A stretch of 64,000 nt of DNA from Polynucleobacter sp. MWH-HuK1 (GCF_018881815.1 NZ_JACVPP010000001.1:983040-1047039); one strand, 5' to 3'; numbered from the stretch's first letter, positions 1-64,000 are shown. Notes: a model not told the origin generated them from the sequence alone. Numbers and translations: made by a program.

Positions 1-446
1 TTTGCTGCCGAAACAATATCTTGTACTGTTCTAAATGGCGAGTTGGGGTTAACCACCAAAACCAAGGGACCCTTTTCCACTAGGATGATTGGAGTTAAAT
101 CGGTCTCAGGGTCATAACGCAAATTACCAAAGAGGGTTTTGTTCACAGCCATTGGTGCAAAGTTGCCCATGCCGATGGTGTATCCGTCCGGGACTGCACG
201 CACGATAGCTTCTGTGCCGATATTTCCGCCGGCACCCGGTTTGTTATCAATCACGATAGGTTGCTTGAGGATCAGACTCATCTTTTGACCAAGCTGACGA
301 CTCCTCGAATCTGCGCTTCCGCCTGCGCCGTAGGGAACAATAAGATTAATCGGCTTATTGGGGTAATTGCTTTGAGCAAATACAGGACTTGAGAAAGTAG
401 TAAACAAACAAAGTAGGAAAGTAGAAATATTTCGAATGATTCTCAT
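1..446 (-). CDS. Tripartite tricarboxylate transporter (Bug/TctC family) substrate-binding protein, N-terminal part; runs off the window start
   Basis: Minus-strand reading from the ATG at 446 gives MRIIRNISTFLLCLFTTFSSPVFAQSNYPNKPINLIVPYGAGGSADSRSRQLGQKM...QPIVIDNKPGAGGNIGTEAIVRA...; signal peptide plus typical Bug motifs (YPNKPI, VPYGAGG, NKPGAGGNIG). Confidence 0.85.
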   Translation of the reverse strand, partial: MRIIRNISTFLLCLFTTFSSPVFAQSNYPNKPINLIVPYGAGGSADSRSRQLGQKMSLILKQPIVIDNKPGAGGNIGTEAIVRAVPDGYTIGMGNFAPMAVNKTLFGNLRYDPETDLTPIILVEKGPLVLVVNPNSPFRTVQDIVSAA

Positions 447-463
447 ATTTTTTCTTGAGGTTA

Positions 464-985
464 TTAAATCAATCCCAGTACACCCAATACAGCACCGATA
501 GCAATTAAGTAAAGTGGGTGCCAGCGAGTAAATAAGGTAAGTCCGATAGTGGCGATGGTCAAGAGGTATGCAGCAACCCCGTGGTTAATTTGCAAGGCGA
601 TCTCCCATGCGGAAGATAAAACTAGCCCAATTGCTAATGCCGCTGCTGCATATTGAATCGATTTCTTTTTAACGGGATCTTTAATGCCTAAGATAAATCG
701 CTGCAAGAAGAAGATCAAGATCGAGGAGGGCCACACGATAGCAAAAGTCGCTACCAGTGCGCCAATAATGCCGTAGATGTGCCAGCCTAATAATGTCACC
801 GTCATAAAGTTAGGGCCTGGCGCTGCTTGGGCTATCGCAAAGTAATCAGAGAAAGTTTGTAGATCGATCCATTGCTCTTGATTGACCGCCAAATTTAATA
901 GCTCCGGCAACAATGCATTGACTCCACCAAATGCAATCATTGAGAACACAGACAGCTTCAGAAATAAACTCAAGAGCATGCTCAT
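464..985 (-). CDS. Chromate transporter, ChrA-family half-size protein
   Basis: 173 aa membrane protein with the ChrA-type motif FAIAQAAPGPNFMTVTLLGWHIYG; overlaps the next gene by 4 bp. Confidence 0.85.
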   Translation of the reverse strand: MSMLLSLFLKLSVFSMIAFGGVNALLPELLNLAVNQEQWIDLQTFSDYFAIAQAAPGPNFMTVTLLGWHIYGIIGALVATFAIVWPSSILIFFLQRFILGIKDPVKKKSIQYAAAALAIGLVLSSAWEIALQINHGVAAYLLTIATIGLTLFTRWHPLYLIAIGAVLGVLGLI

Positions 986-1527
986 ACTCTAAGAGCCTTT
1001 TTGCGTGCTAAGAAAACGGCCAATGGCGATGCTGTTAACACTACCCAGCCCAGACCTAAATGAAAATAGGTAGCCGAAAGAATGGTGACCAAAACAACCA
1101 ATAGCATCGCGGGATAATGAAATTCATCACGCAGCATCTTAAAACCGGTGGAAGCAATGAGGCCTACACCCACCGCAGAAATTCCCCGCAAGATGCCTTG
1201 AACAGCATCAAGGTGGTTATAGTGCTTATACAAAGTTGCTAAGAGCATCACAATGGCAATTGGCCCAAGTGTGAGACCAAGAACGGCCGCGAGAGCTCCT
1301 CTAGCTCCACCAAAGCGAGATCCAACGCAGACAGCTAGATTTACAACGTTTGGACCCGGAACGATTTGGCATATTCCTAGGATGGCGCTAAATTCTTCTG
1401 AGGTCAGAATCTTGTCACGCTCAACTAGGGTGCGTCTTGCCCACGGAAGTACACCGCCAAATCCAGAGAGACCAATCTTGCTAAAGCTAATAAATAGCTG
1501 AAGAGAGGTCAATCGAGTAGATGACAT
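982..1527 (-). CDS. Chromate transporter, ChrA-family half-size protein
   Basis: 181 aa; motifs FSKIGLSGFGGVLPWARRTLVE and LGICQIVPGPNVVNLAVCVGSRFGG typical of ChrA halves. Confidence 0.88.
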   Translation of the reverse strand: MSSTRLTSLQLFISFSKIGLSGFGGVLPWARRTLVERDKILTSEEFSAILGICQIVPGPNVVNLAVCVGSRFGGARGALAAVLGLTLGPIAIVMLLATLYKHYNHLDAVQGILRGISAVGVGLIASTGFKMLRDEFHYPAMLLVVLVTILSATYFHLGLGWVVLTASPLAVFLARKKALRV

Positions 1528-1541
1528 TTATCTGTATAGCC

Positions 1542-2519
1542 TTATTGCGGCTTAAAAGGGTGCGGTACAGGCTTGTTTTCTAACCATGCTTCTAGAGTCT
1601 CTGTGATCCCTTTTGAGAAGGTGGCGAAAATAGGTTCAGCGATGAACCCAAGATGTGGGGTGACCAACAGATTAGGAGTGCAACGCAACGCATCTTTTTC
1701 TGGGAGGGGTTCAACATCAAAAACATCTACCGCAGCTTGCCCTGGTCTGCCGGCTGCTAACGCTTTTTGTAAGTCCGACATGTTGATCAGGGCTGAGCGG
1801 GAGGTATTTACCAAAATGGAATCTGGACGCATGAGCGCTAATTGATCTGCGCTAATGAGACCCTTGGTTCCTGGACCTGCAACTAAATGCATGGATACTA
1901 CTTTAGAGGTTTTCAAGAGCTCTTCAAGACTCACTGCTTTTGCATTCTCAGCCGCAGCACGTTCCGGAGTCATGCGCGGACTCCAGGCTACTACCTCCAT
2001 GCCAAATGCAGCGCCTACACGAGCTACTCGGCTACCGATGGCGCCCAAGCCCATAATACCTAGGCGCTCACCTGAAAGCATGGGTAAAACTGACATGGCA
2101 TCGCGCCATCCGCCAGAGGAAATCAATTTGTTTTCTTCAATCAAGCGCTTCGATGCGCCAAGAATAAGTGCCCAAGTCAGCTCAGCTGTAGTTTCTTTTG
2201 AGGGGCCACCAGGAGTGCATGCCATGGGAATATTTCTGGAAACCAATGCGGACGCTTCTAGAGTGCCATTGCGTTCGCCTGTGAACATTAAAAACTTGAG
2301 TTTTGGTAAGCGCGCAATCATTGCCTCATTAAAAGGGGAGCGGTCTCTGACGATGGCAATCGCATCTGCATCTTTAACAGCTTCATAGAGCGCTTCATCT
2401 CTTAAAGGTTCATGATGAATAGTGAGTTTAGCTTGTTGGTCTAACTTGTCCCAATTAGAAAAGCGGCGTAGTGCGCGCTCGTAGTCTCCAAGAATAACGA
2501 TATTTGGTAATGAGGTCAT
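1542..2519 (-). CDS. D-2-hydroxyacid dehydrogenase family protein
   Basis: 325 aa; Rossmann motif LGIMGLGAIGSRVARVGAAFGMEVVAWSP and catalytic-region motifs LVNTSRSALIN, DVFDVEPLP, TPHLGF. Confidence 0.87.
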   Translation of the reverse strand: MTSLPNIVILGDYERALRRFSNWDKLDQQAKLTIHHEPLRDEALYEAVKDADAIAIVRDRSPFNEAMIARLPKLKFLMFTGERNGTLEASALVSRNIPMACTPGGPSKETTAELTWALILGASKRLIEENKLISSGGWRDAMSVLPMLSGERLGIMGLGAIGSRVARVGAAFGMEVVAWSPRMTPERAAAENAKAVSLEELLKTSKVVSMHLVAGPGTKGLISADQLALMRPDSILVNTSRSALINMSDLQKALAAGRPGQAAVDVFDVEPLPEKDALRCTPNLLVTPHLGFIAEPIFATFSKGITETLEAWLENKPVPHPFKPQ

Positions 2520-2542
2520 AGATGAATGATGCTTTCAGTGAG

Positions 2543-3325
2543 TTAGTCTGTGGAAGAGTTCATGCGCAGTTTTTTACGAATGGAGCGCTCGACAGGAATG
2601 GAGTCTAAATTAGGTTCAAGGGCTTCACGCTCATCAAAGACAAAGCAGCTGCCTTGGTAGTGGGCAGAACCCACTTCTTCAAAGTACTTTAGTATTCCGC
2701 CTTCTAATTGGTAGCTGTGTTGTATGCCAATTTCTCGCATGTAGAGACCGGATTTTTCGCAACGAATCCCGCCAGTGCAAAAGCTAACCAATGTTTTATC
2801 TGCAAGTTCGTCTTTGTGAGCGGAAATAGCCGCAGGAAATTCTGTAAATTTTTCGATATTGAAATGCAGGGCATTTTCAAAAGTACCGTAGTCAACTTCA
2901 AAGGCATTGCGCGTATCCACCATGACGACTGGGCGACCCAGATCATCGGTGCCGCGATCCAGCCATTCTTGTAATTTTTTAGGGCTAATAAAGTTAGCGC
3001 GACCTTCCTCTGGGCGAATAGTCGGATGGTTCATGCGAATAATTTCATTTTTCAGCTTGATCAACATCTTTTTAAAAGGTTGATCTTCTGACCAGCTTTC
3101 TTTTGCTTGGAGAGACTTAAAGCGAGGATCAAGACGCAACCAGTCTAAAAACCCGCGAAGTGCATCGGCTTTACCAGCAAGAAACATATTGATTCCCTCG
3201 CCAGTTAATAAGATAGTGCCTTTCAGTTGGCGTGCATTGCATTCTTCAAGCATCTTGGTGCGCAGCTCTGGTAAGCCATCTAGGCTGACAAATAAATAGG
3301 CGGCAATATTTAAAATAGACTTCAT
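2543..3325 (-). CDS. trhO: Rhodanese-domain protein of the TrhO/YceA type (oxygen-dependent tRNA uridine(34) hydroxylase family)
   Basis: 260 aa; LTGEGINMFLAG, rhodanese active loop VSFCTGGIRCEKSGLYM and C-terminal YQGSCFVFDER typical of TrhO. Confidence 0.82.
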   Translation of the reverse strand: MKSILNIAAYLFVSLDGLPELRTKMLEECNARQLKGTILLTGEGINMFLAGKADALRGFLDWLRLDPRFKSLQAKESWSEDQPFKKMLIKLKNEIIRMNHPTIRPEEGRANFISPKKLQEWLDRGTDDLGRPVVMVDTRNAFEVDYGTFENALHFNIEKFTEFPAAISAHKDELADKTLVSFCTGGIRCEKSGLYMREIGIQHSYQLEGGILKYFEEVGSAHYQGSCFVFDEREALEPNLDSIPVERSIRKKLRMNSSTD

Positions 3326-3493
3326 TTTTCTCTCACTTGGCTACCCGCACATTATCGAGCAAATGGGGCGTAGAGGTGATAACCTTAGCACTATATTTGC
3401 AGAGTAAATGTCCGCCCTAGTTTTTTCCAAAAATAGCCGCCAAAAGGCGCATTTATATTCAATATCCAACAGACTATTTAGTAGGTATTTGTT

Positions 3494-4045
3494 ATGACAA
3501 AGCGTTTAATTCCCTATCAGCCCATGGATTTGGCTGAACCTGCTGAGCTAGTGGCTGCAATCCGCAAAAGACGTGGTGGTCAGTTTATCAATCTTGACCG
3601 CATGCTTTTGCATAGCATCCCGATTGCAGAGGGCTGGAATCATTTTATTGGTGAGATTCGGAATAATTTATCTTTAGATCCCAAGTTACGTGAGTTGGCT
3701 ATGTGTGGCGTAGCGGTGCTCAATGGTGCCGAATATGAATTCTTTCACCATGCACCACCTTTCAAAAAGGCGGGTGGCACAGAGGAGCAGGTACAAGGCT
3801 TGCGCCTCATTGGACAGGCAAATTTTCCAAAAGATCTGTATTCGCCAGTAGAAAACGATGCCGCTGAACTCACTTTTCAGATGACACGCAATATCAAGGT
3901 GGATCCTGAATTGATGAAGCGTTTACAGAAGGCGTTAGGAAGTACTGATACGGTAGAGTTAGTAACGGTCATTGCCGCATACAACATGGTGTCTCGCTTC
4001 TTAATTGCACTAGACGTCAATCCTGAAGATCATCCTCCCGCTTAA
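3494..4045 (+). CDS. Carboxymuconolactone decarboxylase / AhpD-like family protein
   Basis: 183 aa; LRELAMCGVAVLNGAEYEFFHHAPPFKKAGGTEEQVQGLR matches the CMD-like pattern. Confidence 0.75.
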   Translation: MTKRLIPYQPMDLAEPAELVAAIRKRRGGQFINLDRMLLHSIPIAEGWNHFIGEIRNNLSLDPKLRELAMCGVAVLNGAEYEFFHHAPPFKKAGGTEEQVQGLRLIGQANFPKDLYSPVENDAAELTFQMTRNIKVDPELMKRLQKALGSTDTVELVTVIAAYNMVSRFLIALDVNPEDHPPA

Positions 4046-4066
4046 AAGATTGTCTACTTAATAAAC

Positions 4067-4921
4067 ATGATCCGCAATATTCAAACCATTATTCCTGGCA
4101 TTGCCACTTCTGATGGTGCGGGTGTGAAATTGCGCCGCAGTCTTGGTGGGCAAAATCAAGTAAGGTTAGACCCTTTTTTGATGCTTGATGAATTTTCTTC
4201 AAACGATCCGAACGATTACGTGGCAGGCTTTCCTGCCCACCCGCATCGAGGATTTGAGACGGTGACCTATATGTTAGAGGGCCATATGTTGCATGAAGAT
4301 CATTTAGGGAATCAGGGTCATCTTAGGACTGGCGGTGTGCAGTGGATGACAGCAGGGCGCGGCATCATTCATTCGGAGATGCCGCAACAGGTGAGTGGCG
4401 CCATGCGCGGCTTCCAGTTGTGGATCAACTTACCCGCCAAAGAAAAGATGAAGGCGGCAGGATATCAAGATATTCAGGTGGACGATATCCCTAAAGTTGT
4501 TTTGGAGAATGGCGGCTCATTGAAGGTCATTGCTGGAACTTACGGCCATGAAGGAAATGAAATTCAAGGTCCAATTCAGGGAATTACAACCACTCCTTTA
4601 TTTTTAGATGTGCATTTGCCGTCCCATACTGAATTTGAGCACCGCGTTCCCAAAGAGCTCAATGCGTTTGTTTATGTTTATGAAGGCGAGTTGGAAATTG
4701 GCGGCCCCATGAGATCAGTTCCAAAGCAGGCTGCCATTGTTCTTGGAGATGGAGATCGTTTAAAGGTAAAAGCAGGATCTACTGGCGCACAATTTATTGT
4801 TTTGGCAGCCCTGCCTCTTCATGAGCCCATCGTTCAATATGGCCCCTTTGTGATGAATACCCGTGCTGAAATTGAGCAGGCAATTGATGATTATCAAAAC
4901 AACCGTTTTGTGGTTTCTTAG
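4067..4921 (+). CDS. Pirin family protein
   Basis: 284 aa; FPAHPHRGFETVTYMLEGHMLHEDHLGNQG and VQWMTAGRGIIHSEMP are pirin signatures. Confidence 0.93.
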   Translation: MIRNIQTIIPGIATSDGAGVKLRRSLGGQNQVRLDPFLMLDEFSSNDPNDYVAGFPAHPHRGFETVTYMLEGHMLHEDHLGNQGHLRTGGVQWMTAGRGIIHSEMPQQVSGAMRGFQLWINLPAKEKMKAAGYQDIQVDDIPKVVLENGGSLKVIAGTYGHEGNEIQGPIQGITTTPLFLDVHLPSHTEFEHRVPKELNAFVYVYEGELEIGGPMRSVPKQAAIVLGDGDRLKVKAGSTGAQFIVLAALPLHEPIVQYGPFVMNTRAEIEQAIDDYQNNRFVVS

Positions 4922-6094
4922 GTGAGTCCATCAACAATTCTTCAGTGGGAAGAAGGCGGCCAAACCCATAGCGCCCTGTGGCATTCTGAAAATGGTATTG
5001 CCCCCCATAAAAAGATTCAGATCGCAGACGACACCCTGACTGCTGATAGTGCATATCGCCTAGCTTGTGAAGGCACAGCAATGCTATACAAGGGTGATTT
5101 TCAGAATGCCCGACAGCTTTTACAGGCTTTGGCACGAAGAGTGGATAGGCCGTCCAAGAAATCCTCTAGAGCTGATCGAGTTGCAAAAGAGAAAACCAAA
5201 AGCCCGCTGGATACATTCAATCTTCACCGCCTTGCCCAATCACAGCGTGCTCGTATTTTGGGAATGGTATTGATTCCAGTAAATGCAGACCATAGCGTCT
5301 CTTTAAGGCGTGCACCAGATGTAGCGCAAGCTTGTTTAGAGGCTTATGGTGAGCAGACCGAGCCTTATGTCATTTCCCTCCGTGAATTGCTGGGCGTGAT
5401 TAGCGCACATGAGTGGCGTAAAAATGGCGTTCAAGTTTTGACTAGAGACGATGAAGAGGTTCGCATTCATCCGCACTATGGCGTGTTCTCGCCCGTGCGT
5501 GGTGAGTATATTGAGTTGGTATTAAAGACTCCGCTACCAGCTGCTCTCAAGAAAAACTCAACCGCATTCGATATTGGAGTTGGTACCGGAGTGCTTTCAG
5601 TTGTATTGGCTTTGCGAGGAATTCAGAAGATTGTTTCCACCGATATGGATGACAGAGCGATTGCATGTGCACAAGAAAACATTGAGCGTCTAAACTTGCG
5701 CTCTCAAATAAATGTTCTTAAGACTGATTTGTTTCCATCGGGCAAGGCATCGCTCATTGTTTGCAATCCGCCATGGCTGCCAGCCAGACCAAGCTCCTCT
5801 CTCGAGCGGGCGGTATATGACCCCGAGAGTCAAATGTTAAAAGGCTTTTTGAGTAACTTAAAGAATCATTTGCTTGATGATGGTGAGGGCTGGTTAATTC
5901 TGTCGGATTTGGCTGAGCATTTGGGATTGAGATCAAGAGCTGAGCTTCTCAATTGGATTGAGCAAGCAAACTTAAAAGTTCTCACACGTGTTGATACTAA
6001 ACCGACACATCATAAAGCGTTTGATCAAGCGGATGCATTATATGCAGCGCGCTCTAAAGAAGTCACTTCGCTTTGGCGTTTAGCGCTAAAGTAG
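4922..6094 (+). CDS. Class I SAM-dependent methyltransferase
   Basis: 390 aa; AFDIGVGTGVLSVVLAL (motif I) and LIVCNPPWLPAR (NPPW/Y motif of N5-glutamine / N6-adenine type enzymes). GTG start directly after the pirin stop. Confidence 0.8.
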   Translation: MSPSTILQWEEGGQTHSALWHSENGIAPHKKIQIADDTLTADSAYRLACEGTAMLYKGDFQNARQLLQALARRVDRPSKKSSRADRVAKEKTKSPLDTFNLHRLAQSQRARILGMVLIPVNADHSVSLRRAPDVAQACLEAYGEQTEPYVISLRELLGVISAHEWRKNGVQVLTRDDEEVRIHPHYGVFSPVRGEYIELVLKTPLPAALKKNSTAFDIGVGTGVLSVVLALRGIQKIVSTDMDDRAIACAQENIERLNLRSQINVLKTDLFPSGKASLIVCNPPWLPARPSSSLERAVYDPESQMLKGFLSNLKNHLLDDGEGWLILSDLAEHLGLRSRAELLNWIEQANLKVLTRVDTKPTHHKAFDQADALYAARSKEVTSLWRLALK

Positions 6095-6251
6095 TAACAC
6101 AACAATAGCCCTACGAACCTCGTCCCCATTGGGATTGTGGTTGTTTATCAAATGCATCATCCTTAAAATGTTTGTGAAGAATCCGTAGTTACTGAGAGTT
6201 TTATCAGTCTAATTACATGCTCTTTATATGTTTAACTTTTAAGGAAGTCAT

Positions 6252-6815
6252 TTGCTCAGCAGTTTCCCACCTAGAAATACTTTTGTCATTTTAGGTGTAG
6301 TCACAATCCATCTTTTGGTTTCCTTGTTTTTTTCACCTTCAGCATTTGAGGGCGAAAGAGCGCTCACTTCAGAATCCATGATGGTGAATTTAGTCAATCT
6401 GCGCGCACATCAACCGAGAAAGCGTGCAGACACATCAATAGCTAAAACGACCGCAATTAGCCCCACAGAAAATCTCAACCCAATGCCCTCTGAGTTAACT
6501 TCTATGAGCGGTGACAAGAAAGGGAGTAGTCGCCCACAGAACTTCATTCCTAGACATGTTCTACATAACCCCAAGCCAAGCTATCCCTTATTGAGCAGAA
6601 AACTCAGGGAGCAGGGTTTGGTGATGATTAAGTTGTGCGTTAACCAGGGTGGCTTTGTGGATGAGGCCAGTGTTTCCAGAAGTTCAGGTTTTCAGGGTTT
6701 AGATCAGTCAGCGCTTGCCACCTTGTCGCAATGGAGATTTCTACCGCTTTCTTCAGCCCTCTATCAGTCTTCGCAGTGTTTTCAGGCTCCCGTTCATTTT
6801 AGTTTGGAGGGGTAG
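6252..6815 (+). CDS. TonB-like energy transducer with C-terminal TonB domain
   Basis: N-terminal TM segment and C-terminal KPSYPLLSRKLREQGLVMIKLCVNQGGFVDEASVSRSSGFQGLDQSALATLSQWRFLP. TTG start in the track. Confidence 0.8.
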   Translation: MLSSFPPRNTFVILGVVTIHLLVSLFFSPSAFEGERALTSESMMVNLVNLRAHQPRKRADTSIAKTTAISPTENLNPMPSELTSMSGDKKGSSRPQNFIPRHVLHNPKPSYPLLSRKLREQGLVMIKLCVNQGGFVDEASVSRSSGFQGLDQSALATLSQWRFLPLSSALYQSSQCFQAPVHFSLEG

Positions 6816-6818
6816 CAT

Positions 6819-6998
6819 TTGACTGATTGCAAAACTGCAGACTTAGATCTGAAATACATTCGCTCCGCCGAGACTTTGCCAAAGATTATTTCAAGTGAGG
6901 ATCTACTTGGTCGAGGCAAGCAAATGTTTATTACACATGATGGGTGTACTTATCAATTGCGCATTACTAAATTGGGGAAATTAATTCTGACGAAGTAA
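6819..6998 (+). CDS. hemP: Hemin uptake protein HemP-like (59 aa; absent from the supplied ORF track)
   Basis: Manual translation from TTG 6819: MTDCKTADLDLKYIRSAETLPKIISSEDLLGRGKQMFITHDGCTYQLRITKLGKLILTK*; C-terminal 'I.H.G..Y.LR.T..GKLILTK' is the HemP signature. Lies between the TonB-like gene and the receptor. Confidence 0.85.
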   Translation: MTDCKTADLDLKYIRSAETLPKIISSEDLLGRGKQMFITHDGCTYQLRITKLGKLILTK

Positions 6999-7082
6999 AA
7001 CTGAAATAGCTTACTAGCCAGCAACAGCATTTTCATATGCATATAGCCAGCGATTTTTTGTTTTTATCACTGGAGATGGTAT

Positions 7083-9161
7083 ATGAAGCATCAAGATGTT
7101 TTGCGTTATCAAAGCAGGCTCGCCTGGTTTTCATCAATTGCATTATTGTGCGGGACTGCTTTTTCAAGTTGGGTAAAGGCTCAAGACATCGAATTACCCA
7201 GAATTGATATTGTTGGTCGTGAGCAAAATGCCTCTAGCAAAATTCCTGGAACAGTCGATGTGATTGATCAGAAGCGGATGGAGGAGTTGCAACCTCAATC
7301 ACTGCAGGATGTATTAAGAACGGTTCCTGGCGTCAATATTCGCGGGGATGAGGGAGGTTTTGGAGCTATTCCAAATATCGGCATACGAGGCTTAAATCCA
7401 GCCCGCAGTACAAAAGTGCTATTGCTAGAGGACGGCGCACCAATTCAGCCTAGTTTATTTATTTCCAATGCTTCATATTACAGCCCCCCAGTGGAGCGAA
7501 TTGGAGGAATAGAGGTGTTAAAGGGCGCATCAGGTCTTCAGTATGGCCCCTCTAATATCGGCGGCGTAGTTAATTACCTGACAAAAACACCGTCACAGGG
7601 TTTTAAGTTAACCGGTAAGGTTGGTAACTATGGATATCGATTGGCAGAGATAGAAGCTGGAGGTAAGTCATCGTCAAACGGTGCAGTTGGCGGTATTAAC
7701 TTGATTCAGTCTGAGTCCAATGGCTATCAAGGAAATGGTTTTAAGATGTACGACATCTTGATGAAGGGTGGTATTGAGATTGCGCAAAATCAGTGGTTAA
7801 GTGTCAAGTATACGCATTACGATAACAATATCAATACGTCCTATGTGGGTCTGCGCCCCACTCAATATATCAATCGCATGAGAGATAATCCGGCGCCCAA
7901 TGATCGCTTTATTACCCAAAGAAATGCCGTAGATATAAATCACTCTTTGGAAATTGATTCAGATACCAAAATTAATACTTTGATGTATTGGAGTAAGTTA
8001 ACTAGAGACTATTGGCGGCAAAGTATTGTGAAGCGCACCCAAGATGCTACGATTTTTAAGACCTGCAATGTTGGCTCAGACTGTCAAGTCGGTCGTAATC
8101 GAGAGTTTCAAATGTTGGGCATAGACTCACGAGTAAATCATGCTTATAAAGCTTTAGGAATCGCTAACGAGGCTGAGTTTGGTGTGCGTTTGCATACAGA
8201 ATCCCAAATCAATCAGTTGGTGAGTTCAAGAACATTGGCTTATTCCGGGCGCGTTTCGCTCCATGAGGACAATAAGGCTAACTCAATTGCCTTGTATGGT
8301 CAGAATCGATTTTTGTTAACAGATAACTTCGCATTAATTCCAGGAGTGCGAGTCGAGAGTTATAACCAGACTCGCTCAAATGTGATCACCGGTAAATCGG
8401 GTAGCGCAAAAAATGTGGAAACCATTCCGCAAATTGGTGCGACATGGCAGCTCATACCGCAAGCACAAGCATATGGCAGTATTTATAAAGGGTTTGCGCC
8501 GGCTCAATTGGCGACAGCGATTGACGATAAAGGTGTTGATCAGCAACTTGCGCCAGAGCGCTCCACTAATATGGAATTAGGTTTGCGCGGACGCTCAGGA
8601 GCTTTCTCTTATGATTCGGCCATCTTTAGCATGAACTTTAGCAATCAAATTGTGAATCAAAGTTTGGCCGCGGGAATTTCCAAAGCAAATGGTGGTAAGA
8701 GTTTGCACCAGGGTGCTGAGGCATCCTTAGGTTATGAGTTTGGTCGTGGTTGGGCTATAAACGTTAACGCTACCTACATACCGGTTGCAAAGTTTGTTGG
8801 GACGAATTCTTTGGGGCGCGATGGTAACCGAATTCCTTACACTCCTAAGCTCACTTCTAACTTTGGCGTGAGTTATGAAAAGAATGGCTTCAATACTTTG
8901 GTGAGCCTAAATTTTGTTTCTGCCCAGTATGCCGACTCAGCAAATACTGTCGCTCCTAATATCATTGGAACTCTAGGTGAGGTTCCTTCTTTTGCAACCG
9001 TGAACTGGAGTGCTAACTACGCCATTAATAAAGATTGGAAGGTATTTGGTGTCATCAATAACGTATTTGATAAGCGCTATATTTCTAGTCGTAGTCCAGA
9101 TGGAATTTTTGCTGGGGCGCCACTCAACTTTCAGGCTGGCATGAGCTATCAGTTTAATTAA
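7083..9161 (+). CDS. TonB-dependent outer-membrane receptor (FecA/haem-type)
   Basis: 692 aa; signal peptide, plug domain (SLQDVLRTVPGVNIRGDEGG...NIGIRGLNPARSTKVLLLEDGAPI...GGIEVLKGASGLQYGPSNIGGVVNYLTKTP) and C-terminal beta-strand ending ...NFQAGMSYQFN. Confidence 0.93.
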   Translation: MKHQDVLRYQSRLAWFSSIALLCGTAFSSWVKAQDIELPRIDIVGREQNASSKIPGTVDVIDQKRMEELQPQSLQDVLRTVPGVNIRGDEGGFGAIPNIGIRGLNPARSTKVLLLEDGAPIQPSLFISNASYYSPPVERIGGIEVLKGASGLQYGPSNIGGVVNYLTKTPSQGFKLTGKVGNYGYRLAEIEAGGKSSSNGAVGGINLIQSESNGYQGNGFKMYDILMKGGIEIAQNQWLSVKYTHYDNNINTSYVGLRPTQYINRMRDNPAPNDRFITQRNAVDINHSLEIDSDTKINTLMYWSKLTRDYWRQSIVKRTQDATIFKTCNVGSDCQVGRNREFQMLGIDSRVNHAYKALGIANEAEFGVRLHTESQINQLVSSRTLAYSGRVSLHEDNKANSIALYGQNRFLLTDNFALIPGVRVESYNQTRSNVITGKSGSAKNVETIPQIGATWQLIPQAQAYGSIYKGFAPAQLATAIDDKGVDQQLAPERSTNMELGLRGRSGAFSYDSAIFSMNFSNQIVNQSLAAGISKANGGKSLHQGAEASLGYEFGRGWAINVNATYIPVAKFVGTNSLGRDGNRIPYTPKLTSNFGVSYEKNGFNTLVSLNFVSAQYADSANTVAPNIIGTLGEVPSFATVNWSANYAINKDWKVFGVINNVFDKRYISSRSPDGIFAGAPLNFQAGMSYQFN

Positions 9162-9194
9162 CGCATCATATTAATTCGTTTAGAGGAAAGCAAG

Positions 9195-9216
9195 ACGCCA
9201 CCCTGGTGGGTGGCGT
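9195..9216. terminator. Terminator-like hairpin between the receptor gene (+) and ssrA (-)
   Basis: Perfect 9-bp stem ACGCCACCC-TGGT-GGGTGGCGT; T-tract weak on both strands. Confidence 0.6.
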
Positions 9217-9238
9217 TGGACTGTTACAGACTTAAAAA

Positions 9239-9597
9239 TGGTGGAACCGGCGGGAATCGAACCCGCGTCCGCAAATCCTCCACAACAAGTTCTACATACT
9301 TAGTCATATCATTTGATTTAATCAGTTAGGCACGGACTGACACGTTCCTCGCTGACGATTCACTAAGTTTTCGTACTATTCTTCGTGACGCAAAATAGTC
9401 TTATCTCTTGTATATGACCCTGATGTAGCTTGCGCTACCTGACCCAAGAGAGAATCAGTTCAGGGGCAACCGCAATTAAGCGGCTAGTGCGTAACGTTCG
9501 TCGTTAGCAGTTATTACATTCCCATTGATTTACGAGATAACGGGTCCTCGGTATGCCCTTGATGCTTTGTAATCCACGTCGAAACCATGTCGGTCCC
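9239..9597 (-). ncRNA. ssrA: Transfer-messenger RNA (tmRNA)
   Basis: Reverse complement starts GGGACCGACATGGTTTCGACGTGG and ends CGGGTTCGATTCCCGCCGGTTCCACCA; 5' GGGACCG pairs with 3' CGGTTCC (7 bp with one G-U). Tag ORF GCTAACGACGAACGTTACGCACTAGCCGCTTAA encodes ANDERYALAA*. Confidence 0.97.
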
Positions 9598-9657
9598 AGA
9601 TTGCATGCATTGGAACTTCTTATTTTAAAGCCGCTAGCTTTAAATTGTTGAATATCT

Positions 9658-10338
9658 TTAGCCCCTGTTGGGAAAGATGATTTGCAATAAATCGAGGGGA
9701 TTATTAGCGATGTAATCGGCTCCCCAGGCCTCTGGAGGCTCTTTGCAGCCACAGTAGCCATAAGTGGCAGCGACAGTCTTCATCCCGGCAGCTTTGCCTG
9801 CCAAAACGTCTCTAATATCGTCCCCAATATAAATGGATTTACTTGGATCAATCTTGCTGATTCTGGCTGCATGAAGAATCGGCTCCGGATGCGGCTTCGA
9901 ATAAGGGGTAGTGTCCCCAGAAACAGTGGAAACAGCGCGCTGACGAAGACCCATGAGATCGGTTAGAGGGTTGGTAAAGCGCTCACTTTTGTTGGTTATA
10001 ATTCCCCAGGGTAGGCTGGCGGCATCCATTTGATCAAGTAAATGGTCAATTCCATCAAATAGCTTGCTATGAACCAGCAGAGCTTTTTCGTAATTGCTGA
10101 AAAACTCATCACGGAGTGCAACAAAATCCTCGTGATCTGGACTGATCCCAAAGGCGCCTTCAAGTAAGCCACGAGCTCCAGCTGAGGCATAAGGGCGCAG
10201 AAACTCATAGGGCTTAGGAGTGAGGTTGCGGGCAACTAACAATTTATTGGTTGCAGCAACCAAATCTGGTGCGGTATCCGCTAGCGTGCCATCTAGGTCA
10301 AAAAAGATGCCTTCGTAGGGGCTGAAAAGCTTGCTCAT
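9658..10338 (-). CDS. gph: HAD-family phosphatase, phosphoglycolate phosphatase-like
   Basis: 226 aa; FFDLDGTLADTAPDL, ITNKSERF, IGDDIRDVLAGKAAGMKTVAATYGY. Confidence 0.85.
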   Translation of the reverse strand: MSKLFSPYEGIFFDLDGTLADTAPDLVAATNKLLVARNLTPKPYEFLRPYASAGARGLLEGAFGISPDHEDFVALRDEFFSNYEKALLVHSKLFDGIDHLLDQMDAASLPWGIITNKSERFTNPLTDLMGLRQRAVSTVSGDTTPYSKPHPEPILHAARISKIDPSKSIYIGDDIRDVLAGKAAGMKTVAATYGYCGCKEPPEAWGADYIANNPLDLLQIIFPNRG

Positions 10339-10346
10339 CTATTGAA

Positions 10347-11036
10347 TTACTTTCTAACGGCGATCATGTAGTTCACATCTACGTCATCACCCAGGCTATA
10401 CACCTGCGTCAGTGGGTTGTAGCTCAAACCTTTGATGCCAGCCATCTCCAGTCCCGCATGTCGCGTAAACGCAACCAACTCAGAAGGCTTAATGAATTTG
10501 GCATATTCGTGAGTACCTTTAGGAAGCAATTTAAGAATATATTCGGCGCCAATAATCGCAAATAGGTAGGATTTAGGGCTGCGATTGAGGGTGCTAAAAA
10601 ATAATGTGCCTCCAGGTTTGCAGAGTTTGGCGCAAGCACGGACTACAGAAGCTGGATCAGGGACGTGTTCAAGCATTTCCATGCAGGTCACCACGTCGTA
10701 TTGTTCTGGTTGTTCTTCTGCAAGAGCTTCTGCAGAGATAGGGCGATATGTGAGGTTTGCTCCCACTTCAAGTGCATGTAACTCTGCTACTTTGAGAGCC
10801 TTCTCGGATAAATCAATACCTGTTGTATCTGCACCTGATTGTGAAATGGATTCTGCCAATATGCCGCCACCGCAACCAATATCAACTACCTTTTTGCCAT
10901 TCAGATCAACAAAGGATTTAATCCAATCCAATCGCAAAGGATTGATAGCGTGCAGAGGTTTGAATTCGCTATTAGGATCCCACCAGCGATGGGCTAGGGC
11001 GCTAAATTTGGCGATTTCTGACTGGTCGACGTTCAT
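10347..11036 (-). CDS. ubiG: Bifunctional 2-polyprenyl-6-hydroxyphenol methylase / 3-demethylubiquinol 3-O-methyltransferase
   Basis: 229 aa; [33 protein letters not shown] and [16 protein letters not shown] are UbiG hallmarks. Confidence 0.95.
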
Positions 11037-11089
11037 GGTGATTAGGTATCTGCAAAGCTATTAGAGAAGTTTATGAATATAGCGGAAAT

Positions 11090-11118
11090 AAAAAAGCCCG
11101 CTAGAAGCGGGCTTTTTT
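11090..11118 (-). terminator. Intrinsic terminator downstream of the OmpA-family gene
   Basis: AAAAAAGCCCGC-TAGAA-GCGGGCTTTTTT; perfect stem with T-run on the minus strand. Confidence 0.9.
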
Positions 11119-11132
11119 ACAAGTAAAGTGAA

Positions 11133-11702
11133 TTACTTAGCTGCTGTACCAACAACTTCGATGTCAGTACGGCGGTTCTTAGCGCGGCCTTCAGCAGTTG
11201 CATTTGATGCAACTGGATTGCTCTTACCTTTAGATTCTGTGTAGATGCGGCTACCGTCAACACCCTTGCTTACCAAGTATGTCTTAACAGATTGCGCACG
11301 ACGCTGACCGAGGGCCATGTTGTATGCATCTGTACCAACGCTATCAGTGTTACCAACAGCAATAATTACTTCTAACTTGATCTTGCTCAAGTCACGAGCG
11401 ATCTTGTCCAAAGTAGCTTTGCCTTCTGGTTTCAAGTCAGATTTGTTGAAGTCATAAAGTGTGTCAGCTTGCAAAGTGATTTTGCTTTGGCTTACACCAG
11501 AAGCAGCTGCTTTAGGAGCCAATGCACCGTCACAACCTTTGGCTGCAGTAGCAGGTGTCCAGTTGCTATCACGCCAGCACAATGTGCCATCGCTGTTTTT
11601 CCAATTCAAGCCAGAGCTGTTTTCCCAGTTATCAGATGCAATTGCTGCAGAAGCAGAAACGGTGATAACAGAAGCCAGCAACACTTTTAGGGTTTTGTTC
11701 AT
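11133..11702 (-). CDS. OmpA family outer-membrane protein
   Basis: 189 aa; signal peptide, ALYDFNKSDL-like region and C-terminal IAVGNTDSVGTDAYNMALGQRRAQSVKTYLVSKGVDGSRIYTESKGKSNPVASNATAEGRAKNRRTDIEV. Confidence 0.92.
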   Translation of the reverse strand: MNKTLKVLLASVITVSASAAIASDNWENSSGLNWKNSDGTLCWRDSNWTPATAAKGCDGALAPKAAASGVSQSKITLQADTLYDFNKSDLKPEGKATLDKIARDLSKIKLEVIIAVGNTDSVGTDAYNMALGQRRAQSVKTYLVSKGVDGSRIYTESKGKSNPVASNATAEGRAKNRRTDIEVVGTAAK

Positions 11703-11861
11703 TTTTAGTCCTCAAAAATCTCTTTTTTAATTAAAGTCAAACTTAAATGTAATTCGCCCTACCTTGATGCAAAAACTGCAAAGCGACACATCTCAATTTC
11801 GTACAAACTGACAGAATCTTAGCATAGGGCCTACCTGTCATCAAAATGATATTATTTCTAG

Positions 11862-14570
11862 ATGGAACAAGCCGCTAAAGAAACACTACCAATATCCCTC
11901 GAAGACGAAATGCGGCGGTCCTATTTGGACTACGCAATGAGCGTCATCGTCGGCAGAGCCCTGCCAGACGTGCGTGATGGCCTCAAACCGGTTCACCGCC
12001 GGGTCTTATTTGCGATGTATGAATTAAACAACGATTGGAACCGAGCTTACAAAAAATCTGCCCGTATAGTTGGCGATGTAATCGGTAAATACCACCCGCA
12101 CGGTGATTCTGCGGTGTATGACACGATCGTTCGGATGGCTCAGGACTTCTCCCTGCGCTATATGCTGGTTGACGGGCAGGGTAACTTTGGCTCTGTGGAC
12201 GGCGATAACGCTGCTGCGATGCGGTATACCGAGATCCGCCTCCGCAAGATCGCCCATGAGCTTTTGGCCGATTTGGACAAGGAAACAGTCGATTTTGGGC
12301 CAAATTACGACGGTAGCGAGAAAGAGCCCCTGATTCTGCCTGCCAAAGTGCCTAATTTGCTCATAAATGGCAGTTCTGGCATTGCAGTGGGTATGGCTAC
12401 CAATATTCCTCCTCATAACCTGGATGAGGTGGTTTCAGCCTGTCTGCACGTGCTTCACAACCCAGAATGCACAATTGATGAACTCATTGAGATCATTCCA
12501 GCTCCCGATTTCCCTACTGCCGGCATCATTTATGGCGTTCAAGGGGTTCGCGAGGGCTACCGCACTGGCCGTGGCCGTGTGGTTATGCGTGCAAAGACTC
12601 ACTTCGAAGATTTGGATAAGGGCGCGCGTCAAGCAATCATCGTTGACGAATTGCCATACCAAGTTAATAAAAAGAATTTGCTCGAGCGCATTGCAGAGTT
12701 AGTGAACGAGAAAAAAGTTGAAGGCATTTCTGATTTGCGTGATGAATCAGATAAATCCGGTATGCGAGTTGTAATTGAGCTCAAGCGCGGCGAAGTGCCT
12801 GAAGTCGTTCTTAATAATTTGTATAAGAGTACTCAGCTACAAGATAACTTTGGTATGAACATGGTGGCATTGGTAGACAACCAACCACGCTTGTTGAATT
12901 TGAAGCAAATGCTGGAGTACTTCTTGCAGCATCGTCGTGAAGTGGTTACACGCCGTACGATTTTTGAATTACGTAAAGCGCGCGATCGTGGTCACGTCTT
13001 GGAAGGTTTAGCGGTTGCATTAGCAAACATCGACGAGTTCATCGCGATTATTAAAGCTGCTGCGAACCCGGTGATTGCTAAACAAGAGTTAATGGGTAAA
13101 GCATGGGATTCATCGATGGTACGCGAGATGCTAGCGCGTGCTGAGACCGATACCCCAGGAGGCCGAAACGCTTATCGCCCAGAGGGATTGTTGCCTGAGT
13201 ACGGTATGCAAACTACTGGCTTGTATCGTTTATCAGATAGTCAAGCGCAAGAAATTTTGCAGATGCGTTTGCAACGTTTGACTGGTCTTGAGCAAGACAA
13301 GATTGTTAACGAATACAAAGAAGTCATGGCGGAGATTTCTGACTTACTCGATTTGTTAGCGAAGCCAGAGCGTGTAACTCAAGTGATTGAAACTGAATTA
13401 AAAGAAGTTCAATCTGAATTTGGTATTGCTGGTGGCGATACAGGTCGTCGTTCATTTATTGAAATGAATGCAACCGAACTCTTCACTGAAGATTTAATTA
13501 CGCCGCAAGATTTGGTGGTGACACTCTCAAATACTGGTTATATGAAGAGTCAGCCGCTGAGTGAATACCGTGCGCAAAAACGTGGTGGACGCGGTAAGCA
13601 AGCTGCTGCCACTAAAAACGAAGATTGGATCGAAACACTCTTCGTAGCGAATACGCACGATACGATCTTGTGCTTCTCTGATCGTGGTCGCATGTATTGG
13701 CTAAAGGTCTGGGAAGTTCCACAAGGAAGTCGTGCCTCCCGCGGCAAGCCTATCGTCAATATGTTCCCGCTGATTGAAGGCGAGAAGATTACGGTGATTT
13801 TACCAATTAAGGGTTACCAAGACGATCAGTATGTATTCATGGCTACTAGCTTGGGTACTGTGAAGAAGACGCGTTTGTCTGATTTCTCTAACCCACGTAA
13901 GGCCGGCATTATTGCTGTCGACTTGAATGAAAACGACTTCTTGGTTGGCGCTGCCATTACAGACGGTCAACATGATGTAATGTTGTTCTCTGACGCTGGT
14001 AAGGCAGTGCGCTTTGATGAGAACGATGTTCGCCCAATGGGCCGTACCGCACGCGGTGTACGCGGTATGAATTTAGGCGAAGGTCATCAAGTGATTGCGA
14101 TGTTAGTCGCTCCAGCTGAGGCTGCGGAAGGTGTTGAAGCAACTGTTGTTGATGTAAACGGCATTGCGATTCCAAGTAGCGTATTGACTGCTACAGAGAA
14201 TGGTTATGGCAAACGCACGCCGATCGCTGAATATACCCGTCATGGTCGCGGTACTAAAGGCATGATTGCTATTCAGACTTCAGAGCGTAACGGTAAGGTT
14301 GTAGCAGCCGCACTGGTTTCTCCAGAAGATCAAATCATGTTGATCACTACTGGCGGTGTCTTGGTGCGCACACGTGTTTCTGAAATCCGTGAGATGGGTC
14401 GCGCTACTCAAGGCGTAACTTTGATTAACGTGGATGAAGGTACTCGTTTGTCTGGCTTACAACGTATTGCTGAAAGCGACTCAGATGATGACGCTGACGA
14501 TGCAGAAGAAGGCGATATCAGTGCGGACCCAGCAGCTGACAATGCTGACGACACGGCAGGTGACGCTTAA
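11862..14570 (+). CDS. gyrA: DNA gyrase subunit A
   Basis: 902 aa; [72 protein letters not shown], GyrA box [10 protein letters not shown]; acidic C-tail. Confidence 0.98.
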
Positions 14571-14579
14571 GCGTCACCT
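14558..14579. terminator. 22-bp perfect palindrome spanning the gyrA stop codon
   Basis: AGGTGACGC-TTAA-GCGTCACCT with the gyrA TAA in the loop; followed by a short T stretch only. Confidence 0.5.
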
Positions 14580-14596
14580 TTAGACTAGACCACATC

Positions 14597-15694
14597 ATGA
14601 CTTTTGACCGCCGCATTTTTAATTTCGCTGCGGGGCCTGCTACTTTGCCTGAAGAGGTATTGAAGCAGGCTGCCGATGAAATGCTGAACTGGCGTGGACT
14701 TGGAACGAGTGTGATGGAAATTAGCCATCGCAGTAAAGAGTTCATGGAGGTCTATGAAGAAGTCATTCAGGACCTTCGTGCGCTCATGAATATTCCAGAT
14801 TCATATGAGATCTTGCTCTTGCAAGGGGGTGGTCTTGGTCAAAATGCAGCGATTCCAATGAATCTTATGCCGTTGGCTAAGAATGGCCCTAAGGCCGATT
14901 TCTTGGTAACGGGTATTTGGTCAGAAAAATCATATAAAGAAGCGCAAAAATATGGCATAGCAAATTTAGCTGCGTCCTCTGCTGCCGAAAAATTTAACAC
15001 GATTCCTGCTAGATCTACTTGGCAATTATCAAGTGATGCTGCTTACGTGCATTACTGCGCGAATGAAACTATTGGCGGCGTAGAGTTTCCAGATGTGCCA
15101 GATGTCGGCGACATGCTATTGGTTGCTGATATCTCTAGCAACATTCTGTCAAAAGAGATGGATGTGAATAAATGCGCCGTTTGGTTTGGTGGGGCGCAAA
15201 AAAATATTGGCCCCTCTGGTGTGACGATTGTGATTGTGCGCAAAGATTTAATTGGTCACAGCATGGGCATCACACCAACAATTTGGGATTGGGCAGTGCA
15301 AGCCAATACTCAGTCCATGATTAATACTCCGCCTACTTTCTCCATCTATATGGCTGGCTTGGGCTTTAAGTGGTTGCTCAAGCAAGGCGGCGTTAAGGTA
15401 ATTGAAAAACGCAATCAAGAAAAAGCAGAGTTGCTCTATAACTTCTTAGATCAAAGTAGTCTCTATGAAAATCGTGTCTCAAAAGAATATCGCTCACGCA
15501 TGAACGTGACTTTCTTCTTAAAAGATGAGAGTCTGAACGCAGAGTTTTTGGCCCAATCAAATTCGGCTGGTTTAGTTGCCCTGCGTGGTCATAAAGCCGC
15601 GGGCGGCATGCGTGCAAGCATCTATAACGCTATGCCAATTGAAGGTGTAAAAGCCTTGGTGGAATTTATGAGCGACTTTGAAAGGCGGGCTTAA
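14597..15694 (+). CDS. serC: Phosphoserine aminotransferase
   Basis: 365 aa; NFAAGPATLPEEVLKQAADEMLNW..GTSVMEISHRSKEF and AQKNIGPSG. Confidence 0.97.
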   Translation: MTFDRRIFNFAAGPATLPEEVLKQAADEMLNWRGLGTSVMEISHRSKEFMEVYEEVIQDLRALMNIPDSYEILLLQGGGLGQNAAIPMNLMPLAKNGPKADFLVTGIWSEKSYKEAQKYGIANLAASSAAEKFNTIPARSTWQLSSDAAYVHYCANETIGGVEFPDVPDVGDMLLVADISSNILSKEMDVNKCAVWFGGAQKNIGPSGVTIVIVRKDLIGHSMGITPTIWDWAVQANTQSMINTPPTFSIYMAGLGFKWLLKQGGVKVIEKRNQEKAELLYNFLDQSSLYENRVSKEYRSRMNVTFFLKDESLNAEFLAQSNSAGLVALRGHKAAGGMRASIYNAMPIEGVKALVEFMSDFERRA

Positions 15695-16773
15695 TGAGTA
15701 CGGAAGAACAGCGCCTAGCGCCTATTCGCGACAAAATTGATTCCTTAGATGCGCAGATTTTAGATTTGTTGACTCAGCGCGCAAAAGCAGCGCAAGAGGT
15801 TGGTCATATCAAGGGTGATTTCTTATCACCTGTTTTTCGTCCTGAGCGTGAGCGCCAAGTAGTAGCGCGCTTACAAGAAATTAATAAAGGTCCCTTGCTC
15901 CCGGATGGCATTGCTGCTATTTGGCGTGAGGTGATGTCAGCTTGTAGAGCTTTAGAGGCTCGTCAAACCATTGCTTACCTTGGTCCAGTCGGAACATTTT
16001 CTGAACAAGCTGCGCAAACCTATTTTGGTCACTCCATTGCTGGCTTGCCTTGTGCAAGCTTAGATGAAGTATTTAAGTCGGTAGAGAAGGGCGCAGCGCA
16101 ATTTGGTGTTGTGCCTGTAGAAAACTCCAGTGAAGGTGCGATTTCTCGCACATTAGATTTATTGCTCGACTCCTCAATGCGCATTAGTGGAGAAGTTGTT
16201 TTGCCAATTCGTCATCATCTTTTAACGAAGAGCGGCAATTTAGATGGCGTCACAACAGTGTGTGCGCATGCTCAGGCTTTGGCTCAATGCCAGCAGTGGT
16301 TAAGTGTTCATGCTCCACAACTTAAGCGTCAAGCTGTAAGTAGCAATGCCGAGGCAGCACGTATGGCGGCTGCGGATCCAGCCTTAGCTGCCATTGCAGG
16401 TGATCCTGCACAAGAAGCGTATGGTCTTCAGGCTGTGGCTGCGCAAATTCAGGATGATCCCCATAACCGTACCCGTTTTGTTGTGGTTGGCAACTATGCA
16501 TGTTCACCTACCGGCAAAGATCAAACCTCTTTAGTGCTATCAGTTGATAACCAGCCGGGCGCTGTACATCGCTTGTTAGCGCCCTTGGCTAAACATGGCG
16601 TGTCCATGAATCGCTTTGAATCGCGTCCTGCTCGCAAAGGTACTTGGGAATATCACTTCTACATTGATATTGCTGGCCATGCAGATGATGACAAAGTAGT
16701 GAAGGCGCTGGAAGAGTTGAAGGGTGTTGCTGCTTTTTATAAGAACCTAGGATCTTATCCGCACTCTGCCTGA
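15694..16773 (+). CDS. pheA: Bifunctional chorismate mutase / prephenate dehydratase
   Basis: 359 aa; chorismate mutase helix region (RDKIDSLDAQILDLLTQRAKAAQEVG), YLGPVGTFSEQAA, C-terminal ACT domain (NRFESRPARKGTWEYHFYIDIAGH). Confidence 0.97.
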   Translation: MSTEEQRLAPIRDKIDSLDAQILDLLTQRAKAAQEVGHIKGDFLSPVFRPERERQVVARLQEINKGPLLPDGIAAIWREVMSACRALEARQTIAYLGPVGTFSEQAAQTYFGHSIAGLPCASLDEVFKSVEKGAAQFGVVPVENSSEGAISRTLDLLLDSSMRISGEVVLPIRHHLLTKSGNLDGVTTVCAHAQALAQCQQWLSVHAPQLKRQAVSSNAEAARMAAADPALAAIAGDPAQEAYGLQAVAAQIQDDPHNRTRFVVVGNYACSPTGKDQTSLVLSVDNQPGAVHRLLAPLAKHGVSMNRFESRPARKGTWEYHFYIDIAGHADDDKVVKALEELKGVAAFYKNLGSYPHSA

Positions 16774-16800
16774 TCAATTTAAACTCTGAGTAAAACTCGA

Positions 16801-17931
16801 ATGACATCCAAGATTGGTTTAAAACATATTCATGCGATTGCCCCTTACGTTGGCGGGCGTCCTATCAGTGAGGTTGCGCGCGAATATGGCTTGGATGAAA
16901 ACAAGATTGTGAAGTTGGCTTCCAATGAGAATCCATTGGGTATGCCTAAATCAGCACAAGATGCCATGCTTAAAGCAGCAAGCGATTTAGGGCGTTATCC
17001 AGATTCCAATGGCTTTGACTTAAAGAATGTCCTTGCTGCGCGCCTAGGTGTTCCAACAGATTGGATTACCTTAGGCAATGGCAGTAACGATATTTTGGAA
17101 TTAGCTGCGCGTGCAGTAGCGCAAGCAGGTGATGAGGTGATTTTCTCTAAACATGCTTTTGCTGTTTACCCTCTGGCCACTCAAGCTGTTGGCGCAAACG
17201 CCGTTGAAGTTGCAGCTACTGCTTTGTATGGGCATGATTTGCAGGCGATGTTGGCGGCCATTAAGTCATCTGGTGATAAAGCAAAACTTGTTTTTGTAGC
17301 TAATCCCAATAATCCTACAGGCAGTTATTTGCCTGCCAAGGAGATTGAAGACTTTTTAGAAGCAGTGCCATCTAATGTAGTGGTGGTGCTTGATGAGGCT
17401 TATAACGAGTACCTCGGTCCAGAGCAGCGCTACGATGCGATTGCTTGGGTAAAGCGTTTCCCAAATATGATTTTGTCTCGCAGTTTTTCAAAAGCCTATG
17501 GTTTGGCTGGCTTGAGGATTGGTTATGGGGTTGCTCAACCGCATTTAACTGATCTGCTAAACCGCATTCGTCAACCATTTAATGTTAATAGCTTGGCACA
17601 AGCTGCAGCAATTGCTGCTTTTCAGGATAAAGAATTCTTGCAACAAGGCTTTGAGCTAAACCGCGCAGGCTATATTCAACTGACAAATGCTTTTGATGAG
17701 CTGGGTTTGAAGTATTTGCCATCCGCCGGAAACTTTGTTCTGGTGAAGGTGGGTGATGATGATCAAGCAGGCGCACGCATCAATTTAGCCTTACTCAAGC
17801 GTGGCATCATTGTTCGCCCTGTTGGCAACTATGGATTGCCACAGTGGTTAAGAATCTCGATTGGATTGCCTGAAGAGAATGCCGCTTTCATTGCAGCCCT
17901 AAAAGAAATAATTTCAGAAACACTTTCCTAA
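16801..17931 (+). CDS. hisC: Histidinol-phosphate / aromatic aminotransferase
   Basis: 376 aa; KLASNENPLGMPKSA, NPNNPTGSYL, DEAYNEYLG, SRSFSKAYGLAGLRIGYG. Confidence 0.93.
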   Translation: MTSKIGLKHIHAIAPYVGGRPISEVAREYGLDENKIVKLASNENPLGMPKSAQDAMLKAASDLGRYPDSNGFDLKNVLAARLGVPTDWITLGNGSNDILELAARAVAQAGDEVIFSKHAFAVYPLATQAVGANAVEVAATALYGHDLQAMLAAIKSSGDKAKLVFVANPNNPTGSYLPAKEIEDFLEAVPSNVVVVLDEAYNEYLGPEQRYDAIAWVKRFPNMILSRSFSKAYGLAGLRIGYGVAQPHLTDLLNRIRQPFNVNSLAQAAAIAAFQDKEFLQQGFELNRAGYIQLTNAFDELGLKYLPSAGNFVLVKVGDDDQAGARINLALLKRGIIVRPVGNYGLPQWLRISIGLPEENAAFIAALKEIISETLS

Positions 17932-18812
17932 TGACCATCATTAATCCAGCAAGTAATTACGGCACTGTCACTATTGTTGGTGTTGGTTTAATTGGCGCCT
18001 CATTAGGCTTGGCTCTAAAAAAGGCGGGTGTTGTTACTAAAGTTTTAGGCGTTGGCCGCAGTAAAGAAAACTTAGATCAAGCACAAAAGATGGGCGCGAT
18101 TGATGGTGTGGTGGATTTGGTTGAAGCCGCCAAGCAATCGGATGTGATTGTGCTTTGTGTGCCAGTAGCACAAATGCGTAGTGCCTTTGAGGTGCTTGAG
18201 CCACATCTTGAACCACGCACGATGATTACCGATGGTGGTAGCACCAAAGGCGATGTGATTTTGGCTGCCAAAGAAGTGTTGGGTAAAAAGGCGTGCCAAT
18301 TTGTGCCGGCACACCCGATCGCTGGCGGAGCTCAGCATGGGGCAGCAGCTGCGAAGGCTGATTTATTTCAGGGCAAGCAAACCATTATTTGCCCGCTACA
18401 AGAAAACTCTCCTGAAGATACGGCTTTAATTACTGGATTTTGGGAGTCTGTTGGCTCCGAGGTTAAAAAGATAGGCGTTGTGCAGCACGATGCGATTTAC
18501 GCGGCTGTGTCTCACCTCCCGCATATTCTGTCTTATGCGTTGATGGCTAGCGTTGTGAACTCTGAAGATGCCGATCAAAAGTTAAGTCATGTTGGCGCTG
18601 GGTTTAAAGACTTCACACGCATTGCTGCGTCAAGCCCAGAAATGTGGCGTGATATTTGCCTTGGCAATCGCACGGCGATTTTGAAAGAGCTTGATCAGTA
18701 CTTGTTGATCGTCAATCACATGCGCAAACTCATTGCTGAAAATGATGGCCCTGGTTTAGAGAAGTTATTCAACAGGGCGAGCAAAGCACGCCAAGAAATG
18801 GACGCACTTTAA
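17931..18812 (+). CDS. tyrA: Prephenate dehydrogenase (TyrA family)
   Basis: 293 aa; [53 protein letters not shown]. Confidence 0.93.
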
Positions 18813-20140
18813 TGAGTGGTTTGCCAGATATTACTATTGGGCCATTTAAACGAGCGCAAGGCTCGATCGTGTTACCGGGCTCAAAGAGCATCTCAAATAG
18901 GGCGCTCTTGTTAGCTGCTCTCTCATCCGGAACTACCACGCTTAAAAATTTATTAGATGCAGATGACACGCAGGTGATGCGTAATGCCTTGCGCCAGCTC
19001 GGCCTCTCTGTGATCGATCAAGAGAATAAGGTTTGTGTAGTTGAGGGTTGCGGCGGTCAGTTTCCTGTGCGTGAAGCAGATCTTTTTATGGGCAATGCTG
19101 GCACTGCAATACGCCCACTGACTGCTGCTTTAGCAATGCAAGGCGGTAACTACCGTTTATCAGGTGTTGCACGTATGCATGAGAGGCCGATTCGCGATTT
19201 GGTGGATGGCTTGCGCCAAGTAGGCGCAAAGATCGAATACGAATTACAAGAAGGTTATCCGCCGATTCGGATATCTGCGGCAAATATTCAGATTAAAGAT
19301 ATTGTCAAGGTGCGTGGCGATGTATCGAGTCAATTCTTGACCGCATTGCTAATGGCTTTGCCCTTAGTGGCAACAGATCCAGTACGAATTGAAGTAATTG
19401 GCGAACTTATTTCTCGCCCTTATATTGATATCACTTTGAAGTTGATGGCGCGCTTCGGTGTAAATGTTGCTTGCCCTGATATGCAATCTTTTGTTATTCC
19501 GGCAAAAACTTCAGAAGCTGTCTATAAGAGTCTGGGTCAGCTATCCGTTGAGGGTGATGCCTCGTCTGCTTCCTACTTCTTAGCCCTGGGCGCTATTGGT
19601 GGTGGACCCGTAAAGGTCTTGGGCGTTGGCAAGGACAGTATCCAGGGTGACGTGGCTTTTGCTGATGCACTCGCTTTAATGGGTGCAAACATTAATGCAG
19701 GTGAAGATTGGATTGAGGTTACTGGTGTGAAAAATGCCAACGGCAAACTCAATGGCATCACGATTGATTGCACGGAAATCCCGGATGCAGCAATGACGCT
19801 TGCAGTTGCTGCATTGTTTGCCGAAGGCCCAACACGTTTAAACAGTATTGCTAGTTGGCGTGTTAAAGAAACCGATCGTATTGCGGCGATGGCAAAAGAA
19901 TTGAAAAAAGTTGGCGCCATTGTTGAAGAGGGTGCGGACTACATTGTTGTGCAAGCACCGCCCTCACAAAGTGATTGGAAGTCACCAGCCGAAGGTATTG
20001 ATACTTATGATGACCATCGTATGGCAATGTGTTTCTCGTTAGCTGCGTTTGGTCCGAACGCCCTCAAGATCAACGATCCCAATTGTGTAGCAAAAACTTT
20101 CCCGACTTATTTCGCTGAGTTTGCAAAGGTAGTGGGCTAA
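18812..20140 (+). CDS. aroA: 3-phosphoshikimate 1-carboxyvinyltransferase (EPSP synthase)
   Basis: 442 aa; [61 protein letters not shown]. Confidence 0.97.
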
Positions 20141-20166
20141 TTCACTCTCATTACTATCCACTTTTT

Positions 20167-20829
20167 ATGAATTTTCCACCAGTCATCGCTATTGATGGAC
20201 CCACGGCCTCAGGAAAAGGTACGGTAGCCTCCTTGGTGGCGGAAAAGTTGGGATTTCATTATTTGGATAGTGGTGCTCTTTACCGTTTGGTTGCCCTTGC
20301 CAGCGAAAAACGGGGAATTGATGTCAAAAATGGCTCAGAATTAGGTCTTTTAGTCCATAAGTTATTGATTTCATTCAAAAATAATCAGATTTTTCTCAAT
20401 GGCGAGGATGTGTCTGAGGCTATTCGCACAGAAACTATCGGTTTAAGAGCCTCTGCGTTGGCAGTTCATCCAGAGGTCAGGGCTGCTTTAGTGGGTCTAC
20501 AACGCAGTTTCCGTCAATCCCCGGGCTTGGTGGCCGATGGCAGGGATATGGCGAGCGTCATATTCCCAGAAGCAGTTTTGAAAGTTTTCTTGACTGCAAC
20601 AGCTGCAGCCAGAGCCGAGCGGCGCTATAAGCAATTGATAGCTAAGGGAATTTCTGCTAAACTTGAGGACTTGCTGCAAGATTTACAAGAGCGCGATGCC
20701 AGAGACAGTAGTCGAGGTGCGGCACCCTTGTTAGTTGCAGATGGTGCAAAAGTGCTTGAAACCTCAGATTTATCGATAGATCAAGCAGTTATGGCGGTTT
20801 TGGATTGGTATCAATCTGCGGTCGCCTAG
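20167..20829 (+). CDS. cmk: Cytidylate kinase
   Basis: 220 aa; [50 protein letters not shown]. Confidence 0.96.
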
Positions 20830-20939
20830 TTTTTGTAAGTAGTTGTAGTGAGCTGTAAGTAGTAGTTTTGGCGTCTTAAGAAACCCCACAACGCGACCTT
20901 TTTCATTAGCGTGTTTCTTTGAGACTTTTTTAACCTAAC

Positions 20940-20958
20940 CCGTCAGGCCTTCTGGCGG
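20940..20958 (+). promoter_or_regulatory. Hairpin in the rpsA translation-initiation region
   Basis: CCGTCAG-GCCTT-CTGGCGG (7 bp, one G-U), ending 16 nt before the rpsA ATG; no clear purine-rich SD between hairpin and ATG (TACAAAGTGAATACACATG). Confidence 0.5.
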
Positions 20959-20974
20959 TACAAAGTGAATACAC

Positions 20975-22648
20975 ATGTCTGAATCATTTGCAGAACTATT
21001 TGAAGAATCATTAACCCGATCGAATATGAAGACCGGCCAAGTTATTTCGGCTGAAGTTCTTCGCATCGACCATAACTTCGTCGTTGTTAACGCTGGCTTA
21101 AAGTCTGAAGCGTTTATTCCTGTTGAAGAATTCCATAACGACGCTGGCGAGATTGAGGTGGCTCCTGGCGATTTCGTTTCTGTTGCTATTGACGCTCTAG
21201 AGAACGGCTATGGCGACACAATCCTTTCCCGTGATAAAGCTAAGCGCTTGGCCTCATGGATGAACTTGGAAAAAGCTCTCGAGCAAGCCGAGATCGTTAC
21301 TGGTACTGTTACTGGTAAGGTTAAAGGCGGCTTGACTGTAATGGTTAACGGTATCCGCGCATTCTTGCCTGGATCACTCGTTGATACACGTCCAATCAAA
21401 GACACCAGCCCTTACGAAGGTAAGACGATGGAGTTCAAGGTTATCAAGCTTGACCGCAAGCGTAACAACGTAGTGTTGTCACGTCGTGCCGTTGTTGAGG
21501 CTAGCCAAGGTGAAGAGCGTGCGAAGTTGATGTCTAACCTTAAAGAGGGTGCAGTAGTTACTGGCCTCGTTAAGAACATCACTGATTACGGCGCATTCGT
21601 TGACCTTGGTGGTATCGATGGCCTCTTGCATATCACTGACTTGGCATGGCGTCGTGTGCGTCACCCAAGCGAGATGTTGACTGTTGGTCAAGAAGTTACT
21701 GCGAAGATTTTGAAGTTCGATCAAGAGAAAAACCGTGTTTCACTCGGCGTGAAGCAACTTGGCGATGATCCATGGGTTGGTATTGCACGTCGTTACCCAC
21801 CAAACACCCGTTTATTCGGTAAGGTAACTAACCTGACTGACTACGGCGCATTCGTGGAAATCGAATCTGGTATCGAAGGTTTGGTACACGTTTCTGAAAT
21901 GGACTGGACTAACAAGAACGTTGCTCCAAGCAAAGCTACTGCATTAGGAACCGAAGTTGAAGTAATGGTTCTGGATATTGATGAAGACAAGCGTCGTATT
22001 AGCTTGGGCATCAAGCAGTGCAAAGCGAATCCATGGGAAGAGTTCTCACGTGCCCAACAAAAAGGCGATAAGTTAACTGGCGCAATCAAGTCTATTACTG
22101 ACTTTGGTGTGTTCATTGGCTTGCCTGGTGGTATTGACGGTTTAGTTCATCTCTCAGACCTCTCATGGAATGAGCCAGGCGAAGAAGCTGTTAAGAAATA
22201 CAAAAAAGGTGACGAAGTTGAAGCTACTGTATTGGCAATTGACGTTGAGAAAGAGCGTATCTCTCTCGGTATCAAGCAATTGTCTGGCGACCCATTCAAC
22301 AACTACACATCTGTCAGCGACAAGGGTAGCCTCGTTACTGGTACTGTGAAAGCGGTTGATGCTAAGGGTGCAACTATTCACTTGGCTGATGAAGTTGAAG
22401 CTTACTTGCGTGCTTCTGAGATCTCAACAGATCGCGTTGAAGATGCACGCAATGTATTGAAAGAAGGCGACAGCGTAACTGCAATGATCATCAATATTGA
22501 TCGCAAGTCACGCGTTATCAATCTTTCAATTAAAGCAAAAGACAGCTCTGATCAACAAGATGCAATGAGCAAGCTCCAAGGTGACGCGCAGTCTGGCACA
22601 ACCAATTTGGGCGCCTTGTTAAAAGCAAAATTGGATAATCAAGGCTAA
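20975..22648 (+). CDS. rpsA: 30S ribosomal protein S1
   Basis: 557 aa with repeated S1 motifs ([74 protein letters not shown]). Confidence 0.98.
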
Positions 22649-22655
22649 ATCAATT

Positions 22656-22689
22656 TCGCCGTCTTCCATTAGGGAGTCGGCGATTTTTT
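22656..22689 (+). terminator. Intrinsic terminator after rpsA
   Basis: TCGCCG ... CGGCGA followed by TTTTTTA. Confidence 0.75.
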
Positions 22690-22700
22690 ATTGATAGATC

Positions 22701-23045
22701 ATGACAGATCAAGAGCAACAAGCAATTACTCGCTCCGAACTAGTAGAGAGCCTTGCGGAACAGTTTCCGCAGCTTCTGCCTAGGGACGTGGAGTTGGCGG
22801 TAAAAACTTTGCTGGACACAATGACTCATGCCTTGGCTGAGGGCAAGCGTATCGAGCTTCGTGGCGTGGGAAGTTTTGTACTTCATCATCGTCCTGCGCG
22901 TACTGGTCGCAATCCAAAGTCTGGTGAGAAAGTATTGATTCCAGAAAAACGCGTTCCGCACTTTAAGCCTGGCAAAGAGTTGCGCGAGCGAGTGGATTAC
23001 AAGCCTTTGAAGCAGGCGGGCCCCAAAGAGGGTTCTGGTGCCTAA
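22701..23045 (+). CDS. ihfB: Integration host factor subunit beta
   Basis: 114 aa; [70 protein letters not shown]. Confidence 0.96.
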
Positions 23046-23064
23046 GATTCAGGCTAAACCTCAG

Positions 23065-23087
23065 TGGTCCATTCGGGCCATTTTTTT
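23065..23087 (+). terminator. Intrinsic terminator after ihfB
   Basis: TGGTCC-ATTC-GGGCCA then TTTTTTT. Confidence 0.8.
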
Positions 23088-23105
23088 ATTTAAATTCTGC
23101 ACATC

Positions 23106-24317
23106 ATGATTCAGATAGCTACCGCTTGGTTATTGCTTCTGCCGGTCATGTTTGGTATCGGTTGGTTGGCTGCACGCTGGGATTTGCGCCTTGAGAATCG
23201 TATGGATGAGCGTGAGCGCATGCGTCAGCAGCGATCTACATTTAAAGGCTTAAGTCTTTTACTTAATGAACAGCCTGATCAAGCAATTGAAACACTAGTC
23301 AAAATTGCGCAGCTGGATCCAGAGACGATTGAACTCCATTTTTCCTTAGGTAATTTATTCCGCCGCCGTGGTGAAACTGAGCGTGCGATTAGGGTGCATC
23401 AGCATTTAGCCAACCGCGACGATCTCAAGCTGCGTGATCGTGATCATGCCGCCTATGAATTAGGTCGTGATTTTTTGCGCGCTGGCTTGCTTGATCGCGC
23501 AGAGGCATCACTTAATCGTGTGGGCGCAGGTAAATATGCCGAACCAGCAAAAGAAAGTTTGCTTGAGATGTATCAAATCGAGCATGATTGGAAAAAAGCT
23601 ATCATTGCTGCAAGTGAGCTTGAGGGTCTGCAGGGTAAATCACACCATACTGAGATTGCACAATTTCATTGCGAGCTCGGTCAAGAAGCATTGCGTCGTA
23701 AGGATTTGATTGAGGCCGAACAATCAATACAACGAGCATTACAGGCTGTGCCCAATCATGCCCGTGCTTTAATTTTGCAAGGCGATTATTTAATGGCCAT
23801 GGATCGACCCACTCAAGCCATTGAGGCCTGGAGCATAGTCGCCAATTCTCATCCTGCATACATGCATTTATTGGCGGACCGCTGGATGTTAGCTCATGCA
23901 GCTATCAACAAAGAAGGCGAAGGCCTAGATCGTCTTTGTGAGTTACTTAAAACCCAGGCTACCGGTGAGTTGCTGGACATTGTGCATAAGCACCTCATGA
24001 AAATTCGGGGCCCTCAAGCTGCAAATGCCATGTTGTCAGAAGTGATGCAGCATTCTCCAACTTTAATTGCCTTGTCAAAGTTGGCTGAAACTCGCCTTGC
24101 ATTAGAAGAGGGTAGTGCTAATACTGAGAGGTTGTTAGAGCTTCAGTCGATTCTGAAGCTATTGCGTCAGCGCACCACTAGTTTGGCTCGTTACACTTGC
24201 GGTAACTGTGGCTTTAGGGCGCGAAGATTTTATTGGCAGTGTCCAGGTTGTAATCATTGGGAAGCCTATTCCCCAAGACGTAGTGAAGGTGCTGCACCTA
24301 GCGGCCCATCGATGTAA
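23106..24317 (+). CDS. lapB: LPS assembly protein B (TPR plus rubredoxin-type metal-binding domain)
   Basis: 403 aa; N-terminal TM, TPRs (ETERAIRVHQHLANR..), C-terminal YTCGNCGFRARRFYWQCPGCNHWEAYSP. Confidence 0.95.
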   Translation: MIQIATAWLLLLPVMFGIGWLAARWDLRLENRMDERERMRQQRSTFKGLSLLLNEQPDQAIETLVKIAQLDPETIELHFSLGNLFRRRGETERAIRVHQHLANRDDLKLRDRDHAAYELGRDFLRAGLLDRAEASLNRVGAGKYAEPAKESLLEMYQIEHDWKKAIIAASELEGLQGKSHHTEIAQFHCELGQEALRRKDLIEAEQSIQRALQAVPNHARALILQGDYLMAMDRPTQAIEAWSIVANSHPAYMHLLADRWMLAHAAINKEGEGLDRLCELLKTQATGELLDIVHKHLMKIRGPQAANAMLSEVMQHSPTLIALSKLAETRLALEEGSANTERLLELQSILKLLRQRTTSLARYTCGNCGFRARRFYWQCPGCNHWEAYSPRRSEGAAPSGPSM

Positions 24318-24346
24318 AAACGATTTAAAAAAACTTTGGAGAGAAA

Positions 24347-25711
24347 TTGAAAGTCACCATCATCGGCAGCGGTTACGTAGGTCTGGTCACAGGCGCATGC
24401 TTGGCCGAACAAGGTAATAACGTCTTTTGCGTAGACGTTGATCCTAAAAAGATTGAGATCCTCAATTCTGGTGGCGTACCCATTTATGAGCCAGGCTTAA
24501 AAGAAATGATTGAGCGCAATCGCGCTGCAGGCCGTTTGCAGTTCTCTACTGATATTGCAGCCTCTGTTGCCCATGGCGATATTCAGTTCATTGCCGTTGG
24601 CACCCCACCAGATGAAGACGGCTCAGCGGATTTGCAATATGTGGTTGCAGCAGCGCGCAATATTGGTCGTCATATGACTACTCCAAAAGTGATTGTCGAT
24701 AAATCGACTGTCCCAGTCGGCACTGCAGATAAGGTAAAGGCCGCTATTACGGAAGAATTAGAAAAAAGAGGTTTATCGCCAGAACTATGCTCAGTAGTCT
24801 CTAATCCTGAATTCCTCAAAGAAGGCGCTGCTGTAGAAGACTTTATGCGCCCAGACCGCATTGTGATTGGCACTGCATCGACTCCAGCAGGCATGCGCGC
24901 CAAAGAGCAGATGCGCAAGCTCTACGCGCCTTTTAATCGTCATCATGAGCGCACCTACTACATGGATGTCAAAAGTGCTGAGCTCACTAAATACGCAGCC
25001 AATGCCATGTTAGCAACCCGTATCTCCTTTATGAACGAGTTAGCTAACCTTGCTGACCTAGTAGGTGCTGATATTGAATCCGTGCGCCAAGGTATTGGTT
25101 CGGATTCTCGTATTGGATTTGGCTTTTTATACCCAGGCACCGGTTATGGGGGCTCATGCTTTCCTAAAGATGTATCGGCACTATCGAAGACCGCTAAAGA
25201 GCATGGCAGGGATCTGAAGATCCTTGATGCTGTTGAAGCTGTTAATGAGTTACAAAAGTACACCTTAGTGCAAAAGATCGAAAAGCGCTTTGGTAAAGAC
25301 CTTAAGGGCATGAAGTTCGCTCTGTGGGGCCTAGCCTTCAAACCCAATACCGACGATATGCGCGAAGCACCTAGTCGAGTCATTATTGCCGAGCTGGTGA
25401 AGCGTGGTGCTCAGATAGTAGCGCATGATCCAGTAGCGATGCCAGAGGCAAAACATTGCCTAGATCTCGACTTTAAGAGTAATCCAGAAGGTCTTAAACA
25501 AGTCTCGATGGTGGATAACCCCATGAATGCCCTAGACGATGCCGATGCCCTAGTCATCGTTACTGAGTGGAAGGCTTTTAGAAGCCCAGATTTTGAGCAA
25601 GTGCTGCAAAAACTCAAGCGCCCCATCATTTTTGATGGTCGCAACCTCTATGAACCACAAGCCATGAACGAATTGGGTATTGAGTACCATGGTATTGGGC
25701 GACATAATTAA
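24347..25711 (+). CDS. ugd: UDP-glucose 6-dehydrogenase
   Basis: 454 aa; [70 protein letters not shown]. Confidence 0.96.
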
Positions 25712-25752
25712 GTAGATTTAAAAATAAAGATAAAAGCACATAAAGCATTCAA

Positions 25753-26682
25753 ATGGAAAAAGCCAATCGAGAACAGTTCTCCAAAGCCCGCCTACTGGTT
25801 GTAGGTGATGTGATGCTCGATCGCTATTGGTTTGGTGATACCAATCGCATCTCTCCAGAAGCTCCTGTGCCAGTAGTGCAGGTAGGCAAAATTGATGAGC
25901 GACTTGGTGGTGCTGCCAACGTAGCCCGAAATGTAGCGGCGCTCGATGCAAAAGCAACGATTTTGGGTATTGTTGGTAATGATGAGCCTGGTAAACGTGT
26001 AGTTGAACTGTTAAAAGCAGGTGGCGTTGATAGTCAGTTAGAGATTGATGCTGATGTGCCGACAATTGTGAAGTTGCGTGTAATTGCTCGCCAACAACAA
26101 TTGATTCGTTTAGATTTTGAAGAAACGCCTAGTGCAAAAGCACTCGCTCACAAGCTTGAGCGCTTTGAAAAACTGGTTGGCGATGCAGATGTAGTGATTT
26201 TGTCTGATTATGGCAAAGGTGCTTTGGGACAAGTAGCTCACATGATTGAGCAAGCGAGAAGCCAAAATAAAATGATTTTGGTTGACCCTAAAGGTGAGGA
26301 CTACGAAAAATATCGTGGTGCCACTGTTTTAACACCCAATCGCAGCGAATTACGTCAAGTGGTTGGTAAGTGGGGTAGTGAAGAAGAGTTAACCAAGAAA
26401 GCCCAAGGACTGAGAAAGTCTCTCGACTTGCAAGCATTGCTCTTGACTCGTTCTGAAGAGGGAATGAGCTTATATACCGATGCTGGTGTGAGTCATGTAA
26501 AAGCCCAGGCGCGAGAGGTATTTGACGTATCGGGTGCTGGTGATACCGTGATTGCCACATTGGCCGTGGCCTTGGCAGCCAAATGGCCTCTAGAAAAAGC
26601 CATGGCTCTTGCAAACCGTGCGGGTGGCATCGTAGTTGGTAAGCTAGGTACTGCAACCGTTACCTCAGAGGAATTACAGTGA
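25753..26682 (+). CDS. rfaE1: D-glycero-beta-D-manno-heptose-7-phosphate kinase (RfaE domain I)
   Basis: 309 aa PfkB-type; [51 protein letters not shown]. Confidence 0.94.
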
Positions 26683-27698
26683 CTATTATCGTAACCGGCG
26701 CAGCTGGGTTTATTGGTGCAAATATTGTTCAAGCGCTTAATGCGCGTGGTGAGAAAAATATCATTGCAGTAGATGATCTTCGCCCTGCAGACAAGTATCG
26801 CAATCTTGCAGATTTGGACATCGTTGACTATCTCGATAAAGATGAGTTTTTAGAGGCGTTTAGAAGTGGTCGTTTTGGTAAGGTAAAGGCTGTCTTTCAT
26901 GAGGGTGCTTGTTCAGACACCATGGAGACCGATGGAATTTTCATGATGGCGAATAACTATCGCTACACCATGGATTTACTGGATATCTGTACTGCTCAAA
27001 AAGTTCAACTACTCTACGCTTCCTCTGCCGCTACCTATGGGGGCTCAGACGTTTTTGTAGAAAGCCGTGAGCATGAGAAGCCTCTCAATATTTACGGCTA
27101 CTCCAAGTTTTTGTTTGATCAAGTGATGCGTAAGCGCTTTGCTGAGAAACTCAATACAGCCCAAGTAGTTGGATTTAGATACTTCAACGTATATGGGCCA
27201 CGTGAATCACACAAAGGTCGCATGGCATCCGTTGCGTTTCATCAATACCATCAGTACAAAGCCAATGGGCATGTAAAGCTCTTTGGAGAATATGGTGGCT
27301 ATGGTCCTGGCGAGCAAAGTCGTGACTTTGTATCGGTTGAGGATGTGGTGAAGGTAAATCTCTTTTTTCTAGATCATCCAGAAATCAGTGGCATCTTTAA
27401 TCTGGGTAGCGGTCGCGCACAACCCTTTAACGATGTTGCTCATGCAGTTGCCAATGCTATGCGCAAGCTTGATAAAGCAGCTCCAGCCTCCCTCGAGGAA
27501 TTGGTTAAAGAAAAGGCGATTGAGTACATTCCGTTTCCGGATGCGCTTAGAGGAAAGTATCAGTGCTTTACTCAGGCTGATCTGACTAAGCTCAGAGCTG
27601 CTGGGTACTCCGAGCCTTTCCTGAATGTAGAGCAGGGTGTAGGTAGATATATTGAGTGGTTAGAAGCCAATTCGGGCTTCTTGGCTAATCCCCTTTAG
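26679..27698 (+). CDS. hldD: ADP-L-glycero-D-manno-heptose 6-epimerase
   Basis: 339 aa; [66 protein letters not shown]. Confidence 0.96.
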
Positions 27699-27723
27699 AC
27701 TAATTTTGACCCAGTTTTGCAAC

Positions 27724-27751
27724 TTGCTAGGTGGCACTACTAGGCTATAAA
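27724..27751 (+). promoter_or_regulatory. Candidate sigma70-type promoter for the CHAT module
   Basis: TTGCTA - 16 bp - TATAAA, 59 bp upstream of the 27810 ATG; pattern only. Confidence 0.35.
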
Positions 27752-27809
27752 TTTATAGAAACCCTGGTTTTTGGACTACTATATTCCTTATAAAAACTAG
27801 GAGTTTTCT

Positions 27810-30800
27810 ATGCGTAAATATTCCCTTATTTCATTGTTGTTCTGCTGCAGCATTGTATTTTGGGGTAATCAGGCATATGCATCCCTCAATAAGGATGAAG
27901 TAGATCTTGACAGCGTGAAAGCGCCCCCAAGGGATGTGAGGGACATTTTGCGTTTATTTGATACTACTAAACAAGATTCAAAAGACGTAGAAAAAGCAAA
28001 GGCAGTCTTAGTCCTTCCAAAACCAATATCTTCCGATTCTGAAGTATTAAATCACTATTACTACCGTCGTTCTATAGCAGATGAATTGCTTGGCAATACA
28101 AAAGAAGCGGCTGAGAACATGCAAAAAGTGGTGACTGAATACCCAAGTAGGGAGCCTGCATTTGCCGTGGATGAATTAATGTATTACGCAGGCGCCGAAA
28201 GTATGCGAGGAAATAGGATATTCGCCAATAAAATTTTAGAAGATGCACGCTCAAAAGTTACCCCGCAAATTAGAGGGTATTACATTTCGATAGATCGAAA
28301 CGTTACAAATAATTGTGTTTCAACTGGTGATTTTGAGTGCGCAAAAGCAGCAGTGGAAAGATTGCAAAAAAATTATTCGGACATTGTTGGTAGTGCGCGT
28401 AATGTCAAGTATGAGATTCGCCTCAGCTGGGAAATAAGTTATGAGTGGTCTAGGGCCAAGATGTTTATGGCGGAAGGAAAGTTTATTGAAGCGGAGCGTG
28501 GATTTCGAAGAGCGCTTAAGTTAAATGGCGATATCTTGGAGAGCATTAAAGATTCTGGGCGGGACGCCATAGATAATGAAAAACGGGTAGTGCAAGATGC
28601 AACGTCGAGTACAAAGTTTGCCTACATGTTAAGAGTCATTCTGATGAATGATTTGGCGCGCTCATTTTTAGGGCAAAAACGCCTGATAGATGCTGAGTAT
28701 TGGGCGCGTGAAGCCGTAACGTTATCTATTACTAAATTTGGAGTCAATTCCTCTAGAACCAGTTATGCTTTACTGACGTTAACGCGTATTATTTCAGAGC
28801 AAGGTCGTCAGCCTGAGGCGGTTCTTCTGGCTACAGCGGCTCTTAAGGCTGCACAACAATCCACCAATTACCCCGCTTCGCCAGCGATTGCAGATGCAAG
28901 AAAAGTATTGGCTACCTCTTTAGCAGCCGATGGGAAATACACTCAAGCGGATAAAGTATTTGCAGAAATGGTCGATAACCTTAAGAGTGATCCGGAGATG
29001 GCTTCTCGTTATCAGTCTGGAGATTTGGATTGGGCATTGTCTTTGATAAAAACAGGAAAGGCATCTAAAGCTGAAGCAATGACAGCGGACATGCTATCTA
29101 AGGCTGGAGCGAGGATGGAAAAAAGCTCTCCGCGCTTAGCAATGATTCGAGCATTTAATGCCTCAGCTCTTCAGGTATCTGGGCAGGGTTCTAGTGCGTT
29201 GACTGAATTTAAACAGGCTATTCCAATTTTGATTGACCAGGCGCGTAATGATTCAGAGAATGCAACCACAACAATACGTCAAACCCAACGAATGACTTTT
29301 GTGTTGGAGGAATACTTGGCATCACTTGCTCAGCAAGCTAAGGCAGACCCCTCTAGCACTGCTGCTGCCGAAGCCTTTCAAATTGCAGATCTTGCGCGTG
29401 GCAGTGGAGTGCAGCGCGCTTTGACTTCTAGCGCAGCACGGGCAAACATTTCTGATCCGCAGCTAGCCTCATTAGCCAGGCGAGAACAGGATTTGCAGCA
29501 ACGCATTAATACACTCTCTGAGCTTTTAACTGGACTTTTATCTGCACCCTTAGAGCAACAGCTTCCAGCCGTTCAGGCAAGGATTCGGACGGATATTGCC
29601 GGCTTTAAATCACAAAGGGAAGATATTAAAAAAGAGATTGAGCGTAAGTTTCCGGATTATGCTGAGTTGGTTGAGCCTAAGCCTGCATCTGTAGAGCGGA
29701 CTCAAAAAGCTCTTAAGCCTGATGAAGTTTTGATTTCTTGGTATTTTGCCGATAACGTTGGATATGTGTGGGCGATCACCAAAGATAAGCCGGTGCAATT
29801 TGCGCAACTCTCTGTTGGTCGCAATCAAGTGGCAAAAGAAGTGACCCAGTTACGCAAATCGCTAGATCCTGGCGTGGCTACGATTGATGAGATTCCACCA
29901 TTTGACATTGCCTTGGCAAACCAACTGTACCAACAAGTACTAGCACCTGTACAAAGTGCCTTCGTAGGTAAAAAAGTCATGCTTACAGTACCCCATGCTG
30001 AGCTTGGCCAGTTGCCTTTATCGTTGCTAGTAACAAAACCAACTGCTCAACCTCCAAAAGGTGGGGCTACGCCATTTAGTGGCTATAAGACTGTGCCATG
30101 GCTAACGAGGGACATTGCGGTTGCTCAGGTTCCATCTGTGACCTCATTAACTGCCTTGCGTGCTTTACCGGCTGGTAGCCCTAATCGTAAAAACTTTATT
30201 GGTTTTGGTGATCCTTACTTTAGTACCGAGCAAGAAAAAGCTGCACAGAAACAAACTAAGGCTACACAATTGGCAACACGTGGCACTCCACTTCATTTGC
30301 GTAGTGCGCCGAAGACTTCTGGCGTGAGCTCAGCAGAGTTGGCGCTTTTACCCCGCTTGCCCGATACCAGTCTTGAGTTAGAGGAGGTTGGTAAAGCTAT
30401 TGGAGCGGGGGATGGTGATATCTTCTTGCATCAACAAGCCTCGGTGAAGCAGGTGTTGTCAACTGATTTATCTAATCGCAAGGTGGTGATGTTTGCTACT
30501 CATGGTCTGGTTCCCGGTGAATTAAATGGCTTAACCCAACCAGCGCTTGCCTTGTCGTCGCCAGATGTCACTGGTGATAAGGATGATGGCTTGCTCACAA
30601 TGGATAAGGTCATTACTTTAAAGTTGGATGCTGATTGGGTGGTGTTATCAGCCTGCAATACTGCTTCAGGTGAAGGTGCCGGCTCTGAGGCGGTATCTGG
30701 TTTAGGGAGAGCCTTTTTCTTTGCTGGCGCTAAGGCCCTTTTAGTATCCAATTGGCCGGTTGATTCGGTGGCCTCCAGGACGATGATGACCGATTTATTT

Positions 30801-30959
30801 AAAAATCAGCAAAAAGCCCAAGGTACTAGTAAGGCAGAGTTGTTGAGACAGGCCATGCTCAATCAAATTGATCAAGGTGGTATGAAAGAGGGCGGTAATA
30901 TGAGGTACGCCTATGCTCACCCCTTGTTCTGGGCCCCATTTGTAGTGGTTGGGGATTGA
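27810..30959 (+). CDS. Exported TPR-CHAT domain protein (caspase-like HetF-associated with TPRs)
   Basis: 1049 aa; signal peptide MRKYSLISLLFCCSIVFWGNQAYA-S; repeat-rich N-terminal half; C-terminal CHAT motifs LTVPHAELGQLPLSLLV, VVMFATHGLVPGELNGLTQPALALS, WVVLSACNTASGEGAGSEAVSGLGRAFFFAGAKALLVSNWPVDSVAS. Candidate His898/Cys949. Confidence 0.92.
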   Translation: MRKYSLISLLFCCSIVFWGNQAYASLNKDEVDLDSVKAPPRDVRDILRLFDTTKQDSKDVEKAKAVLVLPKPISSDSEVLNHYYYRRSIADELLGNTKEAAENMQKVVTEYPSREPAFAVDELMYYAGAESMRGNRIFANKILEDARSKVTPQIRGYYISIDRNVTNNCVSTGDFECAKAAVERLQKNYSDIVGSARNVKYEIRLSWEISYEWSRAKMFMAEGKFIEAERGFRRALKLNGDILESIKDSGRDAIDNEKRVVQDATSSTKFAYMLRVILMNDLARSFLGQKRLIDAEYWAREAVTLSITKFGVNSSRTSYALLTLTRIISEQGRQPEAVLLATAALKAAQQSTNYPASPAIADARKVLATSLAADGKYTQADKVFAEMVDNLKSDPEMASRYQSGDLDWALSLIKTGKASKAEAMTADMLSKAGARMEKSSPRLAMIRAFNASALQVSGQGSSALTEFKQAIPILIDQARNDSENATTTIRQTQRMTFVLEEYLASLAQQAKADPSSTAAAEAFQIADLARGSGVQRALTSSAARANISDPQLASLARREQDLQQRINTLSELLTGLLSAPLEQQLPAVQARIRTDIAGFKSQREDIKKEIERKFPDYAELVEPKPASVERTQKALKPDEVLISWYFADNVGYVWAITKDKPVQFAQLSVGRNQVAKEVTQLRKSLDPGVATIDEIPPFDIALANQLYQQVLAPVQSAFVGKKVMLTVPHAELGQLPLSLLVTKPTAQPPKGGATPFSGYKTVPWLTRDIAVAQVPSVTSLTALRALPAGSPNRKNFIGFGDPYFSTEQEKAAQKQTKATQLATRGTPLHLRSAPKTSGVSSAELALLPRLPDTSLELEEVGKAIGAGDGDIFLHQQASVKQVLSTDLSNRKVVMFATHGLVPGELNGLTQPALALSSPDVTGDKDDGLLTMDKVITLKLDADWVVLSACNTASGEGAGSEAVSGLGRAFFFAGAKALLVSNWPVDSVASRTMMTDLFKNQQKAQGTSKAELLRQAMLNQIDQGGMKEGGNMRYAYAHPLFWAPFVVVGD

Positions 30960-31003
30960 TTTAAGATTTACCTATTAAGTAACTTTAATTATTGAAAGTT
31001 TTT

Positions 31004-31441
31004 ATGAAATTGACCAAAATTTTAGTTGCATCATGCTTTGTATTCGCTTCTCAGTGGGCTATTAGCGCACCTTTAATTAGTGCTAAAGAGGCAGCATTAC
31101 CGCCAGCTGCTGGGACGTTGGCTACACGCGGTATTTCTCGTGGACCAGCAATCAAATTAGCTTCCCCTGAAGCGGATACTCCGGTAGCTGCACCTTTTGA
31201 CTTCAAGGTAAACTTTGAGCCACGTGGAGATACAAAGATTGACCCAAGCTCAGTGAAGGTGGTGTATATGAAGTCGCCCTTTGTTGATCTAACTCCTCGT
31301 CTTAAAAGTGCAATTTCAGCTAAAGGTATTGATTTTGCAAAGGCGGATGTTCCTCCTGGTACTCACACAATTCGCGTTACCGTGAAAGACTCTGAAGGTC
31401 GCGAGACTAATTCTGTGATGAACCTGGTGGTTAATAAATAA
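31004..31441 (+). CDS. Small secreted protein, uncharacterised, possible beta-sandwich/Ig-like domain (track start 30992 TTG; ATG at 31004 preferred)
   Basis: Signal peptide MKLTKILVASCFVFASQWAISA; C-terminal DVPPGTHTIRVTVKDSEGRETNSVMNLVVNK resembles an Ig-like beta sandwich. Confidence 0.7.
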   Translation: MKLTKILVASCFVFASQWAISAPLISAKEAALPPAAGTLATRGISRGPAIKLASPEADTPVAAPFDFKVNFEPRGDTKIDPSSVKVVYMKSPFVDLTPRLKSAISAKGIDFAKADVPPGTHTIRVTVKDSEGRETNSVMNLVVNK

Positions 31442-32229
31442 TGAATTGTCCATATTGCCTGTCAGAGGTATCTGAAGAGGCTTACGTCTGCAAAACCTGC
31501 AGTCGTGATCTCTATTTATTTAAGCCGATGATGGCAAAGGTTGCTGAGTTAGAGAATAAGCTAGCTGCAGTGGTTAGTACTGAGTTCTATGAGCTCAGAA
31601 TAGCTGAATTAGAGGATCAGTTAGAGGAGCAAAACCAAAAGCTGGAGAGAAGATCTTCACTGCAGTGGCTCGCTGATATTTCTGTATATCTCATTATTCC
31701 TTTGTTGTTGTTGCTCCTAGCGCATTGGTTGATTGCAGTGGTATATGACACCAAAATGATTTATCTGCGCATTATTTCAATTATGTTGCCACTGCCATTT
31801 GCCTATGCTTTATTTAAAAAGCACCCTCATAAAGTGATGCCTTGGTTTGCTGGCGTCATTTTCTTGGCTATTGCATCGGTCATTGGCATGAGTTGGGTAA
31901 CTAGTTTGGTTGATCATTCGCCTATATGGCCGCAAAACTTATTTGAATGGAAAGAGGTTTTGGAATACTCAGCTAGTATTGCATTTAGCTTTTTAACGGG
32001 TATGTTGCTTGGCGGAGTGACTTACGCTGCAAAGCAAAGAGCTCGTAGGGCTGGCTTAATGAGCTCAATGATGAAAGTAGCTGCATTGAACTTTAAAGAT
32101 GGTGGAGCCTCACTTAAAAATGTACATGGCTTAATGAAGTCGTTACAGGAGTATGGTGGCACTATTGTTGCCTTGGGAACTACTGCGGTATCTATTTACA
32201 CCGGCCTAAAGGGAATCATTGGTAGCTAA
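31441..32229 (+). CDS. Zinc-ribbon, coiled-coil, multi-TM protein, uncharacterised
   Basis: 262 aa; MNCPYCLSEVSEEAYVCKTCSRDLY (CxxC...CxxC), coiled-coil segment, then about 4 hydrophobic segments. Start overlaps the previous stop (TAATG). Confidence 0.75.
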   Translation: MNCPYCLSEVSEEAYVCKTCSRDLYLFKPMMAKVAELENKLAAVVSTEFYELRIAELEDQLEEQNQKLERRSSLQWLADISVYLIIPLLLLLLAHWLIAVVYDTKMIYLRIISIMLPLPFAYALFKKHPHKVMPWFAGVIFLAIASVIGMSWVTSLVDHSPIWPQNLFEWKEVLEYSASIAFSFLTGMLLGGVTYAAKQRARRAGLMSSMMKVAALNFKDGGASLKNVHGLMKSLQEYGGTIVALGTTAVSIYTGLKGIIGS

Positions 32230-32962
32230 ATCTCTATTGGTGGCTTTCTGGTGTTTTGTGGCCGCCAGCGCTCACTCTCAAGTATTTGATGTTTCTCATC
32301 AACAAGATCAGCCGACAAGAACTCTTATGCTACCAACGCCCAATGCAAAGGCTTTGGTGCTTTTATTCCCGGGTGGTGGAGGCATGCTACATCTTAAAGA
32401 TGATGGCTCCACTAAGAATCAACACACGTTTGTCCGCTCAGCTAGTCTTTGGTCACAATATCAAATAGACGCAGTATTGGTCGATACCCCTTATGACTTG
32501 GGTGATCTGAGGAGGGGCGATCGTCGCGACCGTGCGGATCATCTTGCTAGGGTAGGTGAAACCGTTCGTTTCTATAAAAATAAAACGCAATTACCAGTCT
32601 GGATTTTTGGACACAGTATGGGTACCTCAACCGCTACCTATTTTGCCAATCAATTGAACGATGAATCTAAGTTATTGGCAGGGATCATTATTGCAGGAAC
32701 AGTGAGAACAGCAGTGCTTAGTAATGAGGTCAGCCTACCTGTTGAGGTAATTCATCATGCTCAGGATGAATGTCTAGGAACCCCAATTTCCGCAGCAAAA
32801 GGCATTATTTCTGGAAGACCCAATCAGTTTGTTTCACAATTAGAAATTATTGAGGGCGGTATAAGCCAGGGTAATGTGTGCGACTCCTTTGCTTATCATG
32901 GGTTTAACCAGACCGAGCCAGAACTTATCAAACGTGCAGCCCAGTTTATCTTGAGTCATTAA
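32219..32962 (+). CDS. Secreted alpha/beta hydrolase
   Basis: 247 aa; signal-like N-terminus, LVLLFPGGGGMLHL, nucleophile elbow IFGHSMGTS, HHAQDECLG, YHGFN. Overlaps previous gene by 11 bp. Confidence 0.8.
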   Translation: MVAKSLLVAFWCFVAASAHSQVFDVSHQQDQPTRTLMLPTPNAKALVLLFPGGGGMLHLKDDGSTKNQHTFVRSASLWSQYQIDAVLVDTPYDLGDLRRGDRRDRADHLARVGETVRFYKNKTQLPVWIFGHSMGTSTATYFANQLNDESKLLAGIIIAGTVRTAVLSNEVSLPVEVIHHAQDECLGTPISAAKGIISGRPNQFVSQLEIIEGGISQGNVCDSFAYHGFNQTEPELIKRAAQFILSH

Positions 32963-33045
32963 ATTTACTACTTGTCAGTATTTACTGATTAATTCGTCGC
33001 CCTAGAAAACTAGTCAACTGCATTGATTCTGAGTCGTTGTACATG

Positions 33046-33078
33046 ATCCACGCACACATTGTGTCCGTGGATTTTTTA
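33046..33078 (+). terminator. Strong terminator-type hairpin closing the CHAT module / preceding comEA
   Basis: ATCCACG-c-ACAC-att-GTGT-c-CGTGGAT followed by TTTTTT. Confidence 0.85.
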
Positions 33079-33096
33079 TTTTCTAGAGGAGAAAAA

Positions 33097-33522
33097 ATGA
33101 CTCAATATTTGAACTTAGGTAAATTTAGTAGATTATTCAAGGCGCTTGCTGTGGCAACAGTATTGTCTGTAAGTCCAATATCAGCATATGCCTCACCAGT
33201 TAATGTCAACACTGCAACCCAGTCTGAGTTAGAAAGTATCAAAGGTATTGGTCCAGCCAAGGCAAAAACAATTATTGCCGAGCGTTTAGATGGCGGACAC
33301 TTTCAGGACGCTAATGACTTGCAAAAGCGCGTTCGTGGCATCGGGATGAAATCAGTGGAAAAAATGGTGGATAATGGCTTAACCATTGAGGCTCCGAGCT
33401 CTTTTCGGGAGCCTAGTGGGCGCACCAAAAAGGAGGGCGGGGCTTCTAGCAGACGCAATTCTCGTAATCAAGTTGGTGGCCGCAATCAGCCGGAGCGTGC
33501 GGGAGCAGGTCGCCGAAATTAA
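33097..33522 (+). CDS. Helix-hairpin-helix (ComEA-like) exported DNA-binding protein
   Basis: Start taken at ATG 33097 (AGAGGAG upstream) because the track start lies inside the hairpin. Signal peptide, NVNTATQSELESIKGIGPAKAKTIIAER HhH motif, basic Gly/Arg-rich tail. Confidence 0.88.
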   Translation: MTQYLNLGKFSRLFKALAVATVLSVSPISAYASPVNVNTATQSELESIKGIGPAKAKTIIAERLDGGHFQDANDLQKRVRGIGMKSVEKMVDNGLTIEAPSSFREPSGRTKKEGGASSRRNSRNQVGGRNQPERAGAGRRN

Positions 33523-33563
33523 ACCCTATCGCGTGTAAGGCAGCTTGTGGCTAAAATGACCTT

Positions 33564-34475
33564 ATGAGCAAACCTTCTTACCTTACTATTTCGCAGACAG
33601 TAGGCAATACGCCCTTAGTTCGTTTACAGCGTATTCCCGGTCTGGAAAATGAGAATCGCAATAATGTGATTTTAGGTAAGTTGGAGGGTAATAATCCAGC
33701 GGGGTCGGTGAAGGACCGACCTGCGCTGTCGATGATTTCTCGCGCACAAGAGCGTGGTGAGATTAAACCCGGCGACACATTAATCGAAGCAACAAGTGGT
33801 AACACTGGTATTGCACTGGCAATGACTGCAGCGATGCTTGGTTACAAAATGATTTTAGTGATGCCAGAAAACCAAAGTATTGAACGTCGTCAAAGTATGG
33901 CTGCTTATGGCGCTGAGCTTATTTTGACAGCGGCTTCTGGCGGCATGGAATTTGCTAGAGATTACGCTTTGCAATTGCAGCGAGAGGGTCGAGGTAGATT
34001 GCTCGATCAGTTTGCTAATCCAGATAATCCTAGAGCACATATCGAAACTACCGGCCCAGAAATTTGGCGCGATACCGATGGGCAAGTTACTCATTTTGTT
34101 TCAGCGATGGGAACGACTGGAACGATTACTGGAGTGTCAACTTATTTGAAGTCCATGAATCCGGCGATTCAGATTATCGGTGCGCAACCTGAGGACGGAT
34201 CACAAATTCCAGGAATTCGTAAATGGGCTCCTGAGTATTTACCCAAAATCTATCAAGGCGATAAGGTTGATCTTATTGAATACGTATCTCAAGCTGATGC
34301 TGAGGAGATGGCGCGTCGTTTAGCTGTTGAAGAGGGTATCTTCTGTGGAATATCTGCGGGCGGTGCTCTCGTAGTTGCCTTGCGCATTGCGCGTCAAGTC
34401 GAAAATGCCACGATCGTATTTATTGTCTGCGACCGTGGTGACCGCTACCTATCTACGGGAGTATTTCCTGCTTAA
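33564..34475 (+). CDS. cysM: Cysteine synthase B (O-acetylserine sulfhydrylase)
   Basis: 303 aa; TVGNTPLVRLQRIPG, EGNNPAGSVKDRPALSMI, EATSGNTGIALAM, CGISAGGAL. Confidence 0.95.
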   Translation: MSKPSYLTISQTVGNTPLVRLQRIPGLENENRNNVILGKLEGNNPAGSVKDRPALSMISRAQERGEIKPGDTLIEATSGNTGIALAMTAAMLGYKMILVMPENQSIERRQSMAAYGAELILTAASGGMEFARDYALQLQREGRGRLLDQFANPDNPRAHIETTGPEIWRDTDGQVTHFVSAMGTTGTITGVSTYLKSMNPAIQIIGAQPEDGSQIPGIRKWAPEYLPKIYQGDKVDLIEYVSQADAEEMARRLAVEEGIFCGISAGGALVVALRIARQVENATIVFIVCDRGDRYLSTGVFPA

Positions 34476-35725
34476 GTGGGTTTAGCCTTTTTCTTTTGGC
34501 TTGATTTCTTAGGCTTGGATTTTTCAGCAGCGGCTTTAGCCCCTGCATTTTTGCTTGGGCTTTCTACTGGCACAACACTTTGATTCTTGTATCCCAGAGC
34601 TTCAGCAAATTCCGCAACACTTTGTGCGTAGAAGTAGCTGCGGTTGTATTGAACAATCGTCAGAAAATTATTTAAGCCAACAAAATATTGCGCTTGATCG
34701 GCGCCATCTTTATCAGGGTAGGGTAGATCAATAATAAAAGCTTTGCTTTGCGGTTCCACGCCACCACTTTGTAGGTCACCTTGTTGTTTGGTCAGGATGC
34801 CTTTATCAATGAGCTCTTGCACAGTGAATTTCAATTGTGGCTCGCCATCAGCCAACTGCTTAGCGGCCTCAATGCCGTTGGGTTGAACTGGAAATGAAAT
34901 CGGCATGCCAGGTTGCCAGCCATGTTTTTTCATAAAACTGGCAACGCTAGCAATAGCATCCTTTGGGCTATTTTTAAGATCGATGCGCTCATCTCCATCG
35001 CCATCAACCGCAAAACTACGAATACTTCCAGGCATAAACTGCGGTAGGCCGATAGCGCCAGCATAGGAACTATTTTGATTTAAGCAGGAGCTAAAGATTG
35101 CACTATTAATACCTTGACTACTATTCTTCGAAGGCAGCTTGCCGCCTGCCTCAGTCCAACACAACAAAATGAGTTCTTTGAGTTGGTCCTTAAAGAGCTG
35201 CTCACGTGCTGGTTTGTTATGGGTCTCGGGGTAGCTAAAGGCGAGAGTGGAAAGCACATCTTTTACTCTAAAGTTACCGGTTTGGCGCCCATAGATGGTT
35301 TCGATCCCAATAATGGCTACGATAATTTCAGCTGGAACCCCTGAGCTTTGTTCGGTTTGACTCAAAAAGGCCTGGTTTTGCTCCCAAAATGCCCTGCCAG
35401 CCTTGAGACGGACTGGTTCAATAAAGCGCTTGCGGTAGGCCAGCCAATTTTTCTTAAAAGTCCCCGATGGGGGTAATACCAGTTTTCGAATTGAGGGAAT
35501 CGTTTTAACATCAAGAAAGCCCATTTCTAGCGCTGGAAGGGGTATTTCTTGGGTTTGGGAGACTTGTCCAAGTAGTTCGTTGAGGTTTTGGCTAAAACGC
35601 GCCTCTGTGGCTGCATCATCCGTCTGGTTTACGATGGGTTGTTGCGACTGTGTGGGCTGGGTAGGGGCGCTAGAACACGCCGCTAGCGCAAGAGTCAAAA
35701 GCAAGAGGGGGATGCGAAAGTTCAT
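34472..35725 (-). CDS. mltB: Lytic murein transglycosylase B, lipoprotein
   Basis: Start taken at ATG 35725 (MNFRIPLLLLTLALAACSS, lipobox LAAC). VPAEIIVAIIGIETIYGRQTGNFRVKDVLSTLAF, GAIGLPQFMPGSIRSFAVDGDGDERIDL. Confidence 0.93.
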   Translation of the reverse strand: MNFRIPLLLLTLALAACSSAPTQPTQSQQPIVNQTDDAATEARFSQNLNELLGQVSQTQEIPLPALEMGFLDVKTIPSIRKLVLPPSGTFKKNWLAYRKRFIEPVRLKAGRAFWEQNQAFLSQTEQSSGVPAEIIVAIIGIETIYGRQTGNFRVKDVLSTLAFSYPETHNKPAREQLFKDQLKELILLCWTEAGGKLPSKNSSQGINSAIFSSCLNQNSSYAGAIGLPQFMPGSIRSFAVDGDGDERIDLKNSPKDAIASVASFMKKHGWQPGMPISFPVQPNGIEAAKQLADGEPQLKFTVQELIDKGILTKQQGDLQSGGVEPQSKAFIIDLPYPDKDGADQAQYFVGLNNFLTIVQYNRSYFYAQSVAEFAEALGYKNQSVVPVESPSKNAGAKAAAEKSKPKKSSQKKKAKPT

Positions 35726-35808
35726 GCTGAATGTAATGGATTTTCGAATATGGAACACGTTTTATTGGATTATAAAAATTATAAATTTGTGATTAAGGAT
35801 TTTGAGTA

Positions 35809-36729
35809 ATGACAACAGGATACATAACTCATCCAGACTTTCTGAAACATGAGATGGGAAGCCATCATCCAGAGTGTCCAGAACGAATTCAAGCGATTAA
35901 TGATCAATTAATCCGTAGTGGTGTCGATCGCTTGGTGCATCACCTTGATGCACCTTTGGCAACCGAAGATCAACTTGAGTTAGTGCATAGCCCTGATCAC
36001 GTTTCATTTGTGAGAGATCGCTCTCCCGAGAGCGGGTATTTCATGCTTGATGGTGACACCATCATGAACCCCCATACCTACAGGGTGGCACTGAGGGCTG
36101 CTGGCGCTGCTATTGCTGGAGTGGATGCTGTAATGAAGGGCGAGGTTGAGAATGTTTTTTGCGCAGTGAGACCACCAGGACATCACGCAGAACCAACTCG
36201 CTCAATGGGATTTTGTTTATTCGATAACGTGGCGATTGCCTCACGATATGCCATGGAAACCTATGGCATTGAGCGCGTAGCGATTATTGACTTTGATGTG
36301 CATCATGGCAATGGTACGGAAGCGGCATTTTTCAATGACCCTAGTGTCTTGATGTGCAGTTTTTTCCAACATCCTTTTTATCCCTACAGTGGTCTTGATC
36401 ATGCTGAAAATATGGTTAATGTACCTTTACCAGCCTCAACTCGTGGTGATGTAGTTCGCTCAATTGTGGAAGAGAGATGGTTGCCTGCTTTGCGTAACTT
36501 TGAGCCTGAGCTCATTATTATTTCAGCAGGCTTTGATGCTCACCGTGAAGATGATCTTGGTCAAATGGGTCTAGTAGAAGATGACTACGCCTGGATCACG
36601 AAGCGCTTAAAAGAAATTGCAAATGATTATGCTCAAGGTCGTATTGTGAGCTGCCTGGAGGGAGGTTATAACCTCTCGGCATTGGGGCGAAGTGTAGTGG
36701 CTCACGTTAAAGCGTTGGCTGATATTTAA
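35809..36729 (+). CDS. Histone deacetylase / acetylpolyamine amidohydrolase family protein
   Basis: 306 aa; RPPGHHAEPTRSMGFCLFDNVAIASRYA, IIDFDVHHGNGTEAAF, ISAGFDAHREDDLG. Confidence 0.92.
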   Translation: MTTGYITHPDFLKHEMGSHHPECPERIQAINDQLIRSGVDRLVHHLDAPLATEDQLELVHSPDHVSFVRDRSPESGYFMLDGDTIMNPHTYRVALRAAGAAIAGVDAVMKGEVENVFCAVRPPGHHAEPTRSMGFCLFDNVAIASRYAMETYGIERVAIIDFDVHHGNGTEAAFFNDPSVLMCSFFQHPFYPYSGLDHAENMVNVPLPASTRGDVVRSIVEERWLPALRNFEPELIIISAGFDAHREDDLGQMGLVEDDYAWITKRLKEIANDYAQGRIVSCLEGGYNLSALGRSVVAHVKALADI

Positions 36730-36771
36730 TAAAGTAACTGTAATTTAGTAAAACAAAATCGAAAGCTGAAG

Positions 36772-38424
36772 ATGGCAAATATTTATGAACAAGGCTTGGA
36801 TCGCAATCCAGCAAATTACACTCCAATCACTCCGCTCCTCTTTTTAGAGCGCTCAGCTGAGATTTACCCAAATAAAACAGCGATTATTCATGGTAAGTTA
36901 CGCCAGACGTGGCAGCAAACCTACGAGCGTTGCCGTCGCCTGGCTAGTGCTTTGCAAAAACATGGGATTGGTTTGGGCGATACAGTTGCTGTGATGTTGC
37001 CCAATACGCCGCCAATGGTGGAGGCTCACTTTGGAATTCCGATGGCGGGCGCGGTATTAAATGCTCTCAACACCCGTTTGGATGCTGAGTCAATCGCATT
37101 TATGCTCAACCATGGTGAAGCAAAAGTGGTCATTGTTGATCCGGAGTTTTCAGCTGTTATGAAGAAAGCTTTAGAGATTGCAAAGAAAGAATCAGGGCGT
37201 GAATTTTTAGTAATCGACGTAGAAGAAAAAGAGTTTGATGTTCCTGGTGAAAAGCTAGGCAAGCTTACTTATGAAAAATTCTTATCTGAAGGCGATCCTA
37301 GTTTTGCATGGCAAGTACCCGCTGATGAATGGCAAGCAATTTGCTTGAACTACACCTCTGGAACTACTGGCAATCCTAAAGGGGTTGTCTATCACCATCG
37401 CGGCGCTGCAATCAACGCCGTTTCAAATGTATTGGACTGGGATATCAATAAGCATCCCGTGTATCTGTGGACATTGCCGATGTTCCATTGCAATGGCTGG
37501 TGTTTCCCATGGACAATTGCTGCTCGTGCTGGTGTAAACGTATGCCTACGTCGTGTGGATGCACAACATATCTTTGCGGCTATTAAAGAACATGGCGTGA
37601 CCCACTATTGCGCTGCTCCTATTGTTCATAATCTCTTAGTTAATGCGCCTGATGAGCTCAAGGCCGGCGTTCCTGCGGGCGTTAAGGGTTTAATTGCAGG
37701 TGCTGCGCCACCTGCATCCATTATTGAGGGTATGGAAAAGTTAGGATTTGATCTAACCCACGTATATGGACTAACCGAGGTTTATGGCCCAGCGTCAGTT
37801 TGCGTCAAGCAAGACGAATGGAATGATTTGGATATCGGTGAGCGTGCTCGTTTGAATGCTCGTCAAGGGGTGCGTTATCACATGCAGCAAGCAATTGCAG
37901 TACTAGATCCAGAAACGATGCAACCAGTTCCTGCTGATGGCGAAACCATGGGCGAAATTATGTTCAAGGGCAATATTGCCATGAAGGGTTACTTGAAGAA
38001 TGAGAAGGCTACTCAAGAAGCATTTGAAGGTGGCTGGTTCCATTCTGGTGACTTAGCTGTGATGAATCCTGATGGCTATGTCAAGATGAAAGATCGTAGC
38101 AAAGACATCATTATTTCTGGTGGGGAGAATATTTCTTCTGTTGAGGTGGAAGATGTCCTGTATCGCCATCCTGCAGTGAATGCCGCTGCCGTTGTTGCAA
38201 AACCAGATCCCAAGTGGGGTGAAACCCCTTGCGCCTTCCTGGAGATTAAGCCGGGGTCAGCGGTAACGCCAGAAGAAATCATCGCCCATTGCAAGCAACA
38301 TTTAGCTGGATTCAAGGTTCCCAGGGCGATTGTGTTTTGCGAGCTACCTAAGACCTCGACTGGCAAGATTCAGAAGTTTGAGTTGCGCAAGCAGGCTGGA
38401 TCTGCCACCGCTATTGATGTCTAG
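36772..38424 (+). CDS. Acyl-CoA ligase (AMP-forming; fatty-acyl/DmdB-like clade)
   Basis: 550 aa; YTSGTTGNPKGVVYHHRGA, MFHCNGWCFPWTI, GWFHSGDLAVMNPDGYVKMKDRSKDIIISGGENISS, PKTSTGKIQKFELR. Confidence 0.92.
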   Translation: MANIYEQGLDRNPANYTPITPLLFLERSAEIYPNKTAIIHGKLRQTWQQTYERCRRLASALQKHGIGLGDTVAVMLPNTPPMVEAHFGIPMAGAVLNALNTRLDAESIAFMLNHGEAKVVIVDPEFSAVMKKALEIAKKESGREFLVIDVEEKEFDVPGEKLGKLTYEKFLSEGDPSFAWQVPADEWQAICLNYTSGTTGNPKGVVYHHRGAAINAVSNVLDWDINKHPVYLWTLPMFHCNGWCFPWTIAARAGVNVCLRRVDAQHIFAAIKEHGVTHYCAAPIVHNLLVNAPDELKAGVPAGVKGLIAGAAPPASIIEGMEKLGFDLTHVYGLTEVYGPASVCVKQDEWNDLDIGERARLNARQGVRYHMQQAIAVLDPETMQPVPADGETMGEIMFKGNIAMKGYLKNEKATQEAFEGGWFHSGDLAVMNPDGYVKMKDRSKDIIISGGENISSVEVEDVLYRHPAVNAAAVVAKPDPKWGETPCAFLEIKPGSAVTPEEIIAHCKQHLAGFKVPRAIVFCELPKTSTGKIQKFELRKQAGSATAIDV

Positions 38425-38479
38425 AGATTGCTCTTCGGGGCGGATAAAATAGATCATTAACCATTATTGAGAATTCCAA

Positions 38480-39235
38480 ATGAAAATCTTAGTAGCTGTA
38501 AAACGCGTTGTTGATTACAACGTCAAAATTCGGGTGAAATCAGATAACTCTGGCGTGGATCTAGCTAATGTCAAAATGAGTATGAATCCCTTTGACGAAA
38601 TCGCCGTTGAAGAAGCGGTGCGTTTAAAAGAAGCGGGCGTAGCAACGGAAGTGGTGGTGGTGACTGCAGGTGCAACCCAATGCCAAGAAACACTGCGTAC
38701 TGCTTTAGCTATTGGTGCTGATCGCGCTGTTCTTGTTGAAACTGCGCCTGAAGCCGATTTACAGCCTTTGGCAGTGGCAAAAATTCTGAAAGCGCTTTCT
38801 GAAAAAGAGCAGGCACAAATCATCATTTTGGGTAAACAAGCGATTGATGACGATAGCAATCAAACCGGGCAGATGTTGGCAAGCCTGATGGATATCCCAC
38901 AAGCTACCTTTGCATCTAAAGTAGTTATTGCTGAGGGCAAAGCTACTGTGACTCGTGAAGTGGACGGTGGTTTAGAAACGATTGCGTTGATATTGCCTGC
39001 GGTGATTACTACTGACTTGCGTTTGAACGAACCACGTTATGTCACATTGCCGAACATCATGAAGGCTAAGAAAAAGACCATTGATATTGTGAAGCCGGAA
39101 GATTTGGGTGTCGACATTGCTCCACGTCTAAAAACAATCAAAGTTGAAGATCCACCTAAGCGTAGTGCAGGTGTTATGGTTGCTGATGTAGCAGCCTTGG
39201 TAGAAAAACTCAAAAATGAAGCGAAGGTGATCTAA
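38480..39235 (+). CDS. etfB: Electron transfer flavoprotein beta subunit
   Basis: 251 aa; [53 protein letters not shown]. Confidence 0.96.
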
Positions 39236-40171
39236 ATGGCCGCACTTGTTATTGCTGAACACGATAATCAATCTTTAAAAGCAGCTACGCTTAATGCGGT
39301 AGCGGCTGCTTTGCAGTGCTCTCCAGAGGTAGACGTGCTGGTTGCTGGTAGCGGGGCTGATGCCGCCGCAGCTGCAGCAGCTCAAATTGCTGGTGTACGC
39401 AAAGTGATTCAAATTGATGCTGCCAATTTGGCTGATCAACTGGCTGAACCTTTAGCCGCGCAGATCCTGTCTATTGCAAATGGTTACGGCCATATCCTTG
39501 CTCCAGCAACTGCTAATGGCAAGAATGTCTTGCCACGCGTTGCAGCTAAGCTCGATGTTGCCCAGTTATCCGACATCACTAAAGTGTTGTCAGCGGATAC
39601 TTTTGAGCGTCCAATATATGCAGGTAATGCAATTGCAACAGTGCAGTCAAGCGACCCGGTAAAAGTAATCACTGTACGTACTACTGGCTTTGATCCAGTC
39701 GCTTCCACTGGTGGCTCAGCCGCTGTTGAAAAAGCAGCTGCAGCTGACAGCAAAGCGCAATCCTCTTTTGTTAGTCGCGAGCTCACTAAATCAGATCGTC
39801 CTGAATTGACTGCCGCCAAAATCATTGTATCTGGTGGCCGTGGTTTAGGTTCTGGCGAGAAGTATCAGGAACTCATTACGCCTTTAGCTGATAAGCTTGG
39901 AGCTGCCTTAGGAGCATCGCGCGCGGCTGTAGATGCAGGCTATGTTCCGAATGACTACCAAGTCGGTCAGACAGGCAAGATTGTTGCTCCACAGCTCTAT
40001 ATTGCTGTAGGTATCTCTGGTGCAATCCAGCACTTGGCTGGTATGAAAGATTCCAAAGTGATCGTAGCCATTAACAAGGATCCAGAAGCGCCAATCTTTG
40101 GTGTTGCAGATTATGGTTTGGTTGCAGATTTAAATGCCGCAGTGCCTGAGTTAACAAAAGCTTTGGATTAA
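39236..40171 (+). CDS. etfA: Electron transfer flavoprotein alpha subunit
   Basis: 311 aa; [75 protein letters not shown]. Confidence 0.97.
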
Positions 40172-40233
40172 GTTGCAGATGGTAGTGTTAATCAATTAAT
40201 TGAAGTGTTTAATTTGAATCAAGAGGAGTTGTA

Positions 40234-42021
40234 ATGCCATACGTAGCCCCAGTGAAAGACATGTTGTTTGTAATGAATGAACTAGCTGGGCTATCAGATG
40301 TTGTTGCCTATCCCTCTTATGCAGAAGCAGGCGCGGATGTGGATTTAGCACCGGCTATTTTGGAGGAGTCTGCCAAGTTCAATCAAGATGTTGTTGCGCC
40401 CCTGAATTGGGCTGGAGATCAAAATCCAAGCTCATTAAAAGATGGTGTTGTGACAACTACTCCTGGTTTTAAGAATGCATTTGAGCAATATGCCGCAGCT
40501 GGTTGGCAGGGCGTTATTCATCCAGCAGAGTTTGGTGGCCAAGGCTTGCCAAAACTGATTTCTACCGCCTGTTTGGAAATGGTCAATTCGGCCAATCTTT
40601 CCTTTGCTCTTTGCCCATTACTGACTGATGGGGCTATTGAGGCCTTATTAACAGCGGCAAGTCCAGAACTTCAGGAGCAATACGTTCCGAAAATGATTTC
40701 TGGCGAGTGGACTGGAACTATGAACCTCACTGAGCCACAGGCTGGCTCTGATTTATCGATGGTACGTTCACGTGCCGTACCCGAGGGTGATGGTGCGTAT
40801 AAGATTTTCGGTACCAAAATTTATATCACCTATGGTGAGCACGATATGGCTAAGAATATTATCCATTTGGTGCTTGCCAGAACGCCTGATGCACCTGAGG
40901 GTGTAAAAGGGATTTCTTTATTCGTAGTGCCAAAGTTTTTAGTCAATGCTGATGGTTCATTGGGTGAGCGCAATGATGTGCATTGCGTTTCCATTGAGCA
41001 TAAGCTTGGTATCAAGGCCAGTCCAACTGCCGTGTTGCAATTTGGCGACCACGGTGGAGCAATCGGCTACTTGGTCGGTGAAGAAAACCGCGGCCTGGAA
41101 TATATGTTCGTCATGATGAATGCAGCTCGCTTTGCAGTAGGTATGCAAGGTGTTGCTGTAGCTGAGCGTGCCTATCAAAAGGCAGTTCAATACGCAAAAG
41201 ACCGTGTACAAAGCCGCGACTTAGCTGGCTCTCCTGGCCCAGTAGCGATTATTCATCAACCCGATGTGAAGCGCATGCTAATGACAATGCGCGCTTATAC
41301 AGAAGCATCACGTGCCCTGGCTTACTACGCTGCTTCTGCCTATGACGCGCAGCACGCAGCGCCAGATGAGGCGGTACGCAAAGCTAACCAAGCCATTTAT
41401 GAATTCTTGGTACCTATCGTTAAGGGCTTCTCTACTGAGATGTCGATTGAGGTTGCCAGCTTAGGCGTTCAGGTGCATGGTGGGATGGGCTTCATTGAGG
41501 AGACCGGGGCTGCACAGCACTACCGTGATGCTCGTATCTTGACCATTTATGAGGGCACTACTGCAATTCAGGCAAATGACTTGGTCGGCAGAAAAACAGT
41601 GCGTGATGGTGGTGCTATTGCCAAAGAACTTTCTCAAAGAATCGCTGCTACTGAAAAAGATTTAGCTGCTAGTGGTTCGGCGGATGCTAAAGCAGTCCTC
41701 AAGCAACTTGCTTTGGCTCGTGCTGCATTTGATCAAGCTGTAGCCTATATCGTTGCAAATGCTAAGACGGATATCAAAGCAGTTTACGCTGGAAGTTTTG
41801 CCTACCTGCGTTTGTCTGGTTTAGTGTTGGGTGGCTGGCAAATGGCTAGAGCACTTTTAGCTGCTGAGCGTTTGCGTGATGGTGATCCAAGTTTCTATGA
41901 TGCAAAAATTGCTACAGCGCGTTTCTTCGCAGAGAATCTAATGCCTCAAGCGCAAGCCCTAGCTATATCGATTGTGGAAAGCGGACACTCTACTAATGCA
42001 TTAGCAGTGGAGCAGTTCTAA
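40234..42021 (+). CDS. Acyl-CoA dehydrogenase with C-terminal extension (DmdC-like clade)
   Basis: 595 aa; MNLTEPQAGSDLSMVRSRA, GVQVHGGMGFIEETGAAQHYRDARILTIYEGTTAIQANDLVGRK and an extra helical C-terminal domain. Confidence 0.92.
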   Translation: MPYVAPVKDMLFVMNELAGLSDVVAYPSYAEAGADVDLAPAILEESAKFNQDVVAPLNWAGDQNPSSLKDGVVTTTPGFKNAFEQYAAAGWQGVIHPAEFGGQGLPKLISTACLEMVNSANLSFALCPLLTDGAIEALLTAASPELQEQYVPKMISGEWTGTMNLTEPQAGSDLSMVRSRAVPEGDGAYKIFGTKIYITYGEHDMAKNIIHLVLARTPDAPEGVKGISLFVVPKFLVNADGSLGERNDVHCVSIEHKLGIKASPTAVLQFGDHGGAIGYLVGEENRGLEYMFVMMNAARFAVGMQGVAVAERAYQKAVQYAKDRVQSRDLAGSPGPVAIIHQPDVKRMLMTMRAYTEASRALAYYAASAYDAQHAAPDEAVRKANQAIYEFLVPIVKGFSTEMSIEVASLGVQVHGGMGFIEETGAAQHYRDARILTIYEGTTAIQANDLVGRKTVRDGGAIAKELSQRIAATEKDLAASGSADAKAVLKQLALARAAFDQAVAYIVANAKTDIKAVYAGSFAYLRLSGLVLGGWQMARALLAAERLRDGDPSFYDAKIATARFFAENLMPQAQALAISIVESGHSTNALAVEQF

Positions 42022-42039
42022 AGAGGATAAGGGCGAATA

Positions 42040-42061
42040 AAAAACCGCTCCAAAGAGCGGC
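42040..42061 (-). terminator. Hairpin terminator between convergent genes (best U-tract on minus strand)
   Basis: AAAAACCGCTC-CAAA-GAGCGG; the minus-strand reading ends CCGCTCTTTGGAGCGGTTTTTT. Confidence 0.75.
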
Positions 42062-42087
42062 TCTTGTAAACGAAAAGCTATCTGCAA

Positions 42088-42534
42088 TTACTGGGATAGC
42101 TTTTTTGCTTCATGGATTTGAGAAATAAAGAATTGCTCAAATGAGACTGCTAGAAAAGTCATCATCACGCCAGCACCAAATACTAAAGAGAAAATTACAG
42201 TCAAGATTACTGGCCAACCAGAGCGGTTACGTCGATGTTCTTCAATGCCAGGGTTAAATTGTGCATCCCATTTTTCATCTAAGCGAAGTCCAAACGCAAT
42301 TGTTGTAAGCCAGCTTGCTTCAATCGCAATAAAGCCAAAAGTTATGAGGATCCAACCGGGCGCAGAATGAAAGTGCGCGCCTTTTAGAATAATCCAACCC
42401 GCTGCACCACCAATTAAGGCAAATAACTGAACCCATGCCCAAAAGGATTTAAACCCTTGCAGATAAAAGCAGTTGAGGCCGCTTCCGGGAAGAAGTAATC
42501 CGAGTGCGCAAAATAGAAGTTTAGATTTTTTCAT
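42088..42534 (-). CDS. Small multi-TM membrane protein, uncharacterised
   Basis: 148 aa with about 4 hydrophobic segments; LCALGLLLPGSGLNCFYLQGFKSFWAWVQL. Confidence 0.65.
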   Translation of the reverse strand: MKKSKLLFCALGLLLPGSGLNCFYLQGFKSFWAWVQLFALIGGAAGWIILKGAHFHSAPGWILITFGFIAIEASWLTTIAFGLRLDEKWDAQFNPGIEEHRRNRSGWPVILTVIFSLVFGAGVMMTFLAVSFEQFFISQIHEAKKLSQ

Positions 42535-42560
42535 AAGTATTTCTGCAGCAATGCTGATAA

Positions 42561-43085
42561 TTATTTATTTGATTTTTGAGTAAAGCTTAATACTTCGCGA
42601 TCCGCACCAATCATGAGCAGTTGGTCGCCGTTTCGAACAATGCTGCGATAGTCATTTAGCTGATAGAGAAAATCATTCTCTAATTCCATGCGTTGCGGAC
42701 TGCAAGCCATTTTGGTGCTGGCAATTTGCTTGAGAGAGAAACCGCGTGCATCTTCATCGATCGTTGCAGTAAAGCGATTGCATCCTGTTGAACCACTAAG
42801 GCGCTGGCCATTGACGTCAAAAATGATTTGGATGGGATTACTAGCGTCGCCCTGGGGGATTTGGCGGGCGCGAACCTCGCCATTGTTGTTTGGGGGCAAG
42901 TTCCAGCGGGTGAGCTCCCATTTAGTATTTTTGAGCTCGCTGCTAGGCGGGCTGATTTTGGCGCCACAAGGCGGAAGAACGTTAGCGCAGCCTACTAAAA
43001 GACCAAGACCTAAGCAAGAAAGCGCCAGAAAAAGCCTATTTATTTGACTTCTGAATGTGCTTGAAATGCTGGAGTTAAGGGTCAT
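42561..43085 (-). CDS. META/HslJ-like domain lipoprotein
   Basis: 174 aa; LGLLVGC lipobox; LKNTKWELTRW, GQRLSGSTGCNRFTATIDE, STKMACSPQRMELENDFLYQL. Confidence 0.85.
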   Translation of the reverse strand: MTLNSSISSTFRSQINRLFLALSCLGLGLLVGCANVLPPCGAKISPPSSELKNTKWELTRWNLPPNNNGEVRARQIPQGDASNPIQIIFDVNGQRLSGSTGCNRFTATIDEDARGFSLKQIASTKMACSPQRMELENDFLYQLNDYRSIVRNGDQLLMIGADREVLSFTQKSNK

Positions 43086-43227
43086 ATTTGTCTAAGTTAT
43101 TGTTTTTAATATACTTTTTATATCTAGCTGCATTCTATTCTAATGGCTAGCCAGCTTAAATAGGTGGAAGAAGTAGGGGTTTTCGTCTAGAATATGAGGT
43201 TTTCCGCTCTACCGTATCTGTATTTGG

Positions 43228-43251
43228 TGGGCTGGAGCCCAAGATTTTTTT
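43228..43251 (+). terminator. Terminator/attenuator-like hairpin in the rpsP leader
   Basis: TGGGC-TGGA-GCCCA then AGATTTTTTT, about 60 bp upstream of rpsP on the same strand. Confidence 0.55.
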
Positions 43252-43310
43252 GTAGAAATTTCATTGGGTTGTAATCAACCTGTTTTCATTTTAGATTTTA
43301 AGGAATAAGT

Positions 43311-43556
43311 ATGGTCGTCATTCGACTGGCACGCGGCGGTTCTAAGAAGCGCCCTTTTTACAGTATCGTTGCTACTGATAAGCGCAATCGTCGTGACTCG
43401 AACTTCATCGAGCGTATTGGTTATTTCAACCCACAAGCAGCGGCAACTGAGCAAGCAATGCGTATTGCTCAAGACCGTTTGACCTACTGGACTGGTGTTG
43501 GTGCGCAAATCTCTCCAACAGTAGTGCGTTTGATCAAAAATAATCCAGCTGTTTAA
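43311..43556 (+). CDS. rpsP: 30S ribosomal protein S16
   Basis: 81 aa; [41 protein letters not shown]. Confidence 0.98.
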
Positions 43557-43566
43557 TATTCGATTG

Positions 43567-43599
43567 CTAAAAGCTTCGTCGAAGTGATGAAGCTTTTAG
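43567..43599. repeat. 11-bp inverted repeat between rpsP and rimM
   Basis: CTAAAAGCTTC - 11 nt - GAAGCTTTTAG; no T-tract. Confidence 0.7.
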
Positions 43600-43648
43600 T
43601 GACAGAATTTCTAGTAGTTCTTTTTTGGGAAAATAAGGTGTCTTACAA

Positions 43649-44215
43649 ATGAGCACACCTTCCCTGGATGATTTGATTGAGCTTGGTGCCATATCTGAGG
43701 CACAAGGTTTACAGGGTCAAGTGAAGGTTAGGCCTCACTCTTCAGAACCTGTAGCACTTCTTTCTTCTAAATCGATTTGGTTATCTCTGATCCCACGCAG
43801 GGATGCTGGTGCTTCTGCATCTGTAGAGTATGCTTCATTAACGCAATTCAAAGTGAAGAGCGCCAAGATGCACAGTGGTAATGTGGTGATGGCACTTGAT
43901 GGCGTTAGTGATCGCGATCAAGCGCTTGCATTAAAGGGCGCCAGAATATTAGTTGCCCGCGATGCTTTTCCAAAGGTCGAAAGTGATTCCTATTACTGGG
44001 TAGACCTGATTGGATGTAATGTCATCAATTTGCAAAACGAAACTCTTGGTGAAGTGCTCGATGTCACCGAGAATGGAGCGCATGGCATCATCGCGATTGG
44101 CGATTCACAAACAAAGGCGGTCAAATATTTGGTGCCGTTTGTAAAAGAAGTAGTGCAAAACGTTGACCTGCCAAGCAAAGTGATTACGCTTGATTGGCAA
44201 TCTGACTGGACATAA
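43649..44215 (+). CDS. rimM: Ribosome maturation factor RimM
   Basis: 188 aa; IELGAISEAQGLQGQVKVRPHS, YYWVDLIGCNVINLQNETLGEVLDVTENGAHGI, LVPFVKEVV; position between rpsP and trmD. Confidence 0.95.
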   Translation: MSTPSLDDLIELGAISEAQGLQGQVKVRPHSSEPVALLSSKSIWLSLIPRRDAGASASVEYASLTQFKVKSAKMHSGNVVMALDGVSDRDQALALKGARILVARDAFPKVESDSYYWVDLIGCNVINLQNETLGEVLDVTENGAHGIIAIGDSQTKAVKYLVPFVKEVVQNVDLPSKVITLDWQSDWT

Positions 44216-44240
44216 AACTCAAAGATAATTCGAGATAGAT

Positions 44241-44987
44241 ATGCGCTTTGATGTTGTGACCTTATTTCCAGAAATGTTCTCTGCTTTAACGCAGTGGGGT
44301 ATTACTGGGCGCGCATGTGAGCAATCTTTGGCTAGCGTCCATTTGTGGAACCCTCGAGATTTTTGCTCTGATCCTCGTAAAACGGTAGATGATCGCGCTT
44401 ATGGCGGCGGTCCAGGAATGGTCATGATGGCAAAGCCATTAGAAGATGCCGTTGCCGAAATCAAGGCATCCCATGAGGTGGCGGGTATCAAAAGCGGTCC
44501 AATCTGCTTATTGGCACCCCAGGGTGAGCACTTTTCTCAGAAGATAGCAACAGATATCCTTAATTACGGTAATTTAAGCTTCATTTGCGGTCGTTATGAG
44601 GCTGTAGACCAGCGTTTTGTCGACCGAAACGTCGATTTACAGCTATCTATTGGCGATTTTGTGCTTTCTGGGGGTGAAATCCCCGCTATGGCCATGATGG
44701 ATGCGGTAATTAGGCTAATCCCAGGAGCCCTTGGAGATGGCGAATCAGCTACCCAGGATAGCTTTATGAACGGCCTTTTGGACTATCCGCACTACACTCG
44801 CCCTGAAATATATGAAAATTTATCCGTTCCTGACGTGCTTTTAGGCGGACATCACGCTAAAATAGCGGATTGGCGTCGGCAGAAATCTTTAGAGCTGACG
44901 TTTAGGTTAAGGCCGGACTTAATTGAATCGGCTAGAACCAAAGGGTTGCTAACCCGAGAAGATGAACAATTTCTTCGCTCTCTGTAA
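44241..44987 (+). CDS. trmD: tRNA (guanine-N1-)-methyltransferase
   Basis: 248 aa; MRFDVVTLFPEMFSAL, DDRAYGGGPGMVMMAKPL, FICGRYEAVDQRFV, SIGDFVLSGGEIPAM. Confidence 0.98.
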   Translation: MRFDVVTLFPEMFSALTQWGITGRACEQSLASVHLWNPRDFCSDPRKTVDDRAYGGGPGMVMMAKPLEDAVAEIKASHEVAGIKSGPICLLAPQGEHFSQKIATDILNYGNLSFICGRYEAVDQRFVDRNVDLQLSIGDFVLSGGEIPAMAMMDAVIRLIPGALGDGESATQDSFMNGLLDYPHYTRPEIYENLSVPDVLLGGHHAKIADWRRQKSLELTFRLRPDLIESARTKGLLTREDEQFLRSL

Positions 44988-45120
44988 ATACTTTTAGTGT
45001 GCAGTAGTGAATAGGTGGTTTAGTTTTTGGTTTAGTGAAATTGTTTTAACTGCATCCTCTATTAGGTCCGTTGATTTATATCTCGGGATTAAACGCTAAT
45101 ATGATGTTTAAGGATTAAAA

Positions 45121-45516
45121 ATGAATTTAATTGAAAAAATTGAGCAAGAAGAGATTGCTCGCTTAAGTGCTAACAAAGTATTGCCAAGCTTTGCTCCTGG
45201 CGACACGGTAGTAGTTAGCGTAAACGTAGTTGAGGGTACACGTAAGCGTGCCCAGGCCTTTGAAGGCGTTGTGATTGCTAAGCGCAATCGCGGACTCAAT
45301 TCCAGCTTTATCGTTCGCAAGATTTCATCTGGCGAAGGTGTAGAGCGTACATTCCAAACTTACTCACCATTGATCGCTGGTATTGAAGTGAAGCGTCGCG
45401 GTGATGTACGTCGTGCGAAGTTGTACTACTTACGCGATCGTTCAGGTAAGTCTGCACGTATTAAAGAGAAACTTCCTGCACGTAAGACTGCAGCATCAGC
45501 TCCAGCTGCAGAATAA
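45121..45516 (+). CDS. rplS: 50S ribosomal protein L19
   Basis: 131 aa; [60 protein letters not shown]. Confidence 0.98.
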
Positions 45517-45531
45517 ATGTCGGCTTGAAAT

Positions 45532-45559
45532 AAAAAAGGCGGCCTCGGTCGCCTTTTTT
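45532..45559 (+). terminator. Intrinsic terminator after rplS
   Basis: AAAAAAGGCG-GCCTCGGT-CGCCTTTTTT. Confidence 0.9.
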
Positions 45560-45572
45560 GTTGCCTTAGAAT

Positions 45573-46316
45573 ATGAATATGCCCAAGACGCCAAGCCCTG
45601 AAGACTACGCAATCAATGTTGCTGCGCCTCCAGGATTTGATGCGCAAGCAGTTCCGATTCATCAGGTATGCACTCATGAAAAAAAGGTGGCAAAAGAATT
45701 TCTTGAGCCAGCCGGTTTAAAGCAGCGTTTGCAATCTCCACCAGAATGGCAGCCAGAAATTACCGATGAAAATCGTCATGTGATTGCCGCAGATATTATT
45801 GCCAAACGCGAGGCTGCCGGAAAAGTTACTAAAGCAGCGGTACTCATTCCTCTTGTATTAAAGGAGGAAGGATTGTCGGTGCTGCTAACGCAAAGAACGA
45901 ATCATTTGCGTGATCACGCAGGGCAAATTAGTTTTCCAGGGGGTCGTATGGATCCAGAGGATCAAAGCCCAAATGACACTGCTTTACGAGAGAGTCATGA
46001 AGAGATTGGACTTGATCCCAAGAGAGTTGAGATTATTGGTCATATGCCTCAGTATTTAACGGTATCCGGCTATAGCGTGACGCCAGTAGTAGGATTTGTT
46101 CAAGCTCAGGCAGAATATGTCTTAGATGAGTTTGAGGTAGCGGATGTATTTGAAGTGCCCTTGAGTTTTTTGCTTGATCCCGCCAACCATCAGGTTAGAC
46201 TGTGGCAAAGTGAGCAGGGCGGACGACGTTTTTATTCAATGCCTTATGAGAACCGCTTTATTTGGGGTGCCACTGCGGGAATGTTGCGTAACCTTTATCA
46301 TTTATTAAAAGTATGA
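45573..46316 (+). CDS. NUDIX hydrolase, CoA pyrophosphatase-like
   Basis: 247 aa; LTQRTNHLRDHAGQISFPGGRMDPEDQSPNDTALRESHEEIGLDP. Confidence 0.9.
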   Translation: MNMPKTPSPEDYAINVAAPPGFDAQAVPIHQVCTHEKKVAKEFLEPAGLKQRLQSPPEWQPEITDENRHVIAADIIAKREAAGKVTKAAVLIPLVLKEEGLSVLLTQRTNHLRDHAGQISFPGGRMDPEDQSPNDTALRESHEEIGLDPKRVEIIGHMPQYLTVSGYSVTPVVGFVQAQAEYVLDEFEVADVFEVPLSFLLDPANHQVRLWQSEQGGRRFYSMPYENRFIWGATAGMLRNLYHLLKV

Positions 46317-47272
46317 CTTTCTTTTCTATTCTCTTCGCGCTCATTGCTGAGCAATATCGCCCAGTAACTTCAAGCCATTGGATTGCGCGTGTTTGTGCTC
46401 GTTGGTTAGATTGGGTTGCTGCTGAATTCGGTGGCAAGACTGAAGAAGGCGCAAGCCCTGTAGGTGCGCGTATGGCCTGTTTGGTTGCCTTCATCTTGCC
46501 AACCTTCCTAGTCTTCATGGTGTATGTCGTTTGCATGGTGACATACCCCATCCTCGGATTTTTTTGGAATATCGTTATCGCTTATTTGTTTTTTGGCTTT
46601 CGTCAGTTCAGCCATTCATTTACTGCTGTGCATGAAGCAATTGAAGCACATGATTTGCCGGGAGCTCGTGCTGCCTTAGGTGAGTGGTACGGACCTGACT
46701 TAGATACTTCCAACTTGACTGAGACTGAAGTGATTTCTTTGGCACTTGAGCGTGCCATTATCGGCTCACACCATCATGTCTTTGGTGTTCTGTTTTGGTT
46801 CATGATGCCAATGGGCCCTGCGGGCGTTGTGCTCTATCGCTTGGCAGACATTGCTGCGCAACGTTGGTCTGAGCGCGGCGACTTAAATCTTAGTGAGGCT
46901 GCGCGTCATTTCTTCTATGTGTTGGATTGGGTTCCTGCACGCATTACTGCTATGGGCTTTGCAATTGTTGGTAACTTCGAAGGCGCTGTTTATGGTTGGC
47001 GTTACCTGACACAAAAATGGTCTGATTCTTTATCAGCCGTGATTCTCGCTGCTGGTAGTGGTGCACTCGGTGTTCGCTTAGGTGAGCCAATGAGCGAGCC
47101 GAATAGTGACGAAGCATTGCGTATGGCTGAGGCGGGTGAGCCAGTAGTTTATGAAGTAGGTCTTGAGCCTAATGAGCGCACCATGCGCTCTGCAGTGGGA
47201 TTGGTTTGGCGCCTTGTTATCGCTTGGATGGCTTTGTTGCTAATGCTGACCATCGCTCTTTGGCTTGGCTAA
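46313..47272 (+). CDS. CobD/CbiB (AmpE-like) family membrane protein
   Basis: 319 aa; MTFFSILFALIAEQYRPV, LERAIIGSHHHVFGVLFWFMMPMGPAGVVLYRLAD. Confidence 0.75.
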   Translation: MTFFSILFALIAEQYRPVTSSHWIARVCARWLDWVAAEFGGKTEEGASPVGARMACLVAFILPTFLVFMVYVVCMVTYPILGFFWNIVIAYLFFGFRQFSHSFTAVHEAIEAHDLPGARAALGEWYGPDLDTSNLTETEVISLALERAIIGSHHHVFGVLFWFMMPMGPAGVVLYRLADIAAQRWSERGDLNLSEAARHFFYVLDWVPARITAMGFAIVGNFEGAVYGWRYLTQKWSDSLSAVILAAGSGALGVRLGEPMSEPNSDEALRMAEAGEPVVYEVGLEPNERTMRSAVGLVWRLVIAWMALLLMLTIALWLG

Positions 47273-48230
47273 TTCCCTGAATTTGTACATCCGCTGTTTT
47301 TGAATCAGAGTGCAATTGTCTAAATAGCGCCAGTCTTTCTGGCGCTATTTCATTTTTATCCACTGCTTCTCGTACTGCGCAATCTGGCTCAGATAAATGC
47401 GCGCAATTATGAAAGCGACACTTACCAAGCAAGTCTTTAAATTCTCTAAAAGCGTGCTGCAGTTCACTGACAGACATATGTGCCAAGCCAAATTCCTGAA
47501 AGCCTGGCGAATCAATCAGTGCGCCGAGCGTGCCGGTCGCATCTCTGCCCCAGGCTTCTGGAAGTTCAAAGTAGCGGCATGCAGTGGTAGTATGTTTGCC
47601 GGTATCTAGGCGCACCGAATACTCTTGGGTCAGCGCTGCGGCATTCGGTATCCAGGCATTAAGTAAGCTGGACTTGCCCATACCCGATTGACCAACAAAA
47701 ACAGAAACTTTGCCTTGCAAGGCTGTACGCAAGGAGTCTATCGAGGCGGGATCAAATTTGGCAGAGACTTCGCTGACCTGATAGCCCATGCGCGCATAGG
47801 GTGCGATGATTTTTCGAGCGTGCTCTAAATTATCTTTGAGATCGCATTTATTGAGCAGGATATGTAGACCAATTTGATTGGCTTCTGCGGCTACTACCGC
47901 TCTTCCCAACAGATCTGGCGAGAAAGTTGGCTGTGTTGCGAGTACTACTAGGATTTGATCAACGTTGGAAGCAATCAACTTGCTTTTAAATGCGTCTGAG
48001 CGATAGAGAAGATTTTCTCGAGGCTCAATTTGAATGATGCGCGCTTGATCTGCAGAGGTCATTTCAAGCAACATGCGATCACCCACGGCACCGATATGCT
48101 GCTTGGCGGGTGTACTTACTTGAATCAGTGGGCCACTGGGTGATTCGCAGCCATTGGTATCTGCAATCAAACGCTGCGCTAAATAATGCCTTCCGTAGGA
48201 GGCAATGAGTAACGCATGAAACTGTTCCAT
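47217..48230 (-). CDS. rsgA: Ribosome small-subunit-dependent GTPase A
   Basis: 337 aa; VDQILVVLATQPTFSPDLLGRAVVAAE, VFVGQSGMGKSSLLNAWIP, TTACRYFELP, LIDSPGFQEFGL, Zn motif CRFHNCAHLSEPDCAV. Confidence 0.96.
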   Translation of the reverse strand: MEQFHALLIASYGRHYLAQRLIADTNGCESPSGPLIQVSTPAKQHIGAVGDRMLLEMTSADQARIIQIEPRENLLYRSDAFKSKLIASNVDQILVVLATQPTFSPDLLGRAVVAAEANQIGLHILLNKCDLKDNLEHARKIIAPYARMGYQVSEVSAKFDPASIDSLRTALQGKVSVFVGQSGMGKSSLLNAWIPNAAALTQEYSVRLDTGKHTTTACRYFELPEAWGRDATGTLGALIDSPGFQEFGLAHMSVSELQHAFREFKDLLGKCRFHNCAHLSEPDCAVREAVDKNEIAPERLALFRQLHSDSKTADVQIQGISQAKERWSALATKPSKR

Positions 48231-48232
48231 CC

Positions 48233-49486
48233 TTATGAACTAAACCGTTGCAAGTTAGCGATACGCAAGGGCGCAGGTGGATGGGAGCTATAAAAAGCGG
48301 TATAGATTGGGTCGGGTGTGAGGGTTGACGCATTATCTTGGTATAACTTCACCAGTGCGGTAACTAAATCTTTTGCAGAAGATTTTTCTGCAGCAAAGCC
48401 GTCAGCCTCATACTCATGTTTGCGTGATGCTAGGCTAGAGAGTGGAGTAAAGAAGAAGCTAAACACTGGCGATACCAACATAAAGAGTGCTAGCGCAAGT
48501 CCGCCGTTATAGCCATTGAGGTTAGGCATTACGCCTAGGTCAGTATAGAACCAGACCTTAGTGCTAATCCAGCCTAAGAGAGCAAACATGGCAAAGCTCA
48601 ACGCAAAGGAAACCAAGAGTCGCTTACGAATATGGTTGCATTTGTAATGACCAAGCTCGTGTGCGAGCACTGCCTCTACTTCGCCTGGATTGAGCTTCTC
48701 AATTAAAGTATCGAAAAATACAATACGCTTAGCTTTGCCCATGCCAGCAAAAAAGGCATTGCCATGAGCGCTACGCTTACTACCATCCATAACAAATAGA
48801 CCTTGGCTGGCAAAGTCGCAGCGCTTGAGAAGCGCTTCAATCTGCGTCTTTAAAGGCCCTTCGTCTAGGGCTTCGAATTTATTAAACAGTGGTGCAATAA
48901 AAGTGGGGAAGACCCACTGCATGATCAAGCTAAAGACAGTTAATACTGCCCATGCCCATAACCACCATAAATCTCCTGCTTTTTCCATCAAGGACAAAAT
49001 AATCCAGAGCAGTGGCACGCCAATTGCGCCGCCTACTGATATCCCTTTAAACATATCTGAGAAGAATAGTTTTTTGGTCATCCGATTAAAGCCAAAGCGT
49101 TCCTCTAGATGAAATTGCTTGTACCAAGAAAATGGAATGTCGAGCACTCCAGAGATAAGCACAATGGAAACAAGCAGAGCCATTTGCTGAGGAATGCCTT
49201 CACCTAGAAGCTGCAGTAAAGCCATATTCAATATCTGCAAGCCACCCAATAAGGTGAAGCAAATTAAAATGATGGCACTGACGCCATTTTCTATAATGCC
49301 AAGGCGTAATTTGGCGATAGTGTAGTCAGCAGCTTTCTGATGTTCTGCTAAAGTCACTTTTTCAGCGAATTCTGCAGGAACGGCATCACGATGCTTCGCC
49401 ACATAGCGAATTTGACGTTGGGACAGCCAGTGGCGCAAGCCAAAACTAGCAATAAAAGCGATTAGAAAAATAATTGTGAATGTCAT
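48233..49486 (-). CDS. M48 family (Ste24p/HtpX-type) metallopeptidase
   Basis: Start taken at ATG 49486 ([16 protein letters not shown]); the longer ORF would run into orn. [14 protein letters not shown] zinc motif, [15 protein letters not shown]. Confidence 0.93.
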
Positions 49487-49501
49487 GAGATCATTATAGA
49501 T

Positions 49502-50098
49502 ATGAGCGAGCAAATTAACACAGCGCCAACACCGGTAGCCAAAGCGGCACCAGCCAATGAGCACCTCATTTGGGTGGATATGGAGATGTCGGGTTTAAAC
49601 CCTGAAACCGAGCGGATTTTGGAGATTGCCATCATTGTTACGGATGCCCATCTAAACACTATTGCCACAGCCCCTGTTTGGGTTGTGCATCAAGACGATG
49701 CAGTCTTGGATGCTATGGACGCCTGGAATAAGGGTACTCATGGGCGTTCAGGTCTGATCGATAAAGTGAAGGCGTCCACTTTGGATGAGGCCACTGTTGA
49801 AGCTGAATGCATTGCATTTCTGAAAAAATACATTAAGGCAGGTATTGCGCCGATGTGCGGCAACACTATTGGTCAAGACAGACGCTTTATGGCTAAGTAC
49901 ATGCCTAAATTGGAGGCTTACTTTCATTATCGAAATATCGATGTGTCTACCTTAAAAGAGCTCTGCAAACGTTGGCACCCCGAGTTGGTCAAAGGCTTCA
50001 CTAAAAAGCAGGCCCATACAGCGCTGGCTGATATTGAGGAGTCAATTGAAGAACTCAAGTACTACCGCGAAAAATTTATCGTACCCTTGCCGCAGTAA
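49502..50098 (+). CDS. orn: Oligoribonuclease
   Basis: 198 aa; [88 protein letters not shown]. Confidence 0.97.
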
Positions 50099-50119
50099 TT
50101 AAATAAATACCGCAAAAGA

Positions 50120-50145
50120 AAAAGGTCCGCAATGCGGACCTTTTT
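50120..50145. terminator. Bidirectional terminator between orn (+) and mog (-)
   Basis: AAAGGTCCGC-AAT-GCGGACCTTTTT. Confidence 0.9.
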
Positions 50146-50173
50146 CTTTGCTGACAGGCGACTACTATTTTGA

Positions 50174-50797
50174 TTACTTTTTAATCGCACTCTTGGGTCT
50201 AAAGGCCTTAATCACTGCTTCATCGGTTTCGATATATGGACCACCAATTAAATCGATACAGTAGGGTACAGCAGCAAAGATGCCAGGAACGATCGATTTT
50301 CCGTTCTCATCTTTGAGGCCTTCGAGCGTTTCTGCAATCGCCTTGGGTTGACCAGGCAAGTTAATGACAAGCGCAGCATGACCATCGACTTCTCTCAGAA
50401 CGGCGGTTTGCCGAGAAAGAATTGCAGTGGGTACAAAGTTCAGGCTAATTTGACGCATTTGTTCGCCAAAACCGGGCATTTCACGGGTTCCGGCATCGCG
50501 GGTAGCCTCAGGGGTGACATCTCTTCTTGAGGGGCCTGTGCCGCCTGTAGTGAGCACTAGGTCACAGCCCAACTCATCCACCAACTCAACAATGGTTTCG
50601 GTGATGACTTCAGACTCATCGGCAATCAAGCGTTCATGAAAGGCGCAGGGATTACTAATTGCTTTCATGAGCCAGGCTTGTAGCGCAGGGATGCCTTCGT
50701 CCTGATAGACGCCCTTGCTGGCGCGGTCTGAGATGGAAATGAGGCCAATTTTGACCTCATTTGGGCTATTTCGTTTTAGGGCTTCGGTATGCTTCAT
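50174..50797 (-). CDS. mog: Molybdopterin adenylyltransferase
   Basis: 207 aa; IGLISISDRASKGVYQDEGIPAL, LVLTTGGTGPSRRDVTPEAT, LVINLPGQPKAIAETLEGL. Confidence 0.93.
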   Translation of the reverse strand: MKHTEALKRNSPNEVKIGLISISDRASKGVYQDEGIPALQAWLMKAISNPCAFHERLIADESEVITETIVELVDELGCDLVLTTGGTGPSRRDVTPEATRDAGTREMPGFGEQMRQISLNFVPTAILSRQTAVLREVDGHAALVINLPGQPKAIAETLEGLKDENGKSIVPGIFAAVPYCIDLIGGPYIETDEAVIKAFRPKSAIKK

Positions 50798-50823
50798 GTT
50801 TCTATTCTAGCTATTATTAGGGT

Positions 50824-52170
50824 ATGTTTACATACACATCGAATCAGTTTCAAGAAATCATCGATTTCATGCTCAAAGAGGCCAAAAGAAGGGGGGCCTC
50901 AGATGCCGTCGCTGAAGTTTCCGAGGGGCAAGGCCTATCTGTGACTGTTCGCAAGGGTGAAGTCGAGACCATCGAGCAAAGCCTAGATAAACAAGTAGGC
51001 GTTACATTATTTTTGGGCCACCATCGTGGCAATGCTAGTACTAGTGACTTTTCTAAAGAGTCCCTCAAGGCAACGGTAGACGCTGCATTTCATATTGCTC
51101 AACATACGGCAGAAGATGTATGTGCTGGTCCAGCAGAGGCTGACTTGCTAGAAAAACATCCTCAGGATTTAGATTTATTTCATCCGTGGAATATCGATGC
51201 AGCTGCTGCTGTAGAGATCGCGCGTAGTGCCGAAGGTGCAGCATTTGCCGTGAGCAAACAAATTCAAAATAGTGATGGCGCATCTGTATCTGCACATCAT
51301 GCACATTTCATGATGGGGACATCTCTCGGCTTTATGGGTGGTTATCCATTTTCTCGCCACTATATTTCCTGTGCTCCTATTGCAAGTTCGGACGGTAAAA
51401 AATCGCATATGCAGCGCGATGATTGGTATTCCAGTTCACGCATCCCTGAGGAGCTAGCTGATCCTGCTGCGATTGGCCGATATGCGGCTCAGCGAGCTTT
51501 GTCTCGGCTCAAGGCAAGATCATTGACTACTCGACGTTGCCCTGTGATCTTTGAGGCGCCATTGGCTGCAGGCTTATTGGGTGGCTTGGTACAAGCGGTT
51601 TCAGGAGGCGCTTTATACCGGCGCTCTAGCTTTTTGCTCGATAGCTTAGGCAAGCAAGTCTTACCAAAACATGTCAGCTTGTTTGAGGAGCCACATTTAA
51701 AGTCAATGACTGGAAGCGCTCCATTTGATGAGGAGGGGGTAAAAACCTCTGCTCGCACGGTGGTAGATAAAGGGGTATTGCAAGGTTACTTTTTATCAAC
51801 CTACTCGGCGCGTAAATTAGGCATGAAGACCACCGGCAACGCGGGCGGCTCTCACCATCTCACTTTGCAAAGCAAGAAAACGCCAAAGGGTGGTTTACCT
51901 GCTTTACTAAAAGAAATGGGCACAGGTCTATTGGTTACAGAGTTAATGGGTCAAGGTGTTAACTACGTGACGGGCGATTATTCGCGCGGTGCATTTGGTT
52001 ATTGGGTTGAAAACGGTGAGATCCAATATCCTGTTGAAGAGGTCACTATTGCTGGTAATTTGCGCGATATGCTGATGGATATTCAGCTTATAGGTAGTGA
52101 TACGCTGATCCGTGGGACCAAAGAAACAGGGTCGATCTTGCTAGGCTCAATGACAGTTGGTGGAAAATAA
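50824..52170 (+). CDS. pmbA: PmbA/TldA-type metallopeptidase subunit
   Basis: 448 aa; AVAEVSEGQGLSVTVRKGEVETIEQSLDKQVGVTLFLG, LVTELMGQGVNYVTGDYSRGAFGYWVENGEIQYPVEEVTIAGNL. Confidence 0.96.
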   Translation: MFTYTSNQFQEIIDFMLKEAKRRGASDAVAEVSEGQGLSVTVRKGEVETIEQSLDKQVGVTLFLGHHRGNASTSDFSKESLKATVDAAFHIAQHTAEDVCAGPAEADLLEKHPQDLDLFHPWNIDAAAAVEIARSAEGAAFAVSKQIQNSDGASVSAHHAHFMMGTSLGFMGGYPFSRHYISCAPIASSDGKKSHMQRDDWYSSSRIPEELADPAAIGRYAAQRALSRLKARSLTTRRCPVIFEAPLAAGLLGGLVQAVSGGALYRRSSFLLDSLGKQVLPKHVSLFEEPHLKSMTGSAPFDEEGVKTSARTVVDKGVLQGYFLSTYSARKLGMKTTGNAGGSHHLTLQSKKTPKGGLPALLKEMGTGLLVTELMGQGVNYVTGDYSRGAFGYWVENGEIQYPVEEVTIAGNLRDMLMDIQLIGSDTLIRGTKETGSILLGSMTVGGK

Positions 52171-52189
52171 TTTTAAGAGGGAGACATAA

Positions 52190-53272
52190 ATGCAAAGACG
52201 TTCATTTTTAAAGAAAGCTACTATTGGAGCTGGTGCTGCAGCTCTAGCTACCCCGTCACTGGCGCAAAACTTACCAACTTTAAATTGGCGCCTAGTGTCC
52301 AGTTTTCCTAAATCATTAGATACTTTGTTTGGTACCCCAGAAGTTTTTGCAAGTGCATTGCGTAAAGCAACGGATGGCAAATTTAATGTCAAAGTATTTG
52401 CAGCGGGTGAAGTAGTTCCGGCGCTGCAAGTATTGGATGCAGTTCAAAACGGCACAGTTGAGTGCGGACATACTGCGAGTTATTACTACTTGGGTAAAAA
52501 CAGCGCTTTCATATTTGATACTGCTGCTCCATTTGGCATGACAGCCAGACAGCAAGCTGCCTGGATGTTGCATGGCAATGGCATGAAGTTAATGCGCGAG
52601 CTCTATGCAAGCTACAACATTGTGAATTTCCTCGGCGGTCAGACTGGTACACAAATGGGCGGATGGTTTCGTAAAGAGATTAAATCTCCAGAAGATTTAA
52701 AGGGGCTCAAGTTCCGTATTGCAGGATTTGCAGGACAAGTGCTCGCAAAATTAGGCGTCGTTCCACAGCAGTTGCCTGCTGGTGAAATCTATTCAGCCTT
52801 AGAAAAAGGTACGATCGATGCCGCTGAATTTGTGGGTCCATATGATGATGAGAAGTTGGGTCTGGCTAAAGTGGCTAAAAATTATTATTACCCTGCTTTT
52901 TGGGAAGGCGCCGCAGGATTATCTTTCCTGGTGAATAAGAAGCAATGGGATTCATTACCACCCTCTTACCAAGCAGCATGGGAGGCGGCCTGTTTTGAAG
53001 CTCATACAGATATGTGCGCCAAGTATGATGCGCTCAATCCACCTGCGTTGCAGCGTTTACTTCAAAATGGCGCAGTACTTCGTAAGTTCAACACTACGAT
53101 CTTGGACGCTTGCTTTAAGGCTAGCCAGGAAACCTATGCAGAAGAATCTGCCAAGAACCCACAATTTAAAAAGATTTTTGAGGACTATCGCGCCTTTAGA
53201 AACATGGAGGCTCAGTGGTTCAATGTGGCCGAACAAGCGTTTTCACAATACAGCTTTAATAAGAAGCTTTAA
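52190..53272 (+). CDS. TRAP transporter substrate-binding protein (DctP family) with Tat signal
   Basis: 360 aa; twin-arginine MQRRSFLKKATIGAGAAALATPSLAQ; FRIAGFAGQVLAKLGVVPQQLPAGEIYSALEKGTIDAAEFVGPYDDEKLGL. Confidence 0.92.
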   Translation: MQRRSFLKKATIGAGAAALATPSLAQNLPTLNWRLVSSFPKSLDTLFGTPEVFASALRKATDGKFNVKVFAAGEVVPALQVLDAVQNGTVECGHTASYYYLGKNSAFIFDTAAPFGMTARQQAAWMLHGNGMKLMRELYASYNIVNFLGGQTGTQMGGWFRKEIKSPEDLKGLKFRIAGFAGQVLAKLGVVPQQLPAGEIYSALEKGTIDAAEFVGPYDDEKLGLAKVAKNYYYPAFWEGAAGLSFLVNKKQWDSLPPSYQAAWEAACFEAHTDMCAKYDALNPPALQRLLQNGAVLRKFNTTILDACFKASQETYAEESAKNPQFKKIFEDYRAFRNMEAQWFNVAEQAFSQYSFNKKL

Positions 53273-53350
53273 CCAGAATAGTATTTAGCGATAGGGTTCC
53301 TAGTGGGCTCTATTTCTTTTTGGTGACTCTACGTTTGTTACTTTTAATCC

Positions 53351-54136
53351 ATGTTTGATTCGATTGCCTCTTCATTGACTCAGTCTTTTCACGCGCACTC
53401 ATTCATATTTTTTGTGTGTGCGGTGATTAGTGTCATCATCGTCGGGGTGTCAAAAAGCGGCTTTGGTGCGGGTCTTGGCATTCTGTCTCTTCCCTTGATG
53501 GCAAGCCAATCGAGTATTAACGAAGCCTTAGCAATTTTGCTGCCACTTTTAATTGCAATTGATTTGGTCGGGATGCGTAGGTTTATTCGCAATGCTAACT
53601 GGCGCATTCTGAAAATTATTATTCCACCGGCGATTGTAGGTGTTCTACTAGGGATGATTTTCTTTACCGCCATTACTCCAAAAGTATTAACACTCTCCAT
53701 TGGTATTTTTACGCTTCTATTTTTGATTCAGAATCTCGCCATGTCACGCCTGGAATTAAAGGAGACTAAGTCCTATCCATGGCTTGGGCGCGCCATGGGC
53801 TTGACCTCAGGATTCACTTCTTTTGTGGCGCATATTGGTGGCCCGCCTATTACCGTTTATATGCTCAGAGAGAATCTTTTGCCGATGGCCTACACCTCGA
53901 CCTTAGGAATCTTCTTTACGGTCATTAATTTTGGCAAGCTCGGACCATATGCCTATCTAGATCTTCTCAATTATCAACAGCTTGCAACCTCAATCATCTT
54001 ATTGCCTTGTGTACCAATTGGCGTCTACTTAGGGTTTTACTTAGCCAAAAAAATCTCCATGAAATGGTATTACCGTACAGTGAGATTCTTTTTACTAGTT
54101 GCTAGTATTAAGTTGATTTCTGACGGACTTATGTAG
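53351..54136 (+). CDS. Sulfite exporter TauE/SafE family permease
   Basis: 261 aa; VSKSGFGAGLGILSLPLMA, ITSGF-type GLTSGFTSFVAHIGGPPITVYML. Confidence 0.92.
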   Translation: MFDSIASSLTQSFHAHSFIFFVCAVISVIIVGVSKSGFGAGLGILSLPLMASQSSINEALAILLPLLIAIDLVGMRRFIRNANWRILKIIIPPAIVGVLLGMIFFTAITPKVLTLSIGIFTLLFLIQNLAMSRLELKETKSYPWLGRAMGLTSGFTSFVAHIGGPPITVYMLRENLLPMAYTSTLGIFFTVINFGKLGPYAYLDLLNYQQLATSIILLPCVPIGVYLGFYLAKKISMKWYYRTVRFFLLVASIKLISDGLM

Positions 54137-54794
54137 TCTTCAGAACTTGCTGTAAAAAGCGTGAGATATCCATCAGTTCTTCATGATTCACTGAGTGCTC
54201 CATTGGATATTCATTCCAGTCCACTTGATAACCCATGGATTCAAGCAGGGCATATGATGCTTGCGCCCGATCAAGAGCAACTACTGGATCAAAGGTTCCA
54301 TGTGCCATAAAGATAGGGGTATTGGAGTTTGCGGAATGTTTTTCTATATTGGCGCTCATCGCTAGAGGCAGATACCCCGATAAGGCAATAATTCCTGCTA
54401 GCTTGTGCGGAAAACGCAGGCCAATATGTAATGCCATTGCACAGCCCTGGGAAAAGCCTGCTAGCACAATCTTGTCGTATGCAATGCCGCGACTAGCTTC
54501 TTTTTCGATAAGCTCAATAATTGCTACCGCCGATTTTTGAATACCCGCTGCATCTTCTTGATCCATAAGGTTTCGGCCAATGATGTCATACCAGGCGGGC
54601 ATTACATAGCCGCCATTCACGGTAACCGGCATGCTGGGTGCACTAGGAAATACAAAGCGAATTCCAGGACAGTCTGTGAGTTTTAATTCTGGAATGATTG
54701 GTACGAAATCATTGCCATCAGCACCAAGACCGTGGAGCCAAATAACGGCAGCTGTTGGGTTCGAACTTGTTTCTATTTCAATGCAAGGGAGCAT
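54129..54794 (-). CDS. Carboxylesterase/phospholipase-type alpha/beta hydrolase
   Basis: 221 aa; VIWLHGLGADGNDFVPIIPEL, IVLAGFSQGCAMALHIGLRFP, YPMEHSVNHEEL. Confidence 0.92.
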   Translation of the reverse strand: MLPCIEIETSSNPTAAVIWLHGLGADGNDFVPIIPELKLTDCPGIRFVFPSAPSMPVTVNGGYVMPAWYDIIGRNLMDQEDAAGIQKSAVAIIELIEKEASRGIAYDKIVLAGFSQGCAMALHIGLRFPHKLAGIIALSGYLPLAMSANIEKHSANSNTPIFMAHGTFDPVVALDRAQASYALLESMGYQVDWNEYPMEHSVNHEELMDISRFLQQVLKTT

Positions 54795-54827
54795 ATCAAT
54801 TTTCTTTTAATAAATTTGAATCGACCA

Positions 54828-55469
54828 TTATCGACTCATATAAGCTTCTTCGTTATAGGTTGAGACCCAGTGCGGTCTGAAAATAAGCATTATGGCCAAC
54901 AGCATTCCGGATAAAGAGCCTTCCATGAATGCAATAATAATGAGGCCCAAGAACCATCCTTCGAAATCCAATTGATTTGCATCGCCCATTATTAATTTAA
55001 TCAATAGCAATAAGGTTCCCGAAAGAATCACACTCATAAATGCAGCCACATAACCATTGCCAAGAATCAGAACAAATAAATGCTTTGGTATAAATCGCTG
55101 AATAATTTGTATGGATAGGTATGCAAATAGTGTGGGCAGCACGCACACCATTAAATAATGCTGTGAAGCAGCTTCATAGTTTCCTTGAATTGCATAGATC
55201 CCCAGAAATGCCACTGGAAACAAAATAGCAAGGGCGATTGCTGGTCCAAACATCGCTGTAAGCAGTGAGGCTCCATAAAAGTGGAAGATCAAGCCATAAA
55301 ACTTTCCAGCAGGCTGGCCTGGGAGGCTTGGTGAAATATTCCAGGCGATGACCAGGAAGAGAATAGTGGCTGGGGCCAGCCAACTTAGGGGCGGTTTTAA
55401 AAATGAGCGGGGCGGACTTGCAAACAATGCTCCCAGAAAAATGGCTACTGCTAGGCCCAACCAAATCAT
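54828..55469 (-). CDS. CbiM-like membrane protein (ECF transporter permease-like)
   Basis: 213 aa multi-TM; KFYGLIFHFYGASLLTAMFGPAIA..., LIIIAFMEGSLSGMLLAIMLIFRPHWVSTYNEEAYM resembles CbiM-type C-terminus. Confidence 0.65.
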   Translation of the reverse strand: MIWLGLAVAIFLGALFASPPRSFLKPPLSWLAPATILFLVIAWNISPSLPGQPAGKFYGLIFHFYGASLLTAMFGPAIALAILFPVAFLGIYAIQGNYEAASQHYLMVCVLPTLFAYLSIQIIQRFIPKHLFVLILGNGYVAAFMSVILSGTLLLLIKLIMGDANQLDFEGWFLGLIIIAFMEGSLSGMLLAIMLIFRPHWVSTYNEEAYMSR

Positions 55470-55603
55470 ATTGCCTCTATTTACTCAGGTAAGTTAATGA
55501 CCCAGTCTAACTAATACCTAGATAAAACCTATCGGCACTTTCACTAGGATGGGTGCGGAACTGAGTAGAATCTCCTTATGCACCCCATTTATATAGGCCA
55601 TTC

Positions 55604-56833
55604 ATGAACTCCAAAAAGCTAACTAACTTCATTTTAGGAGCGATGGTCCTGGGTGTGCTAGTGGGTTATTTAGTAAATCTATATGGCGCTGGAACAGCTT
55701 TTCCGGGTCAGTATGTCACCTACATCTCCATATTGACGGACGTCTTCTTGCGCTTGATCAAAATGATCATTGCACCATTGGTATTTGCAACGCTAGTTGT
55801 TGGTATCGCCAAAATGGGCGATGCCTCAACAATTGGTCGAGTAGGGTTAAAAACCTTTGCGTGGTTTATCTCTATGTCTTTGGTTTCTCTATTGCTCGGT
55901 CTGGTGATGGTGAATATTTTGCAGCCAGGTATTGGGGTGGAATTAACGTTGCCTGAGATCGCTGCTAGTACTGGATTGAATAAGAGCAGCCTCAATCTCC
56001 CTGAATTTGTGCGACATATTTTCCCTGTCAGCATCTTTGATGCAATGGCAAAAAACGAAATTTTGCAAATTGTTGTGTTTGCCGTCTTCTTTGGTGTGGG
56101 CGCTGCTGGCATGGGATCGCGAGCAGATGAATTTATTCGCAATCTCGATATGCTCTCGCACATCATGCTCAAGATTACAACGGCAGTAATGAAGCTTGCT
56201 CCTATAGCCGTATTCTCAGCCGTCTCATCGGTGATTGCTGAGAATGGTGTTGGGATACTGATGACCTACGGCAAGTTCATGCTGAGCTTTTATGCATCCA
56301 TCTTTGCGCTTTGGATAGTAATTATTTTAATTAGCTCTTTAGTGCTAAAAAATCGCACCTTGCACTTAGTCAAGATGTTGCGTGAGCCTGCATTATTGGC
56401 ATTTACTACTGCAAGCTCTGAGGCTGCGTACCCAATGACTCTAGAGAGGGTGGAGCGCTTTGGTTGTAAAAATAAGATTGCCTCATTTGTATTGCCTGTA
56501 GGTTATTCATTTAATTTAGACGGCTCAATGATGTATTGCACATTTGCTGCCATTTTTATTGCGCAGGTCTACGGCGTGGAGATGGGGCTGAGTCAGCAGC
56601 TCTTAATGTTGCTGGTATTGATGATTACTTCTAAAGGTATTGCAGGCGTACCACGCGCATCTTTAGTAGTAATTGCTGCAACCTTGTCACAATTCAACTT
56701 GCCTGAAGCTGGGGTTTTGTTGATTCTGGGGGTCGATCATTTCTTGGACATGGCGCGTTCTGCAACCAATGTTTTAGGTAATGGCTTGGCTACAGCCGTC
56801 ATCTCCAAGTGGGAAGGTGAATTAGAGGGGTAG
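55604..56833 (+). CDS. Dicarboxylate/amino acid:cation symporter (DAACS/SDF family)
   Basis: 409 aa; LIKMIIAPLVFATLVVGIAKMGD, TASSEAAYPMTLERVE, FVLPVGYSFNLDGSMMYCTFAAIFIAQ, SKGIAGVPRASLVVIAATL. Confidence 0.95.
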   Translation: MNSKKLTNFILGAMVLGVLVGYLVNLYGAGTAFPGQYVTYISILTDVFLRLIKMIIAPLVFATLVVGIAKMGDASTIGRVGLKTFAWFISMSLVSLLLGLVMVNILQPGIGVELTLPEIAASTGLNKSSLNLPEFVRHIFPVSIFDAMAKNEILQIVVFAVFFGVGAAGMGSRADEFIRNLDMLSHIMLKITTAVMKLAPIAVFSAVSSVIAENGVGILMTYGKFMLSFYASIFALWIVIILISSLVLKNRTLHLVKMLREPALLAFTTASSEAAYPMTLERVERFGCKNKIASFVLPVGYSFNLDGSMMYCTFAAIFIAQVYGVEMGLSQQLLMLLVLMITSKGIAGVPRASLVVIAATLSQFNLPEAGVLLILGVDHFLDMARSATNVLGNGLATAVISKWEGELEG

Positions 56834-56982
56834 CTGAATCCTCCTTAAGGTCTCGTAATTTGCAAAATGTAGGTGTAAGATCGGTTTCATGGCTGGCTCT
56901 AGATAGAGAAGGTTGTAATGTGAGTGTTGTATTTCGATTACCGCCCAACGTATTTTGCTAAATCCCTTATTGATGAGGTAGA

Positions 56983-57360
56983 TTGATGAAAACATACCCT
57001 ATAGCTCTCGAGCTTACTGTATGGATGGATCTTGGGCTAAATCAATATGAGGTAACAATTGATGAAGTCTCTAAGATTTCCATTAAGCGAACGGATGATG
57101 TATTGCGAACAAGAGAGCTGTCCGGTAATGAGGTCAGCACCTTAATTGCTGCCATTGAATCTTTAAAAGTTCCTATCAGCGAAGAGTCAAAAGACAGTGG
57201 AGCCAAGCCCTCTGCTAGTTACGAGTTGATTGTGGAGTCTGCACACTTTTCTCTGGAATTTAATTGGGAAGATGTGGACTTGAAAGGGGTAAGTGCACAG
57301 GCATTTACATCTGTAGCCGCCCTTACTGCAGTGGTAGAAAGCCTAGATTTAGCTCACTAA
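56983..57360 (+). CDS. Hypothetical protein (125 aa)
   Basis: Open frame with ATG; no recognised family. Confidence 0.45.
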   Translation: MMKTYPIALELTVWMDLGLNQYEVTIDEVSKISIKRTDDVLRTRELSGNEVSTLIAAIESLKVPISEESKDSGAKPSASYELIVESAHFSLEFNWEDVDLKGVSAQAFTSVAALTAVVESLDLAH

Positions 57361-57367
57361 GATCTTT

Positions 57368-57586
57368 TTAAGATTCAAGCACAATAAATTCTCCAAGAGA
57401 TATTCTGTCTCTAAATTGCGAGAAGGAAAAAAGGGCTTTCATTTTTCTGGTGTTGATGACCTCAATTTTGCCCTCTGGCGTGAGGTTGGCAAGATAGTCC
57501 CCTTCCGGAAATAGTGCTTCAGGAATGCTTTCAGTCTCGAGCATTTGCGCTGGCAATACCAGGCTCTTTGTAATTTTGATGCGCAT
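57368..57586 (-). CDS. Hypothetical protein (72 aa)
   Basis: MRIKITKSLVLPAQMLETESIPEALFPEGDYLANLTPEGKIEVINTRKMKALFSFSQFRDRISLGEFIVLES; no recognised family; plausible protein-like composition. Confidence 0.4.
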   Translation of the reverse strand: MRIKITKSLVLPAQMLETESIPEALFPEGDYLANLTPEGKIEVINTRKMKALFSFSQFRDRISLGEFIVLES

Positions 57587-57710
57587 GACTCATATTAAGT
57601 AATCAGAGTTAAGGCGATTTTTTAAAGTGCACAAATACTTAATCTTATGCACCAAAAGAGGAGCGGGCATTATGTTTCGTGCAATCGCTTGCACTGAAGG
57701 GGTGCAATAT

Positions 57711-58061
57711 TTATTTGCTGGATTTTAGGCGACTACTTTTTCGAGTCTTTTCATAAAACGAATCCGGCTTACCTTCTACCCAGTTAATAAATTTTTTCAT
57801 TTCAGGATGGTCTCTTAGCGCCTGAGCATGATGATATTGCTGGGCAAGTTCAGTTTCGGTAAATAAGGCATGGATTTGTTTATGACAAATTCGATGCAAG
57901 TATTCGGTAGTTTTGCCGCCCTTGGATTTGGGAATGAGATGGTGAGCATCTCTCTGTGACGCCGGAATGGGGCGATCACAGATAGGGCAAATGATTTCTA
58001 CCGGCTTTTGTATAGTCGGCAACTCGCGAGCAATTAGTTTTTGACGAATCTTTCCAATCAT
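57711..58061 (-). CDS. Stand-alone HNH endonuclease-like protein
   Basis: 116 aa; CPICDRPIPASQRDAHHLIPKSKGGKTTEYLHRICHKQIHALFTETELAQQY (CxxC, HH, HxxCH). Confidence 0.85.
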   Translation of the reverse strand: MIGKIRQKLIARELPTIQKPVEIICPICDRPIPASQRDAHHLIPKSKGGKTTEYLHRICHKQIHALFTETELAQQYHHAQALRDHPEMKKFINWVEGKPDSFYEKTRKSSRLKSSK

Positions 58062-58137
58062 GTGAGGTGTTTGGCTATGTTACGTAGGAATACCATGGGC
58101 CCAAGCTAGTTTAGTAAATAAGTCTTAAACTTGCTGA

Positions 58138-58401
58138 GTGTCCAAATCCATAGCCCTCTCTGAACCTGACTTATCTCGCCTTATCGAAATGGCTTGGGAG
58201 GATCGCACTCCTTTTGACGCTATTGAAAAAAGCTTTGGTCTGGGTGAGTCTCAGGTTATCGCCATCATGCGTAAAGAGCTTAGGCGCAGTTCATTTGAGC
58301 TCTGGCGCAAAAGAGTGACTGGGCGTGCAACCAAGCATAGCGCTTTGCGTAGTGAAGATGTCACCCGGGCTTACTGCCCAACTCAATACAAGAATAAATG
58401 A
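58138..58401 (+). CDS. TIGR03643-like small protein (photolyase neighbour)
   Basis: 87 aa; LSRLIEMAWEDRTPFDAIEKSFGLGESQVIAIMRKELRRSSFELWRKRVTGRATKH. GTG start; ATGA overlap with the photolyase gene. Confidence 0.85.
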   Translation: MSKSIALSEPDLSRLIEMAWEDRTPFDAIEKSFGLGESQVIAIMRKELRRSSFELWRKRVTGRATKHSALRSEDVTRAYCPTQYKNK

Positions 58402-59933
58402 AGCATCCTCAGCGTCTCATTCTGATTTTGGGTGACCAGCTTGATTTGCGGAGTTCTGCCTTGCGAGACATGGATCCCAAGATAGATCAAATCATCATGA
58501 TTGAGTCGGCCAATGAGGCCCAGTATGTTTGGACGCATAAAGCAAAAATTGCTTTATTCCTGTCAGCAATGCGTCACTTTGCAGTTGAACTTGAAAAGCA
58601 GGGTTATCCGCTCACTTACATAAAAAGTTCGCCACTGCCCATTGTTGACGTTCTGAGAGGGCACATTCTTAAGAATAAAGTGGGGCATTTGGTTTGTATT
58701 GAGCCAGGTGAATGGCGTCTCAAGCAGGCGCTCGAGGTGTTGGCAAAAGATCTTGGCATTGATTTAGAGATGCGAGAGGATGAGCATTTTTATTGTTCCC
58801 GTCAAGAGTTTATAGAGTGGGCGGCGAATAAAAAAGAGTTCAGGCTAGAGTATTTCTATCGCTTAATGCGTAAGCGGCACAACATATTGGTGGACCGAGA
58901 AGGTAGTCCCGAGGGTGGGCAGTGGAACTTTGATCAAGATAACCGCAAACCCTATCCCAAAAAGGGTCCGGGCATCATCGATGCTCCAGCATCATTTGAG
59001 GTGGATGCAATTACACGAGAAGTGCTGGACTGGGTTCAAACAACTTACCCAGATCACCCTGGGTCTTTAGATGCATTTAACTGGCCTGTCACCAGGGAGC
59101 AAGCAGTCCAGGCTTTGGAATATTTCGTTGAGTATCGTTTAAGAAACTTTGGTGTTTATCAGGATGCGATGTGGACTGATACGCCTTTTGGATGGCACTC
59201 TATTTTATCGAGTGCACTCAACCTGAAGCTACTTAATCCTCGCGAAGTAGTAGATGCTGTTTTAGTGGCTTGGAAAAAATATTCTTTAGATCTTTCAACG
59301 ATTGAAGGCTTCGTTCGTCAGATTTTGGGGTGGCGTGAATTTGTACGCGGTATGTACTACCTAGATATGCCAAAGATGGCGCAGGATAATTATTACCAGC
59401 ATCAACGCTCATTGCCAAAGTGGTACTGGAATGGGAAAACACAAATGGCTTGCATGAAAGATGCTATAGGCCAAACGCTGCAATATGGCTATGCGCATCA
59501 CATTCAGCGCTTAATGGTGACGGGCAACTTTGCACTTTTGGCAGAAATTCTGCCTCAGGAAGTATGTGAGTGGTATTTGGCTATTTATGTAGATGCAATT
59601 GAATGGGTTGAGCTTCCTAATACGGCAGGAATGGCCTTGTTTGCTAATGGCGGTAGATTTACTAGCAAGCCTTATATAGCTAGCGGCGCCTATATTAAGC
59701 GGATGAGTAACTATTGTAGTTCTTGTAAATACAAGCCTGAGATTCGTTTTGGAGAGGATGCATGCCCCATCACAACTTTGTACTGGAATTTCTTAATTCA
59801 GCATCGAAATCAATTTGAGGCTAGCCCAAGAACGAGACTCATGACGGCTAACCTGAAGCGCATAAGTGATGATGATCAAAAAGAAATTACGCTGCATGCG
59901 CAGCAAATATTAAATCACTTGGATGATCTTTGA
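58398..59933 (+). CDS. Cryptochrome/photolyase family protein, FeS bacterial (6-4) photolyase type (PhrB-like)
   Basis: 511 aa; RLILILGDQLDLRSSALRDMD, GWREFVRGMYYLDMP, YIASGAYIKRMSNYCSSCKYKPEIRFGEDACPITTLYWNFL. Candidate FeS cysteines C352, C440, C443, C456. Confidence 0.95.
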   Translation: MKHPQRLILILGDQLDLRSSALRDMDPKIDQIIMIESANEAQYVWTHKAKIALFLSAMRHFAVELEKQGYPLTYIKSSPLPIVDVLRGHILKNKVGHLVCIEPGEWRLKQALEVLAKDLGIDLEMREDEHFYCSRQEFIEWAANKKEFRLEYFYRLMRKRHNILVDREGSPEGGQWNFDQDNRKPYPKKGPGIIDAPASFEVDAITREVLDWVQTTYPDHPGSLDAFNWPVTREQAVQALEYFVEYRLRNFGVYQDAMWTDTPFGWHSILSSALNLKLLNPREVVDAVLVAWKKYSLDLSTIEGFVRQILGWREFVRGMYYLDMPKMAQDNYYQHQRSLPKWYWNGKTQMACMKDAIGQTLQYGYAHHIQRLMVTGNFALLAEILPQEVCEWYLAIYVDAIEWVELPNTAGMALFANGGRFTSKPYIASGAYIKRMSNYCSSCKYKPEIRFGEDACPITTLYWNFLIQHRNQFEASPRTRLMTANLKRISDDDQKEITLHAQQILNHLDDL

Positions 59934-59938
59934 AGAAT

Positions 59939-60094
59939 ATGGAAAAGAAATCATTTAAGGGGAATAAAAGTGCTCTACCATCGAAGATTTGCGTAGTTTG
60001 TAAAAAAGAAATGACCTGGAGAAAGTCCTGGGCAAAAAACTGGGATTCAGTGAAGTATTGCTCGGATGCCTGCAGGGCAAAAAAGACGTCATAA
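59939..60094 (+). CDS. DUF2256-like small Cys4 zinc-ribbon protein (51 aa; absent from the supplied ORF track)
   Basis: Manual translation: MEKKSFKGNKSALPSKICVVCKKEMTWRKSWAKNWDSVKYCSDACRAKKTS*; CxxC...WRKxW..W..VKYCSxxC matches DUF2256. Starts 5 bp after the photolyase stop. Confidence 0.88.
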   Translation: MEKKSFKGNKSALPSKICVVCKKEMTWRKSWAKNWDSVKYCSDACRAKKTS

Positions 60095-60131
60095 CGTAGC
60101 AGGTAGCGATTGTTTGCTACTCATATTAAAA

Positions 60132-60158
60132 ATAAGGCCACAGGAAAGTGGCCTTTAT
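60132..60158. terminator. Bidirectional terminator hairpin
   Basis: ATAAGGCCAC-AGGAAA-GTGGCCTTTAT with A/T-rich flanks, between the photolyase operon (+) and the 60184 gene (-). Confidence 0.8.
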
Positions 60159-60183
60159 TATTTTTATGAATGCAATCTTCAGA

Positions 60184-60537
60184 TTATTTTCCGCACGGGA
60201 ATTTACCCGCTAAGAATCGCAAAATAGTATCTGCAGCAGGTTCAGTAGCGTACTTGGTATTCACTTCGGCCCACTTTACATATTCCTGAATCACTTCTTT
60301 GCGAGTTGGTGCAGGCTGCTTTACACAAATAAATTCAGGTGCTGATTTAGTGTTTCGTGTAACCAAGTAGGTGTCATATACGGCTTGACCATAGATCTCA
60401 CAAGTAATGAGGGTGCCGTTAGTGCCTTTGCAGTCCTGCAAAAGTTCTTGTGTGCTAATCATATTAGCTGCTTGAGCGCCGGTTGAGAATCCCAAAACTG
60501 CGCTAGTAAATGCCATTAATAAAATCTGCTTTTTCAT
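60184..60537 (-). CDS. Secreted Rap1a/Tai-type protein (T6SS immunity-like fold)
   Basis: 117 aa; signal peptide ending AQA; LLQDCKG...CEIYGQAVYDTYL...FICVKQPAPTRKEVIQEYVKWAEVN...ADTILRFLAGKFPCGK, with the Cys spacing and fPC end of the Rap1a family. Confidence 0.6.
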   Translation of the reverse strand: MKKQILLMAFTSAVLGFSTGAQAANMISTQELLQDCKGTNGTLITCEIYGQAVYDTYLVTRNTKSAPEFICVKQPAPTRKEVIQEYVKWAEVNTKYATEPAADTILRFLAGKFPCGK

Positions 60538-60586
60538 GATGATTCTTTCGTATTAGTCTTAAATGAAGTTTTTTATAGTCGGCTGA

Positions 60587-61786
60587 TTAGCGTCTGCCTC
60601 TAAAGCCGCCACCACCAAAATGATCCCCGCCATAGCGGGCACCGCCACCACCAAAGCGATCGCCCCCGCCGTTAAATTTTGCGCCACGTGCATCACCAAA
60701 GCCGCTGGAATCACCTCTAAAATTGCTTGGGCCGATATCGCGAGAGCTGGAGTTGCGGTCGCCAAGATTGCGATCCCCAGAGCGATCATTCTGTCCTAAG
60801 TTACGATCTCCGCTACGGTTATCGAAATTGCCCCGATTATCACCACTAATTCCATTGCGCTGAAGATTCTGGCGCAACTGATCACGTTCTGCATCACGGT
60901 TTGCACTACCGCCACCAATATTGGCATTGCGACGTTGCTGATCTGGCTTCCAATCGCTTGTACCATTCTTATTCTCGGACCAATTGCTATTGGTATTGCG
61001 GTTGAAGTTATTAAAGTTATTGTTATTCACGGTGAGCGAGCCACCCCCATAGCCGCCGCCCCAATGGCATCCGCCCCATAAGGCTGCGCCTACTGCCATG
61101 CCAACCCCAAATGAAAGAAGAGCTGTGCCAGCAACATAACCAGGTGGGTAGTAGGCAACTGGAGGGTAGGCTGGATAAGGCCAAGTACCATAAACCACTG
61201 TTGGGTTATATGAGGGTACATACACCACTTGTGGATTGGCTGGTTGAATCACAATAGTTTCAGAGGAGCCACTTCCTTGAGTTGTTACTGTTTGCTGAGC
61301 ATTGGATTGCAGCGCTCCAGTTTTCTTTGCTTTAGCACGCAATGCTTGAATTGCACTCATGGTGTCAGATTGCTGAGCCAATACAGCATTACCCAAATTT
61401 TGAGTCCAGGTTAATTGTGAGCCCATCATTTCTAAAACTGGAGGGAATGACACCAAAGACTTTACGCTCGCATCCCAATTCTGCTGTTGCAGGGCTTTAT
61501 TCAATGTATCGCCTTTGAGATTGCTGTTATTGCGTAACCAGTTTGTCGCCTCAGAAACCTCGAGGGGATAGGTTGATGCCATCAGAATTTGCGAGACCAA
61601 AGGGTCTGGATATAAAGCGATCGGAGCAACGAGCGCCTCTAATTGCGCTTGAGATTGCTTATTTGCTTGTGTTTGACTGCTGCCTTGGGCGTATGCAACT
61701 GGGGCTACTGCGGGCAAGCTCAGTGCAGTAACCAGCAATCCTGCTAGTAATTGAGAGGGAATTCCTCGTTTTTTTGGTGCAAACAT
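60587..61786 (-). CDS. DUF3300 domain protein with Gly/Asn/Arg-rich low-complexity tail
   Basis: Start taken at ATG 61786. LVAPIALYPDPLVSQILMASTYPLEVSEATNWLRNN, QNWDASVKSLVSFPPVLEMM, QVVYVPSYNPTVVYG are DUF3300 features. Confidence 0.9.
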   Translation of the reverse strand: MFAPKKRGIPSQLLAGLLVTALSLPAVAPVAYAQGSSQTQANKQSQAQLEALVAPIALYPDPLVSQILMASTYPLEVSEATNWLRNNSNLKGDTLNKALQQQNWDASVKSLVSFPPVLEMMGSQLTWTQNLGNAVLAQQSDTMSAIQALRAKAKKTGALQSNAQQTVTTQGSGSSETIVIQPANPQVVYVPSYNPTVVYGTWPYPAYPPVAYYPPGYVAGTALLSFGVGMAVGAALWGGCHWGGGYGGGSLTVNNNNFNNFNRNTNSNWSENKNGTSDWKPDQQRRNANIGGGSANRDAERDQLRQNLQRNGISGDNRGNFDNRSGDRNLGQNDRSGDRNLGDRNSSSRDIGPSNFRGDSSGFGDARGAKFNGGGDRFGGGGARYGGDHFGGGGFRGRR

Positions 61787-61888
61787 TAGTGCATCCTTTT
61801 GATTGAATGGAAAAAATATTCTACTCAATCCTGAGTCGCATGCTTCAATTTTCAAAAATCTACTCTAAGACATTCGAGATGATTTAAA

Positions 61889-62524
61889 GTGACTGGATTC
61901 GGTTTGGATGAGCGTAATTCAATGATTCTGTACTCCTATCGCAGATGCCCATATGCAATGCGCTCTCGTATGGCTTTGAAATACGCGGGCATTGAGGTTG
62001 AGCATCGAGAAATCGAGTTACGCAACAAGCCTCAATCGATGTTGCTAGCCTCTCCCAAAGGAACTGTTCCAGTATTTTGTATGGGCGACACAGTTCTTGA
62101 TCAAAGTGTCGATATTATGCGTTGGGCAATCGAGCAATCCGATCCTGACGCTTGGGGAAATGCTGATGATGCTATTGCTCAAGCATGGATTGGAAAAAAT
62201 GATGGACCCTTTAAAGTCCTATTGGATCATTACAAATACCCCAACCGATTTTCAGAGCTAGACCAAGCAGTGGTTCTCAATGAGGCTTTGCAAATCATGC
62301 TTCTTCCCATGGAGCAGTCTTTGCAGGCCACTCAATACTTAATGGGTAATCGGATGACATGGGTCGACATAGCCATCTTCCCATTTATTAGACAGTTTTC
62401 CATGGTTGATCCAAAGAGATTTGAAAATTTACCAATTCCCGCAGTCAAGAAATGGCTCGCACAACTCCTCGAATCTGAACTATTTCATTCTGTGATGCAT
62501 AAGTACCCAGTCTGGCGGGATTAA
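61889..62524 (+). CDS. Glutathione S-transferase family protein (GTG start in track; ATG 61922 also possible)
   Basis: 211 aa; LYSYRRCPYAMRSRMALKYAGIEVEHREIELRNKP, SPKGTVPVFCMGDTVLDQSVDIMRWA. Confidence 0.9.
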   Translation: MTGFGLDERNSMILYSYRRCPYAMRSRMALKYAGIEVEHREIELRNKPQSMLLASPKGTVPVFCMGDTVLDQSVDIMRWAIEQSDPDAWGNADDAIAQAWIGKNDGPFKVLLDHYKYPNRFSELDQAVVLNEALQIMLLPMEQSLQATQYLMGNRMTWVDIAIFPFIRQFSMVDPKRFENLPIPAVKKWLAQLLESELFHSVMHKYPVWRD

Positions 62525-63363
62525 GGGTTGCAGTGTCTGCACTTTGAGGGGTCTGCAAACCTAAATACTTTCATACCTTCGGTTTGCTGATGTTTGCATT
62601 TAATGCAAGTCCAGATTTTGGCAATTTCCTCGTCGGTTGCAAGCCCACAAGCGTTACATGGAAGACCGCGTTTTACATCAGTGATCCAAAACCCGGGAGT
62701 GTTGCATTGCGGACAGGCTGAGTTCATCTTATTTGCCAGATCTATTGCAGCCTTACGAATGTTTTCCATGCGGGTTGGATTGGCAAACGCGCGTAAATCA
62801 TTTTCGACATAGACAATGCCTTTTGAAGACAGACTTTTTGCCCAGTCAAAAGCATCTTTTAGTTCTGCTAAATCTCGAATCCCTTTTCTCGATTGTGGGT
62901 GATATTCATCGGTGGGTTTAATAACTAAGTAGTGCGACGGAAAGAGTGCGGAATCAGCAAATTTTTTTAGCTCTTCCCAATGGGTTACGTAACCACTTTC
63001 ATTTTGTGCGGGACCACTGGCAAATCCAGCTAGCTCAAGTCGATGTTTTTGGTCTATCAGAACAAGTAATTCATTATTCCAAGGGATGGTGTCGGTGTGA
63101 GGGTCGTTCAAAAACGCACCTTCATTAGCCAAGCCTAAGTCAAGTTTGAGTAACCCCATTCCAATGACAGCTTTTTTGCGAGCCGCATCGAGTTGCGAGC
63201 CGTATCGAGGTGTTTCTTGTGTAAATGTGCCTAGCAAATCAGTATCGTAGGCATCTGTATGCTCTACAAAGCAATCTACTTCGGCATTAAGTACTTCGCC
63301 GATCACCTTTTCTTTGCCATGCTTGGTTAATAAGCTGGCGGATCGTTTAAAAAAGATGCCCAT
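62521..63363 (-). CDS. DUF6671-like protein with C-terminal zinc ribbons
   Basis: 280 aa; C-terminal CPQCNTPGFWITDVKRGLPCNACGLATDEEIAKIWTCIKCKHQQTEGMKVFRFADPSKCRHCNP. Confidence 0.7.
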   Translation of the reverse strand: MGIFFKRSASLLTKHGKEKVIGEVLNAEVDCFVEHTDAYDTDLLGTFTQETPRYGSQLDAARKKAVIGMGLLKLDLGLANEGAFLNDPHTDTIPWNNELLVLIDQKHRLELAGFASGPAQNESGYVTHWEELKKFADSALFPSHYLVIKPTDEYHPQSRKGIRDLAELKDAFDWAKSLSSKGIVYVENDLRAFANPTRMENIRKAAIDLANKMNSACPQCNTPGFWITDVKRGLPCNACGLATDEEIAKIWTCIKCKHQQTEGMKVFRFADPSKCRHCNP

Positions 63364-63391
63364 AGGTTTTCTTGCTTAACTACAAATATTT

Positions 63392-64000
63392 TTAAAGCAA
63401 TGCTATGGCAATCAGGGCGTACAGCGGAATGCCCAAAATGATGTTGAACGGAAAAGTGATTCCCAAAGACATCCCCATGTATAAGGCAGGATTTACTTCG
63501 GGTAAGGCGTGACGCAAAACAGCAGGCACTGCAATGTACGATGCACTAGAAGCCAGAACCATCAGAAGGATAGTATTCCCCAAAGGGAGTCCAATTAACT
63601 TGCATAGCGCCGATGCTAAGAGCGCATGTGAAAGGGGTGAGCCAATCGCGTAAAGCAATGTAATAGGTGGTTTACCTCTTAAGCCCTTGAAGTTTCGTGC
63701 GGCCATGAGTCCCATATCGAGTAAGAAGAAAGAAAGCATGCCTTTGAAGAGATCAATCGAAAAAGGCGCCATTAATTTATGCCCAGCATCTCCGCTCACT
63801 AGTGCAACTGCCATTGAACCTAGTAATAGCAGTTGAGCGCCATCAGTAAAGGATTCATGCAGTATTTTAGAAATCCCAGCAGACTCGTGTTTGACTGTTG
63901 AATCAACTGACATGGCTGCTCGGGCCTTATTGGCTAAGATAATTGCCAAAATAATGGCGGGAGATTCCATAAGAGCCATTGCTGCTGCCATATGACCGCC
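63392..64000 (-). CDS. Sodium-dependent bicarbonate transporter (SbtA-like) permease, C-terminal part; runs off the window end
   Basis: Frame stays open to 64000 (GGH before the track Met: GGHMAAAMALMESPAI). SFFLLDMGLMAARNFKGL, AIGSPLSHAL, VLASSASYIAVPAVLRHALPEVNPALYMGMSLGITFPFNIILGIPLY. Confidence 0.85.
   Translation of the reverse strand, partial: GGHMAAAMALMESPAIILAIILANKARAAMSVDSTVKHESAGISKILHESFTDGAQLLLLGSMAVALVSGDAGHKLMAPFSIDLFKGMLSFFLLDMGLMAARNFKGLRGKPPITLLYAIGSPLSHALLASALCKLIGLPLGNTILLMVLASSASYIAVPAVLRHALPEVNPALYMGMSLGITFPFNIILGIPLYALIAIALL

Follow-up and report, generated by a model that had tools for sequence, protein, structure and literature searches.

Gene content and organization of the locus

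The locus lies within the window, i.e., the whole 64,000-nucleotide stretch of DNA that was analysed, in a host genome of 2.17 Mb that is of Polynucleobacter type, judging from its closest named relatives. On one strand, hldD is followed by genes encoding a TPR-CHAT protease, SEC (a small secreted protein), ZNR (a membrane protein with a zinc ribbon), and an alpha/beta hydrolase, and then by a hairpin and comEA/cysM (Table 1). The ORF calls bore out the gene order and tight junctions described in the first-pass annotation: the CHAT ORF is separated from SEC by 44 bp, SEC and ZNR share a TAATG, and ZNR overlaps the hydrolase gene by 11 bp. The size of the small secreted protein, previously given as 149 aa, is most likely 145 aa; the listed start, a TTG at 30992, would add four residues, and the ATG at 31004 was preferred because it fits the 44-bp gap. 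The hairpin followed by a T-run, also described previously, was recovered by folding; the consensus terminator scan did not list it, probably because of a mismatch in the stem.

Table 1. Features of the locus, with positions counted from the first letter of the window
Feature	Position	Strand	Remark
TPR-CHAT protease, predicted exported	27810..30959	+	1049 aa; PF12770
CHAT loop (aa 815-837), LATRGxPLxLRSAP	30252..30320	+	TRG at 30276-30284
SEC, secreted 145-aa protein	31004..31441	+	Arm TRGISRGP at 31124-31147
ZNR, zinc-ribbon membrane protein	31441..32229	+	Predicted cytosolic zinc ribbon, coiled coil, TM helices
Secreted alpha/beta hydrolase	32219..32962	+	Accessory gene, outside the conserved core
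Hairpin and T-run, candidate intrinsic terminator before comEA	33045..33079	+	-14.3 kcal/mol

The CHAT protein belongs to the CHAT peptidase family on the basis of its match to PF12770 (E value 1.7e-48; 166 bits, cut-off 24) and a His-Cys dyad (His898, 30501-30503; Cys949, 30654-30656) that was invariant in an alignment of 35 sequences. It comprises a Sec signal (approximately aa 1-25), a TPR superhelix (aa 43-545), and the CHAT domain (aa 702-1049). In the structural model (mean pLDDT 80), the superhelix was accompanied by a C-terminal alpha/beta domain, and the loop at residues 815-837 was predicted to be disordered (pLDDT <50); residues 815-840 are well conserved, with 78% mean pairwise identity. 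A signal-like hydrophobic N-terminal segment was found in nearly all complete CHAT proteins and in most of the Peptidase_C14 partners described below, which supports the predicted export of the protease. The earlier designation as an exported TPR-CHAT protease is supported by the signal peptide, the TPR matches, and the PF12770 match. A PDB sequence search with the CHAT profile returned TPR proteins only, and the top Foldseek match of the model was DdvA of Myxococcus xanthus (8rw5, 4.9e-12), with separase also among the best.

Neither SEC nor ZNR matched a Pfam or NCBIfam family above cut-off, or any PADLOC model confidently. SEC was modelled with AlphaFold2, confidently from approximately residue 60 (mean pLDDT 83), as a predicted beta sandwich of the Ig/PKD/FnIII/CopC-like type. 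N-terminal to the sandwich, and at lower model confidence, lies the arm TRGISRGP (residues 41-48), whose almost invariant form, (T)RG[IL]xRGP, is carried by all but a few of the copies linked to ZNR. The likeness of its RGP motif to the 'RxxGP degron' of APPBP2, a TPR fold match, was taken as a coincidence.

The zinc ribbon of ZNR gave only a weak match to Pfam (DZR_2, 0.014), and a PDB sequence search with the ZNR profile gave none. Its four cysteines (C3, C6, C17, and C20) were invariant in 10 relatives, and the protein further contains a coiled coil and about four TM helices. According to the positive-inside rule, the zinc ribbon is predicted to be cytosolic, with a basic loop (119-138) inside and an acidic loop (150-181), in which D158, E169, E172, and E175 are invariant, on the periplasmic side. 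Identification of ZNR with LmuB or another defence protein was rejected, as the likeness was found only at the level of the zinc ribbon and coiled coil. At one locus (L079, 8435-9227), where both CHAT genes of the genome are intact, ZNR is frameshifted, reflecting either a sequencing error or a true loss.

Distribution of the module across genomes

Searches with SEC yielded 54 loci among GTDB species genomes. Another 14 genomes were added at the level of the order and about ten, Bradyrhizobium-like, at that of the phylum (the genus being assigned from a match to a Bradyrhizobium plasmid), besides two plasmids, from Variovorax and Bradyrhizobium. The SEC and ZNR clusters were present at nearly all of the 54 loci. 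After removal of near-identical duplicates, 61 SEC loci had at least 3.5 kb of sequence on both sides; a CHAT or Peptidase_C14 gene was located within 4.5 kb of SEC in 60 of them (42 and 18 loci, respectively) and ZNR was present in 53, although these loci are related by descent and the counts are not independent trials. This was the co-occurrence check set beforehand, and the earlier link of CHAT with a small secreted and a zinc-ribbon protein was thereby found to be kept across genomes. At the sole locus without a protease, hldD-SEC-ZNR-comEA was otherwise intact and CHAT was missing.

The module was found in Polynucleobacter, Curvibacter, Hylemonella, Limnohabitans, Variovorax, and Bradyrhizobium, i.e., in both beta- and alphaproteobacteria. 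CHAT is divergently oriented in Variovorax and on the Bradyrhizobium plasmid, ZNR is convergent in one family (f50), and the hydrolase and CHAT genes lie downstream of SEC-ZNR at three loci. Gene order and orientation thus vary, and the linkage is therefore not just that of one inherited locus. Some genomes carry second CHAT genes without SEC; apart from such copies, CHAT without any SEC was found in only two MAGs, one of them with 77% completeness. Sequence comparison leaves SEC, ZNR, and one exported clan CD protease as a well-supported conserved unit, and all three are adjacent in the window. Literature searches among open-licence articles returned nothing specific to the combination. The module is a real, conserved, and mostly undescribed envelope protease module, a variant of clan CD protease systems.

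The hydrolase, which the first-pass annotation had counted as a core member of a four-gene module, scored below Pfam cut-offs yet is clearly alpha/beta hydrolase-like. It is absent from most loci, and in three genomes (G026, G030, and G036) it stands alone between hldD and comEA with no CHAT module there, so its tie to this site is as strong as its tie to the module; the four-gene version was rejected.

Exchange, loss, and variability of the protease

At loci lacking CHAT, the neighbouring gene encodes a caspase of the Peptidase_C14 family (PF00656, approximately 1e-31 to 1e-41) with the active-site motifs YAGHG and DACRDNP and a D-A-C signature. Such genes are rare (6 in 16 genomes), and three of the six adjoin SEC. 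On the SEC+ZNR tree, a quick tree of 66 rows with some long branches, the partner type changes at least seven times, six of these changes being forced by well-supported branches. The tree lends good support to a protease class that is interchangeable while SEC-ZNR is kept. CHAT, previously regarded as the defining element, is not one, because Peptidase_C14 replaces it repeatedly. Limnohabitans-like genomes and one further family (f13) additionally carry a second, DUF4384-bearing caspase together with a secreted protein that has an OmpA domain.

CHAT is a pseudogene in two genomes and absent in a third, with the SEC and ZNR ORFs open in all three; at least three losses of CHAT have left SEC-ZNR intact. 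A strong SEC match was found in about 45 of the 151 Polynucleobacter genomes, and in one relative (G004) hldD directly adjoins comEA, representing an empty site. The mean identity among CHAT proteins was 42-51% in the N-terminal (TPR) half versus 84% in the catalytic half, and of the 205 pairs with >88% identity in the catalytic half, 108 had a TPR half below 60%. At L079, the two CHATs in tandem are identical over the last 100 aa, and for the greater part of the N-terminal half their identity is 23-43%. Such divergence is of a recognition-like kind. G505 likewise has two CHAT genes; there, CHAT breaks off after residue 587 at the end of two contigs and another contig starts just before SEC, suggesting that identical C-terminal halves broke the assembly and that the catalytic half underwent gene conversion.

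A shared arginine motif

The TRG within the CHAT loop motif LATRGxPLxLRSAP is kept in beta- and alphaproteobacteria despite the predicted disorder; in Bradyrhizobium-like CHATs, the loop motif reads VTRGGPLKRR. Similar motifs were found shortly after the signal peptide in the OmpA proteins of the caspase variants (PATRGLRNL, PTTRSLRNL, or KTRGMRNL), and TRGL occurs in some second caspases. Of the trials in which the CHAT sequence was shuffled, 0.3% had TRG in the loop and 0.25% had LATRG anywhere, frequencies to be read with the coincidence between SEC, the CHAT loop, and OmpA having been noticed post hoc. In family f50, at two loci with both CHAT and SEC, the CHAT loop contains no TRG and the SEC motif reads ARGGLTRGP. 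A related VRG is present in a CHAT without SEC, and six SEC-like proteins beside caspases, without ZNR, are motif-less.

Orthocaspases are described as cutting after basic residues (PMC6426788). In CHAT, the position two residues ahead of the Cys is not the Asp that such caspases use for basic residues. We infer that R[GAS], with cutting after Arg, is a candidate site that these proteins share, either for cleavage or as a pseudosubstrate; alternatively, the same arginines may dock SEC to the acidic loop of ZNR. The proposal that the small protein is a substrate or inhibitor is plausible, with circumstantial support from the shared motif.

Interpretation of the module

Bacterial caspase-like and CHAT proteases have mostly been studied as cytosolic immune effectors. 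The reading that we favour, to which we give slightly less than an even chance, is that of a regulated clan CD protease located in the envelope, in which SEC-ZNR and an interchangeable protease form a TPR-sensing, Arg-site-cutting switch. The variable TPR superhelix would sense a variable periplasmic or incoming ligand, while the acidic periplasmic loop of ZNR would hold SEC at the inner membrane, where the RG[IL]xRGP arm would be presented to the protease, either as its first substrate or as a pseudosubstrate. Once triggered, the protease would cut between Arg and a small residue in the SEC arm and in its own LATRG loop, as well as in the OmpA linker in caspase variants. Such cutting would turn the protease on and/or alter the state of ZNR, whose zinc ribbon would report to the cytosol. 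Cost or danger may lie with the protease, and SEC-ZNR may act as its restraint or as a relay. Points that count against this reading are the post hoc origin of the motif comparison, the f50 and VRG exceptions, the Asp missing from CHAT, the CHAT genes without SEC, the frameshifted ZNR of L079, and the motif-less SEC-like proteins beside caspases. A bolder version, which we regard as rather doubtful, is an envelope immunity or cell-fate system of Gram-negative bacteria. In it, SEC-ZNR would be a membrane core for the docking of exported executioners of the caspase family that can replace one another; the TPR sensors would be hypervariable, and the system would encode its own Arg-Gly substrates, peptidoglycan-binding OmpA proteins among them. 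If true, eukaryotic caspase adaptors would have a counterpart in the periplasm.

Several other explanations were weighed. SEC might instead be a dedicated tight inhibitor, a securin-like pseudosubstrate that is never cleaved, with cutting taking place elsewhere. The fold relatives of CHAT include separase-securin complexes, SEC-ZNR have outlasted the losses of CHAT, and the second Arg of the arm is followed by Gly-Pro; however, the residue at P1' is small, as in many real cleavage sites, and similar sites occur in the protease itself and in OmpA, and we consider strict inhibition unlikely. Separase-securin is alike in combining a clan CD protease, a helical superhelix, and a possible pseudosubstrate partner. 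It is, however, eukaryotic, securin is a disordered chain whereas SEC has a predicted Ig-like domain, and no sequence kinship with the module was shown. A split, DdvA-like signalling system, with ZNR as the transmembrane relay, periplasmic TPR-CHAT as the sensor or regulator of a cytosolic regulator, and proteolysis secondary or absent, would accord with the top fold match, DdvA being a transmembrane anti-sigma factor, and with the predicted cytosolic zinc site of a membrane protein. This appears quite improbable, as the match is poor over the full length (TM 0.34-0.39), the catalytic His and Cys are invariant, and no anti-sigma or sigma domain, including ECF sigma, was found among the proteins of the window or in the ten flanking genes that were checked; moreover, the replacement of CHAT by Peptidase_C14 enzymes suggests that catalysis matters. 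DdvA also differs in being a single anti-sigma polypeptide, whereas a soluble, exported protease, secreted SEC, and ZNR are separate proteins here.

An abortive system acting in the envelope against phages or competitors, with injected or adsorbed material as the trigger, would fit the patchy presence, the empty site, the plasmid copies, and the contrast between a hypervariable TPR half and a conserved effector half. Against it, the PADLOC matches were weak (BovA, 0.005; LmuB, 0.0014), housekeeping genes, not defence genes, make up the flanks that were examined, and the small protein had no match in phage records, and we judge this account to be no likelier than the DdvA-like one. Mere hitchhiking, i.e., co-location through shared ancestry of one site without a functional link, draws on the hldD-comEA site common to many Polynucleobacter copies, but the set is also present at many different sites and reaches into further families and classes, and its gene order, orientation, and protease class vary. 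This explanation, by far the least probable, is refuted for SEC-ZNR-protease and may hold for the hydrolase. The switch that we favour gains from the fact that the protease has been swapped repeatedly while its partners were kept, which points to a real and undescribed protein-cutting switch in the bacterial envelope. SEC and ZNR, as families without annotation, outlive the exchange of protease class, bear a specific candidate cleavage or docking motif, and provide a genetic handle on exported clan CD proteases in beta- and alphaproteobacteria; with three small genes, the targets of exported bacterial caspases become directly testable.

Comparison with known protease systems

In bacterial gasdermin-protease systems, which are cytosolic, the activator is a caspase-like or CHAT protease; the module here is predicted to be exported, and no gasdermin Pfam match was found among its proteins. 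Craspase (Cas7-11/Csx29) likewise combines a TPR superhelix and CHAT with a dedicated partner or substrate that is cut in a flexible loop (PMC10028731). It differs in being cytosolic, RNA-guided, and dependent on Cas7-11, whereas the present protease has a signal peptide and unrelated partners, and no Cas gene was found among the neighbours (LPS genes, SEC, ZNR, hydrolase, and comEA).

The caspase variants resemble metacaspase/orthocaspase-OmpA operons, in which a caspase lies beside OmpA: such a link was reported for 14 of 217 operons (Asplund-Samuelsson 2012, PMC3501461), and the operon section of that article does not mention SEC, ZNR, the CHAT/C14 exchange, or the Arg motif. Operons of a caspase, a DUF4384 second caspase, an OmpA-domain protein, and a SEC-like protein were observed at 13 loci, the OmpA-domain proteins having a conserved TR[GS][LM] linker, and may represent a related, partly ZNR-independent class. 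The host genome of the window contains two more Peptidase_C14 genes, convergent and with no SEC or ZNR beside them, which lie outside the window at about 1,952.6-1,956.4 kb of the genome (C1; 6645-10447 of locus L182).
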